Of a stretch of 64,000 nt of DNA, positions 1 through 64,000 are shown piece by piece. The notes beneath the pieces are model-generated. The model searched no databases. It was not told where the DNA came from and worked only from the letters and a program-made list of their open reading frames with translations. A program made the translations under genes and the position numbers. Numbering within the stretch: the stretch's first letter is position 1; each line of letters starts with the position of its first letter. Origin of the DNA: Clytia hemisphaerica (lineage: Eukaryota > Cnidaria > Hydrozoa > Leptothecata > Clytiidae); assembly GCA_902728285.1 (NCBI GenBank), contig CACVBU010000975.1, positions 276,637 through 340,636 on the forward strand, in the 5' to 3' direction.

Positions 1-30
1 CATCGAACCTTTTGGCAGGTATCTTAATAC

Positions 31-452
31 ACTCATTTCGTTTTATAAGCATACGGTAAATTTCGGCTGAAGCTCACTATGCTTAAGCTCAATTTTGAGC
101 CTCGACTATGCTTAACCCTATGCTTGGTAAAAAAATTATGAAAGGGGAAAAAAATTTCGCGCATTTTCCCCTATCTTTAATCTTGAGAGAAATGAAGACA
201 TTCTATTGTTTTCGAATGTTGTTGTTATTATAAGTTGTGTTATTTATAAGACATTAAAACAAAAATAAAATCACCAATTTTGTTTGTAATTCTCTTCTTC
301 AAATTCTTCTGTTATTTTCTGAAATTTTGGAAATCATGATTCTAAAAATTTCTTTGGCTGAGCCTCAAGGTATGCTTGGCATATGCTTAATTTTTCTGGA
401 AATTTGAGCTTCAGTATGCTTATAAACGTTATGCTTATAAAACAAAATGAGT
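31..452. mobile_element. MITE-like inverted-repeat element
   Basis: The ends are inverted copies: ACTCATTTCGTTTTATAAGC on the left and its near-complement, ending AACAAAATGAGT, on the right. Inside are repeated TATGCTTA motifs on both arms. No coding potential was seen. The flanks do not give a clear target duplication, so the superfamily is undetermined. Confidence 0.55.
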
Positions 453-3075
453 ATTATACCAATTTTAGACCTTAAATTCAATCGTGTAATCTCTAGGTCC
501 GAAAAACTTGATTTTTTGAGGGGGTGATACACTAAGTGATTATTGAAATTAGGTATTATGAAAGTACATTTATAAGAGGTTGTAAAAAAGTGAATTATAC
601 AATATTGAATAAAGTGTGGTTAAGAGAGACTAAAATACAATTTTGTAGGTTTTAAGGGATATCCACTGGTAATTTCACCTACAAAATCTACTAAAAAGGC
701 AGCAAAAACTACTACATCTGAAAAAAATGCAAAATAGAAAACAAAAAGTTACAAAAAGGTCGAATTCATGGATAAAATGAAAAATTAAACATGAAATTCT
801 CAAAACCATGAAAAAACTACCAAAATTTTGAAAAATTTGGGAGTCTGTAAGGTAATGAAAATAAAAATGTACTACCAAAATGAATTTCATTTTTATTTCA
901 ATTTTTGGAATTTCAGGGTCGGTCGGGCCCGTAAAACAACTAATTAAATTGATCTCGCCTTAGAAGTATTTCCAAACCATGAGATAAACCAAGATGCAAG
1001 TTTTGCTGCAACCAGACACAAAAATACACGAGTCATGTAGAAAACCAAAAAAAACCTACGTAACGTCCTAGGTCACACAGCATGAAAGATCAATATTAAA
1101 AAACTCTTCTTTAATTAGACATAAGAATATCTCATAGGAACAGTGGCGAGGCTCGAAAAAGTAAAAAAATCTATAATAACTTTACAAGAAATTCCCCAAT
1201 TTGGAAAGGTTGAATTTCTAGAAAGGTAAAATTACAGTTAAATAAAGCTAGGATGTAATAGCAAGAAATCATCGAACGAGAATTTTTGAACACAAAAAAG
1301 GAGGTGGTTTCTTATGAAAAAGTGGTGTATGCAGCTAAAATGATATTTAAACAAAAGGAATGACGCAACGACTTCATGAAAGGTCGTACGAGGCGAACGA
1401 AGTTTACTTGGTAACCCTTGGTGAATAGGTCAAATATTACCAATTTGTCCAAAATTGAAAAACAAAATGAATCTCTGAAAATGTAAAACCAAAAATAAGT
1501 TGCGAGACTATAATGATTGAGTGAGTCTTGGGCCCTTTTAATCCTTTTTAATGCCTTTAAAGGTTTTGTTTTTAAATAAGAATGATATCGTTTGCTTACT
1601 CATCAATTTTAATTTACAAGCTTTTTTATTTTGATTTAACACAGATGCAGAGCAAATTTGGTCAGAAAGAGGAAAAGAAAGACACATTTCTTGTTATATC
1701 AGCACAATATAACAATAGGCAGACACTGTCCTGATATGAAATATGTGGCTGATATGAAACGGGAACACTTATGTAATAATAAAACCTTTAATGTATCTAA
1801 GGCTTCAAAGTTAACCAAGACAGTGTCGTAAATCAAAGCAGGCATTACTAGTAAATCTAAACTCTGTTAAAGTTACAATTTACCATTAGCAGAGATATGC
1901 CTAAAGGTGAAGGAAGCTTGAACTCTTTCTTATCTTCGCTTTTAAGGCCTGGGCAACATGCTCTATCCCACCAACACAAGAAAAAAAGTGTGTGTCCCAT
2001 GGTTTCTTTTTTTGTTTCATCGGACAAAAAGTGAGGGAAATACCCAAAAGACACGCTGATTTTGTGACAAAAGTGAGATTTCACTTTTATTGGTAGAAAA
2101 AAAATGGGGTGGAGACACGAGAAAGTGTCCCTAAGCCTTTAGAATAGACCAACTAGTTAAACACCAATCCCATTACACTTTATAAGAATATACTTGTTAA
2201 GAACATTCATGAAAATGGCCAAAAGATTAAGAACATGCTAAAAATACCACCATCATGGAATTTGGAAACTAACGTAACTAACCTGAAAAATGACATTTTC
2301 AGAGAAATTTCCCTGTAAATCGCTAAATATCCCCTAGTAATGCTAAAAGCTTTCAAAAAATTTAGTCTCAATTGGGGTTCTTAGTTACTTGAGAGAAAAA
2401 TAAGAATATCAAAGAATACCGTAAGAATATTTCAAGACGAATTTTCTGGAAATACATCCATGATGAAATGAAAAAAATCAATCATGATCAAATAGTTTCC
2501 CGGATATCAAGTATGCAACAATGCACCCATGCACTCAAAATATTTTCAATGAATTAAAGACATTAACCCAAATGTAATATTTTAAAGAATTGGTAAAAGG
2601 TTTAAAGGAAATATAGGATTTTGATAGATATAATGACAATGCTCCATAAATAAACCATAAGTTTCCTGCTCTTTAGAAAATGAGTTGAGATACGCATCCC
2701 TTATTAATATTGCTATTGTTTTTGTTTACATAAGAATGAAAACCAGTAAACGGTTATTGTAAGTAATTAAGCCAATTATCAAGGCAACATTCCTGGGACT
2801 AAACCATGCATAATAGAGTACAAGTACTTGGTGGATACAGTTAAGTAGTAGCAACCGAGGGGGGGGGCAGTGGGGGGGGCAGTGGGGTAACAAATTAATT
2901 TTTCAAAAATAGTTTCCTAATAAACACCCGAACCCCTCGTTTATTGATTTTGAAAATATTTTCAGCAACCAAAAGAAAAGTCTGTGTCGTACCTAATAAA
3001 GACGATTATTAAAAACATTTAAGAAAATGTAGATTTTTTTCTTGAATTCGTTGATTTTTGGTGTATTTTCCAGCA
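453..3075. other. Non-genic stretch
   Basis: I see no supportable gene here. The DNA is AT-rich with short, unrelated open frames. Around 2180-2240 there is a degenerate stretch resembling the AAGTTAAGAACAT family found elsewhere in the window, and near 2860-2885 two G-runs. This is the left flank of the giant transposon. Confidence 0.5.
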
Positions 3076-3081
3076 ATGTAG
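3076..3081. repeat. Left target-site duplication (ATGTAG)
   Basis: ATGTAG lies immediately before the left terminal sequence TATGACGCGCC. The same six bases follow the right terminus at 20051-20056. A chance match of six specified bases is about 1 in 4096, so it supports one insertion event bounded by the two termini. Confidence 0.85.
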
Positions 3082-3745
3082 TATGACGCGCCTTTTGTTG
3101 CAAAACCATTTTCTTCCGCATTTAAAATATGCAATTTTTCGCATTTAAAACGTGCAATTTTTCGCATTTAAAAGTGGACTTTTGTCGCATTTAAATATCT
3201 GCAATTTTTCGCATTTAAAAGTGGACTTTTGTCGCATTTAAAATCTGCAATTTTTCGCATGCTTTGCGCAAAATTCTGCAATTTTTCGCATTTAAAAGTG
3301 GACTTTTGTCGCATTTAAAATCTGCAATTTTTCGCATTTAAAAGTGGACTTTTGTCGCATTTAAATATCTGCAATTTTTCGCATTTGAAAGTGGACTTTC
3401 ATCGCATTTAAATATCTGCAATTTTTCGCATTTAAAATGTGCAATTTTTCGCAATTAAAAGAGGACTTTTGTCGCATTTAAATATCTGCAATTTTTCGCA
3501 TTTAAAAGTGGACTTTTGTCGCATTTAAATATCTGCAATTTTTCGCATTTAAAAGTGGACTTTTGTCGCATTTAAAATCTGCAATTTTTCGCATTTAAAA
3601 GTGGACTTTCATCGCATTTAAATAACTGCAATTTTTCGCATTTAAAATGTGCAATTTTTCGCATTCAAAAGTGGACTTTTTTCGCATTTAAAAGGTAAAA
3701 CTTTTCGCATTTAAAATGTTCAATTCCTTGCATTTAAAACTGGGA
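3082..3745 (+). repeat. Left terminal inverted repeat with subterminal array
   Basis: Positions 3082-3115 are the 34-bp terminal sequence. From about 3118 to 3745 runs a tandem array that alternates two modules, TTTTTCGCATTTAAAA and GTGGACTTTTGTCGCATTT, with variants. The modules are the reverse complement of those at the right end. Arrays of this kind just inside transposon ends often serve as transposase binding sites; that role here is inference. Confidence 0.85.
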
Positions 3746-5813
3746 GGGCGAATTTTAATTTGCTGTTATGTTATTATATTATCATACTACGTTATTTATA
3801 TGTAATAAATATAATATATAATCAATCTATTATATTACCATATTATCATATTATGATTTAGAGGAATTTAAAGACCGGAATCGATAAGCTGAATCATATC
3901 AGTTAAATCTTTCATGCAAGGTAAGTTCCAAGTCAGTATTTTTCATTTTTTCAAGAAAATTCCGGTCTGTAAACTTAACGATCACGCGTGGTGAAATTGT
4001 AGGATTTTGCACATGGCCAATGATCTCATCATCAGGATTCGAGAAAGATTACTACTGGCAAGCAACTGGTAAAAAAATAATTCACTTGATGATTAAAGCC
4101 AGGCATTCGTCATTTGTAGGTTTTTCCTTTACATTTAGAGTGAAGTTTGAAAATACTATCCAATATTTGTGGGGCAGTCAATGGGGGGGGGGGGGGGGGG
4201 GGTGGGGGGGGGTAGGTACTAGGGCAAAATGGGTTGAGGGGATGCTCCGCTGGTCAGGGTACCTTTTTTAACCTCCATGAGTCCCTGGTAGGGTAGACTA
4301 GAGTCTACTTTTGGCTGAACTTTGCTTTTTGATAGTTTTTTTATGACGTTGAGTCCAGTGAAGTAGACTAGGAGCATTTGGCGAGGTCGCCATTTTGAAA
4401 AAAAATTTAAAAATCCAAATAACAGTAAAACTACTAGTTGGAAGATATAACCAAAAAAGGGAAACACACACGAGTAACAGACACAGATTTATAATCCCTT
4501 ATTTTTAAATAAAAATATTGCTTCATACTGTTTTTACCTTCCAAAAACAACTAAAATCTAAAAGCCTAAGCTGGCTAAGCAAAAGCATATTACCATATAC
4601 TACCGGCGGACTTAATCGCGCCATCCAGTCTATAAAAAAAGCTTTAAGTGGACCCCGGGCTACTGGTAGGGTCGCAAAAACACCAAAATAGAAAAATCAG
4701 TCCCTCGTAGGGTGCCTTTTTTTGGAAAATTTGAGGAAAAAGTAGAAAAGTTGAGAAAATTTCGGAATTTCAGTCCCATTCAGGGTCACTTTTTTCGCAA
4801 ATGTCGAGTCCCTCGTAGGGTCCATTTTTCGAACCTCGGCGGAGCACCCACCCCCGTCGGTCGACAAGGGTTGTACCCCCCCGGGTATACGTTATTAAAC
4901 ATAGTTTCCTCCCACACCTCTCCTGTCTATCTCCCCTCGATCATTTCTGCCATCCATCTGCTGGGACTTTTTTCCACAAACTTTCCAAGGGGAGGGGGGC
5001 AAACATATTAATAGAAATCCAGGTGCAATTTCAAAAAGGCGCAACAAAATTTTTCTGAGGGAGGGCTCGAGTTTTGAGCTTTTCAGGACTTAAAAATAAC
5101 AAATTTTGGTTCATGGTAAGCTGGCTGCTGTACACCAACAGTAGCGGACATCTCAGCCTTCCAGATAGCCTGGATATCCAGCCCATATACTTTTTTTAAA
5201 TTTTGATATTTCTTATGTTTACGGTCTGGTTTACCTAGATCGTCTGCATTCTGATCTAAGGATGATTATGCAGATATTCTGATTGCTGATTGGTTGGGTC
5301 CAAGCAAAACAGAGATCTGAATAGCGTAGCGTGTATAAGAAATTATGCGAGCCATCTTGAAGTGTTGACGCGCTAAGTATTTGTGGACAGTAAGTGGTGA
5401 GGACGGATCTATAGATTTTTTAAATCACCGGTTCCAACTTTCATATTATTCCTATCTCTAAAGAGGGGTGTCGGAATTAGAAGACAGATGTCGAGATTAG
5501 ACCAACTTATGGTACTGTAGTGCTGTTTTGGGTTGGAAGTTTTGTTTTGATAATTTTTTTCTCCAAAATTCACTTTGCACTTACTGTCTAACAGACTTTC
5601 CACCACACTGTCTATATTTTATAGTCTAGGCTGCCATTCTAAATTGATTCATCACTGCTGGGGTACCATCTTGAAATTATACATATCATTATGTGCATAT
5701 TTTTATTATATGCGCATAATATAATATATATTTATTATTCAATTAAGTTTGACCAAACATATTAAGTATAATGGTGCACAAACAATTTCAATAGAAATGT
5801 TTTAGATTAAAAA
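3746..5813. other. Non-genic stretch inside the giant transposon
   Basis: No credible gene was found between the left array and the transposase. The stretch holds a short inverted pair (AGACCGGAAT near 3871, ATTCCGGTCT near 3959), a long G-run near 4183-4212, and three imperfect CCCTCGTAGGGT-type motifs (4280-4830), probably decayed element ends. The 5690-5810 part is very AT-rich and is the presumed transposase promoter. Confidence 0.45.
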
Positions 5814-7328
5814 ATGGATTTCGAACTGAACAACTCAGGTCTTAATGATCTGCTAAAACATATTTTAAAATTAATGGATGAAAGTGACAGAAGATACAGT
5901 GATGCTGACGAGAAAGTTTCAAAATACATGCTGTCAAGAATGAAAAGCTGCAGAAACTCAATAAGACTTCTTAGCTCCATGAAGTCATCGTTAAGGCAAG
6001 ATTTTGACCAGGTACTATTTGATAAACTATCCCACGTGGTTCCACATATGGACATTTTGGTAGTAATATGGGAAGAAAAACTTAAGGAGAGCAGAGAAAA
6101 TAAACCTCAGTTGATTGATGTTACAAAGCTCAAATTAGTCCCAGTCCATAACGGGCTCCCCGGTCGACCTGCTTATCATGTAAATTTTGAATTGGTTGAT
6201 GCCCTGAGAAGTTATCATTTCAATTTGACAACTATTGCACAAATCTTTGGCATTAATCGCACAACATTATGGAGAAAGATGCAAAATGAAGGCTACGATT
6301 CCAGCCAAAAATATTCAGATATAACTGAGGACAATTTAGATACAGAAATAGTTCAAATTAAGCAAAGTCATCCTTTAGCAGGTGAAAGAATGGTTTGTGG
6401 TATTTTGAGAGCTAAGGGATATCATCTTCAAAGAAGAAAGGTTCGAGAAAGTATACATCGAGTTGATCCTATCAACACTATAAAAAGATGGCTTCAAAAA
6501 AATCCAAGATGGGTTTACAGTGTGCCCGGCCCTAACAGCCTTTGGCACAACGATGGCTTGCACAAGCTGATAAAGTTTGGTTTTGTCATTCACGCATGTA
6601 TAGATGGCTTCTCCAGAATGGTAACATCATTACATTGTGCCACAAATAACTATGCCAGCACTGCACTTCAAGGCTTTTTGACAGGTGTTTCGAAATTCGG
6701 CATACCTGCTCGTGTTAGAGGAGATAGAGGGGGCGAAAATGTCCGAATCCTTGAATACATGAGGCAAAAGCAAGGCTATGAAGGTGCTTACATTCAAGGT
6801 ACCTCGGTACACAACCAGAGAATCGAAAGGCTACACTATGACACCACACACTGTGTCTTAGCACACTTCATTGATCTATTCAAGTATATGGAAGAGAATG
6901 GTTTGTTACAACGAGATCGTTTTGCTTTGCATTTTGTCTTCCTTCCAAGAATTCAAAATTCTCTCAATCAGTTTCAAGAAGGTTGGAATCATCATAAATT
7001 GTCAACAGAGCACAATAAAACCCCCTATCAGCTTTGGCTTTTGGGGATGATGGATGAGGATAAACAATCACAAAGAGGTGTAAGGAGATTCTATAACGAT
7101 ACAAATGATGATCTATTCGGTGTGGATATGTCTTCCAATTTAAGTTTTATGCCAGACGATTTGTCAACAGTTGAGCTTCACAATGTCACCATCAATAATG
7201 AATCATTCATTCTGAACACTCTCAAGACAGAATTCAATCCCACGGATCATGACGGAAACTATGGAATAGCTTGTTTTTCTGCTGTCAAAGAAAGAATCTC
7301 TGAACTGTTAGAATCTTTTGATCATTGA
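5814..7328 (+). CDS. IS3EU-type DDE transposase (integrase core)
   Basis: Single intronless frame of 504 aa. Residues 1-110 are unrecognised. About 123-155 form a helix-turn-helix (TIAQIFGINRTTLWRKM). Around 186-220 lies GERMVCGILRAKGY...RKVRES, the hallmark segment of IS3-family transposases just before the catalytic core. The RNase H-like core then shows D247 (LWHNDG), D304 (RGDRGGEN) and E338 (NQRIERL), with 33 residues between the last two, as expected of an active DDE enzyme. It would cut the element's ends and join them to target DNA. All three acids are present and the frame is unbroken, so it may be functional. It lies 2.7 kb inside the left terminus, co-oriented with the AAA gene 0.9 kb downstream. 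A Ginger-type integrase is the main alternative. Confidence 0.88.
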   Translation: MDFELNNSGLNDLLKHILKLMDESDRRYSDADEKVSKYMLSRMKSCRNSIRLLSSMKSSLRQDFDQVLFDKLSHVVPHMDILVVIWEEKLKESRENKPQLIDVTKLKLVPVHNGLPGRPAYHVNFELVDALRSYHFNLTTIAQIFGINRTTLWRKMQNEGYDSSQKYSDITEDNLDTEIVQIKQSHPLAGERMVCGILRAKGYHLQRRKVRESIHRVDPINTIKRWLQKNPRWVYSVPGPNSLWHNDGLHKLIKFGFVIHACIDGFSRMVTSLHCATNNYASTALQGFLTGVSKFGIPARVRGDRGGENVRILEYMRQKQGYEGAYIQGTSVHNQRIERLHYDTTHCVLAHFIDLFKYMEENGLLQRDRFALHFVFLPRIQNSLNQFQEGWNHHKLSTEHNKTPYQLWLLGMMDEDKQSQRGVRRFYNDTNDDLFGVDMSSNLSFMPDDLSTVELHNVTINNESFILNTLKTEFNPTDHDGNYGIACFSAVKERISELLESFDH

Positions 7329-8262
7329 TCACATTTTCTTTAGGAAACATTATTAATTAAAAAACACATTATTTTTATTTAGTATGTTCTATTCACCATT
7401 ATGACATGTGTCATTTCAAAAGTATGTTGTAACCCATGGGAGAGTGGATGGGTGGATTATTTTCCATTTTTTCGATTTTTTTTATCATTTTATAATGCCC
7501 CCCCCAACTCTGAATTCACCAAAAATTAAAAAAAGGGAGACCCTTCCTCTCATTTTGGTGTCGATACCTACTTGAAGACTTGAAGATTACTTAATTTTCA
7601 AAAAAGGGTGGGGGCCCCCCTTAATTTGGTATCGATATCAACTTGACTTTTTAAAATTGTGAGAAAAAAATATTGACACCACCCCCGGCCCTGGGTTTGG
7701 TATCTGGATCCTGACCCCCCCTGTTTTCATAAGAAGGGCTATTTTAATCATCATTTTTCATATAATATTTGAAATGAAATATCATACATCTTGTATGGCA
7801 CTGAATCTTAATAAGCGTTATTTGTAATTTGAAAACACCATTATGTGAGGTCACGTACCTGTAGATAATCCTAAAATCTTCATTTCAGAAATTCAGAAGA
7901 TAAAATGAGAGTTGGATATAATCTCTTGCCAAAAAATAGTTTATCTGATTATAATTATAGGAAGAGCAGAAAGGACTTTGAGAAAGTATCTATCTGATCC
8001 CTTATTTCTACTATTCATTTTCATTTACTCTAAGGTTCCAAATAAACGGGGGGTTGGAAAATTTTCTAGATTTTAATAAACAGGGGTCCCAATAAGGTCC
8101 GGGGGGGTTGGAAAATTTTTGAAAAGTTAACAAGCGGGTGGCCGTTTATTTGGAACCTAGAAGTAGTGAACAAAGTGTCTCTTGATTTTTATATTTCTAA
8201 CTTTATCAAATTAACTAAAATTTTCACTAATAATCCCTTTTTTAGATACAGTGAAAAGAAAC
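7329..8262. other. Intergenic stretch between transposase and USP-AAA gene
   Basis: There is no gene here. Positions 7497-7735 hold C-runs and repeated TTTGGTATCGATA-like motifs, probably a decayed element. A hairpin MITE occupies 8033-8158. A TTTTTTAG acceptor ending at 8244 suggests that the downstream gene has an upstream non-coding exon in this region. Confidence 0.4.
8033..8158. mobile_element. Short MITE, AGGTTCCAAATAAACGG ends
   Basis: A 126-bp element with perfect inverted ends AGGTTCCAAATAAACGG and CCGTTTATTTGGAACCT. A second member with the same ends lies at 19191-19499. Both are nested in the giant transposon. The interior is G-rich. Confidence 0.7.
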
Positions 8263-11200
8263 ATGAGTCGACATAATAAAGAAACATCATTTGTACGCAA
8301 TGTCCTAGGAGATATTGATAACATCAGCTATACCCCAAACAGACTTTATGACAAGGATAAAACAAAGAAGGGCAAGACCAAGGCTCCACAACGCCTACTT
8401 ATAAACGTCACGTTTTACCAATATCCTGGGGATGGCATAATGTCGTCAAGAAACAAGGGAATCAAAGAGGCGGTTCTTAAAGTTATTTGCACTGGTACCG
8501 CCATTCAGTTGTTTACTGATATGAATGAAGGCCAAGTGAAATCTAAATTAATTGAACATCTAGCCAGAGAAAAACAGACAGAACTAGACAGCAACAAAAT
8601 AAAACTAATTTATATGAAGAGAAAAGGAAGAGGACAAGCAAACAAAGAACTCGTACCCATTTCTTCTGATCCTGGAGTTGTTTACGATGGGGTGGCAATC
8701 AAAGATATTTTTTCTGGAGCATCGGCCAAAAACCTGGTTGTTTTACTTGGTAGCAAAGTAATTTTTCACGATGATGACCAAACAACAACATCTACTCCCA
8801 GGGTCAGGTCAAATCGCATTGAGATAAATTCAGATTCGGATTCAAATGATTCAGATGCCTTACCTACTCCATTCATAGGCACCACTTTTAGGACAGGTCA
8901 AACTGCGTCAAGTTCAAGTACTCCAGCAAGAATTAAAAGGAAAAAGACAAGCACAGTCTGTGGTCCCAGGAAAGCTGCTAAGAAGGTTTTCTTCATTCAT
9001 TTTAAAATTAGATGACTGAAATTCAATCCAGACTAAAAGATTTTTAGGCACTTTGAACTATATTATAATGATGCAATAGCTACAGAGGAGCATGGGTTCA
9101 TTTATAACTTTTGTATATTGCTCTTATTTGAATGATCTTTTACTTTTCAAATTGTGTTTTTAGCTCTTAACTTCAAAATTTTCCTCCTCCAGCCAAACCA
9201 TGGTCGGGTGCTGTGTCACTAATTTGCATCTTTTTTAGGTTGTAGATGTTGATAATTCCGATTCTATTCCATCATTGGAGCTTGACCAACTTGATGAATT
9301 ATCAAAAAATGGTAGGCTATTTAAAGTTCTTAAAAAATAATAGGGGTGTTGTATTTTTTTTAAGAAAAGAATTCTTCTGCTTGTCTGTATGGCACCTGAT
9401 AGCACATCATGAGGGTATTATTTCCTACTCCCTGATTTCTGGTTCAACACTGGGGTGGTTTTTTGTAGAAGTGTGGTGAATAATTTATTTCATGAGGTTG
9501 AGAATTTCTTTCGATTTCGTGATTTCAAATTATTGCCTCCTTTACAGCGATTTACAACTACCATTTGATAGATTTCTTTCACTTTTTTATTGTTTTTACA
9601 GTTTATGGTACAATTGACCCTGAAGACAATGCTGCCAATTCATTATTGGCAGTTTTGATTGTCCTGCGTCATCTGGCATCTTTCTTGGAAGCCTTGAACC
9701 TATCCATTGAAAAAGACGGTCATAATGCAAGCAAGCTTGAACTTTCTTTGGCCCAGGTTAGTTTATGTTTGAAAGAGTACTCTCTATGTGATGAAATAGG
9801 TGTTAAACTGTCCAGAAGGGATTGACCCATGTGGTAGTAAAGTATAGCAAAAAGGGGTAGTAATGCATTCAAACTTTCTTTGAGATCCACCCACCCAAAT
9901 ATGTCCCTGTGCTACAAATTCCAGTTTGTGCTCTTTTTTTAACGGAAAAACAGTATCCCTTAAAAAATACATTTTAAGAGATTTGATTTCTCAAATATTT
10001 TGTCTCAAAGCTATTTTATAAAAAACAGCAGTAAACGTAAAAAATTTTATAGCTCAATTTAATTTAGAATATGATGGTGTTTGGGGAAGAAAGAGAAAAA
10101 ATAAAGAAATACAGAAACTAGTATCCACTGCTTTAAGTATTATTTTTAGGTGATGATATTGTTTGAAAATGACAAACTTAGTGATTGCTGGATGATGGCT
10201 TTGTCCGAACTAGCTGCTTTATTACACCTTAAAGAAAATAGTGCTAGTGTTGGAGATGTACTCAAAATATTGATGAAAGAATTGTGTAATCTTGATAGTG
10301 AGGTGTGTACTATTTCTTGGCATCTTTATTTTTGAATGATAACATTACTTTAATGGAAAAAACTTTCGCGAGGATTAAATTTCGCGGTATAGCTCATCCG
10401 CAAAGTTTTAAGGGGAATTAATTTGCAGATGACACTATTGGGACGCAACATTTTCACAATTTTGTGCTTTTACTGCCAAATTTTGCATATTGACTTGTTG
10501 AAATTCGCATTATTAAGGCCTCTTTGATGCCAGTAAACATTTTAAAAGTAGTTATTTAACGTTTTCGGAGTTTTTCCAAATTTGGAACACTGCACTGGGA
10601 CTTAATTTGCGGATGACACCCAAATCCGTGAAATCTGCGAAATTTAATCCCATTAAAGTATCATGACTGCCTTGTTAAAGCAAAAGTTTAAACCCCATGA
10701 TAATTTTCCGTCAAAAAGCTTCATTAATATTTGATCAAAGTAAGTCAGACCAGTACAGACAGCTAGAGAAACGTTAATTAGAGTACAGTTTTGTAATATC
10801 ACTTTTTATTAAAATTTAGACATGGAAAGAATTTTTCATCATCCCCTGCTTATCATCTGAACTTATAACAGATTACCGTGGAGAAAATGGCTCTGAACAA
10901 ATTTCTACCAGAAGTAAGGGATAATTGTTGGTTATCTTTGTTACTCATCCCATCCATGTTACTCATATTTGGAAAATTCTTGCGTACGTACTATATGGAC
11001 GACCCCTTATGTGAAAATAAATTTCAGTCATGATATAAGCATCACTGCACTTCTGTCTTTTTATTAGTTGTAAGTGACTTACTCTTGGTAAGCTAATTGT
11101 GGGAGAGGGTCTAATAGCAGGGTGTGGTCATTAATTTTATTTATTTATTCTAGGGCATCTCGAATCAAAACAGGTTGTACATAAAGATGCAAACTGTTCA

Positions 11201-14200
11201 CAAGCTGTTCCATTCTCATCATTTGGGTGCTAATAGCCAGGAGGGGTGGTATTTCAAGTAAAATTTGTAAATGCTTTTTGGCTGGAAAAAAGGATGGTGT
11301 TCCCTACAATTAGCTTGCCAAGAGTAACATCATCAGTCACCAATTGCAACCAAACGGTTTTTGGGTCTGTGATGAAATGTCAAAAGGCATTGAAGTAATG
11401 CACATTATGATCTGAATGTGTTTTGGGAGCCAAATACTTTTATTTACTTTTCAGACCCTGAAACCATCAATTTTGAAGATAACGAAGAAGGTAACTTGAA
11501 GGATATGCTTAACAGTTTCATTCAAAGGAAAGAAAGCAAATTTCCATATGACGATGACAAATTCGACATTTCTGAGGGTAACTTTTTTATTTGAAATTTA
11601 ATTTTCGAATATTTCTATTAATTGCTGTGTGGTGAGCAGAGGGAACATTAAAGGATCTCTGGCTCTAAAATATCTAGTTCCCCTGAAATGTTTTTGCCAA
11701 TGTGCTTTATTTATTCTGTTCAGGGGGGGGGGTACAGCCGCAGGGTACTAACCCATAGGGTACTAACCTGATTTTTAAGAAAAACCCCCTTTTTAGTACC
11801 GGGTACTTACTTTTTCTTAAGGAAAAAGGGACCCCCACCCCCCTTTTAGTACCGGGTACTTACTTTTTTTTAAGGAAAAGGGGACCCCCACCCCCTTTTT
11901 AGTACCGGGTACCGGCTTTAAAATTACCAAGGAAAATAGGAGACACCACCCTTAAAACTTGCCAAGCATGGTCCCAATCTTTCAAAAGCCAGCAAAAGCA
12001 GCTCTTTGTTGTTATTATGACTTGTATATACCATGTTTTTAACTCAGATCCTCTTAAAAGTTCTTTAAATCAAACACAACTTTTAATTACAAAGGTAAAA
12101 CAAGGAAATTCCTTGGCAAAAGTAAAATATTATATAGCTGTAATAACGGCAATAAAAGTATATATCTATCAGAAGAAGTAAAAATCAAGTTGATAAAAAT
12201 TGAAGAATAGTATGAAAGCTTGGATTGGATGGATTTCCTTATTTTTTTCTTCAAAAGATTGGTAATTTATTCAAATTATTCAAAACTGTATCAATCTTAT
12301 GAAAGAAGTTGAAATAGAAAAAGTTGCATTGTTGGCTCTGGTTGGCTTTGCTTAGTTGACCTGCCTCCGTCTTAATTGTCATAAACAGACAAACAAACAA
12401 ACAAACAAATATAAACAGAAATAAGCTATAGGGTATAATATAAACTGCAATAAACTAAAATAAACTAACCCCTCTAACAAAAACCAGGCTGTAAGAATCA
12501 TCAGTTTGGATAAGAATTTTATTGTTTAAAAGACAGATTGTATCACTTTGGATGCAACAGCTTGTAATTCTTTTCATCAGAAGGCAATGAGAAACATATA
12601 CCTCGTTCTAACTTGAGATGTCAAAGCCGAACTATCCTTCTCACTAATTAAAACAATACTGATTTTGAACAATAGCTTTCTTTACATTAGCTATTTCAAT
12701 ATTTGTATAACTTAGTGGTCATAAAATTCTCCTCTTAGAAAGTAGGGAAAGTACCCATGAATTTGAATAAAATAATTCTTTATTGATAGAAACATAACAG
12801 TTCTTTTTTCTGAAAACTATTGAAACTAACAACCTCCAAACTTCCCTACATACTTGATAAGCAGGGAAAGTACCTTCAATTGGAAGGGGGAACTTTTCAA
12901 TACTGTCAGATACTGTCAGCCATAACAAGGAAATCTTTTCTCATCAAAATCCTGAAAGTTGAAGACAAAAAATTAAACAAATGTACCATATTCAGGGCCT
13001 GAGTACTTGAAGAAAAATTGAAATGATACCCACCCCACCCTAAAATTGGTACCGGGTACTAACTTAAAATTGGAGATATACCCACCCCCACCCCAAAATT
13101 AGTACTGGGTACTAACTTTTTTGAATTTCCAAATTAGACACCACCACTCGGCTATGGGTTAGTACCCTGCGGCTGTACCCCCCCCCCTGTTCTGTTGGGA
13201 TTTAGGTAATTTTCTAGTTGGTGAGCTGGTACCAAATTATGGCAACTGAACATTTTTAGTTAACTGTTGGCTTTTTAGATCCTGAAAATGGTAAGGACCT
13301 TTACCATTTTCAGGATCTAAAAAGCCAACAGTTAACTAAAAATGTTCAGGCAAGCAAAGCGAAAATAATTAGTACTATTATTTGTTTTATTGTCAAAATG
13401 CTGACAAAATGATGAAATTTCTTCCAAAAATATTGGCAAAATATTTAAATTTAATTATCGTTAGTCATACTGCAAGTGATGCCTGCGGTATAAAAGAATG
13501 TGAACATATGACAGGTGTTATATGTATTATACCTATTATATATCATCAAAGTCATTATAAAATACCCCGGTCTGGAAGTCTTTTGTTTTTTTCTATTGCT
13601 AACAGTTAGAGCTTTCGTATGTAAATCGATTTGTTTTGCATACTTTTTGATCATGTGACTAGAAAATAAACCAATCCCAAGAGTCTAAAATGGTAACGTG
13701 ATCAAAAAGTATGCAAATCGCAACTTGCTTTTTATTTACAACAAAAGAAAATTTGACAATAAAGCTAAAACAATACATTACCAGACCAGGGTTTTTTGTA
13801 ATGACTATAATATCATCACTCTCACATTACATTTTACTTTCAAAAAGATACTTTTGATCTATGTTATGTATTTTTCGGTAGCCGGTAATTTTTTAATTCC
13901 TCAACTTGAATTTACTACTCCCCAACTCATGACTAGAATAGTTTTCAAACCCATTTTGTAGGTGAGAGCGTCTACACGCGAAAATTCTACCAGCGACTTC
14001 CAGAACTACTCTTCATGGAATTCCAAGATGATGACATAACTGTAAAGGGATGGTTTTTTTTTTTTAAATTTATTTTTATGTTTAATATTTTGAGACCCAA
14101 CTGGATCGAAAGCTGTGAGCAAATTTCGAAAAACTTCCAGAATTCTATGTTTAATATCCCTTCCGATTCTTGTTATTGTTAAAAGAGCCTTTTCATAACC

Positions 14201-17200
14201 ATGGTGCCGAAATTCCAGAAGAAATGTTAAACTTTAATATCAATTTCACATTCTCTCTTTCCAGAATCAACAAAAACTCATTCTTGTGGAAGAATTTAAA
14301 CAAATTGCTTTACAAGACACCCAAACCTTCAACAAAAACAAATACAATCTTGCTGCTGTAGTTGCATTTTCAAAGAAAAACAAATATTTTGTTGCCATTC
14401 GTCATCGAAGTCAGAAGTCTGTGTAAGTGAATCTTGCTTGTTTTAAAGCCTTTCTTTCTATGTGAAACCAATTTTTGCATTGCGAGGTTTGTAAATTTCG
14501 GTTTTTTGACAGAAAAACTTGTGGTGGACAGCTTTTTGCAGAAATTCCTTTTCTCTTTCAAGTATTTTCAATAAAAACAACAACTATAAAAGTCGCACCT
14601 CGTAGTTGCTTGTTGAAATGGAACAGTTTGACTGGTCGGTATAATACTAACCGCACACGTGACCAAACTGAAAATTTGCACACCATCTTAGATGGTCGAT
14701 ATCTATCACTTGTGGAAATTTCAAGTCAAATGCTTAAATAGTTCCTGAGTTCCGGCAAGGGCTGATGTGTATTTTACAAACCGGTCTTCAAAGTACCAAA
14801 TACTCATAGGACCAAAGTTGACAAATCAGTCTTTAGAAATAAATTTCAGTCAAATCAAATGATCCAATCGGTCAATACGTGATTTTAGCCAAATTTACAT
14901 TCTGGTCTGTAAAATACCAATCAGACAGGTGGCCGAATAAAAATTTTGCAAATCATCTCCAGTTATCGATATCTGTCACTTGTCAAAATTTAAGGTCATA
15001 GCACTTGTCAATGTTGAGATTTTAAGGAAGCAGCCCCCCCTAAGAGTTAATGAACTACCTTGAATATTTAACTTCTTTTCAATTTGATAGCTGAATGAAA
15101 ATTGATTTTATTTTTTCATATTAATCTAGCAAAGTCTATGCAAATGGATGTATCTATTTTACGAAGGTTTCTCTTGAAACGTTTGCGAAGGAAAACCTCC
15201 AGCATTGTCGAAAAGGTATGATTCTTCTTTTAGGATAAAAGATTTTTTTGTCCGATATTGTACTGACATATATTTTTTTTAAACACTGTTAATCCTCTTT
15301 CATTTCGTACCAAAACCTGAGATGAAATCAAGATGAACCAAGTAAAATAGTAGCATTCCACGATAAAGGTCGGATTATGGAAATTACCAGCTAGCATTAA
15401 TAGATATTTTAACTATATTTTATAATAGGAAATATACATTGATTTTCTTTCAGTGTTTGCTATGTACTCTGGTTCAACTGGGACTGATATGAATTTAAAC
15501 ACTTTGGTTGATGAGCCAAGTATTGATTCTATTGAAATGTTTGGAAAATTTTTATTTGAAAGGTGATTCTTTCTTTTCAGTAGCGTAGCTATTATTCGAA
15601 AATCTGTTCAAATATTTTATTATATCTTTCATCATATTTTTGCCATAATTCTCTCTTTTATTAGGTTTTACTAACTGAATATGCCCACAAACAAATCAAT
15701 ATATCACTGTAAAATCTCCTGCCAAAGTAAAGTAGTACTTAGGGAAAGGAACTTTCGAAATTCGCGAAGTTATTTCCGCGAAAAAAATATTTTATCTCTA
15801 ATTTTACTTTTGGTAATGAAATTTTCTTTAAATCGACTGAAGGCCCAACCGCGAAATTTAATCCCCACGAAAGTTTATCCCATTAAAGTAAAGGATTTGC
15901 ACAGTATGCCGACGTATTTGTATTTTCTTTTAGGTTGTCAACAAAACAGGCCATTCAAGTTAGTGAAAAATCGGTGGGTTAAGTATTTGATTTACATGAT
16001 TTAGATTATTTACAAAGGTTTTGTTTGAGCCTAAAATACTCAATTTCGGGGATTTTGCGCAGTCAAAGTTGATTGTTTATAACATGCCTCGAAATTTCGT
16101 ATAAATGATGCTTGAGTTTTCTCAAGATTTGTGTTCATTCATTGCATATTCGTAAAAAGGAACGTGTAGTTTCAAATCATTTTTGCCTCTTTAGAGTACA
16201 CAGAAGAGTCGCAACAATTCGGAGGAAGGTAGAAACAGTTGTGAAAGAGGTATGAATTTTGTTGAGCTACAGAAACAGGTGGAAAGAGACCTTAACCGCG
16301 AAAACGAAAATGACACGATAAGTTCAAGAAATAAGGACCCAGCAGGGTCAATGTACCATGAAGCGGTAAACGGGGAATACCGTACAACAACTTTCATTCT
16401 CACCATGTTTTTCAAAACTTAAAGTTACCTTAGTCAGTTTTAATATCAATCGCTTCCATATATTATTTCACTTTTAGAATTCGAAGAAATCAACTCAAAA
16501 TTAAAGTCCCGTCTCTCACTTATTGAAGGCCAACGTGAGCTCAAGGCATCAATCTTCACATGGGCAAGACATATATTGATGCAGAATCTAAAACGTCAAA
16601 ACGATGTAGGTTCTATGTCGAAACCAGAAATCATTTCCAATCTACATATGATTTTAAGTGGCAACCCAGGAACCGGAAAAACAATGGTTGCCAGATGTAT
16701 GGCTGGTAAGTTAAACTTTATCAGAACTATATGACTCAAAACTTATACTCTCCTTCATATTTCCCTAATTTTTTCTGAGAAATATAGATAAAGTTAGGAA
16801 GGGAAGAATCCTCAAAATTACTTATTTTTCCTATATTTTGGTGAATAATACGATGATTAGATTGTTGCATCTCTTTTAGATCCAAATTGATTCCTGAAAC
16901 AGTTAGTTTAGAAAGTATACTTTTGTCCAGCCGTTTAAAATTTATTATTTGTTTATATCAGGAATCTTGTATGATATTGGTTTGTTAGAATCACCGGACA
17001 TCGTTGAAGTCCAAAAGGAAGAGATTGTCTCGGGTTTTGTCTCGAGCACGTCAAACAAGTGTCTCGAAGTGATCAAGTCCGCGTATGGGAAGGTGATGTT
17101 TATTGACGAGGCTTACCAACTATGCCCTAAGAAGTCAATGCAAAATCATGGTGCAGAGGCTCTGGAAACTATTATGAGGTATATGCATCCCTCAATATCA

Positions 17201-17794
17201 GCTGATATTGTCAACCCGGTGTTCATTTTTGCCGGGTATCCAGCAGACATGACTAAGTTCCTTACCTCTATCAATAGAGGAATGAGTAGAAGGATTAAAG
17301 AGCGATTCGAGTTTCTTGACTATACGCCAGACGAATTAGCCAATATTACACTACACAAGATGTTGCGCCAAAGATTGAGCATCCCTTATGGGATAGAAAA
17401 AACCCTCGCCGAAGGATTTTCTGTCATCCCTTCTTCTATTAGAGCAGAGCACAACGGTTCATTGTGCCAAGATATGTACAGGGAGGTCGTGGTCTGTCAA
17501 GAGTCTAGACTCAAATTCAACGCCTCAATTGACGAATTGAAATCTTACACAAAGGAAGACTTTGAGAAAGGAGTTTATGCAATGTTAAAGAAATTTCAAA
17601 GGATCGAGGAAGCCTCTCAACGCATGTCAGTCGTCGAGTACTTTAACTCGACGGAGATTGGTGATGGTTTTAATTTAGCGCTACAGAAATTGTCCGATAA
17701 ACATAAGCAAAAAATCAATGAAGGAGATGTCTGGCTCCATATTCCAGGTGTTGGAATGATACCAGGCTCACCTGTTACGCCTAAGAAGGAATGA
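8263..17794 (+). CDS. Pseudo-USP / CbxX-type AAA+ ATPase fusion protein
   Basis: Fifteen exons join in frame to 976 aa: 8263-8985, 9239-9311, 9602-9756, 10150-10302, 10872-10913, 11154-11226, 11455-11577, 13962-14041, 14265-14422, 15130-15215, 15454-15562, 15934-15973, 16195-16249, 16478-16705, 16962-17794. Residues about 45-160 form an unrecognised globular domain, followed by an acidic/Ser-rich linker. About 266-610 match the ubiquitin-specific protease fold: a Cys-box-like start (DNAANSLLAVL), SVGDVLKILMKEL, LPELLFMEF, YNLAAVVAF and NKYFVAI. The catalytic Cys position is Asn275 and the His position Lys514, so it should be inactive. About 624-976 form a CbxX/CfxQ AAA+ module with Walker A GNPGTGKT (685-692), Walker B VMFIDEA (744-750) and a FIFAGY sensor segment, apparently active. 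It lies inside the giant transposon, so a helper role in transposition is inferred. ATG 8263 is chosen as the first in-frame ATG after the acceptor ending at 8244. Intron 7 is enlarged by a nested element. Confidence 0.82.
10347..10659. mobile_element. MITE in intron 4 of the AAA gene
   Basis: The ends are ACTTTAATGG and CCATTAAAGT. Next to them are inverted blocks containing AAATTTCGCG and GCGAAATTT. It sits between exons 4 and 5 of the pseudo-USP/AAA gene. Related CGCGAA-rich elements occur at 15736-15890 and 18434-18616. Confidence 0.6.
11721..13189. mobile_element. Non-autonomous DNA transposon, CAGGGG...CCCCTG ends
   Basis: This 1469-bp element lies in intron 7 of the pseudo-USP/AAA gene. 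Its inverted ends read CAGGGGGGGG...GTACAGCCGCAGGGTACTAA and the complement, and subterminal GTACCGGGTACT motifs repeat on both sides. The 7-bp direct repeat TTCTGTT flanks it exactly (11714-11720 and 13190-13196). No transposase is encoded. The CAG ends fit hAT or P superfamilies; the 7-bp duplication favours P. Confidence 0.75.
13246..13349. repeat. Perfect 49-bp-arm palindrome
   Basis: Arms 13246-13294 and 13301-13349 are exact reverse complements around the 6-base spacer GGACCT. The tetramer GCAA flanks it on both sides, possibly a target duplication. It lies in intron 7 of the pseudo-USP/AAA gene, just after a nested element. The lack of any mismatch suggests a recent origin. Confidence 0.85.
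13632..13720. repeat. Inverted repeat with GCATACTTTTTGATCA arms
   Basis: GCATACTTTTTGATCA near 13638 is matched by its complement TGATCAAAAAGTATGC near 13699. This gives a hairpin of roughly 80 bases within intron 7 of the AAA gene. It may be part of a further small nested element. Confidence 0.5.
15736..15890. mobile_element. Degenerate CGCGAA-rich MITE
   Basis: The right end CCATTAAAGTA and the interior CGCGAAATTTAATCCC match the element at 10347-10659. The left end (TACTTAGGG) is degenerate. It lies in intron 11 of the pseudo-USP/AAA gene. Confidence 0.45.
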
Positions 17795-19190
17795 AAAACA
17801 CATTACGTTTATGACTTTTGTTTATTTTATCCATTTACACGTCCACTTTTTTTTGAACTTAATTTTTGAACGTGACATCCATGAATTTATTTCTTTACGC
17901 ATATAAACCTCACAATATACATGAAACCATATGCTGGTTCGGTTTTTCAAAACCGCAATCCCAGTAATAAAAAGGGCAAAAGAAAAAAGAAATAAAATTG
18001 GAGCACTTATTCGATTTTGTAGTGCAATTAAGGCTTTTACTTCTTAAGCATATTTCGCATGAATCGAGTAGCATAACATCAATCAGATAGATTCCTAAGT
18101 ACTCTCAGGCACCTATGTAGCACAGTAGACGGAGCATCAAGAATAAAGGCTTTTTCAGGTTTTCTTGGTTTAAGTGAGTTGGGTCTTTTCACTGAGTTTT
18201 GCCTTGTTTTATTTTCACTCGGATCGGCTCGATAGCGGAAACGGTCTTCCAGAGGAAGCCAACTTTTTAGGTAGTTTTTAAAGAAAATCTTCTTGTATTT
18301 TATTTTTAGATCTTAACTGATTTTTTTAACATGTTTATATTAATGTATATAGATAGAAAAAAGACATTGTCAAGCAAGTTTCAGTGATCTTGATATATAA
18401 ATACGGATGGCCCCATCCCGGTCCTCATTATAATACCTTGAGGGGTTTAATTTTTTTCGCGAATCGGCCTCTTTTTGAACCAATTTCGTTCATTTTCCTA
18501 GGGGTTTTGGCAAATAACTAGTGTTTTCGGCAAAAGTCCAGGTTTTAAGATTTTCGCGAATTAATGGATAAACTCGCGATACTCGCGAAACTCGGAAAAT
18601 TTATCCTCTTGAGGTATTCAATGATTTATTAGCTTGTACATAATTGTAAAGATTTCAAAAGTTTTTATTTTTCAGCTTTACGTACATAATATATATTCTT
18701 ATATGTTAGTTTTGGAATAGGTAAAGACTTATGTAATTAATTCTGTGTCCAAATTATTTTGCGTCATAATCCTATTTGTTTCTTCAAGTTGGGAATGGGT
18801 ACTACCGGATAAATGCTCATAAAATGTTTCCCCAAAGAAAATTTGCTTATGCGATTTTTTAGATTGGCAGTGGTGATTTTTTTGCCTACAATTAACCAAA
18901 AAAAAGCGCATCAAATTTTACTAAAATTCATCGTTGGAGTTAACGAACGTGAGTCTTTCTGCCGTCTGCTCTTTACCCCCTTTTTGGTTTTAGGAGTCTT
19001 TAATAAGATATTCTTTTTTATTGTTTACGCGCCGTAATTTTTTTCCGTAAGCAGCCCAAGCGTTGATTTACCGGCCCAAAACCTGCGAAACTTGGCGGTT
19101 TGAGACTTATGCTTTTTGCCATTATTTTAGAATTTATAGCGGACTGAATTATCGTCTTAAGAAGTTAAAAAAAACTAATAGAGTACCCTT
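17795..19190. other. Non-genic stretch before the right end of the giant transposon
   Basis: I see no gene between the AAA stop codon and the nested MITE at 19191. The stretch contains the CGCGAA element at 18434-18616 and otherwise AT-rich sequence. Confidence 0.45.
18434..18616. mobile_element. CGCGAA-rich MITE with TACCTTGAGG ends
   Basis: The left end TACCTTGAGG and right end CCTCTTGAGGTA are inverted. The interior carries TTCGCGAA blocks, as in the elements at 10347 and 15736. It lies between the AAA gene and the right end of the giant transposon. Confidence 0.55.
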
Positions 19191-19499
19191 AGGTTCCAAA
19201 TAAACGGCCCCCCGCTTGTTAATTTATCGAAAATTTTCCAACCCTCCCCCCCCCGGACCTTATTAGGACACCCCCGTTTATTATTCTCTAAGAATATTTT
19301 CAGCTGTCAAAGAGAAGGCCCCCCTTATTTTGCTCTAAATAGCCTGATTTTAGCCTATTATTACCTTATTTTTGGGTTTCAGAAGTACAATTTCCAAACC
19401 CCCCCCCCCACCCCCCAGGCAATTAGGATCCCCCGTTTATTAAAATCTAGAAAATTTTCTATCCCCATCCCCCCCCCCCCCCCCGTTTATTTGGAACCT
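19191..19499. mobile_element. MITE, AGGTTCCAAATAAACGG family
   Basis: A 309-bp element with the same inverted ends as the one at 8033-8158. The interior has long C-runs and an internal CCCCGTTTATTA copy. It directly abuts the right subterminal array. Confidence 0.7.
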
Positions 19500-19511
19500 A
19501 AGAGTACATTG

Positions 19512-20050
19512 AAGTACAAGCTTTTGAAGCGAAAGAAGTTTCAATGCGAAAAGTTGCACATTTTAAATGCGAAAAAAAGTCCACTTTTAAATGCGAAAAA
19601 AAGTCAACTTTTAAATGCGAAAAAAGTCTCACTTTTAAATGCGAAAAATCTACATTTTAAATGCGAAAAATTGTACATTTTAAATGCGAAAAAAAGTCCA
19701 CTTTTAAATGCGAAAAAAAGTCCACTTTTAAATGCGAAAAAAAGTCCACTTTTAAATGCGAAAATTCTACATTTTAAATGCGAAAAATTGTACATTTTAA
19801 ATGCGAAAAAAGTCCACTTTTTGAATGCGAAAAAAGTCCACTTTTTGAATGCGAAAAGTTGCACATTTTAAATGCGAAAAAAAGTCCACTTTTGAATGCG
19901 AAAAAATCTACATTTTAAATGCGAAAAAAGTCCACTTTTTGAATGCGAAAAATCTACATTTTAAATGCGAAAAAATGCATATTTTAAATGCGAGAAAGTT
20001 ATATAGTTCGCAGCGAAAGAAAATGGTTTTGCAACAAAAGGCGCGTCATA
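19512..20050 (-). repeat. Right terminal inverted repeat with subterminal array
   Basis: Positions 20017-20050 are the 34-bp terminal repeat, complementary to 3082-3115. From about 19512 to 19995 runs an array of AAATGCGAAAAA(A)GTCCACTTTT and related units, inverted relative to the left array. The open frames crossing this array are repeat artefacts. Confidence 0.85.
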
Positions 20051-20056
20051 ATGTAG
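20051..20056. repeat. Right target-site duplication (ATGTAG)
   Basis: ATGTAG immediately follows the right terminus ...GCGTCATA, matching 3076-3081. Confidence 0.85.
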
Positions 20057-20399
20057 AGGCCAAATCTTTCAAATTTTACCTCTTGGGATCAAAATGTTTT
20101 TTATATATATACATAAGGAACATGAGGCTGAATATGGTCTAAAAATTAAGGAAATGTTAAGAAACTGTTCAGACTCAGAATAAGAAATCAAGTTAAGGAA
20201 CTGTTAAACTTGAACTTGCCCACGTTTACAATAACAAAAGATAAAGTATCGCTGAAACGACATTCAATATTATAACAAAGAGAAAACTAGCAGAAGTTAT
20301 ACTGATACTGAAGTTACATACTAAGCAAATCCTAGCTTAGCAGCTAAGTAAATGAGGAACTCGAAGGAACTTTGAGGCTGAAATTCTCTGGAAAAATGA

Positions 20400-20600
20400 G
20401 GAACTCCAAGCCTTTAAATGTTCTTAACTTTTTGAGTTTTAAGCTTAAAAATGTTCTTAACATGTTCTTATTTTCACCATTTTTTGAACAATTTTGTCCA
20501 TTTTCCTAAGAAATTGGGTGTTTTAGAATCCCCAACGCCATTTTGGCCGTCGAGGCCTTATGGTCTTATTAAGTTTGTTCTGAAAAATAAAAAAGTGTAC
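20400..20600 (-). mobile_element. Partial copy of the TACACG MITE family
   Basis: The text AAATGTTCTTAACTTTTTGAG, AACATGTTCTTATTTTCAC and TTTTCCTAAGAAATTGGGTG matches, in reverse orientation, the interior of the family at 22254 and 26231. Its termini are not intact. Confidence 0.5.
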
Positions 20601-21592
20601 TAAGCAAACCCTAACTTAGCAGCTATGTAAATAAGGAACTCGATAAGGAATTCTGAAGCTGAAACTCTTTGGAAAAATAAGGAACTCCAGGCTCGGAGAC
20701 AAGTTAAGTTTCCTTATAAAAAATGTGAATTGACCAGTCTGCTCACGCTTGTGCTACTAGGGCTTTCAACAGAAATACCAAAAGAGATATCAGTCCAAAA
20801 TAGAATAATCCAGCAGAGTGGATTTACCTCCAATTAAAAGTGTTGCACCATTCTCACTGATTCGGATGAGTGATCAAAATTTAATAGCAAAATAAAAACA
20901 CATGTCTAACTGTGCAAGCACGGGTGGGTGGTTGGGAACTACATCTTAAAATAACCCTACCTCAATACTAAATGAACTGTATAAAACCATTCAAAGCAAA
21001 ATATTTTGATTTATATTTCATCTCTACTTCTGGGTGTTTTTTTATTGTGATTGGAGGAGAAACGTGAATTAGATTTTTTAACATTATTTATTACCATGCC
21101 AATGAATTTAAGTTTTTAGAAAGAATAAGTTTTCCATGGCTTTCTAAATCACAGAAGGCGGAAGGCGTGACAAACGGTATCATTTCTCTGATTCACTTAT
21201 TTTTCTACTCGGGTCAAACGATAATAAATTCCTTAAGGCACCCTGAAATTCAGCTATCTAAATTATACGCATACCCATTTTTTCAAAATACCCAGAGTTT
21301 TCAAAGTTTCACCAATCAGAACTTGTTTGACCCGAAAGTTTCCACAGCTAAAGAAGCATCTCATAATAAAACACGAGGAAAATAGTGATTAGCTAAAATA
21401 GAATATAGCTAGTGAATAGATCTCAAGCTAAGCTAAAAAAATAAATCAAAGCAAAAAAGGGTTTTATTTTCTCCATATTGACCAACACCCTGTCGTGAGG
21501 TAACCATGCTTACTTCAGGTTTAAAGAATATTAAAAACTTATTATAGATTTTAATTAATTAGATAATTATAATCTAGTTAAAGAGGTTTGTA

Positions 21593-21910
21593 ATGATTGA
21601 ACTTTCGTGCTGCTATGAAAACAATTTCACAAAAGCTCACGAGTATAAAATCAAACGATATGAAAATTTAAAAGACACTCTAGTTAATAAGGAGCATGTT
21701 CTGAGTAAATTGTTTGTTGAAATTTCATCTCTTGGATTCTTCCCGAGAAGAATCAAAGACTTTCGAGATTTCTGCAGACAGTTTGCTCAGATCAATACCA
21801 CACGAATGATGCTTAAAATGTCTGAAGTAGCAATTAGAAGCTCTTATTTTATTTATTGTAGACGAAATAGTATTGAATGGGAAAACCCTGATATACTTAA
21901 ATTTTATTGA
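21593..21910 (+). pseudogene. Possible retroelement C-terminal fragment
   Basis: A 105-aa frame contains FTKAHEYKIKRYENLKDTL and SEVAIRSSYFIYCRRNSIEW. From memory, this resembles the segment that follows the reverse transcriptase in some non-LTR elements of marine animals. No reverse-transcriptase core or partner frame lies nearby, so it would be a remnant. It could also be a spurious frame. Confidence 0.35.
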
Positions 21911-22253
21911 TATATTTTTAAAATTAATTTTGACGATAACATAGGATATGGTGGCCAACTTTTGTAAATTGTTGAGATAAACATATCTAATTTTCATTGT
22001 ATATTTTAGGAATCTTTTTAATTTTTTAAATACTAAAAAAATGAAGTTTAAAAAAAAGTACTATATTAGAATTGCCATTAAAAGCAGCAGATCTTATTCG
22101 ATAAATTTCCACCAATTGGAGGTCAAATTCTAAAATTCCCGCATTATATTGTTTTTATAGGAACAATTTCATAAATAAAAGAAAAAAATGACAATGTTAA
22201 AAAAAAACAGTTTTAGAACCAACCAACTGTGTCCTCAGGGATCTCACCCATAT

Positions 22254-22504
22254 TACACGTTTTTTATAAGAACAAACTATATAAGAATATAAAGCTTCGA
22301 TTGCCAAAATGTTAAGAACAAGTTAAGAACATTTTAAGGGTTTGGAAACTCTGAAATACCCAATTTCTTAGGAAAATGGACAAAAATGCAAAAAAATGGT
22401 AAAAATAAGAACATGTTAAGAACATTTTTAGGCTAAAAACTAAAAAAGTTTAGAACATCTGTAGGCCTGAAAAATTTTGGATGTTCTTATAAAAAAAACA
22501 TGTA
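22254..22504 (+). mobile_element. TACACG-family MITE, copy 1
   Basis: The left end is TACACGTTTTTTATAAGAAC; the right end is the degenerate TTCTTATAAAAAAAACATGTA. The interior carries GTTAAGAACAAGTTAAGAAC and CCAATTTCTTAGGAAAATGG, shared with copies at 24185, 26231 and 50347. The TA at each end suggests a TA target duplication, as in Tc1/mariner-derived elements. Confidence 0.7.
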
Positions 22505-22740
22505 CCTTAAAATCACCCCCATTCTAGAAAAATACAAAAAGAACACCTACACTCTTCTCAAACGTTGATACACTATGAAACCTGGCCCTTGAATGACTGA
22601 ATTTCAGGCAAATCAAGGTTCGAAATAGTAAAAGTAGTTAAAAAAGTACGAAAAAATTGCCCTAAAAATGAGAACGGGGTGGATGAGGCTCAAAACGTGT
22701 AATGCACCAAACTTCGTGACCTGAACGCAAAGTAGCATAA

Positions 22741-22975
22741 AGGCCGGTCTCCACTTTCGTGCGAAATGGGCGACAGATCTTTTCATAACCTTTTTTGCCT
22801 GAAGAAAAGATTACGTCATAAAAAAGTTTCGCGCGAACAAAAAAAAGTTGAAGGTAGTTCTACTTTTTTCATCCGTTACGTCAATTTCGACCAATGGAAT
22901 TGCTTCATTTTTCAACCGACCTTACAAAAACGTCAAAAGTTTTCGTTCATGTCGTGCGAAAGTGAAGATCGGCCT
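22741..22975. mobile_element. PIF/Harbinger-like MITE, TAA duplication
   Basis: The ends AGGCCGGTCTCCACTTTCG and its imperfect complement CGAAAGTGAAGATCGGCCT are flanked by TAA on both sides (22738-22740 and 22976-22978). A 3-bp TWA duplication is the PIF/Harbinger signature. A second member is at 31941-32193. Confidence 0.75.
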
Positions 22976-24184
22976 TAAGTTCAAAATTGGCAAGCCTTAC
23001 ACACTCAAAAACTCCTACACCTAACTAGCACACTATAACCGCAAACAATTACAACCACTTCATTTTTGGTTAAACCCACACAAGCAAAATATATGAATTT
23101 TTTTCTCTAAATAATAAATCAAACTTTCTCTGAAACCTTCGAAATCTGATTACTTGAACAGCCCGATGACGTCATAACATCCAATAAACATTGCTATGTG
23201 AAAATCACGAGAGCTATGGAGAAGTTTTTCTTTCTGATTTCACAGTCCTCAGTAAATTGAAACACCTTTTTATAGACACCTATCTGTTTGATGATGGTAT
23301 GACCTCGATAGAATATCTCTTTTTAGATTTTTTAAAAATTTATCGTTGGGTAAGAAACAAAAATGGTGAGGTAATCCTTTGCGCCAAGTTCAAGTTCAAC
23401 TTCTTTTTATAAGGACTACCGACTACAATACTATAAAAATGGTTCGAAATATTGTTTTAATATTGCTCACCTCAACTTCGTTGATTTTCGAACTATATTT
23501 GGAGGATCCATTTTTAAAAATCCAAAGGCTCAAAAAATAAGAAAACAGAGATTCTAGCTCAACTGAAGTTGAGAATAGTTACTAAAAATGAGTTTTAATG
23601 TCAACGTGTAGAAAGAAACGGAGGTCTTCCGCGCGAGAATTGCATATAGGTCCCGTTAGTTGGGTTACGTCTATATATCGTTTTGAAATGAAAGTATTTG
23701 TTATTAGTCCTTTTAAGAATACAGTTCCCGTTTTCAATTTGAATTGAAATCACCTTCAAAGTTCATGAAGAAACTAATTTGAATTCCCCTAAAAGAATTA
23801 GAAACCATCAACTATACTATCTTTATCATCCTAAGGGCTTTTGATGCGCAAGCTAAACCGGCGTTAGCGACGACGGGACCCGTCTAGCTATTACTATTCG
23901 CATTTTTAGCTAAAACTGAGACATTTTTTCATCTTTTTGAGCCTTAATTGCTCTAATAAGAAATACAAAAATTTGTGAATCGCATGAGTATACAAGTGAA
24001 GGATGCGAATTATATAGATTATAATATCCGACATGGAAATCGGTCAGCTTAATATGATACAATATCGAATTAAGAAGAGAGTACGAGCGGTGAATAAACA
24101 AATTACAAAAGATTAAAGGGAGTAGAGAAGAGGAGGTTCTTTGTCATGATTTATTGAGGATGTTATTCTACTTTTCCTGTGATT

Positions 24185-24411
24185 GTAATTTTTTTATAAG
24201 AACATCCAAAATTCTGAGTTTTAAGCCTAAGAATGTTCTTATCATGTTGTTATTTTCACAATTTTTAAAGTATTTTTGTCCATTTTCCTAAGAAATTAGG
24301 TGTTTTAGAGTCTGCGAAGCCTTAAAATGTTCTTAACTTGTTCTTAATATTTAGGCCATCGAAGCCTTTTATGTTTTTATATAGTTTTTCTTATAAAAAA
24401 ACAAACGTGTA
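24185..24411 (-). mobile_element. TACACG-family MITE, copy 2 (reverse)
   Basis: This is a reverse-oriented copy: it begins near TTTTTTATAAGAACATCC and ends TTATAAAAAAACAAACGTGTA. The interior matches copy 1 through TGTTCTTAACTTGTTCTTA and TTTTCCTAAGAAATTAGGTG. Confidence 0.65.
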
Positions 24412-24478
24412 ATTGTTTTTCTCAGATGAGATAGAGTAGATTTATGGTAATTTATGGAAATATTTTTTGTTAGAAGTA

Positions 24479-24646
24479 AATAGACGATATCGCGTTTAGG
24501 TAAATGCAATGCATTCTAGTTTCTCGGGGACTCTCAAAGGAATTATAATGTCGATTATATAATGATCTGGAATAGATTATAATTCCCTTGAGGGTCCCCG
24601 AGAAACCAGAATGCATTGCATTTATCTAAACGCGATATCGTCTATT
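24479..24646. mobile_element. Near-perfect palindromic element
   Basis: The two arms begin AATAGACGATATCGCGTTTA and are almost exact complements over about 65 bases each. They share GCAATGCATTCT and TTTCTCGGGGAC motifs around a short AT-rich centre. This is a fold-back MITE of about 168 bp with no coding capacity. Confidence 0.7.
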
Positions 24647-26230
24647 AACTAACTCATGCAAAAGAAACAACCAAATTTGGTAAGCATAAAGGCCAGTCTT
24701 TCGTCGGAACTTTTACATTAATTCCTCCATAAAAGTATGGGAAAAATCAAAATTTAATAGCCGCATTCGTTCAACATACAATTCCTCCATAAGTATGGAT
24801 AAGTCTTGACCAATTAACTTAATTGCTTTCCATTACCCAATGTAATCTTCAAAAAATAAGTTTGAAATAATTTATGTACTTATTTGTTAATACTGCCTTT
24901 TGTGATTTGCAATTCATATGTGATATTAATTCGAGAAATATACTCAGAGAAATACACTCAGAGACCAACTTCAGGTGTTTTACTTATCTCTGAGCCAATC
25001 GTGATTACTTTGTATGTGGCACGTGACTTCGTCGGGGAAAAGTGATTAAATTTTGGCCAAATAACGAACCTTATTTCCGACAAAAATTTCCCCAACGATG
25101 TTTTTCCCGATAAGGAATTCAATATAAAGGTCATGTCTCCGTGAGAGGATATGCCCAGGTCAGAAGATAGTCTAGCAAGCTAGACGACTAATTTATACAT
25201 AGTAGAAATAAAGCAAAAAGTAATGAATGGAACAATTTTAGTCGTCTAGAAACCTTTGTGCACTAACTCCAAACAAAAGAAAAGTGTCAATATTGCAATT
25301 ATAATTCTTTCCTGCTCAAAATAATTCTTGAGAAAAAAGAATATGTGTGGATTTGTGTATTGAAAGTTTTTCATTTGAGTTGATTTCGTTTTGAGAGTTT
25401 GTTGTTGCTTGATAAATTGTTTTCTCGCTACGCAAGTTTCTGCGTAGCTAGCCCCTGTATCTATAAGGCTGGAACACCGGATTCTTCCAGTCGTTTATAC
25501 AAACTAAATCCCGTATTATTATTATTATTATTAGTATTGGTATTATTAGTATTACACGCATTATAAACGACTCCAGTCTAGTCAGAAGACCGCTTTGATG
25601 TTTCTTATACAAATTTGGAATAAATATTAAATGAGCTTTTAAGCGCAATGTATAATATTAGTGGGGCATAATATTAGAACCCAGCCGATTTCGCTTTTAT
25701 GTAAAAAGTCACACAGTTTTCAATAAATAGGCTGAACAAGTAGTCTAGATCATTACATTCGCCGCAGTTACAAGTCTAGTCAGATAGGTATCATAGTAAT
25801 AAGAATAAACGGAAACAAATGAAATCTTTGCGAAAGGTAGAAAAAGCACATAAACACCAAGGGACAGCATGATAGATGATTCCCACTTGTAATGTATCCT
25901 TCATGACTCGATCGAAAATTATTTCCAAAATAATGGCCTAATTTCCTCTCCAAAGTGTATAAAAAGATTTCTCTTGTATTATCTATCCATTATCTTTCTC
26001 GATTTGAGAAGGCGAAAGAAGGGGGAAGCAAACTCTCAAAAAGCGATGGATCACCAAGGAAATTTACTGAGAAATTAAAAAGACAGACCTGGGCATGCAA
26101 AAACTCATAATCAAGGAATGCCCCTTCTATTTCGACTCCAGTGGAGATCCATAACATTTGTTCATAACAAGAAAACTTCACTAAACGAATCTTCCATCAG
26201 AAACATTCATGTATAATCAGATCTATTTTA

Positions 26231-26487
26231 TACACGTTTTTTTATATAAGAACAAACTATACCTATAAGAAAATAAGGTTTCGATGGCCAAAATACTAAG
26301 AACAAGTTAAGAACATTTTAAGGCTTTGCATACTCTAAAACACCAGATTTTAAAGAAAAATGGACAAAAATATTCATAAAATGGTGTAAATAAAAATATG
26401 TTAAAAACCTTTTGAGGCTTAAAACTCAAAAAGTTAAGAACATCCAAAGGCTTCAAAAATTTTGGATGTTCTTATAAAAAACGTGTA
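26231..26487 (+). mobile_element. TACACG-family MITE, copy 3
   Basis: The best-preserved copy. Its ends are TACACGTTTTTTTATATAAG and CTTATAAAAAACGTGTA. The interior includes AACAAGTTAAGAACATTTTA and AAAAGTTAAGAACATCC, as in the other copies. Confidence 0.75.
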
Positions 26488-27639
26488 TGATGTCGAATAA
26501 GTTAGAAAGAAATTATTCTTACTTTTCCTCCGCCATAACAAGCTCGTTACAAACATTTTCCAGTGGATCCATGCTTTAACATTAATTTCTTGGCCAGTGT
26601 CCATAATCATGTTGTCTTGTTTCTTCCGTTCACAATTAACAACAATTACTTTCCAATCTAATGATTTCAATATTCCCAGATATTCCTTCTATATATTTTA
26701 TTGAATATTTTCTAGCTGAAACGAGAGAGTGCAAATTAAAACTTTCAAAAAATATAGCTCAGAAAAGATGGAAGTCCTACACCATCTGATAAACTAAAAG
26801 TTCTCCTTTGTAAATACGCTTCCAATCAGCAGAGCGCACCAGTGAACGTCAAAAAACAGGACCAGAAAGTTTTTATTTTCCGTATAATATAATATATTTA
26901 TTTTCGTATAAATCGAAAAAAAACAGCCTTAATATGATTTATATGAGAAATAATAATATATAGACAAGTAAAAATTCCTAAATTTTGTAAAACATATGAC
27001 TGACTGATGATAAAGGAGATGGGAGATGTATTTGATATAACTAGACGAAAATCTAAATATACATGCGTTTCCTACGATGAAGTGAGCAATGAAGCGGGAC
27101 AGTGAAAGCACACTCTACAAAACAAACTAAATAAGTAAAACTGTACAAATAATTATAAAGTGACTTTCACCAAGACACGAGGCAGGGAGGGTTGGGCACT
27201 ACAAAGTATCACAGTGTTCTTGATAGGGAGAATTAGTAGAGACATTTTTTGTTATAAATTAGTCCAAAAAAATAATATATACAACCTTTGTGTTTACTAA
27301 TACCTAAAAAGGGACTTTTCTAGAAGAGAATAGAAAATTCAAATATAAGTTCTTTGTGCGAGATAATAGAAATATTATTAAAACTCAAAATTATTTAACC
27401 CCAGCCTTATTTGATACAGCCTTATTTTAAACAAACCAATGAGAGAGCTCCACATAAAGTAACAACAGTTAGTGAGAAAGAAAAGATGATTCTTCTAAAA
27501 TGACAGATTCAAAACAACAAACGTTTAAAACAAACAAACAAACAACAATAATAAATCAATTTTTTAAAAATGAGCGAAAAATTATTCTATAGAACCAAGT
27601 TAGTAAGCACAGATGAGAAAAGAGAGTAGTTATACACTC

Positions 27640-30600
27640 TTACGAGCGTATGTAGACTGGACCGAATTTCTTCATGTAATTTCGTATGTATTCTTTGACT
27701 TTCACTTTGACGGAATCGTTGCACGTGAGTTGTTCCTCGTTACCAACCCTCTGACGTTCTTTCATGATCAAACCGTGTGTCAGCTGAAAAGAAAAGTGAA
27801 ACAAGATTATTAAGCCTCTGTGTAATTTTTTACCCTCAAAGTACTCGAATCTCCTCATCGAGAAAGGTCATTACTTGAATAAATTGTCTCAAAAGCAATG
27901 GTGTGATGATCGAGTTTGATTTCGAACAAGCATCGAAGCTAATGTTTCTTGATATCATAGATGGCTCGATTCTGATGAGGCTGGACTTTTATTGGAAGCT
28001 CGAGGATTTTCTGATAGAATTTTCATCCTTTTGACGGGGAGTTTTCTACATTATGTCACAGAAGTAACAACGAAATGCCTCTAAAAAATAAACCTAGACC
28101 TACCTTTCGAGCGAGAAATTTAAAATCATCGATGTTCTTGATTCGACCTTGCTTGCAATCGACCTTTTGATAACTATTCAGACAGTTCACCACCACTGAC
28201 GATATCTAGAAGAAAAAAAAATTCAATTCAAAAGACTTTCATATTTATTTACAAACAAGGTCCATCAGGACATAAATATTGTGTAACCATGTGTAAAGCA
28301 AGAAAATTGTGTCCTGTTATTAGGACTCTAAACTCCTTATCTAGAGGTCGCGTGTACCATTCAGTTTGAAGCTAAAAGCTAGAGCTGATTGAACCTAGCG
28401 CTTTCTTTGTTTTCACGCGGTACATCTTTCGAAACCCAGCGATAGATTTAAACCTGAAGATTGTGTGAAAATCACGCGGGCCACGCGTTTTGGATGGGAA
28501 ATAAGTGGAAATTCCTCTCTAGCCCCATCGTGGCTTTAAACTGAACGGTGTGTACTAGCCCCGCACAATGATAGGTTACGTAGAATTCACGAAAACAGAT
28601 TAATATCTTTACTTGATATTGTATTAGAGTCAACATAGCGTCAGCCCCCCCTGCTGGTTGGGGGGGGGGTTACACCCTAAATTTTTCCCAAAAAAGGAGG
28701 GGGCTGGAAGTACACCACTTTTTTGGGGGGACCTATGTACTTGGGGGGAGCTAAAATATAATCAGTTAACGTGGGGGCTAAAAAAATTCAGCTTAATAAT
28801 TGGCTTACTCAATTGGATTACTCAAATTGAAGCTCGTGAATCTGAAAAATTTTCGCCTGCGGCACAATATTTTTTAAAGAAAGTGTCCAAAATATTTTAT
28901 CTTAAACTTAGAACTGAACGCAGTTTACATTAGACACCCGTTTTTTACTGGATCAATTTTTTGAAAGTGTCTAAGGTTCAAAGGTCCTGGGGGCTAACAA
29001 AAAAAATCATAAATCTTTGGGAGGACTTAAAACTCAAAGGGGACCTAATTTTTGCCTGGGACCTAAACCCAGGATGACGCTATGGTCAATAGTGATTCCC
29101 TTCAAGTGTCCCTTCAAATTTAAACAGCAACAAATCATATACTCTTAATAAAGTTCATTTCTTTTTACTTGCTCCTGTCAAAAAATTAAAGATTAAAATA
29201 TTTCAAAGAATATACCTTAGTTTTGAAGGCATCACGTATCTTTTGAAGTTCAGCATCTTTAGAAGAAGAGTGAGAAATGGAAGGAGGAGTGCGTGGTCCA
29301 CTCTTGTGCGTGGTGTCCGCTGCCGCTATACGTGGCGAGTCCTACATTGAAGAAGAAAAGGATAGATCAGTCGTTATTTACCAGACTAATGTCGAAGTGC
29401 TTCGCTATACATGCGTTATCACTTAAAGGTTAATCACTGGTAATGGTACGGATTTGTAACGAAAGGGGCTTAAACAAACCGCTTTCATTCACCAATCTCG
29501 TTAATGTCAAAAGGCAAGTAAGTGGTAACAAAGTCTGAGTTTGTGGGCTTTCGAAAACCACTCTCAACTAAAAAGGATGAAATTAATCTCAGATCGAAGT
29601 TTCGAAAAATAATATATTGAGTTAATATCTTCTTACCCGACTGATCTTTTTTTGACGTTTGGGCGAAGGAGGTTTATCATCAATCTTTTTCAGTGCAGGC
29701 GGTGGATCCCAAGATGTCTCCCTGAAAATGAGAAAAACAAGTTAAGTAGCGGCCAGTTGATCAAGACTAGAAAGAAACCAAAAAATCTGCGTCGACATGT
29801 TATAGAACAAACGCAATCAAAATACAGATGAAACATTCCTATAGCTTTTAAACTGTGATTTTTATGAGAATAAAATCCCTACCTGGTAACAGTATGATAA
29901 TAATACACTCTACCATCAGCGTCAGTAGCAGTTTTCCAGTTTGGTGGTAATGTTTGTAAAGGTTTAGAACGAGTTGGACTCGAATTTCGTGGTGAACCGG
30001 GTGTTGAGTTCCGTGCTGTTGTGTCCGGTGTACTAGAATGTGAACCACCACCTCCAGACGCTTGTTTCAACCGTTCGGCGTTTAATAGAAGTAATTGATT
30101 GACTACGTTGAGAGTGTTAACATCCGCCGGTGCGGAAGGGTTATATGAAGGTTGGATGGGCGGGTTTGTTGTTGGCATCGAAGGATTGAAATGTTGGTTA
30201 GCCGCAGACATGGGTGGGTTTTGTCCGGGCATCACCATTCCAGGTGGAGGTATAGGAGGAACTAACCCAGTGGCTCCGCTCATTATCGACATCATGCTGG
30301 AAGGTTGGTTAGGAGTCATCATCGGGTTGAATGTCGGTGTAGGAGTGACTACTACCGGAGCACCATGTGGTGGTACCCTTTGGTTAAGGAAAGGTTGGGG
30401 TAGACCCATACTAACGGGCGGTTGAGGAGAAGGAGCACCCCAATGCGCGATACCAGCCGTGGTGTTAGAGGTATTATTATTCCAAGTGTTTTCTGTCCTA
30501 TTATTATCTGTTCGATTATTATTGTCACGATTATTTTGATTGTATTTAGAGTTCCGATTATTACGATCGTTCCATGAAGTGTTCCGATCACTCCAATTAT

Positions 30601-33600
30601 TTCCGTTCGAGTAGTTCCGAGTACGACCCCATCGGTCGGTGTCGTTGTTCCATCGGTTCCGATCACGATCTCTATCCCTGTCTCGGTCCCGATCTCGGTC
30701 ACGATCGTAACTATTTTTTCGATCTCGTTCCCAACGAGAATTCCCTCGTTTGTTGTCGCTACTCCGAGAATCGCTATCGTACGATTTGTCACGATCATCA
30801 TGAGAACGATCGTTGTTGCGATTTGATGACGAATCTTGTGGTTCTGGCGATTTCCTCCATTCTCGGCGACGGTCTGGAAGTTTCGGACTCGGAGGCTTTT
30901 CGTCACGACGATCGTCGGTGTCAGAATTGTCGTCAGTTTGCGAGGAGAACAAACTGAAACGAGTGTTGGAAGGGGGTGAAGAAAATTGCTGTTTCTCTGA
31001 TGACGAGATTCGATTTACTGGCGTGTTCGGTGCTTTCTTCGGACTAAAATTGCAAAATAGTGCTTACATCAAGTCAATGTTTTACGTGCAAAAAAAAATA
31101 GAAAAATAGAAAAACAAAGAAACTTCAACAAAATTGAAGATGAAAATCAAAACAAATGATCTTACTTTTTCTCGTCAGAAGGCGATTGCGATCCGTCGGT
31201 GTCAGGTCTTGGTCGCCGATCCTACAAATAACGTCAAAAGCAAAATTATGAAATACTGACAGAAAAAAGTTTCAAATAGACTAGATAACAGGAGTCTGAA
31301 AGGGGCTAGATAAATATTTACCTTTTACCAGGGAAACGAGACTGAAACTCAAGTTTCTGAAATTATGTGAAATCAACTTACTGGAGTCTGAGATTTCTTT
31401 GGAATCTTGAAAACTTCCTGAAGAATAAAGAGAGAATATGATAGTAAGTGGAATTCTTTCATTAAGTCTTGTGACGAAGATCAGATAAACACTCGCACAA
31501 ACATGACCAGCAGCGTCAAAAGAAATGAGAAAATTTAACGCACCTTCAACCCGCTCCATTCTTGAATGAGTGAATTTGACAGAGAGACTATTTTTTCTGA
31601 ACGTTTCGAGTGTTTGTCACCGTTCGCGTCCTTTTCATCCTTCTTCTTTTTCTTCTTTTTCATTTTTCGCTCATCTTGACTTGTATCATCTTCTTGACTG
31701 TCGTCTGGTTATATGAAAGCAGTTATTTTTAGTTGCAGGTTACTCGTAGTGTAAAATTTTAACACTATCGGCTTTATCGGGGACCGCATTACACTTGAAT
31801 AGCTTCAAGTATTTTATTGTGGATAGGTAAAATGCCAAACTTTATTAACGCGAAGGGCAACAAAACCTGATGTTTGAGTCTTTGCCACCAAAGACAAATC
31901 AAAGACAAATACATTAAGTTGTTATAGGGATACACCCTTAAGGCCGGTCTCCACTTGCGCGCGCTGCGATCGCAACTTTGGCTTCAATCATTTTTGCTTG
32001 GGGAAAAGATTACGTCATAAAAACGCAGCGCGCGCTTGGAAAAAAAGTTGAATGTATTTCAACTTTTTCTTCAAGCGCGCGATCGTTACGTCATATCGCA
32101 CCAATGGAGTTGCTTCATTTTTCTTTTGACCAATAGCGTGGAAGCTTTGCTCGAAGAAGAGCGATCGCAGCCCGCGCAAGTGGAGACCGGCCTTTAGGAT
32201 TTTATTTAAAAAAGCATCGATGAGAACGAACCTTTACTTCCGTCTTCTTTGGAGGATTCATCTTGACTGCTATTGCCGCCATCATCATTCTTCCCTTCAT
32301 TATCACTACCAGACCCTACGTTGGAATTGTTGTCATCTGTACTGTTCTTTGAATCTGTGGAATTAGTAGTTGTTGCCGTGGACCATTTCTGAACTATAGC
32401 TTCTAGTTTACTGTCATCCAATTCGTTCTTGTTCGGGATGGGAATGTGTTTGAGCGTCTTCAATATCTAAATAAAAGTTGATAAACGAAAAAATAACTTT
32501 CCATAAACTTCTTATCAGTTCTTATAAAAACAGGTCAAAATATGGTGATGAAAGTGCTGCTGAAACAGCTTTCAACACTTCATTTAGAGACCTCTAAAAT
32601 GATCTTATATTTGATTCATGAACTATCAAAGGAAGTAAAATAAGTCTTTTAATAATTTAACGGTATCATTTGATATACCTTCAACTGTCCCTCGAAATTC
32701 TATTGGGTTCAGAAATCAAGGAAAGATGTGAAGGCAAATTAGATGGACAGTGAGAAAAAGATACAATTCAAATATTTACAAATACCCAAACATTTCTAAA
32801 CTAAACCTCGACTTTAGCGATGAAACTGAGTTTAAATTTCTCATATATCAATTCAACCAAAAATGGCAAAGATCGCCTATTGTTTGAAGTCATAAAATCA
32901 CATGGGAAATTTATTCCAGTGTCGATTTCATGGTATCATTTCAACTGTCCCTCTAAATTCTATTGGGTTCAGAAATCAAGGAAAGATGTGAAGGCAAATT
33001 ACACAGCCCATGAGAAAAAGACCGATGTACACTTAACAAAAACATAAAAGAGTTCTGAAATGACAGTCCGGATCTCAGTTTCCACTCCAAGTTTTAGCTA
33101 GGATTTCTCGACTAGACAGTTCAACAAATGGCTCAGTCTCCTTCCAAAAACGACTCAGCTATCCAAACTTGTGTATACAGATTAATTTGCCATTGTTTGA
33201 ACCCATAAAATATCAATGAAAATTCATTCCAGTGTTAATTTCATGCTATCATTTAATATACCTTCAACTGTCCCTCGAAATTCTATTGGGTTCAGAAATC
33301 AAGGAAAGATGTGAAGGCAAATGATATAGAAAAATTAGTATACCACGGGTGCACCACAAAAATGTTTCAAACTTTAAATTCACCAGATTCGAAAAAAATT
33401 AAGCGACCATGAATAAATACCTCAATTCTGTACTTGGATTTGGTTTCCGGTGCGTCGACCATCCAGCTCCATAATAGAGTCAATCCTTTGTACCGTATGA
33501 AATTATTTAGAACATCAGTATCTGTGGTCACTTGTAGAATCTTCATCAAAACAATCCGTTCTTTAGTTGACTCCACTTTCACCATAAGCCTCAACAGTTC

Positions 33601-36600
33601 CAACGTTTGTTTACGATCTTCCAATTCCCAAGTATGGCCAAATATGTCGTTTAGTTCCTCTGCTAGCTGAAATTCAATATTAATGGTATAAGTAAAGTGA
33701 CACTTTAATGATATTTTGACTTGTATTTCACAATAGTCGAACGTGCGCAACGCACTGGGCTCAACTTCAGTGGCTTCAAATTATTCATTGGCCCAATTGT
33801 AGACCCCCAGATATTTACCCAATGAACAAGTGTGCCAAATTTCAACCAAATCCGACCATTTTGGAGGGCTGTAGGCTGCTTCAAAGCTTTAGCCTCATTT
33901 TGGCAAAAAACTCGTCCCCAGGCCCCAAAAATCTAAATTTTTGAAAAATGCAAAAAGTACCCCCAGATATTCACCCAAGGAACAAGTGTGCAAAATTTCA
34001 GCCAGATCGAACAATTTTTGAAGTCTCCAGGCTTCCCCAAAATTTTAGCCTCGTTTTGGCGAAAAACTCGTCCCCAGGCCCCAAAAATCAAAATTTTTGA
34101 AAAATGAAAAAAACACCCCCAGATATTCACCCAAGGAACAAGTGTGCAAAATTTCAGTCAAATCGAACAATTTTTGAAGTCTCCAGGCTGCCCCAAAGTT
34201 TTAGCCTTGTTTTGGCGAAAACTCGTCCTCAGGCCCTAAAAATCAAAAATTTTGAAAAATGAAAAAAAAAACCCAGATATTCACCCAAGGAACAAGTGTG
34301 CCAAATTTCAGTCCAATCGGACCATTTTTGAAGTCTCCAGCCTGCCCCAAAGTTTTAGCCTCGTTTTGGCGAAAAACTCGTCCCCAGGCCCCAAAAATCA
34401 AAATTTTCAAAAAATGAAAAAAACACCCCCAGATATTCACCCAAGGAACAAGTGTGCCAAATTTCAGCCAAATCCAAGCATTTTTGAAGTCTCCAGGCTG
34501 CCCTAAAGTTTTTGTGACAGACAGACACACACACAGACACACAGACACACAGACATTGTCAGATTGTAGCTCAACTGAAGTTGAGAATTCTGACTTGGAA
34601 GGTTTTTATCTTCTGCTTGTAGAGTGGACGATAAATTAATAGAGCAGTTATATATAAGAGTTGACTAAGTTCTTGTTTCATACCCAAGAGTTTCATGGTA
34701 CCTTCGGGAAAATCTTCAGTGAAAAAGTAATTCAAAATTCTACGTAACTTTAATTCATCATCCAAACATTCATTTATTAATTAATTCAAAAATATTAGCA
34801 TTTTTATAAAAAGCCGCAAGATTAATTATTATCTGAACAAAACTTGGACAATTAAACAAATAAATTTACAGCAGATTTTTGAAATTTCTTTTTCTTCTTA
34901 TCTGAACGTGATGGTGAGTCTGCCACTGAAATGAAAGGGAAGAAGAAAGCCTAGTTATGTCATTCAACAGTCTTTATAGTTTAATAATGAAAAGGTTCTT
35001 GAAAAACCATCAGATCAAAGGAGTAACCAAAGCTAGACTTTGGGAAAAATAGTTAGGTCATTCAACTGTCTTTATAATTTGATAATGAATGGGTCCTTGA
35101 AAAACCAACCGGATCAAAAGTGTAACCAAAGCTAACCTTTTGAAAATTTGGCAAGGTTTGTCATACTAGTCTTTTAACATTTATTTCTAACTTGTTCGAT
35201 TTTAAAAATAACCATGGCATACAGTAGCCTAAGGTCATAGTTTTAACTTACTAATTTTCTCAAAGTATGTTGGAATAGAGGATGCTTGTTCAGTTCCAAT
35301 GACACCACGACAATTGTCTGAACCACAAAAACATTCTTGAGGTTCCTCGCTAAAAAGTAGAATTGAAACTGTCTTATCAATCTTCCATTGACCAGAAGAT
35401 ACACAGTTGAGGCATTAGACAGACGGATACCTTGACCAAAAACTGCAATAAAATTGACTTAAAAAGTGAAAATTTTGTCATGGTAAGTGTGAGTCAGCAA
35501 AGTACCCTTCCCCCCCCCCAAAAAAAAACAAACAAAAAAAAAACAGAATTGCCAAATTGGCCGAAAATTCAATATGCCCTTAACAAGACTGTTCGGTTTG
35601 AGTTCACCATACAGTATTTGGTAGTATAACAATCAAATAACACACAAAATATGACCCCACTGTGGGGATAGACATGAAGGTAGATGTATTTAGATTATAG
35701 ACATGATAGTGTAAAAAAAACTATACCCATATCTTTGAAATTGATAGTCAAAGCTGAGTTCTTCTCCAGGGTAAATGTGATGCACTGCAAAGAAGCCAAC
35801 ACGCAGAAAGCCATTCACTGTCCACTGAAACATAATGAAATTCAATGTTATTGTTAAGTCACTTTGCATCACCACTTTCAGTCAAGAATGAAAAAAAGCA
35901 ATAAATCATGAAATAAGCTAAGTGTTTAAATACATGTTGTTACCTTTTGTGTTTCACAGTTAGGATCGCAACTGTGATTGATGAATCTTGACTTGGAGCC
36001 TTTGCGTGTTGCATCAATAATCTCGTTTTGCTTTAGAGTCATAAAGTAGAAATGGCTTATTCCATCATTGTGATAAATTTGAGTTCGCTTTTGAAATTCA
36101 TGATTATCCACCACTTCACCACAATACTCCATAATGAAAGCTCCTCTGAAAAAAATCAAACAGAATTATTTTTCCAAGAAAAATTTAAGGTTAAAAATAT
36201 TACGGATCAGCCATCAACAGGAAATTGGCAGAGACACAAAAAATTTTTTTCATGTGTAAAGTAAAATCATCAAACTATTTTGCTAAATATTCAATATTTA
36301 GAATCTCTAAGGACAGAATTGTAGAAGCCAGCTAGTGATCATTGGCTAATGTAGGCATGAAATTAACTTTAATGGTTTGAAATTAAATTATTCTGATAAC
36401 TTACTTTCTGATTTCTTCATTTGTCCTCAGTCCCCAGCCTTTCCGTCCTGCTTTAAAAACTTCAAGATCTAAATAGCAACCCTATGGAAAAATATTCATA
36501 TTCAATTTTTAATTCCGTGAGTTTTAAACAAACTTTTCTTTCAAGTTTCAGCAGGCTTGGAAAATTATGATAAAAAAAATGACAGCAAAAAAACAACAAG

Positions 36601-38237
36601 AGGAGTTATACAAAACGGTTTGAATACAACAAGAGACATTTTGTAAAATGACAAACAAATGAAATGTCGAGTTTGAAATCAAACATCAACCATGTGATAT
36701 CTTTGACAGTAGCAAATCATTTTCAGTTAGTGTACCTTCAACTGTCCCTTGAAATTCTATTAGTAAGATATCAAGGAAAGATGTGAAGGAGTAATATCAT
36801 AAATTGAAACTAGGTTATGCATTGAATAGAAACTCACCCTTTGGAAACTTCTATTGGTACAAAATTCACCAGTTGGGCAGACCTTCGCATTGCTAAGATA
36901 GAAACCATGGAAAATTGATTTTGATTGCATATGAAATAATGGTAATAAATCAAAATGAACAAAATTATTTCAAATTTCTAAAAGATAATTACCAAAACAG
37001 AATAATTTTAAGTATTTAACTAGTCTTACCATTCAATCATCAATAGTCTGTTCAGACAGTCTTCGTCACATCCAACAAAATCAGGTTCATCTAAAAAAGA
37101 ATACAAATTACCCTAAGTTGATAATGTGCTGCTGATGTATTTTAAGCAGCATTGCAGGATTTTTAAGAGAAAGTATATAACAATGATAACCAGCACCTGC
37201 TTAGACCCTAGCTTAAAAGATACAATTTTCTGGGATGGATAAGGGGGATTTTAGGTTGGACATTGTCCAATGTCTTATGCAATGTCCTATGTGGCTTTTG
37301 GATTATCAATCTTACCTGGCTCAAATGGACATTCACAAGTCATGTAACGGTCTTCTCTTGATCTTGATTTTTTTCTAAAAAGTAAATTGCGTATAAGAAA
37401 TCAAAAACCAACTGCAAGAAATTCATGATTTATTATTTTAGTTTAATTGGAAAATAGAGTAAGAGTTTTAACTTCTTATAAATCGTCCATTTTATGAGAA
37501 AATATTTTTGCTTTGACATCAGGAAATAACAATGAAGCTTACTTGTCAATAAGATAGGCATTTCGCTCTATGTTTTCAAATGTAGGTGGTTTATCTGGAC
37601 AAAATGGGTCCACTTCAAAGCTCTTTTGATTCAGTCCAATCTTGAAGTCGTCAGACATGTTGTGTTCATCATCACTACCCACAAAGGCACTTTCATCAGC
37701 TTGTTTCTCTTTCTCTTTCTCTTTGTCAAATATATTGTCAAAAAGATTACTACTTTCCATGTCTTCTTGTTCTTTTTCACTTTCTTTACGTTGATTGTTT
37801 ATTGTTTTCTCTTTCTTACTAGTCGGGAATGCTGATTCGTCTTCCATCTGGATTTCGAGACAGCTTTCAGGGCTGGAAGGGCATTCATCCATATCATCAG
37901 GTCCATTTTCTTTTGTATCTGTTTTCAGATTCAAATCATTTGGCTCTATCTTGTTTTCAACTTTTTGTTTTTCCTCATCAACAGCTGGCTTTGCCTCTGA
38001 AGGAGCTTCATCAATAGACATGTTTGCTTCCACATTCTTTTCAGCACCTTTGGTAGAAGGGACACTTTCTTCACTAGGTTTGTCAGTAGATTCTGTGATG
38101 CCATCGACAGAAAGTTCTGTTGATTTTACCGCCAAACCATCTGGCATGTAGACATCACTGCCAGCATCAGATCCATCTTCTATTTCCACACCTTCTTCAG
38201 GGCCATTTTCATTTGAAGTCTGAGCAGCATCAGTCAT
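27640..38237 (-). CDS. SETD2: SETD2-type histone H3K36 methyltransferase
   Basis: Twenty minus-strand exons join in frame to 1269 aa, in order: 38237-37543, 37374-37316, 37090-37030, 36892-36838, 36481-36405, 36145-35944, 35824-35727, 35349-35252, 34925-34870, 34747-34684, 33659-33421, 32466-32232, 31704-31544, 31417-31382, 31221-31166, 31043-29883, 29721-29637, 29341-29216, 28205-28104, 27783-27640. Residues 1-231 are acidic and low-complexity. AWS cysteines follow (about 240-291), then SET (about 292-416: YCGEVVDNHEF, RFINHSCDPNC, GEELSFDYQFQRYG) and post-SET (CFCGSDNC). After a helical and Lys-rich linker come an RD-repeat region, a Pro-rich stretch, a WW domain (about 1105-1135: LPPNWKTATDADGRVYYYH, then TSWDPP) and a C-terminal SRI domain that binds elongating RNA polymerase II. 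SETD2 trimethylates H3K36 in transcribed genes. It is about half the human length, mainly from a shorter N-terminus. Exon 10 has a weak acceptor. Confidence 0.93.
28634..29084. mobile_element. 451-bp element with CATAGCGTCA ends in a SETD2 intron
   Basis: The inverted ends CATAGCGTCA and TGACGCTATG are flanked exactly by GTCAA on both sides (28629-28633 and 29085-29089). The interior has G/C runs but no gene. It lies between the exons at 29341-29216 and 28205-28104 of SETD2. The superfamily is undetermined. Confidence 0.65.
31941..32193. mobile_element. PIF/Harbinger-like MITE, TTA duplication
   Basis: The ends AGGCCGGTCTCCACTTGCGC and the complement GCGCAAGTGGAGACCGGCCT are flanked by TTA on both sides (31938-31940 and 32194-32196). 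It lies in a SETD2 intron and belongs to the family at 22741-22975. Confidence 0.8.
32640..33330. repeat. Diverged tandem repeats (about 300 bp) in a SETD2 intron
   Basis: The block TTCAACTGTCCCTCGAAATT...ATTGGGTTCAGAAATCAAGG...AAAGATGTGAAGGCAAAT occurs near 32680, 32940 and 33260. Shared upstream text (CATAAAATCACATGGG or CATAAAATATCAATGA, then ATTCCAGTGT) shows that the repeat unit is longer than the core. A further truncated copy is near 36735-36795 in another SETD2 intron. Confidence 0.65.
33755..34590. repeat. About 158-bp tandem array ending in a GACAGACACACA tail
   Basis: Units beginning CCCCCAGATATTCACCCAAG recur near 33803, 33960, 34118, 34272 and 34428. Each runs through GAACAAGTGTGC and ACTCGTCCCCAGGCCCCAAA. 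The array ends in a GACAGACACACAC microsatellite and AGCTCAACTGAAGTTGAGAA. A matching GCTCAACTTCAGT sits in inverted orientation at its left edge (about 33758), suggesting one transposable element. It lies in a SETD2 intron. Confidence 0.7.
34955..35150. repeat. Two-copy tandem duplication in a SETD2 intron
   Basis: The segment CATTCAACAGTCTTTATAGT through GAGTAACCAAAGCTA (about 34960-35035) is followed by a diverged second copy (about 35058-35135) reading CATTCAACTGTCTTTATAAT through GTGTAACCAAAGCTA. Confidence 0.65.
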
Positions 38238-38325
38238 TCTTTTGAATACATGAAACAATCAAACCCCCTCTAGAACGAGGCCATGAATTATGAAATTATA
38301 TGTTTGCTAAAAAATAAAGAACAAG

Positions 38326-38510
38326 TTAATCTATTAAAATATCATTCAATGAACTGGAACTGCTATTTGCTTGTGTATCCATAAGATACTGAAAATAAAG
38401 GTAGAACCATTTAAGATAATCAGGATTTTTCCTTTTAGAAACTTTAAATTCTATTACCCAGGCCTCATCCCTCTTTGACATGAGCAAGGGAACCATATTG
38501 GCCACCTCTC
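38326..38510 (-). CDS. 3'-terminal exon of an unidentified minus-strand gene
   Basis: A TTTTCAG acceptor opens a frame of 60 codons containing VPLLMSKRDEAWVIEFKVSK and ending NDILID-stop. The composition and splice signal look coding, but I do not recognise the family. The stop codon is only 89 bases upstream of the SETD2 start codon, on the same strand, so the two genes are nearly abutting. The missing 5' exons should lie between 38.5 and 43 kb. The candidate exon at 42683-42781 could be one, but its phase does not join directly. A weaker candidate lies near 39322-39402. Confidence 0.45.
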
Positions 38511-38791
38511 CTGAAAAGTTCATATCAAAACAAAAAAGGAACAAATTCATATAAGTCATGAAAATTGGAAAAAGCCGGTTTTTGATAGTTATGCCATTCT
38601 AGTAAAGATCCCATTCATCGTAAAGAAATTTTTTATTTGAAAGTGATGCAGAGTGATGGCCTCATGGAAAAAATAGATACAGTCAAATCTTTCAGGAGGG
38701 TTGTTTTTCAAAAACAATTTGTCAAAATCGAGTTCATATTTCTGATTTTTACCCTACACAAATGAGCACGCAGCCATATTCTTCAAGTACA

Positions 38792-39028
38792 AGACCTGTT
38801 GTATATTTTTGGAAAGCTCTCAAAAAATTAAGATTAGTGATATATTGCGAGTATAGGTGATTTCAGTACCTAACTCGAGATATTGAGCTTCCGAAAGCGC
38901 AAAAACTGGACAAAACAGCTGTTTTTAAGGATTAATATCTCGAGTTAAAGAAATCACCTATACTCGCAATATATCACTATGTCTAATCTTAATTTTTTGA
39001 GAGCTTTCCAAAAATATACAACAGGTCT
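38792..39028. repeat. Long palindrome (about 237 bp)
   Basis: AGACCTGTTGTATATTTTTG at 38792 is mirrored by the near-complement AAAATATACAACAGGTCT ending at 39028. The arms continue inward through AGTGATATATTGCGAGTATA and ACTCGAGATATT. It is a fold-back element with few mismatches and no coding frame. Confidence 0.75.
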
Positions 39029-39748
39029 CTGTTTTCTCAAGCTAAAATTTTCATTAATTTTTCACCCTATGATTTTTGCCTGAGACCTTTGTATTTGTCC
39101 GAAAATCACACCAAAGTGTCCGAAAAAAAATTGGCACCCAAGTTATTTTGATTCCCCTACCCCTTAGCTTTCCAAAAATGTATAACAAGTGCTTTGACTA
39201 AAAAAATCGAGCGACCTCAAAAAAAAACTAAAATTGTTTCTCTCATTTGGCTGCTTTTTTAATTGAAAGAATTGCAGTTAATTGAACTTCTTTTTTGATA
39301 GATGACCTTGTTCGATGAGAATAATACCAAGAATTTCATTAGAGGTTTGTTTTAAACTAGCATGAAGTTGGGTAACTTGCACAGCCATCAAATGACTGAC
39401 CAATTAAGGCAGCAAAATTTCAAAATAAATGAACTACGCAGCTTTGCTCGCAGCTCTACTCTAACATTTTTGTTTTGATTTAACTTTGTATTTTAATGAC
39501 CAGCCAGGTCATTCATTCAAGGGCAATGCATGTTAGCCTCCACTGATGCAAGTTACCTGATCTCACGGTATTTTACAGATCTGGTGTCAAGACAACAAAA
39601 CCGAGGTTAAATGAATCTAGGGTACTTAAGTGGGGCATACTGTAAATAAGTTTTTTTAACTTTACAAAAGAACGCCACATATAAGATCTTTCAAATTCAG
39701 TATAAGAATAGAGAGAATTGATGAGAAATACACCTACACCTTAGGGTC

Positions 39749-40318
39749 CAGAGGGGGGTCGGTAGTAAAATCTCAGACATATATGAGTAGTAAAAGGATT
39801 TTTACGAATTTTTACATACCACCACCCAGACTCTTGGAAGAGGTATTTTACTACCCTGGTAGTAAAAGACAATTTGTCATAAAGACCACCTATTTTTTGG
39901 TTTCTTTTCAGACTGATTTTACAAAAAAAGCTAAAAAATGATTATTTCTGTGACACATTTTTCACTTTGTGCAAAAATTAATGTTTTGCCCTTAGAATTA
40001 AAGTCTTTTTTATATTGACAAAAAATCTCGAGAATTTTTTGTTTGCAGCAAACAACTTTCCAACAGAAAATTTTTTTAGAAAAGTCATCCAAAAAATTAT
40101 AAGAATTACAAAAATAGCTAAAATCTGCTAAAATGTGCTAATTTTACAAGTTTTAACTACCCAGGTAGTAAAATTTTTTCAACATTTAACACATAGATAC
40201 CACCCATTTTAGTATTTAACTAACCTGGGTAGTAAAATTTTTTTTCGATTTTTCGCCACACCACCACTGTAGTAAGTAAACGTCATTATGTCTGAGATTT
40301 TACTACCGACCCCCCCTG
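39749..40318. mobile_element. Non-autonomous DNA transposon, CAGAGGGG...CCCCCTG ends
   Basis: The 570-bp element has inverted ends carrying GGGTCGGTAGTAAAATCTCA and the complement. GGTAGTAAAA motifs repeat within. TAGGGTC flanks it exactly (39742-39748 and 40319-40325). The CAG ends and 7-bp duplication match the style of the element at 11721-13189, so the two may share a superfamily. Confidence 0.75.
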
Positions 40319-40638
40319 TAGGGTCACAAATTGAAACAAATAAAAGAGGTGTCATATGAAAGGTGAGATTTTACAGCTGCCCAACGGGCAAGGCACTAAA
40401 AATGCCTGGGAAATATGGTAATCTTATTGATGGAAATTAAATAAACAGTCCTCAAAGGAGCGCCACAAAGCAATCAGTAGAAGATACCACTTTTGTTTTT
40501 GTGCAGATTTTGATATAAACTTCTCATAATAGGGATTACTATTATACTTGTCAATGTGGTGCTGTGTCAACTTTTGTCAACATGTATTATTGTTGCAAAG
40601 GGAAAGATAAAAGGGGTAAGATTAGCCTAGTTTCTACG

Positions 40639-42217
40639 GTCAACTGCTCCAACTTGGGACGATTGGTTGAAATATGGGACTATTGATATTTGGCCTGTAT
40701 TTTCACTTACTGTTAATAAATCTCTTTGACAACAAATTTGTCTTGATAACTTCACCAAGTTTATCAATCTTTCACTCATAACATGTCACGACAACTTTCA
40801 CTGATCGTCACTGATAGCACGCCCTTTTTAACTTTTCTGTTTTCATTCAAAATGACCGGATGCCAATTGGAGAATTAGAGAACGCCCACACCGCCTAACC
40901 GATAGGATTAACAAATTGCAGTGGTGAAATTCCCTTAGAAAGTATACAAAACATATGCAAAAAGAAAGTATTAATATAAAACTTACATATGCATAATTGG
41001 CATTATATTGAAGACTCCTGGGAATAGAACCGCCAAAATGATCAAATCAAAACATTGTGACGTCTTAATTACTGCTTTCAGATTGCGTGTTTTGAAAGTT
41101 TGGTGTGTGTACTCCGTCTTCGTAGATTTTTTAATGGCATGAAAACAGAATATTTGTCTTTAAGAACAAATTTCTAAAAGGCTGTTTTTGTGCTGTATAT
41201 ATATAAATATTTCTTTTTGGATTAAGAAATTCCATCTTTTGTTGTTCTAATGATTATAATATTTATTTATAAGATGCTTTGTTGTCTTTTTAATCTTTGT
41301 GTAAACTTGCATGTGTTTTGCTGCTGCTGCTGTATACTTTCCAACTAAATGCAACCACGGCTTTTTCGTTCCTGTATTTTTGGGAAAGATCTAGTTTCTA
41401 TCACCAGTTCCGCCCTTCTCCTCTTTTTTTCTATTTCCCAGGCTGCATCGTTTGAGGCGTGTGATAGCACGCGCACACCTCCACACACACCTAAAATCTT
41501 TGAGGAGAGTGATTAATCACACGCCATAAATTTGGATTTTACTACTTAAAGTTATGCATAGCACTCCTTATCACATGCCTAAGTACTTTTTAGGAGTGCG
41601 ATTGACAACACGCCTGGAATTTTCAAATGACAAAGCCTGATTTCCTATCTCTAACTCTGTTTTTTCTGATTTGTGGACTTAGTTTTTCTGAATTTGACTA
41701 TTTGAAGCTATTTTGCTAATTCTGAAACTATACTCCCACACCTCCTTTCGAACCACCAAATGCAAGCAGCCTTGGTTTCCAAACCCAACGCCGACGCCTT
41801 ACCATTTGCTCTATCGTCGCACAGCAAAATCACCCAATTCATAACATATTATACCGAACTGGCAAAAGACGGGGGTAATGTTATTATTATGGGTAAAAGT
41901 ACCCCTTTTTTAAACCTGACTGAAATTCGAGCCATTACTAGCAACCCTGCGGGGCCCAAGGCGCCGAGTATGTACCCGGCGCGGCACAGTGACAAGCCGT
42001 TACTAGCAACCCTGACCCTAACTGACAATAATCGAATCCTGACTGCCGGAAAATTACCACGGACTAGAAAGAACGAAAAAATTGAACGGGCGGAATTGCT
42101 GATTGAAACTAGTTTTCACTGTATTTTTGTATACAATTCAAGATGGCGGACGGAAAGACGAAAAGGTCTATTGTAGTACTATGTTTTGTCTGATAGTCCC
42201 AAGTTAGAGCAGTTGAC
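40639..42217. mobile_element. 1.58-kb element with GTCAACTGCTC ends
   Basis: The left end GTCAACTGCTCCAACTTGGG is mirrored by the near-complement CCCAAGTTAGAGCAGTTGAC at the right. Internally, GATAGCACGCG and related motifs recur. A 138-aa open frame (41760-42176, plus) near the right end matches nothing I know and may not be a gene. No clear target duplication was seen. Confidence 0.6.
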
Positions 42218-44034
42218 GATAATCCTTATATAGAAGTTTAAGTCTAGACTGTCTGTACTTGCCAATTTCGTAGCCTTTGCATAAATCGACAATTTTCCAA
42301 TTGTGTCTGAGGCACTGCACTGAGCAGATAGAAGAAGAAAGAAGGACTGAAAGAGAGATATCCTAATTCACAATCCTTAAATAACTGACTTGAAAAATCT
42401 GAAATCTTGCCTCATACAAATTGAAAATTGGCAAAGGCATCTTTGAATGGATTGTATATGACATGCTGTTTATCTCTAGGTGAAAGCTGAATCAGAATGG
42501 AATGGGAACACGATCACGAACACAAAAACAAAAGAATATTAACAACAAAAAATGGATGGAATGGGAAAGGCTCAATTTAAAAAAGTCATGTTTTTGCTTT
42601 TCACAAACAGAGAGAAGATAAAGATCATATTCTCAAAACGTTCTTGAACACAATTTTTGAAACAAATATTAAAAAATATTACCGCCGTTTTTCCACCGCT
42701 TGGAGCGTCCATCTTGCATTTTTTGTTTCGTTTTAGCGCTTGATGCTTTTCAAAGCTAACCATACTCAAAATGGTAGCCATTGCAATGCAAATGTCTAGG
42801 GCATTTTGGGAAACATCGATACCGGCAAATTCGCAGAGATCGGATGATGGGGAGGGGAGGTGCGGAAAAAAAGCGCGGGAAGGGGGATGGTGTCGGGCGG
42901 GATATGATGATGTGGTAGGTTCTTAGGTGCTTCTCAAAAACAATTTGCGTGATGATAGTATGACATCGAGTGAGTATTTCTTACCGTGAAGCTGCGATTC
43001 ATCGAAGGGTCTAAACGTCGGATTCGGGCTATTATATTTTCTTTTGCTTTTCAAAACACTCCTAAACACCCCCTTAAGAAGTTAATTAAAAGTGTAAGCT
43101 CGGGGTACCCATAAAGACCTCATAAAAGTTCTCGAATGAGGTTTGGAAAATTTACAGAAAAATCCAATACAACACTCTCGACACACACACTGTGCATTAA
43201 AATAATCTCTTTTTTCAGTCGTACGAAACCGTCTACGTTAAGAGTTGAGCAAAATCGACGAGACCCATATTAGTGTAGCAAAAAGTGATACTAAAGATAT
43301 TGCTTCTAATAGTATACTATGAGTCTAATAATTTGAACACTTTTTCCATCAAACTTAATTCACTATATAAATTGCAGTTAAAATAATAATTGTTAAATTA
43401 AAATCGTGAATAACCATCTCAAAATTTTTGTATTTTTAACTATCTACAATATCTAAAGTAAAAGTAAAAAAGCTTTTAACTAAATAAATATTACCAATAA
43501 ATACAATCCAACCGAAAAAAACAACAAGCAGCGATTGAAGATCTCTCAAAGGGTTAGAAAAACGCAAAATTTCGTACCTAGAGCCACTTGAATCATTTTT
43601 TATTTTGCTCATGGACGCGATACAACAATTCGTGGGTGCTATCAGAATCATAAAAAAACGAACAAAGGGACTGGGTTCCAGTTTGAAAAAGGCCAAAAAA
43701 AGGAATCGAGCCTTTTTGGAAGGGAGCGATTTAAAAACACTAATACTCGTGCTCCAAAGAATTACAATTATCAAAAAATTTGAAAACCTTGTTTAAAGTG
43801 TTCGAAATCTTACAGCAGCTCTTTTAAGGATTGATTTTCGAACCAGGTTTCGATCCAAGTCCAACATAGTATCAGCTGATTGGTCACTTACAACCAATGT
43901 AGTATTTAAATTAGTCAAACGTCATCTGCAAACAATCAACTGATGAGTCCGTGATGTAATGTTGGATGACTTTGAGGTAAGATGCATTATCATGTACTGT
44001 ACATCACTTTTTTCAAGTCAAAGACACATGATAA
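42218..44034. other. Non-genic stretch
   Basis: Apart from a candidate first exon (42683-42781), I see no supportable feature between the element at 40639-42217 and the kinase gene. Confidence 0.4.
42683..42781 (-). CDS. Candidate first coding exon, gene unidentified
   Basis: ATG at 42781 opens 33 codons (MATILSMVSFEKHQALKRNK...), ending at a plausible GTAATA donor after codon GCG. It is on the same strand as the orphan 3' exon at 38326-38510 and 4 kb upstream of it. The phases (0 here, 1 needed there) require at least one middle exon, which I could not place. Confidence 0.25.
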
Positions 44035-45787
44035 TTAATCATCACTATCGTTTACCGGGGTTCTATTCACCAAATTCCTTTCAGTAGGATTTAACCAATA
44101 ACTCGCTTTCACATGCTGTATATTCCAACGATTATCAATTTCAAGTTGTAACATTCCCGCTACAAGGTCTTTGGCATCTTTCGATAACATTCTACCAGTC
44201 GGCATCGGAACGTTTCGATATTTATTCCTGCATGATGCTATTTCATCTATTAAATGTTTCTTACGGCTTGATGTGAAAGGCATGTCACCAAAGAACATGT
44301 AATATAATGTCAACCCGACTTGCCACATATCTGACTTGAAGGGATCGTAGTATCCGCAATCCCGTTGTTCCGGGGCCAGGAATCCGGGCGTTCCACAACG
44401 CTCCGATGAGACAGGATTGTCTTTGGTTACGAAGGTAAAATCTTAAATGAAAACAAAATCATCTGAAGCTAAATTCATCATGTCTCGCAATTGTTTCAAT
44501 GTATATTTAGGTCTGTGATTCCCAACCCTTCAGGAAGGGCCCATCAAAATAGCTATTCAAAGGGGCTTAAATATATCTAATCTATACCTAATGTGAATGG
44601 ACGATATCCTCATAATGATGTGAGAGATGTAATAGTAGAAAGAAACTTTACTATGGTATGGGACTTATTCTTGTGACAGATTTTGAGTACAACACCCCTG
44701 TGTCTTTCCAAAACAACCCTTGTCACGACATGGCGTCAGAATTGGATGAAAGAGCACTATGCGAGTTAACTCACTAAAATTAATCAATTAATGAAATAGA
44801 TCCTGTTAATGACTTGAACCTTAGTACCCATTTTCCTCTGTTATTGGTCGAGAGAAGTGTATCACATTATTTTCCGTGAACAAGAAATTTTAGAATTAGC
44901 ACTTCATCTGGTAAAAAAGTGAGAACATGAGAAAGGTTGGACGCAAAAATTAAAAAAGTTCCCATCCGGGAAAAGTTTTTTCCTCCAACATCACATAAAA
45001 ATGAATGTAGACTATAACAGTCCTAAAAGACATCGATCGAGACCAAGAAGGCAATAAGAAAACAATTACCTGCTAATTTAACTTCATTTCTTTTGGTCAG
45101 AAGTAAATTTTCAGGTTTTATATCACGGTGAGCGATTCCCAATTTATGCAGAAAATGAACAGCTTCAAAAAGTCCTCGAAATATAGATCTAGATTTATGT
45201 TCAGTCAAGGCTCCAAATTTCATTAGAGTTGATAGATCACCATTATCTACTACGTCCATAACAACATACGTGAATCCAGTCCCAGTAAAATTTTCTATCA
45301 TTCTCAATATATTTTGGTTCTGAAACTTTGATATCTCACCCCAAATTTCAAGTTCCCGCGGTAAATATTTCTGCAAATATAAGTTATTATTTTCCTTGTC
45401 CATTAAAATAATCTTGATAGCTACATCGGTTTCGTGTTTCTCTGACCAGCATTTTTTAACAATACTAAAACCACCATGGCCAAGATAGTCTAATTGATTA
45501 TTTCGTGGCTGTAAATGTTGTTGAATAATAGGCAAGTGAGTTTCATTCGATCCAAATTTGGCATCCAAAAGCATCATTTCCTCCCTACGATCTGTGTAAA
45601 CAAACTCATTTTCACAATCATCATCACTATCTGAGTCAAATCCAGAGATCCCACTAAGCATAGGTCCATCATTTTTTCGATTACGAATTCCACTTTTCAA
45701 TGCAGTTATTCCATTAAAAAGTTTTTTGAAAATATTCATGGTGGAGCCACCTCCACTGCAATTTTCACCTCTGGTTGCAGCTACCAT
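44035..45787 (-). CDS. TSSK-like serine/threonine protein kinase
   Basis: Two exons (45787-45070 and 44441-44035) splice in frame to 374 aa. Residues 1-95 are a Ser/Asp-rich leader. The kinase domain follows: glycine loop LGHGGFSIV (102-110), ATP-anchoring Lys125 in DVAIKI, the Glu145 region, catalytic HRDIKPEN (220-227), and GTPGFLAPE at the activation-segment end (264). The metal-binding DFG motif reads DFT (240-242) across the intron junction. The Asp is kept, so activity is plausible, but a Gly-to-Thr change is uncommon. The architecture (small, Ser/Thr type, ending just after the domain) is closest to testis-specific serine kinases or other CAMK-like kinases. Assignment to TSSK is tentative. 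Confidence 0.82.
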
Positions 45788-47664
45788 TTTTCCTCTTTCG
45801 AATTTCTAAACAAAAATAAAGATTTTATGAAGACATTGCAATGCACTTTTCGTAAACATTCGAAAATTCGCGCGTCCTCATATCCACTCTCCCCCCTCCC
45901 ACGGGGGACCCTCATCTACTCTCCCGCGTGCACCACTCTCAATCTAGCTCGCGACCGCCTTCAAGCCAAATACCACACACTTGCTCGGATGGCTGTCAAT
46001 AACCATCATGGTTTAACCCACTGAACCCACTTTCACTTGGGATGAATTTTAATTTTCGTAGAATCCCAGTGGAAACAAAGAAGCAAATTTGCCCACCAAT
46101 GGTTCAAATGGTAGTAATTTTCAATCTTAAGCTTAGGAAAAGATAGAACAGCTATTTTGAACCGTTTTTTGTTCAGTTACACAGGAATTGAGTACCTCTG
46201 AATACAAAAATATAACCTTAAAGAAATAAGAATCTTCTTATCCAATGTGACCACCATGTCAAACTTAAAGAAAAAAACCTTCAATCAATACAAACTGAAC
46301 TAAAAATCTTTCTGATTACAATAAACCGTTTAGTTTTTCCCTCATTATCAGTATGAGCTCGTAAAACCATTAATTACATCCATCGTTGTTAATTAACTCC
46401 GTCATCCTTGGCAATTAAGCAACGTAAAACAAGCTTTTGTCAGCATATAATAGTAGGGTTGCCTCATGGTTGTCACGTTCAACTTAGTTTCTGTTGTTAT
46501 GAAAGTATGTTTGTGAAACTTTTGGAATGCAATACTAATTGATTACAGGTGGAGGCCTTGCTTTCCAAGTATGGCATGTTTCATTTCACCAAGTGGGCTA
46601 AATGGTAGTAGACGTCACGTGTATGCATTAGCGTGCATCGTTATGATTTGTTTTACGACGAAATGAGCACAGTATCGACAGGTTATGAAAACACACAGGA
46701 GGGTCTGTATTATAAACGCTGCCTTGCCAAATCAATGAAAAAGATAAATCAGAAATTGTCCAGAGAGCAGCGAAAAAATACAGATGTATATGCATGAATA
46801 CTTGTTCCATAGTTTAATTTAAAAAATACACTAGGCTGAATAATTTCCACCAGTGTCACTGAGACATGGATGTAGTAAGAACGTTTCTATCCGTCCTAAA
46901 CACATTCAATCAATCACTCGCTCGTGTACTACAGTACAATATGCCAGAGTGTGTCTCACGTATAACGTAGCGTACGGCAATGAATTTTCCCGTTAGATAT
47001 CGGGTATGTTTACCGACAAATACAACAGAGGAGAAGTTTGAAAACCTTCGATCGTTCAGAAAGATTCCATTGACCTTCCAACTTAACGAAATACTACTGA
47101 TACGAAAACAGCCGGGTAACAGCATGAAACAGAATCGTTACTATGTCTCACTGTCACCAAATAATATCTACGAAAGCTGTGATCGTGTTTCATAAATTCA
47201 ACATTTACACACACAAAACATACACAGATCTCGCAATTCAAACATTTCCGAGATGATCTCAGTGTTCTGCTACTAAATAAAGATAAGAAGACATTGTTGA
47301 AAAAAAATACATATTTCATCGTGCGGTCCAGTAGATTATCAGAAAGATTAGAATGACGCAAAAAAAATCTTTGGAAATAACATGTTCCGTTGATCAACAT
47401 AACACGACATACCATACAAAACTGATGACGAAAAATAAACATAACTAATGACAACGTCATGGTATTTCAGAGGTTGAATACATTCTTTTGGGTGACATAC
47501 CTTTCCACCATGCAAACATGATAACGATTTAGAATTGCGTTCGTTGAAAATAGGTCAAAGTCTAAGCAATAGATTATATTTTTCTTGTCTAATCACCATG
47601 CGAATCTCCTAGTCAATTTTGCAATGACATCGATACAACTGAGTTCCCTTTTTAACTAGAACCT
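45788..47664. other. Non-genic stretch
   Basis: There is no supportable gene between the kinase start and the MITE at 47673. Overlapping open frames on both strands near 46.9-47.5 kb show no recognisable domain or splice logic. Confidence 0.4.
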
Positions 47665-47672
47665 CTATAACT

Positions 47673-47888
47673 GAGGGGGGGCGTACGGGGGTCGTAGACA
47701 CCGAAATACCGACGCATATTTCTTGGATTACCGTCAACACCGACAGCGAAATTTGGTAAAATCTTCTATTTTGTCACCGCATGGCATGTTTGACACCGAA
47801 ATAACGTCACTTTTTTCTCAAACACGGAAACACCGACAGAAAAAAGGGTTAATACCGTCACACCGTCAAACCTGTACGCCCCCCCTCC
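47673..47888. mobile_element. hAT-like MITE with 8-bp duplication
   Basis: The ends GAGGGGGGGCGTAC and GTACGCCCCCCCTC are inverted. CTATAACT occurs on both sides (47665-47672 and 47889-47896). Inside, ACACCGAAATA/ACCGTC-type motifs repeat. An 8-bp duplication fits hAT. The element is 216 bp and non-coding. Confidence 0.7.
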
Positions 47889-48137
47889 CTATAACTCGAA
47901 TGTCTTCTGAACTCGAACAAGTTTTATGGTCCCTTCAGCTAATAATGCCTTAAAATAAACATTACTCTGTAACTCTGTAACTGAAAGAATTTGTGTTGCT
48001 CGTGCGTGTTCGAGTTATGAAAACTCCACTGTAGTACCATTTAATTGTGAAATTTCCATTTAGAATCCTACCAGCCTCGTCCTCGTGTATTTTAGGCTTT
48101 ATTTACGTTACTGATTGACGCCAAAGAATAACAGACA

Positions 48138-48246
48138 ATGTCAGGGTATCATCTAGCGCTATCAGTAAGCAATAAAAAAACTGATGATACACAGAGAAAG
48201 AGGTTGGAATCCTTCAAAAAAGCAAAAGATTTCAAAGGAATCCCAC
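48138..48246 (+). CDS. Candidate first coding exon, gene unidentified
   Basis: ATG at 48138 opens 36 codons (MSGYHLALSVSNKKTDD..., rich in Lys and Arg) and reaches a strong CAC|GTAAGT donor at 48246. Composition and donor look genuine, but I found no following exon before the minus-strand filamin-like gene. It could be an isolated remnant or a gene continuing through unrecognised exons. Confidence 0.3.
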
Positions 48247-49457
48247 GTAAGTTTTGTCCTAAATTCGTCGTCAATCAAAAAAAGTACTCAATTATTTCAA
48301 TTCATAAATTGATAATACTAAAATTTGACTAAGTACCTACACATTCAAGATAACGCGAGTCTTATGAAGAGAGCAGTCATCATATCGTACCCAACGTAAT
48401 AAATTTTATAAAGCAGATCAAAATATTGACTCAAGATGTATCTATGTTATACCAAAATGATAGAAAAAGCGAAAGAAAGATAATTTTTGTAAATTCGAAA
48501 CTAGAGTTTTGATATAATCTATGAATGAAAGTCAATGATCTGTGTTATGAAAAGGATTGATACATTATGATGAAAGCTCTTGAGAGAGATTAAAAAAATC
48601 GATTCCCTTTTATATCATCAAATGTTCCCCTCTCATGAAGGTCAAGTTTCATAATGCAGCTTTTATTTTGATTTGCAACAAACCGTTTTACAATAGTCTA
48701 TATTTAGGGGTCATTCAAAAAGCTATTTGGCAGATATATGTCATTTATGTTGATTTTTATTGCTTCCCACTCCCAGTTCCCAGTAGGCTGCTGGTATCCA
48801 CTAACGGATTCGTGCTCCCTATACTACATGGGGTTTTGTAGAGGTCTATGCGATTCAGACTAAGTTCCCAGAGTTCCAAATAACACTCTAGTCTCAATGC
48901 CCCGGTGACAATATTTTGGCCGGTAGCAAATTGACATAAAGTAAGTAATGGAAAATCAATTGTTTTATAGAGTCTGGATTTTGCATTCAATCGATTACAG
49001 CTTAGAATCCAGTAAGAGGATATTAAAATCAAAGAAACCTTCCCAGTGAAAATTTAGGTTTAGTGGATTTTTCAATTACGGGATGAGATTTCAGCAAGTA
49101 TTTTCCCATTAGAATAATTTTCGTCAACAAATTTCTTCTAAAAATCATACCGAGGTCCTAACCATTTTAGGGTCTTTTGAAATGTAAAATTATCAGTTTT
49201 TTGTTTCCTTCCTCTATTTCTACACGTTTGGAACAATACTTGATCTATTTTGACCATCAATTAACACAAAAAATAATTTAAAGATAATTTAAGAATCACT
49301 TAAATTGGAATATTTCAAGTAATATATAAGAATTTATATATTTTTTAAAGTCTGAAAACCAAATATATCATCGATTCAGCCAGAATTTCAAAGATAAAAC
49401 AACCAAACATTTCAGATCGTTTTTGATCACCACATGCCATAAATATTTCCCTAAAAC

Positions 49458-50189
49458 CAGTGGCGGCCTGGCAGGGGGTGCAGGGTGTGCAGTGCACCAC
49501 CCAGAAAGACTTGAGAGGGGCGCCAAAAAAGCTTTTCAAGGGGGCGCCAAAATTTTTTTGATGTTTGGTTGGGCGATTTGGCGCCCTTTGACACGTTTTT
49601 AACGCCTTCTATAAGTGCAATGTAAATTTTTTTTCGCCTGCGGCGCTTTCGTTTTATTTTAAGAATTTTTTCAAACCTACTATCAACATTGAATTGCGAA
49701 AATTCAAAGCAAGAGAAGTGTTGTGTATCCACCAGGGGTTAAAGAGGATGCTCATCCCCAAATGAGAGATTGATCGAAACTGCTCGCTGTGGTTTTTGTG
49801 GTCTTATGCGGACTAACTTTCTCCTTTTTAGAATATCTTTTAAGCTATTTGACCTTTCTTACACCAAATTTTTTGCCTGCGGCGCCAAAATTACAAAGAA
49901 TCCTGCCAACTTTCGAATTTTTGGGGCCTCTTTCAGCCATTGATCTTTAATCGAGAGTAAAGTAAGACCAGGAAATAACAAGGAAATAGATATCAAGTTA
50001 TCATTACACCACCTTCGTATAAATAAAAGTTTGTTAACTCAGAGATTCCGAGCGTTACTTTCAACCAGTCACTACTCTTACAGTTTAATATTTTCACTTA
50101 ATGGTAGAGGGCGCAAACGAGGACAAAAATACCAGGGGCGCCAATTTCATAGTTTGCACCACCAAGAAAATTAAGCCAGGCCGCTACTG
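49458..50189. mobile_element. hAT-type non-autonomous transposon (732 bp)
   Basis: The ends CAGTGGCGGCCTGGC and GCCAGGCCGCTACTG are inverted. The 8-bp repeat CCTAAAAC flanks both sides exactly (49450-49457 and 50190-50197). CAGTGGCGGC-type termini with 8-bp duplications are typical of hAT. The interior carries GGCGCCAAAA motifs and no transposase. Confidence 0.88.
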
Positions 50190-50346
50190 CCTAAAACATG
50201 CCTTGGCAAACATCATCTTGTGACACTTACCAATGGACGACTCTTGAAAGGATTAAGTGCATACCATGACAATAATCATTTGACTGTAACATAAATAGGC
50301 TTCTGCTCATCCTCCAACAAAAAGTTCATTCTTGCACCAATCAGAC

Positions 50347-50599
50347 TACACGTTTTTTTATAAGAACAAACTATATAAAAGCAAAAGGCTTCGCTGGCCA
50401 AAATGTTATGAACAAGTTAAGAACATTTAAGGCTTTGTGGACGCAAAAACATTGTATTTCTTCGGAAAATGGTAAAAAATATTCACAAAGTGTGGTCAAA
50501 ATAAGAGCATGTTAGGAACATTTTTAGGCTTAAAACTCAAAAAGTCAAGAACATCCGAAAGCTTCAAATATTTTTGATGTTCTTGTAAAAGAACGTGTA
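50347..50599 (+). mobile_element. TACACG-family MITE, copy 4
   Basis: The ends TACACGTTTTTTTATAAGAA and GAACGTGTA are present. The interior matches copies 1-3 (CAAGTTAAGAACATTTAAGG, AAAAGTCAAGAACATCCGAA). It lies 158 bases from the hAT element. Confidence 0.7.
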
Positions 50600-50954
50600 T
50601 AAGATAAATAGTGCTGCGGAGATTTTTCAGAAATTTTTTGTTGGTGTTTTTTGCGCTGCAAGCTTCAATCCTTTTTGAGAAATAATACTTTTATCACAAC
50701 TGGTCACACAACTCAATTACTAATTTCTGACTGAACTCTTTAAAAATAAAACATGAAATCAATCGATTGAAATCCAAAAATATTAGTATTATGAAATTCG
50801 ATGGACAATTATTACCTTATCTACAAAATTGATAAATTGACCCCAAAAACTAACCTAAGTACAGTTACTAAGTGAGATAATTAAAAAGTTCATTCATTTG
50901 ATGCCAGTTAATTGTTTACAATTAGAACATTACAAAATAGGAATTCGGTAGCAA

Positions 50955-53900
50955 TTAAGTCGTCCTTATTTTATGACGAAGTTTTGTAATCATTTCAGAG
51001 ATAGCCCGTGTCAATGAGTTAGCATTGTTCAAATTCACCAGTTTGTCATAGCAACCTAAAAACTCATCATTCACAAAAGCAAACGGAAGTTTTTTAAAGT
51101 TCGCTTTTTCGAGCAATACTCGTCTCTCGCTCCATGTAAGTTCAATATCAACAGGGACACAGTATACAACATTATTCGGACTTTTAACACGTAAAAGTTT
51201 CTCTAAAACGTTTTTACGTTGGTGTTGGGAGACTTCAGCACAACTTGCACTATAATACAAGAAAATGTCAAGCTTTTCTGAATTTCGAAATAACGGTAAT
51301 CGATTTTGTTCGGGTAACGTAAAAAAGGTCGACCTTTGAACGCATTCCGAAACGGATAATCGGAAGGGACTCCCACATATCGGAAAATGACCCCATTTAA
51401 CGGATACTTCGTAAATTCCTGGCTCGGTCGGCACGTATACAACTTGGTGTTCCAGCATTTCTGGCGAGAAATTCGTACGGACAAACGGTACAGGTATTGA
51501 CATTGCCGGGCAGGTGATACTGACACAAAGAGGACCTTGCATTTTACCGTTCGATCCATCAAAATAGGTCGGTGTGTGAACATGAAACTTGGATAAGCAG
51601 CCCACTTCGCCATGATGCAATCCTCTGCCAAAAATCTTAAAATTTTTGACATTTGTTTTGGTCTGTTTACTGGGAAGACTTTCCGGTGGTACGACAATCA
51701 TATCGTCGTTCTCGTTTACTGACGATAACAATTCGCCATCAGACGACACTGAAAGGGATCGGAGAGAGTCGTCGTCAACGAAAGCGCTATCGTGGTGACT
51801 ATCGTACGAATTTTCGATATCCTTTTTAAAGCCATTGATTGGAAGGGAAACTCCTTTTCCCTCAACCGAAGTATTCAAACTCTCTTCAATATAGTTATTA
51901 TTAAATTCATTCAATTTCTCAGCAATTCGAACTTCTTCAAAATCAGAATTGATATGAAATTCTTCAATCAAGGTCGCATAATCCACAAGCATCATCTCTT
52001 TAATTCGAACTCTGAAAGGGCTATTCAAGATATGTTCATTCTTATAGAAAATACTAACAGTGTAAATACCAGGGCGTGTGGGAGTGTATCGCACCATATT
52101 GCTACGCCCATCGAGAGGTTTAATCTGTAATTCAGGGCGAAAACGGGTCGACTTCCTATCATAAGGTTTACAATCGATGTAAACGTAGAGATCTGACAAC
52201 TGGGCGCCCGGTTGTACGCGTAACACGAATTCACACGGTTTCCCAACTTGTCCCCAACGTAATCCGGATCCGAAAGCGACTACTGTATTAAATTGATACG
52301 GGATACCTGGCTCAGCATCTTGTTGAGCATCAATGAGATCTGAATCTGAAGCCATCTTTGGAGCGGGTGATTCTGTACCGGCGACATCGCGTAGGAAAGC
52401 TATATAAGTAACAAGGACTTCTTGTTTCAACTGCCCTTTAACGAGCTCATCGGGTAGGATCAAATCCGGTACTCCAAGTTGATTTTCTGCGCCTTCAAAA
52501 GCTGCTCGGATGCGTACCTCCTGTACATTTTGATTAATTCGGTCAGCAGGTATTACGCCCGGGCGAATGGCGTTAATCAGGTGGCATAATAGTAGACCAT
52601 CCGTCCAGTCTGTGGTCCAATTACGGGCGCTGACACCTGTTGGTAAACGCCGGTTAACCCACCCTAACAACAGACTTGATTCTTCGTTAAAATCTTTCAT
52701 TTCTAGTTGATGCAACGGCTTTCCATTCTGTTTGTTCGTTGGAATCTGATTTTGTAGAATGATTCTCCACAAGATCTCTTTGACGAATCGTGCATTGTTT
52801 TGTTGGACTTTATCTGTGAATGAAAAAATAGAATGAAATTGTAAAACTAAATACTGAATGCTATAAAGTTACCTAACTGGATTTCCCTGTTAAACGTTGA
52901 GATACATATGCTGTAAATTCAAAAGTATCAATGTACGTAAAAAACATAAACTTAATGATACTATTTTTCCTAAATGTTTAATAATGGAAAAAATCCAGCT
53001 CGTACTCACTCCTAGGTACTTTCTATTTAGTTTAGACAATTCACTATTCCAGGAACATTTTCTATACAAGTCGAGGCGGTCACTTTTGGAAGGTCAATCA
53101 TTTTTGATTTTTGTCGAATTTTGGAAAGCCCCATGGATTTTTAGCAAATTTGTGAGGTACTTCTTAGATTTCGTCTTGTTTTTAAAGACGTCCCCTGATT
53201 TTTTTTAAGAGACAAATTTCGATAATCAATACATTATAGAAATATATGTTTGCAGCTATACTTTTTCAGCGTTAAGAATGCATATCGAAAAAGTGGTGTA
53301 AAGTACTGGATGGTGTAAAGATGGATTGCATACGGAAAATTGAGAACATATTATCTACCACTCGTTGACCACAAAATAAGAGTCATATACTGTAGCCTTT
53401 TATATACAGACATTCTCACAGAGATTACCAAACTTATAAAGGAGTAAAGTAAGTATGATTTGATCCTTCCCAGATAAGGAAGGGGCTTAAAAAAGTACCA
53501 CTAAATGGATCAAGATCAGCTTTCTCCGAATGAAAGAGATTGACAAAAGCACTATCATATTGGATTGCTATTATCAAATATACTTTACTCTCAACAAAAA
53601 TAGTGTCTGTGTTACAAGGGTGGCAAACAAGTTCGATAATCTGAAAGCAGAACTTTGACTTAGTAAAATTTCCATTTTCACTGAAAAGTCTCAGAAATTT
53701 ACGTCTTCAACCACCCATCATTTTAAATTTAGACCGATCCACAGAGATGTGCTTACCAGTCAAGAGAGGTCTCAGACTCTCCGAAGCTAATCCTAATCGA
53801 GGATAAATAAGGGATTTCTCCCCTGAAAAAAAAGTAAAAAAATAGGTACAATGTAAACTGAAATCTGTCACACTTTATATAATTGTATCAAAACGCGATG

Positions 53901-56900
53901 ACGTGCTGCCGGTATCTTGACCAAACTCAATAGAACTGACTGAAGAAACAAAATCAAAATTGCTTTCCTCTTTTTTTCTATTTTCACAATATGTTTTGAA
54001 TTTTTTTGTCGAACATTATTTTGAAAAGAAATCTTATAAATTCGTTGTTATGATTATGAAGGAAACTGAACACAGGATTTTAGTAGAGTAGAGAAAAGAA
54101 GTTGTACAACCTTGGGCCCCGATTCAAATCTCTGTGTGTTTATAAATAATTTACATTGTAATCTCTATTATTTTCGATTTCATATTTCTTTCTCTTGATC
54201 TCCTCTCTGTTCAAAAAACCTTTTTGTGAGAAATGGTGAGGATTTCTATGTTCGAAAGACGGCCCGTCACCTCATTTACGAAACATAGGGGGTCGGATTA
54301 CTTCTGTGTCAACGTGAATGAAAAAGTTTTCCTAACTTTATTCTTTACATACAGTATTAGGAGAATAGGGAAAAACCTAGGCAGATCTAGGTAAGAAATT
54401 TCCAGAATCTCTTGTAGAAGTAGAATTGGCACAACAAGGCAGGTGCAGTTTGATGCCGTTTCCGATGCGATATCTTATCTGAACCAAAGTTCTCAAGCCG
54501 ACTCTGACATACTAGACCATTTTGAAAGTCATAAGCGATTTTATTACATTTTGACAGACATTTCATTAAGCTTTCATACTCAACCGTTAACTTTACGTTG
54601 CCAATTTCATACACATACTATGTATTTCTACCTGATTCTACCGGACTAAACTACCCGAACAGATAATCCTCTCTGAATGCTCAAATTATTTGTTTGATTG
54701 TGTCGGTCTTTCTATCGATACTTAGTGGGCACATGATGTCATGGAATACATATTTAAGGTATATTTAAGAATCTTACTCCTATTGAAAACGTAAAGAATC
54801 ACGAGTTAACTTAAATCTATAAGAGAAAGAAAATGCTGATATCAATAATGACTTAGGTAATTTAAACCTCATAAGACTCCTCATTGCAAGCAATGTTCGC
54901 ATTTTTAATCACAAACCACCACGACAGAGCAGAGCATATCATCAGAACTCTTCAATAAATTAGAAAAATGTTGAAGACATGAACAGAAGCTAGTGTTTAT
55001 CCAAGATGTACCATAAAATATGATATAAAAGGAAAGGTGAATGGATGGTCTAATTTTCTACCCTACTTGTTACTGAAAAAAATTATAGTGAAAACGAGAA
55101 GATAGAAAAAATGAAAGGCTAACTTTACTAGAAGAGAAAAATGACTGAAAACCTTTGTCAAAAGATGAAGATGTTAAAAAACAGTAGTCAAAACCTGTTC
55201 AACTCCATCCTATGTTTTAATAAAACAGGTTCCTTTATACTATCTCGACTCCTAATTGAAGTTCCTAGGCTTTAAGCTTGAAATATCTGTGAACCTACTT
55301 CACATCTATATCTAACCAAGCCACTAAGAGGATAAAGGAGAACCAAAGGAAAATATATGACCATCCATGAAAATATTCAGATCTACGCACGAGAAACACT
55401 AATTCAAACCCACATAAGAAAAACATTGGTTTTACATACCTACATTTTGAACCCTGATGTTAAATGGTATTAAATTTATATTTTTTATATAATTGATCAA
55501 CAATCTTTTAATGTAGGATCAAGGATAAGATCTCATAATAAAAAAACCAATGAAAATAAAAATGGAATCTTAAGATTTATAAAACCTTACCGATTAAATG
55601 GTCATCTAATCCAAGGGTATTCAAAATGGTAGCCCAGTTACGACGTACAAAGCTTGGCGGATGTGAGTTTTTAGAAGGTGAGGTAATTTGACGCGGTTTG
55701 TCACCAGAAATTTCTTCCAAAATGGTTAGCAAAAATGTACCATCTTCTAACTGATCCAAAGTCCTGATTTTCAAACCTCGTTTTTGTAGATACGAATTCG
55801 ACCATTTGATGAGTGCTTGATCCTCCATAACAATATAGTTCGATTTATTTGATTCATCAAAACCGTAGGCCGGGTAACGTTGATCATTACCATCAACCTT
55901 ATGAAGGCAAAATACAACTGAAAACATGTCAATCCCGTAGTTACCACAGTATAAATTCCTCTCTCTGTTACCATGCACAATACAGTAATCGCTATTGTCT
56001 ACCAAAAATCAATTGCTTTTAGTATTGATTAATCGGCTCAAATGCTATTTCCAATCCAAGACGATTTATTGTATTTGACAATCTGCTGAATAGGATGGAT
56101 TGAGGTATATATAATATACAATAAACTGAGAGAAATATCAAAAACAAAAGAATGTTAATCCGCTTCAAAGGCGATTTTTGTACAATTTTGAATCAGAGGT
56201 ATTTTGAATGTAATTAAATTTCATTCCTTGAGGGACTATTTGATATAAATGGGCTGGTTGCGACTACCAAAACTTTGATAATTGTACCTTGCTGTGATTT
56301 CTTATGAAATTAATTAATCTGGTCCATTTAAATTGAACAGCTTTCAATATAATGAACTCAGATAGATAGGAAGCGGAAAAGCAAAACACTTAAACATCCA
56401 AACGGAAGTAAAAGAAAATCAAAGTTAAATTTAGACTAGGAAAAGTAACGATGAAATAGTACCTCAAAACTCATTAGGAGGAGGGGCCTTTAATGAGCAT
56501 TCACAATGGAATTCTTTCATTTTAAGAATCTGGATCAACATTTTGAGGTCAAGTAAAAAAAAATTGTTAATGTTTGCAAATTGTATACATACATATCCTC
56601 AAAAATGACTGCACCCTTAGTTGTGACTATACCTCATTGAAATTCATTGGGGTCACTGACAAGACAAAATATTCCCCGTGAAAGAAGCTTTCATTGGATC
56701 GGAGTATTTGTTTTTCCACTTTGAAAGTGAGACTTTGCAGTAAGAATGAAGTACATCAATTTCTGCAAAGTAGTGGAATTACCAGTAGGGAAAGATGTGT
56801 CTAAACATTAATAGAGGGCCAATACATGCTTTTTTATAAGAACTGTTTTTATTTCTCTTGATTTCCAGGTTTATGCTGTATGCTCTTAAATTAGTCTGCA

Positions 56901-58777
56901 CGTTCTTACTCTATTTTGATTGGTTGAAAAGGAACTTAAATTCAGCCATTTCTGAAATCTTTAGCAAAAGAATCGAGTCTCGCGATTTCTTATAAAAAAG
57001 CGCATGTTATACAAAGCTCCACGATGCAACAAATGCAGAATGGTAACCATCCTTATACCATTTTACATTTTACAGATAAAACAAAAATTTCGCTCACACC
57101 CTTTGCAAAAGACAACCAAATTTTTGAAAAATCTTATGGAAGAAAAATACAAACATAAATTATAATGATTGTTAAGACGACATCAAAGAGACGCAAAAAA
57201 AGAATATTCCAGTCACTATGCGCTGAACAAAATTTCAGATCACTTGCAAAGAAAATTGTCATGACTATACCATATCAACCAACTTTAAAACTAGTAAACA
57301 AGCGAAAAACATTTTCAATATATAAAACTTTTGAAGTAGGTCGAAATAGACGTAAAATGAAGAAATTTTATTCATACCGACAACCGTCAAAATGTTACTA
57401 AACAAAAAATGACAGTCACTAAATATATAGTAGTACAAAAATGCATCATATCACCAAATGCATACGATCAAGATACACATGAGAATTTAGAAAAAGAGGG
57501 AGAGAGAGAACGATAAAACATTTTTTCACGTCTAAAACACAAGAATTTGACATATAATTTCTAACGATGTACTCACGAGAATACAGTTTATCTTGCTCTC
57601 ACCACATTAGATAATACCACTTCGAATGTAGACAAATTAATTTGCAAATAGATATCAGAAAAATGTTTTTTTTCTTGAAAAAGTTTTAAGGATATACTAA
57701 GGAAATATTAAAATTATTCAGGGACTTAATACTTCCTTGCTTTGCTTTACATCCTAGTGTTCATTTTAGAATAAAATATACTTTTCTTACAATTATCCGA
57801 GTATTGTTCAGTGCGGAGACAGGTAGCTCAGTCGCTTAACAACCCGATAGTTGGGGGTTCGTTAACACGACAAGTTCATAAAAAACGACAAATATCGCCC
57901 TCCACAATCCCGACCCGGTTAGTTTGTCCACCCCTATGAATTCATTCCTCTTTGTTTATCACGGGAATCAACTACATATTGTTTAAAGAACGACAAACTA
58001 CGCATGCGTGTTATAATGCAGGATTCTTTGAGGAACAGACTGATTACAAGTAACTGGGAGCTGAGTGTATGTATGGCGGGCGCTCTACCTAAGCATTTGA
58101 TTATCCATGCCTGACGCAAATACTGTCTTTTTGCATAAGATCCCGCCATTCCCGTACTAAGATTCCTCTGCTACTTTTCTATCGGAAAAAAGACCTGGAC
58201 TCTGGGTAGTTGAAAAATGAGCTTCAGAAAGTTAGGCGATTTTATAACTAAACACAAGATTTTCCGCACCTATCATGTCGGCTATCCTGGGATAAAATAG
58301 TGGGAAAATCCTGGAAAAGTCAGGAGAATCTTAGTCCATGAATGGGAATCTTATTCAAAACGACGGTATAATAGGGAGTCGACTCTCTTACTTCAAACAT
58401 TACTTATTCACTTGGTTCAATTACGTTTCTTAGGGTATAAAAGGCTCTTCAATATATATTTTCACCAAAGCTTATTAGGGTTTGGCTATTTGAATAAGAA
58501 TATCCAAAGTATAAGATCAAATTAAATGAAAGAGAGGGTTAGCGACCTCTTTGCAAACCTTGTACTAGCGTGCTGTTTGTTGGGTATAGAACTCGGCATC
58601 TAAGGAATAGAAAAAAAATAGAATTTGACATACCTTTTTACGAGACATATTCTTTTCTTCATTTAAGCCTCGATGCACCAAATCGTTTCTGCTAAGAGAA
58701 TATTCATACTTTTTAATTTCCTTTACATCTAAACGGTAATAAGAATAGTCGGTAAATGAAAGATTACTGCTGGCCAT
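50955..58777 (-). CDS. CH-domain/filamin-repeat protein with SH3BGRL-like tail
   Basis: Three exons (58777-58634, 55897-55591, 52813-50955) join in frame to 769 aa. Residues 1-48 are an unrecognised leader. A first calponin-homology domain lies in about 70-145 (LIKWSNSYL, LDQLEDGTFLLTILEEISG). A second is in about 190-295 (LLLGWVNRRL, WTDGLLLCHLINAIRPG). Two filamin-type Ig repeats follow (about 320-421, ending GIYTVSIFYKNEHILNSPF; about 541-641, ending GSPFRLSVSE), separated by an acidic Ser-rich linker. The C-terminus (about 665-755, LDIFLYYSAS to LPFAFVNDEFLGCYDKL) resembles SH3BGRL/glutaredoxin-fold proteins and lacks a CxxC pair. CH tandems bind F-actin and filamin repeats bind partners, so this is likely an actin crosslinker or scaffold. 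It is much shorter than classical filamins. Exon 2 could have another 5' boundary, but the total frame closes exactly. Confidence 0.85.
52814..55590. other. Large intron of the filamin-like gene
   Basis: A 2.8-kb intron between the exon encoding the first CH domain and the long last exon. I see no additional exon or well-formed element inside it. Confidence 0.5.
56824..57006. mobile_element. MITE with ACATGCTTTTTTATAAGAA ends
   Basis: The left end ACATGCTTTTTTATAAGAA is mirrored by TTCTTATAAAAAAGCGCATGT. The element is 183 bp, in the first intron of the filamin-like gene. The ends resemble the TACACG family but the interior is different, so it is probably a related subfamily. Confidence 0.6.
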
Positions 58778-59201
58778 CAATATTTCCGGAACTCCTGGAA
58801 AAGTCCAGAAAGAATCCGAAAAACCGGTAAGTTTCTAAATTTCCAAATTTAAGGGCACAATCCAAGACTTTATTAAGTTTCAGGGAAGACTCTGCTCTGA
58901 GAAACTTAAATGTATGTGTTTTTTAACTAACTATCATTTTTGAGCTTAAAACATATGCCTATAAATATGTATTAAATATGTACAATTGAAAAATAAAATA
59001 AAATTCTACAAAAAATGTTTTAACTTTACAAAACAACATAACGAATTAAATATTTTTCGGTTTTTACAGTAGCCTTTGAACAACGAATGAACTTAGCTAT
59101 CAATCGAGAGCACCGGGAAAGCATCAAGCACATATGACAGTATAAACATAATAACTGTCTTATAAAACGCAAAGGTAACAGTACTAAAATACAAGTTTTT
59201 G

Positions 59202-62200
59202 TTAAGGTTCGTTGTGTTTCTTTTTGACAGGCGAGAAATATTTGGATAACTGGTTACTTGAATTGTTACTTGATTCTCCAGCTTTTAAACGTTTCGAAGG
59301 CTTTTTAGTAGGAGATGAATTCTGTTTACGTTTATTGGTTGCATCCTTGCTTGATCCAGTGCCACACATACTAAAAAAGTTCTCTTTCAAAGAGTCTTGG
59401 AGATCCTTGGCAAAATGAAAGTCCATATGATCTGGAAGATCCCAAGCTAAAAGCCGTTTACCGCATCGATCACAAATCATGAGATCTTCTGACGTTGCGT
59501 TGGTATTGGAAGAATTGTTGTTAAGGTTGTGCTGTTGTTTGCCCAGTAATTTATCTATGGTCGAAGCGTGGTCAGTTCTAGAAGTAGTGTCCTTTTGAGT
59601 TGATAATTTTGAAGTCGATGGTTTGGTCATGTTATGGAATTGACTGGTTGACATGTTAAATTTGTCAGAGGTTTTTGAAGACACCCGGTTTGAGTTTTCA
59701 TGTAAATCTGGTCCTGGAATTGGATATTCCTCTAGAGATCTATCAAGCTGTGTGGTAAGTGGTTTAGACTCATCGGTGTCTTTTCTAGAGAAATAGGAGT
59801 TTAAGCCTTTGGGTTTAGGTGGAGATTTTGAATGTTGGGTGTTCGGTGGTTTTGTTAGGGTTGAAGAAGTCTCTAAAGTAGGATTCCCACGTGAAAAGTA
59901 GTTTGAGATTTGACTATTATTTGTCTTTTGTGTGGAAAATAGGGATGAATTTGGTTTTGATTGTCTTGGTTGTTGCGTTTGAAATGTGTCCCATGGGGAC
60001 TTGTGTTTATCAACTGCGTTTGCTGAATTCTGCATGAAGGTATTGATGGCTTTGCTACCACTTCCACTGAGCGGGATAAACTTTCCAGTTGTAATATGTA
60101 AATTGATGATAGCTGGTGTCCTAAAAATATACAAAATCATGGTTTTCTTGTTTCACGACTTGAAAGAATAATTACTATTAATATCAGAATGATCTTCTTC
60201 ATCATTCCCACGTTCTTGAATTCTAAGACGGGTCTCCTCATCTTAAATCCTTCCAAAAGTCCCTCAGGAATGTGGATCCTTCTATGAAAATTTTGATTAT
60301 TAAGTCCTTAAATGATAGAATAAGGGACTCAAGATTTTTGTCCTTTAACTCTTTTCACACGCCTAAACAAATTGATTAAATGATTTCTTTCGGGTACCAT
60401 AAATTGTATTGAGGGTGTAATTTAAAAAGCTGGGACAATGAAAAGATTTGAACAAATCTTTCCAACGAACGCAACTTCACCAATTTTGCTTTTGCGAAAG
60501 CTAAGATAATTCGATTACAAGCTCAACTCTCAACGTAGAAGGGTTAGCGGTTTAACCATTCTACATTCTACATCTTAAAATCACATAATGTTATATTACT
60601 CACCATTCCTGCCGAGAAGGGTTATTCGAAGCATTGAGTTCACACAAAGCTTTGAATGCTTCGTCTCTTAAATTCTCCAAGTCAATTTTGTTGACAAAGA
60701 AACGTCTCGACTGCGTGACGTTATCTTCTGACGTGCAAGCGACGGTAAATAACGTCGGAATACGATCATTCTTAAAAAATAAAAGAAGTTTTACAATCAA
60801 CAAGCTAGATGCTGAATGGACCTACCTGATGACGAAAGTTAGATAACAATGCAAGGAGAAAAATGAAAAAAATCAGTCAGAAAATATAGCATTTAGCGAA
60901 AATGCATAACGCAATAAAATTCATCATTGATTGTTGATGGGGGGGGAGAGGGAATGGTTCTAATGAAAAAAAATCAGTTTTATTGACAATTGAATCATGC
61001 TTGATGGTGAGCATTGTTATCAATAATGTTTTTGTGTGAAAAACATAGAAATGTAAGGAAAAAGTCCAATGAAAATCTGCAAAAAGGCGATTTCCGGCAT
61101 TTTCCACCAGAAAAAACTTTTTCTCAAAAATCGAACTTGGCTATGTTTTGAGCATGGCGAATATGCATCTCTCTGCAAAAAATCAGAAAAAACTAAAGAT
61201 GAAAATTCGAGAAAATGTCAAAAAACCGGTTTTCCGATTTTCGAAAATGGGGCTCCGTCACATTTTAGGTATTGTCATTTTGCATCAGTGTGCAAAATTT
61301 CATAAAAAATATAAAGCACAACTCGAGAAATTCAAGAAATACTGTCTTTCCGGCGAAAATAGGTTGTTCCGGCAATTTTTAAATAGTTCTGGCAATTTTA
61401 TTGAAAATTGAAACATGCTTGATGGTGGGCATTGCTATTAATAATGTTTTCTCAAAAATCGGACTCGGACATGTTTTGGGCATTGTTAATACGCATCTTT
61501 GAGCAAAAAATCAGAAAAAACTAATGTTAAAATCTCGAGAAAATGCCAAAAAAACCGGTTTTTCAGGCATATTTCCGGCATTTTCGGCCGGAAAAAAATG
61601 TTTTTCGAAAATCGGGCTCCGTCACCTTTTAGGTATTGTCATTTTGCATCAGTGTGCAAAATTTCATAAAAAAATATAAAGTACAGCTCGAGAAATTCAA
61701 GAAATACTGTCTTTCCAGAGAAAATAGGTTGTTCCGGCGATTTTTAAATAGTTCCGGCTTCAAAAGTCAATTTTATTGAAAATTTAAACATGCTTGATGG
61801 TGGGCATTGCTATTAATAATGTTTTCAATGAAAAAAAAATTACGAGGAAAAAGTCAAATGAAAATCTAGAAAAACGGCGATTTCCGGCATGTTTCCGGAA
61901 TTTTCGGCCGGAAAATTTTTTTTCTCTAAAATCGGACTCGGCCATGTTTTGGGCATTGTTAATACGCATTTTTGAGCAAAAAATCAGAAAAAACTAATGA
62001 TAAAATGTAGAGAAAATGCCAAAAAAACAGTTTTTCCGGCATATTTTCGGCATTTTCGGCCGGAAAATTTTTTTTTTTCGAAAATCGGGCTCCGTCACAT
62101 TATAGCCATTGCCATTTTGCATCTTTATGCCAAAAATCAGAAAAGACTAATGAGCCAATCTCGAGAAAAGCTGGTAACAGACGAACGGACGGGCGAACGG

Positions 62201-63722
62201 ACAGACGAACAGACAACGGCTAATTCATAGGATCTCCACCGGGGTACCCGAAGGTAGGCCCAAAAAAAGATTATAACATAGAAAAGGAAAGTTAAAATTT
62301 CTCCTTTTAAATAATGTTGAATGGAGGTTTGATTTCTTAAGAAGTCATGTAATCTGGAAAATTTCATTTTAAAGAGGGTAACTTATTCATGGTACACTTG
62401 GTAGTTCAATTGGTTGACTAAAACCAGAACTCTAGGGGTCCTCTGCATAATCTTTATAAGAACAAACTATTTAAACAAGACTTCGGTGGCCAGAATATCT
62501 AGAATAAGCATCAAGAACATTTCAATACTTTGAGGACTATAAAACACCTAATTTCTAATTGATTTGCACAAAAATACTCACAAAATTGTAAAAATAAAAT
62601 ATAGTTAAGAACATTTTAGGCTAAAAAAACTCAAAAGTTAATTAAGAACATCCGAAAGCTAAAAAAACCGGGAAAATTGGGGAAGGTGTAATATACCCTC
62701 GAGATTAAAACAAAGATACTAACTATAAAGGAATATCGACTAGAGAGGCCACCTTTTAAAAATCGTGTATTGATCACTCACATTCAATCTTTCTTTTTCC
62801 AGTCGTTCATGAACTTCTTCACATAAGTTTGTCAACCATTTGTGGACCTGTAAGAAGTTCAAAAAAGAGCTTTCCTGTAACTATGGAAGTTTAATATTTT
62901 GTTAGATCCTTTTCCAACCTTGATGCATCGGTAAGTTTATGTAAAACAAAGATTTCTTTCAGATAGGCTATTTTGACACATCCATCCAATGACTTATATT
63001 TAGCTTAATGATTACTGAACATCATAATCTCTTTTGAAGATTAGTTCAAACTTACATCGTTTCGGGTCCTGAGAGTCATCTTTCCACGGAAATTCTTACT
63101 ACAACCCACTGACTGAGCTAGTTGTCGTGGACGAACAGGCTCACGATCAATACCACGACACAGTCCATGTACAACGGTTCTGAGAAACAAATTTTCCAAA
63201 AAATTTCATGTAATTGAACATATTACAAAGGGCAAAAAGTGAAAATTAAGGGGCCGTTTATATGGAGGTGGGATGGCCTGGCTAGGTGAGGTGGGATGGA
63301 TTTTCAAACGTCACGTCACAGTTTTTGACGAATGAAATGGCCAACAATAGATCAAGTGAGGTTCTAAAATTTATCCCACCTCATCTAGCCGGACCCGCCT
63401 GCCTACATATGAACAGGCCCTAAATAAAAATATTTTTCTTTTATAAATAGAATCCTTATACAGAATATATAACCAAAGCTAAAAATCGGTCCTCCGACCT
63501 TTTTTTCCGGCCGCACCGGGCTCTCGTCCAATTTATGGAAAAATGACTAAGTCTTCAATTATATCGAATAATCAATTATAACGATAGAGTCACAAAATTA
63601 CCCGTTTTTAACACCAACAACAGCTTGAAGTTCTTGCAGCGACAAAGGAACAAGTTGTGACATGAATTCCACTTTAAATTTATCTTCCAGCAACTGTCCA
63701 AGCTTACCTCCAAGACTCCGTC
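59202..63722 (-). CDS. POLH: DNA polymerase eta, 3' part
   Basis: Five minus-strand exons: 63722-63602, 63179-63056, 62847-62782, 60770-60604, 60120-59202. The 5' exons with the catalytic palm lie beyond the right edge. The first exon opens with RSLGGKLGQLLED, the helix-hairpin-helix region. Next come RGIDREPVRPRQ and GCSKNFRGKM (little-finger domain), IPTLFTVACTS, and W|TPAIINLHITTGKFIPL. A long Ser/Asn-rich tail holds a C2H2 ubiquitin-binding zinc finger (UBZ3: CDRCGKRLLAWDLPDHMDFH) and a terminal basic stretch with QLSKYF, a PCNA-interaction-like motif. This Y-family polymerase copies past UV photoproducts; UBZ and PIP recruit it to ubiquitinated PCNA. GCSKNF and the UBZ favour eta over iota or kappa. 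No frameshift was seen. Confidence 0.92.
60975..62230. repeat. Degenerate tandem array in a POLH intron
   Basis: Units of roughly 380-410 bp are marked by CATGCTTGATGGTG(A/G)GCATT near 60998, 61413 and 61790. They share CTCGAGAAA, TTTTCGGCCGGAAAA and CATGTTTTGGGCATTGTTAA segments. The array ends in a GACGAACGGACGGGCGAACG-type run and CACCGGGGTACCC. The layout (tandem units plus GAC-rich tail) parallels the array at 33755-34590. Confidence 0.65.
62450..62665 (+). mobile_element. Degenerate TACACG-family MITE
   Basis: The text CTTTATAAGAACAAACTATT, GGCCAGAATATCTAGAA and TTAAGAACATCCGAAAGCT follows the family order, but the ends are decayed. It lies in a POLH intron. Confidence 0.5.
63250..63420. 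mobile_element. Short MITE with TAA duplication
   Basis: The left end GGGGCCGTTTATATGGAGG and right end CATATGAACAGGCCC are imperfectly inverted. TAA flanks both sides (63247-63249 and 63421-63423). The TWA duplication suggests PIF/Harbinger. It lies in a POLH intron. Confidence 0.55.
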
Positions 63723-64000
63723 TTAAACATAAAGAAGGTAATAATTGAGGATAAATTAATTACAAGTTTTTCTTCTGACCGGCCACCAGAACCGTTGAAG
63801 GACTACCAAAGAATCTGGTTCAAACTTACAACCATCCCATTTGCGGCCAAATTCTTTATTATGAAACAACTACCACGGGTCTATGTGAAGCCTGTTGGAT
63901 CATAGTTGGTACATTCAGAAGTGGATTCTTGCCTACTGTCTGAGACAGAGACAGTCAATTGGGACAAATCCCTTCCACATTTGCTAGATTTGGTATCCAC
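63723..64000. other. Window edge, presumed POLH intron
   Basis: I see no recognisable POLH exon upstream of 63722 within the window. The remaining POLH exons should lie further right. Confidence 0.4.

Follow-up and report, generated by a model that had tools for sequence, protein, structure and literature searches.

The window analysed here, a 64,000-nucleotide stretch of Clytia hemisphaerica DNA (C675:276637-340636 of the 417-Mb assembly, which comprises 951 contigs), contains a transposon with a transposase gene and, downstream on the same strand, a second gene of 13 predicted exons. The features are listed below, with positions counted from the first letter of the window.

3076..3081, no strand: target-site duplication, left copy, ATGTAG
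3082..20050, no strand: whole transposon, 16,969 bp, TA..TA termini
3082..3115, plus strand: perfect left terminal inverted repeat of 34 bp
3117..3743, no strand: left subterminal array built of 23/47-bp units, in about 26/13 copies; its core is CGCATTTAAAA
5814..7328, plus strand: DDE transposase of 504 aa, encoded by one open exon; rva_4 (PF24764); helix-turn-helix at residues ~127-157; D247, D304, E338
8263..8985, plus strand: second gene, exon 1; opens with the start ATG and may encode a beta-grasp domain (low confidence); donor read by eye
9239..9311, plus strand: second gene, exon 1b; short, links exons 1 and 2 in frame; found by eye and tblastn
9602..9756, plus strand: second gene, exon 2; by comparison with a diverged copy
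10150..10302, plus strand: second gene, exon 3; by comparison with the diverged copy
10820..10913, plus strand: second gene, exon 4; by comparison with the diverged copy
11455..11577, plus strand: second gene, exon 5; by comparison with the diverged copy
13962..14041, plus strand: second gene, exon 6; uncertain at its 3' edge
14265..14422, plus strand: second gene, exon 7; by comparison with the diverged copy
15130..15215, plus strand: second gene, exon 8; by comparison with the diverged copy
15454..15562, plus strand: second gene, exon 9; by comparison with the diverged copy
15934..15977, plus strand: second gene, exon 10; uncertain at its 3' edge, and the model may lack a short exon ahead of exon 11
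16478..16705, plus strand: second gene, exon 11; AAA+ P-loop NPGTGKT
16962..17794, plus strand: second gene, exon 12; Walker B motif of the AAA+ region (VMFIDEA), C-terminus and stop codon
19539..19997, no strand: right subterminal array of about 19 units of ~24 bp, which are inverse to the left core
20017..20050, minus strand: right terminal inverted repeat, 34 bp
20051..20056, no strand: target-site duplication, right copy, ATGTAG

The original prediction had placed perfect 34-bp inverted termini about 16.9 kb apart, bracketed by the 6-bp repeat ATGTAG, and both points were confirmed: the two ends are identical over 34 bp, the next 4 bp agree at three positions, and the repeat is present on either side. 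The element begins with TAT and ends with ATA, and arrays of ~23-bp units adjoin both termini in mutually inverse orientation. An empty site with a single ATGTAG, searched for with the joined flanks of the insertion, was not found in the assembly; among the best 40 of 264 candidates, two were the locus itself, 38 matched a repeat in the right flank (the matches beginning 41-71 bases past the duplication), and none crossed the junction.

The transposase frame is open throughout and contains all three catalytic acids expected of the predicted IS3-type DDE enzyme, with a DD33E spacing. Its best Pfam match is rva_4 (E 3e-69), accompanied by the helix-turn-helix family HTH_8 (4e-6), and the NCBIfam profiles of IS481 (4e-13) and IS3 (3e-8) were matched at scores far under their curated cut-offs. 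When compared to the PDB, retroviral integrase cores were retrieved at 0.001-0.002, together with one unrelated protein at 0.97. No HHCC zinc domain was found before the core among the Pfam matches, where a helix-turn-helix is located instead, as judged from domain profiles rather than from motif letters. A structure model built from two sequences reached a pLDDT of 45 and was set aside.

According to the available part of Kojima 2023 (PMC10045372), the Repbase superfamily IS3EU, which is grouped with GingerRoot, has TA..TA ends, usually 6-bp duplications, and an IS3/IS481-like DDE core. The Clytia element shares all three, and the TAT start and 6-bp duplication, earlier proposed as agreeing with IS3EU, fit these published features. 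As the TA..TA termini, the 6-bp duplications and the open DD33E integrase frame all fit, we assign the element to IS3EU/GingerRoot, an assignment suggested by termini, duplication length and transposase type rather than by a tree with Repbase proteins. The TA..TA ends of 18 further pairs described below are not independent of this, as the search pattern itself begins with TATGA. The Clytia element differs from IS3EU in its intron-rich AAA+ partner gene (in one lineage), its length of 17-23 kb, and its ~23-bp subterminal arrays.

The exons of the second gene were predicted by comparing the reading frames of the window element with those of the diverged copy (region C480:412001-432000), in which 12 of the exons have matches at 27-74% identity. 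For the remaining exon 1b, 11 residues of a candidate counterpart, located where it would be expected, align (E 0.32), with an AG ahead and the same donor (AATG|GT) and phase. Nine of the 12 introns lie at the same place and in the same phase in both copies, as assessed with generic splice weights; for two of the nine, the site pair taken in the other copy was the one ranked second. Of the remaining three introns, the one following exon 6 keeps its phase in both copies but has a shifted donor, the one following exon 1 was read only in the window copy, and the third, between exons 10 and 11, borders the uncertain edge of exon 10. A third family, on C780, has in-order matches to exon 1 (31% identity, 3e-20), to several of the middle exons (weak, E 0.001 to 0.2), to the P-loop exon and to the second AAA exon.

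Exons 11-12 contain the P-loop NPGTGKT and the motif FIDEA, and match the Pfam AAA family (PF00004) at 9e-13 and 2.5e-16 in the window and diverged copies, respectively. Their nearest solved structures are CbbX (4e-27) and EccA1 (1e-23), and the NCBIfam profiles of EccA, CbbX and SpoVK were matched at 1e-36 to 4e-36, so that the predicted protein, judged by these profiles, ends in a CbbX/EccA-type AAA+ ATPase. The large multi-exon gene claimed by the original prediction is thus real, with 13 exons, but its further labelling as a ubiquitin-specific protease (USP) found no support, as only the AAA+ part is recognised by profiles. Exons 2-10 had no Pfam match in the window copy and two irrelevant weak ones in the diverged copy; no UCH match was obtained at E<=1 in either copy, and a two-sequence profile retrieved no protease from the PDB at E<=10. 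The likeness of these exons to a ubiquitin protease is a resemblance by eye only. For exon 1, no Pfam match of note was found. Its structure model (pLDDT 50) has a beta-grasp-like strand order and gave mixed beta-grasp folds as best matches at E 0.001 or worse, a hint, of low confidence, that it may be a beta-grasp (ubiquitin-like) domain.

Polinton/Maverick elements are 15-20 kb in size and encode a DDE integrase together with a DNA polymerase B, a packaging ATPase and capsid genes. Size, integrase and 6-bp duplication of the window element agree with such an identity, the same duplication length being given for Polinton/Maverick in the available part of PMC10045372, yet the TA..TA termini and the IS481/IS3-type transposase speak against it, and the AAA+ protein is of the CbbX/EccA type and not a packaging ATPase. 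The longest listed frames after the transposase (295, 266 and 229 aa) correspond to the AAA exon, exon 1 and the right array, and no DNA polymerase B, packaging ATPase or capsid gene was found among the scanned frames, a subset of those in the element that takes in the small ones in part. We therefore consider a Polinton/Maverick to be a very improbable identity for the element.

The window element belongs to a diverse family in the 417-Mb C. hemisphaerica genome. The 32-base terminus (up to 3 mismatches) was found 12 times and its reversed control not once, and the 20-base terminus pattern TATGASGYGCCNNNTGTTGC (1 mismatch) gave 149 matches versus four for its control, which excludes a chance origin of the termini. 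Head-to-head ends within 30 kb, drawn from 100 of the 149 places, formed at least 21 pairs. One is a close relative of 19,131 bp (C480:58926-78056), located via its ends and carrying the duplication TACGAC. Another is the diverged copy, an element of 23,329 bp (C480:410576-433904) with inverted arrays and the duplication AAAATC, the ends of which were re-found by the pattern when no duplication was demanded; its transposase is 57% identical to that of the window. Both are bounded in the same way as the window element, each by its own 6-bp duplication, in line with the single-element model. The terminal arrays of the diverged copy have a similar period of ~23-25 bp and another sequence, as would be expected if the transposase and its sites change together.

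Further copies with differing 6-bp duplications, proposed as a check of the prediction, are thus represented by these two and by 13 of the 18 further head-to-head pairs that were read at both ends, in which the duplication is exact; one more has a single mismatch (C325) and four have none (C295, C352a, C352b and C905). Duplications of 4, 5, 7 or 8 bp were not seen among the 18 pairs, and a control with mismatched pairings gave exact 6-bp agreement in 1 of 306, this one being the C352 case treated below. Overall, 16 of the 21 bounded pairs among the matches listed are exact, or 14 of 19 when leaving out the two selected by their duplication, i.e. the window element, where the duplication was part of the finding, and C480:410576-433904, where the search required it.

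Several other family members were observed. A miniature element of 387 bp (C589:233207-233593) has both ends and the exact duplication CTTTTT. Elements of 8-18 kb on C313, C394, C508, C531, C554 and C352 (at 422217) have termini agreeing at 38-40 of 40 bases, and neither a transposase nor an AAA match among those listed. C295:481001-483019 and C472:629018-631044 are 98% identical over a stretch that takes in the left flank of an element and its first 44 bp, after which they diverge; by sequence, this is a duplication truncated just inside the terminus. On C905 (1530288 and 1534559), the flanks of two ends are mutually reverse-complementary (GAAGACTTGCATGA), an inverted duplication around element ends.

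Association of the two genes was assessed across 77 transposase loci and 34 AAA loci, once fragments of counted loci had been removed (12 of the 89 rows for the transposase, 18 of the 52 for AAA); the transposase search scored the best 85 of 455 candidates, and weak transposase matches are therefore missing from the counts. Among the matches listed, 9 of the 11 transposase loci at 470 bits or above have an AAA match downstream, on the same strand and within 25 kb (the two without are on C370 and C885), compared to 1/5 at 290-470 bits, 0/15 at 230-290 bits and 3/46 below. No arrangement other than downstream and same-strand was seen among the 77 loci. As the lower-scoring loci mostly are without an AAA neighbour, the AAA+ partner is a trait of one lineage and not of all such transposases. 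With respect to the 21 bounded pairs, which were read mainly at their ends, both genes are represented among the matches listed in five (C180, C252, C419, C480:410576 and C675, all exactly duplicated at their flanks); in two the sole match is to AAA (C128, weak, and C480:58926), in none is it to the transposase, and 14 have neither. The C180 element (C180:692691-713511, 20.8 kb) has ~1.2 kb between its transposase and AAA match, and most of its second gene, the middle, must therefore be missing or moved.

These bounded elements bear on whether a host gene has by chance come to lie between two separate terminal arrays, belonging to two small elements or to a pair of solo arrays. Array-like matches do exist on contigs without the 32-base end (e.g. 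C853 and C624), and an element as small as 387 bp can possess both ends, but the outer ends of the window element have one common duplication, and the same two genes recur in the five bounded elements with exact duplications among the matches listed, which we take as a refutation; there is hardly any probability left for such a chance arrangement. Exon 12 has a dN/dS of 0.23 compared to C617 and a weaker 0.52 compared to C480:58926-78056 (274 codons each), versus 1.04 for the decayed C558 (133 codons); against the diverged copy dN is 0.27 and dS is saturated. By these sequence comparisons, the second gene is integral to the element rather than recent cargo.

A more serious alternative, though one we hold to be less probable than a role in transposition, is that the second gene is captured cargo of host origin that would act against host silencing or ubiquitin-type control, outside the transposition reaction and with the anatomy of the element unchanged. 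There is precedent in the rust-fungal IS3EU elements described in the available part of PMC12730594, which like the Clytia element have accessory genes, 6-bp duplications and terminal inverted repeats (there over 30 bp), the extra genes being TET/JBP and an alpha-kinase in the fungi and an AAA+ ATPase in Clytia. The many introns would point to a host origin, and the possible beta-grasp domain of exon 1, a low-confidence hint from the structure model, would suit ubiquitin-type control. Against recent cargo, families with transposases only ~57% identical retain the gene, the majority of the intron places matched in it, and its location downstream of the transposase. Because of this conservation, any capture would be old and the gene retained since, a history that suits an accessory gene of long standing and a helper equally well.

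Mu, Tn7 and IS21 encode an rve-type transposase beside an AAA+ partner (MuB, TnsC and IstB, respectively), which serves these bacterial integrase-type transposases, including for target choice. The Clytia element has the same pairing of an integrase-fold transposase with an AAA+ ATPase, but its AAA+ region falls outside the TnsC/IstB/MuB group, being nearest by sequence to CbbX, EccA and SpoVK, and is joined to other sequence and interrupted by introns. By analogy to the bacterial systems, the AAA+ protein most likely acts in the transposition cycle. In such a cycle, the DD33E integrase would bind the 34-bp ends and probably also the arrays of ~23-bp subterminal units, pair the ends and excise the element, presumably by cut-and-paste, and join it to the target at positions staggered by 6 bp, from which the 6-bp duplication would result. 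The AAA+ protein would most likely use ATP to remodel the transposase-DNA complex or chromatin, or take part in target choice. Taken as a whole, we put a probability of roughly 0.8 on the window element being a complete, probably autonomous-type IS3EU/GingerRoot-like DNA transposon, with the second gene an integral part and most likely a transposition helper.

Two different relatives of the window element on C352 may have moved together. Element b (213858-223513, flanks CAGAGG/TATTCT) and element a (422217-440597, flanks GTGTCT/CAGAGG) have good inverted ends and individually unmatched flanks, and their outer ends (C352:213858-440597) have one common duplication, CAGAGG. The outer flanks joined at one CAGAGG (400 bp) were matched at 41 places (among the matches listed, from the best 40 of 1278 candidates), of which 34 cross the junction, two are the locus itself and five do not cross; C448 matches at 98% over positions 1-250. 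The crossing matches listed stop 30-52 bases past the duplication, so that the right flank holds the last piece of the repeat only. Three crossing copies that were fetched (C448, C561 and C90) all run ungapped through the junction with a single CAGAGG; these are other copies of the repeat, rather than the C352 locus in another individual. Since they are uninterrupted, both outer flanks are read as parts of a single copy of a dispersed repeat, within which 226,740 bp sit as one insert, 198,703 bp of which lie in neither element. The two ends of b are alike and unlike those of a, and likewise for a, and in the simplest reading transposition therefore used b's left end together with a's right end.

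From the assembly, the 226.7-kb block is best read as a composite transposition by two different elements. An inversion between the elements should leave inner and outer 6-mers matching as reverse complements, which by eye they do not; a tandem duplication should give similar right flanks, and the four 400-bp flanks are without similarity; integration of a circle into one element would need two chimeras, as the ends of each element are alike and unlike those of the other. The pattern may also be a double assembly error. A second candidate composite (C295:135232-144660, where the duplications differ) was rejected, as no end with AAATAG was found. In maize, the outer ends of two linked Ac/Ds elements reportedly mobilise the DNA between them (macrotransposition, attributed to Huang and Dooner in 2008); the C352 case is alike in this respect, and differs in being known from assembly alone, in involving an IS3EU-type element, and in its size of 226.7 kb.

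In the literature searched, Repbase reports aside, no description of an AAA+ partner for IS3EU was found, and in the parts of the texts available AAA occurs beside IS3EU in a reference title and a primer sequence only. The superfamily of the element is thus known, while the conserved AAA+ partner gene is apparently undescribed. A eukaryotic transposon lineage combining an integrase-type transposase with a dedicated CbbX-type AAA+ remodeller, pairing the ends of different elements and moving chromosome blocks of more than 200 kb, is a tentative and rather doubtful extension of these data. If the AAA+ gene serves target choice, the element would be a eukaryotic parallel to the bacterial AAA+-partnered transposons and a testable two-part system, and if the C352 block is a composite transposition, paired elements would have a natural route to relocate hundreds of kilobases of host chromosome.
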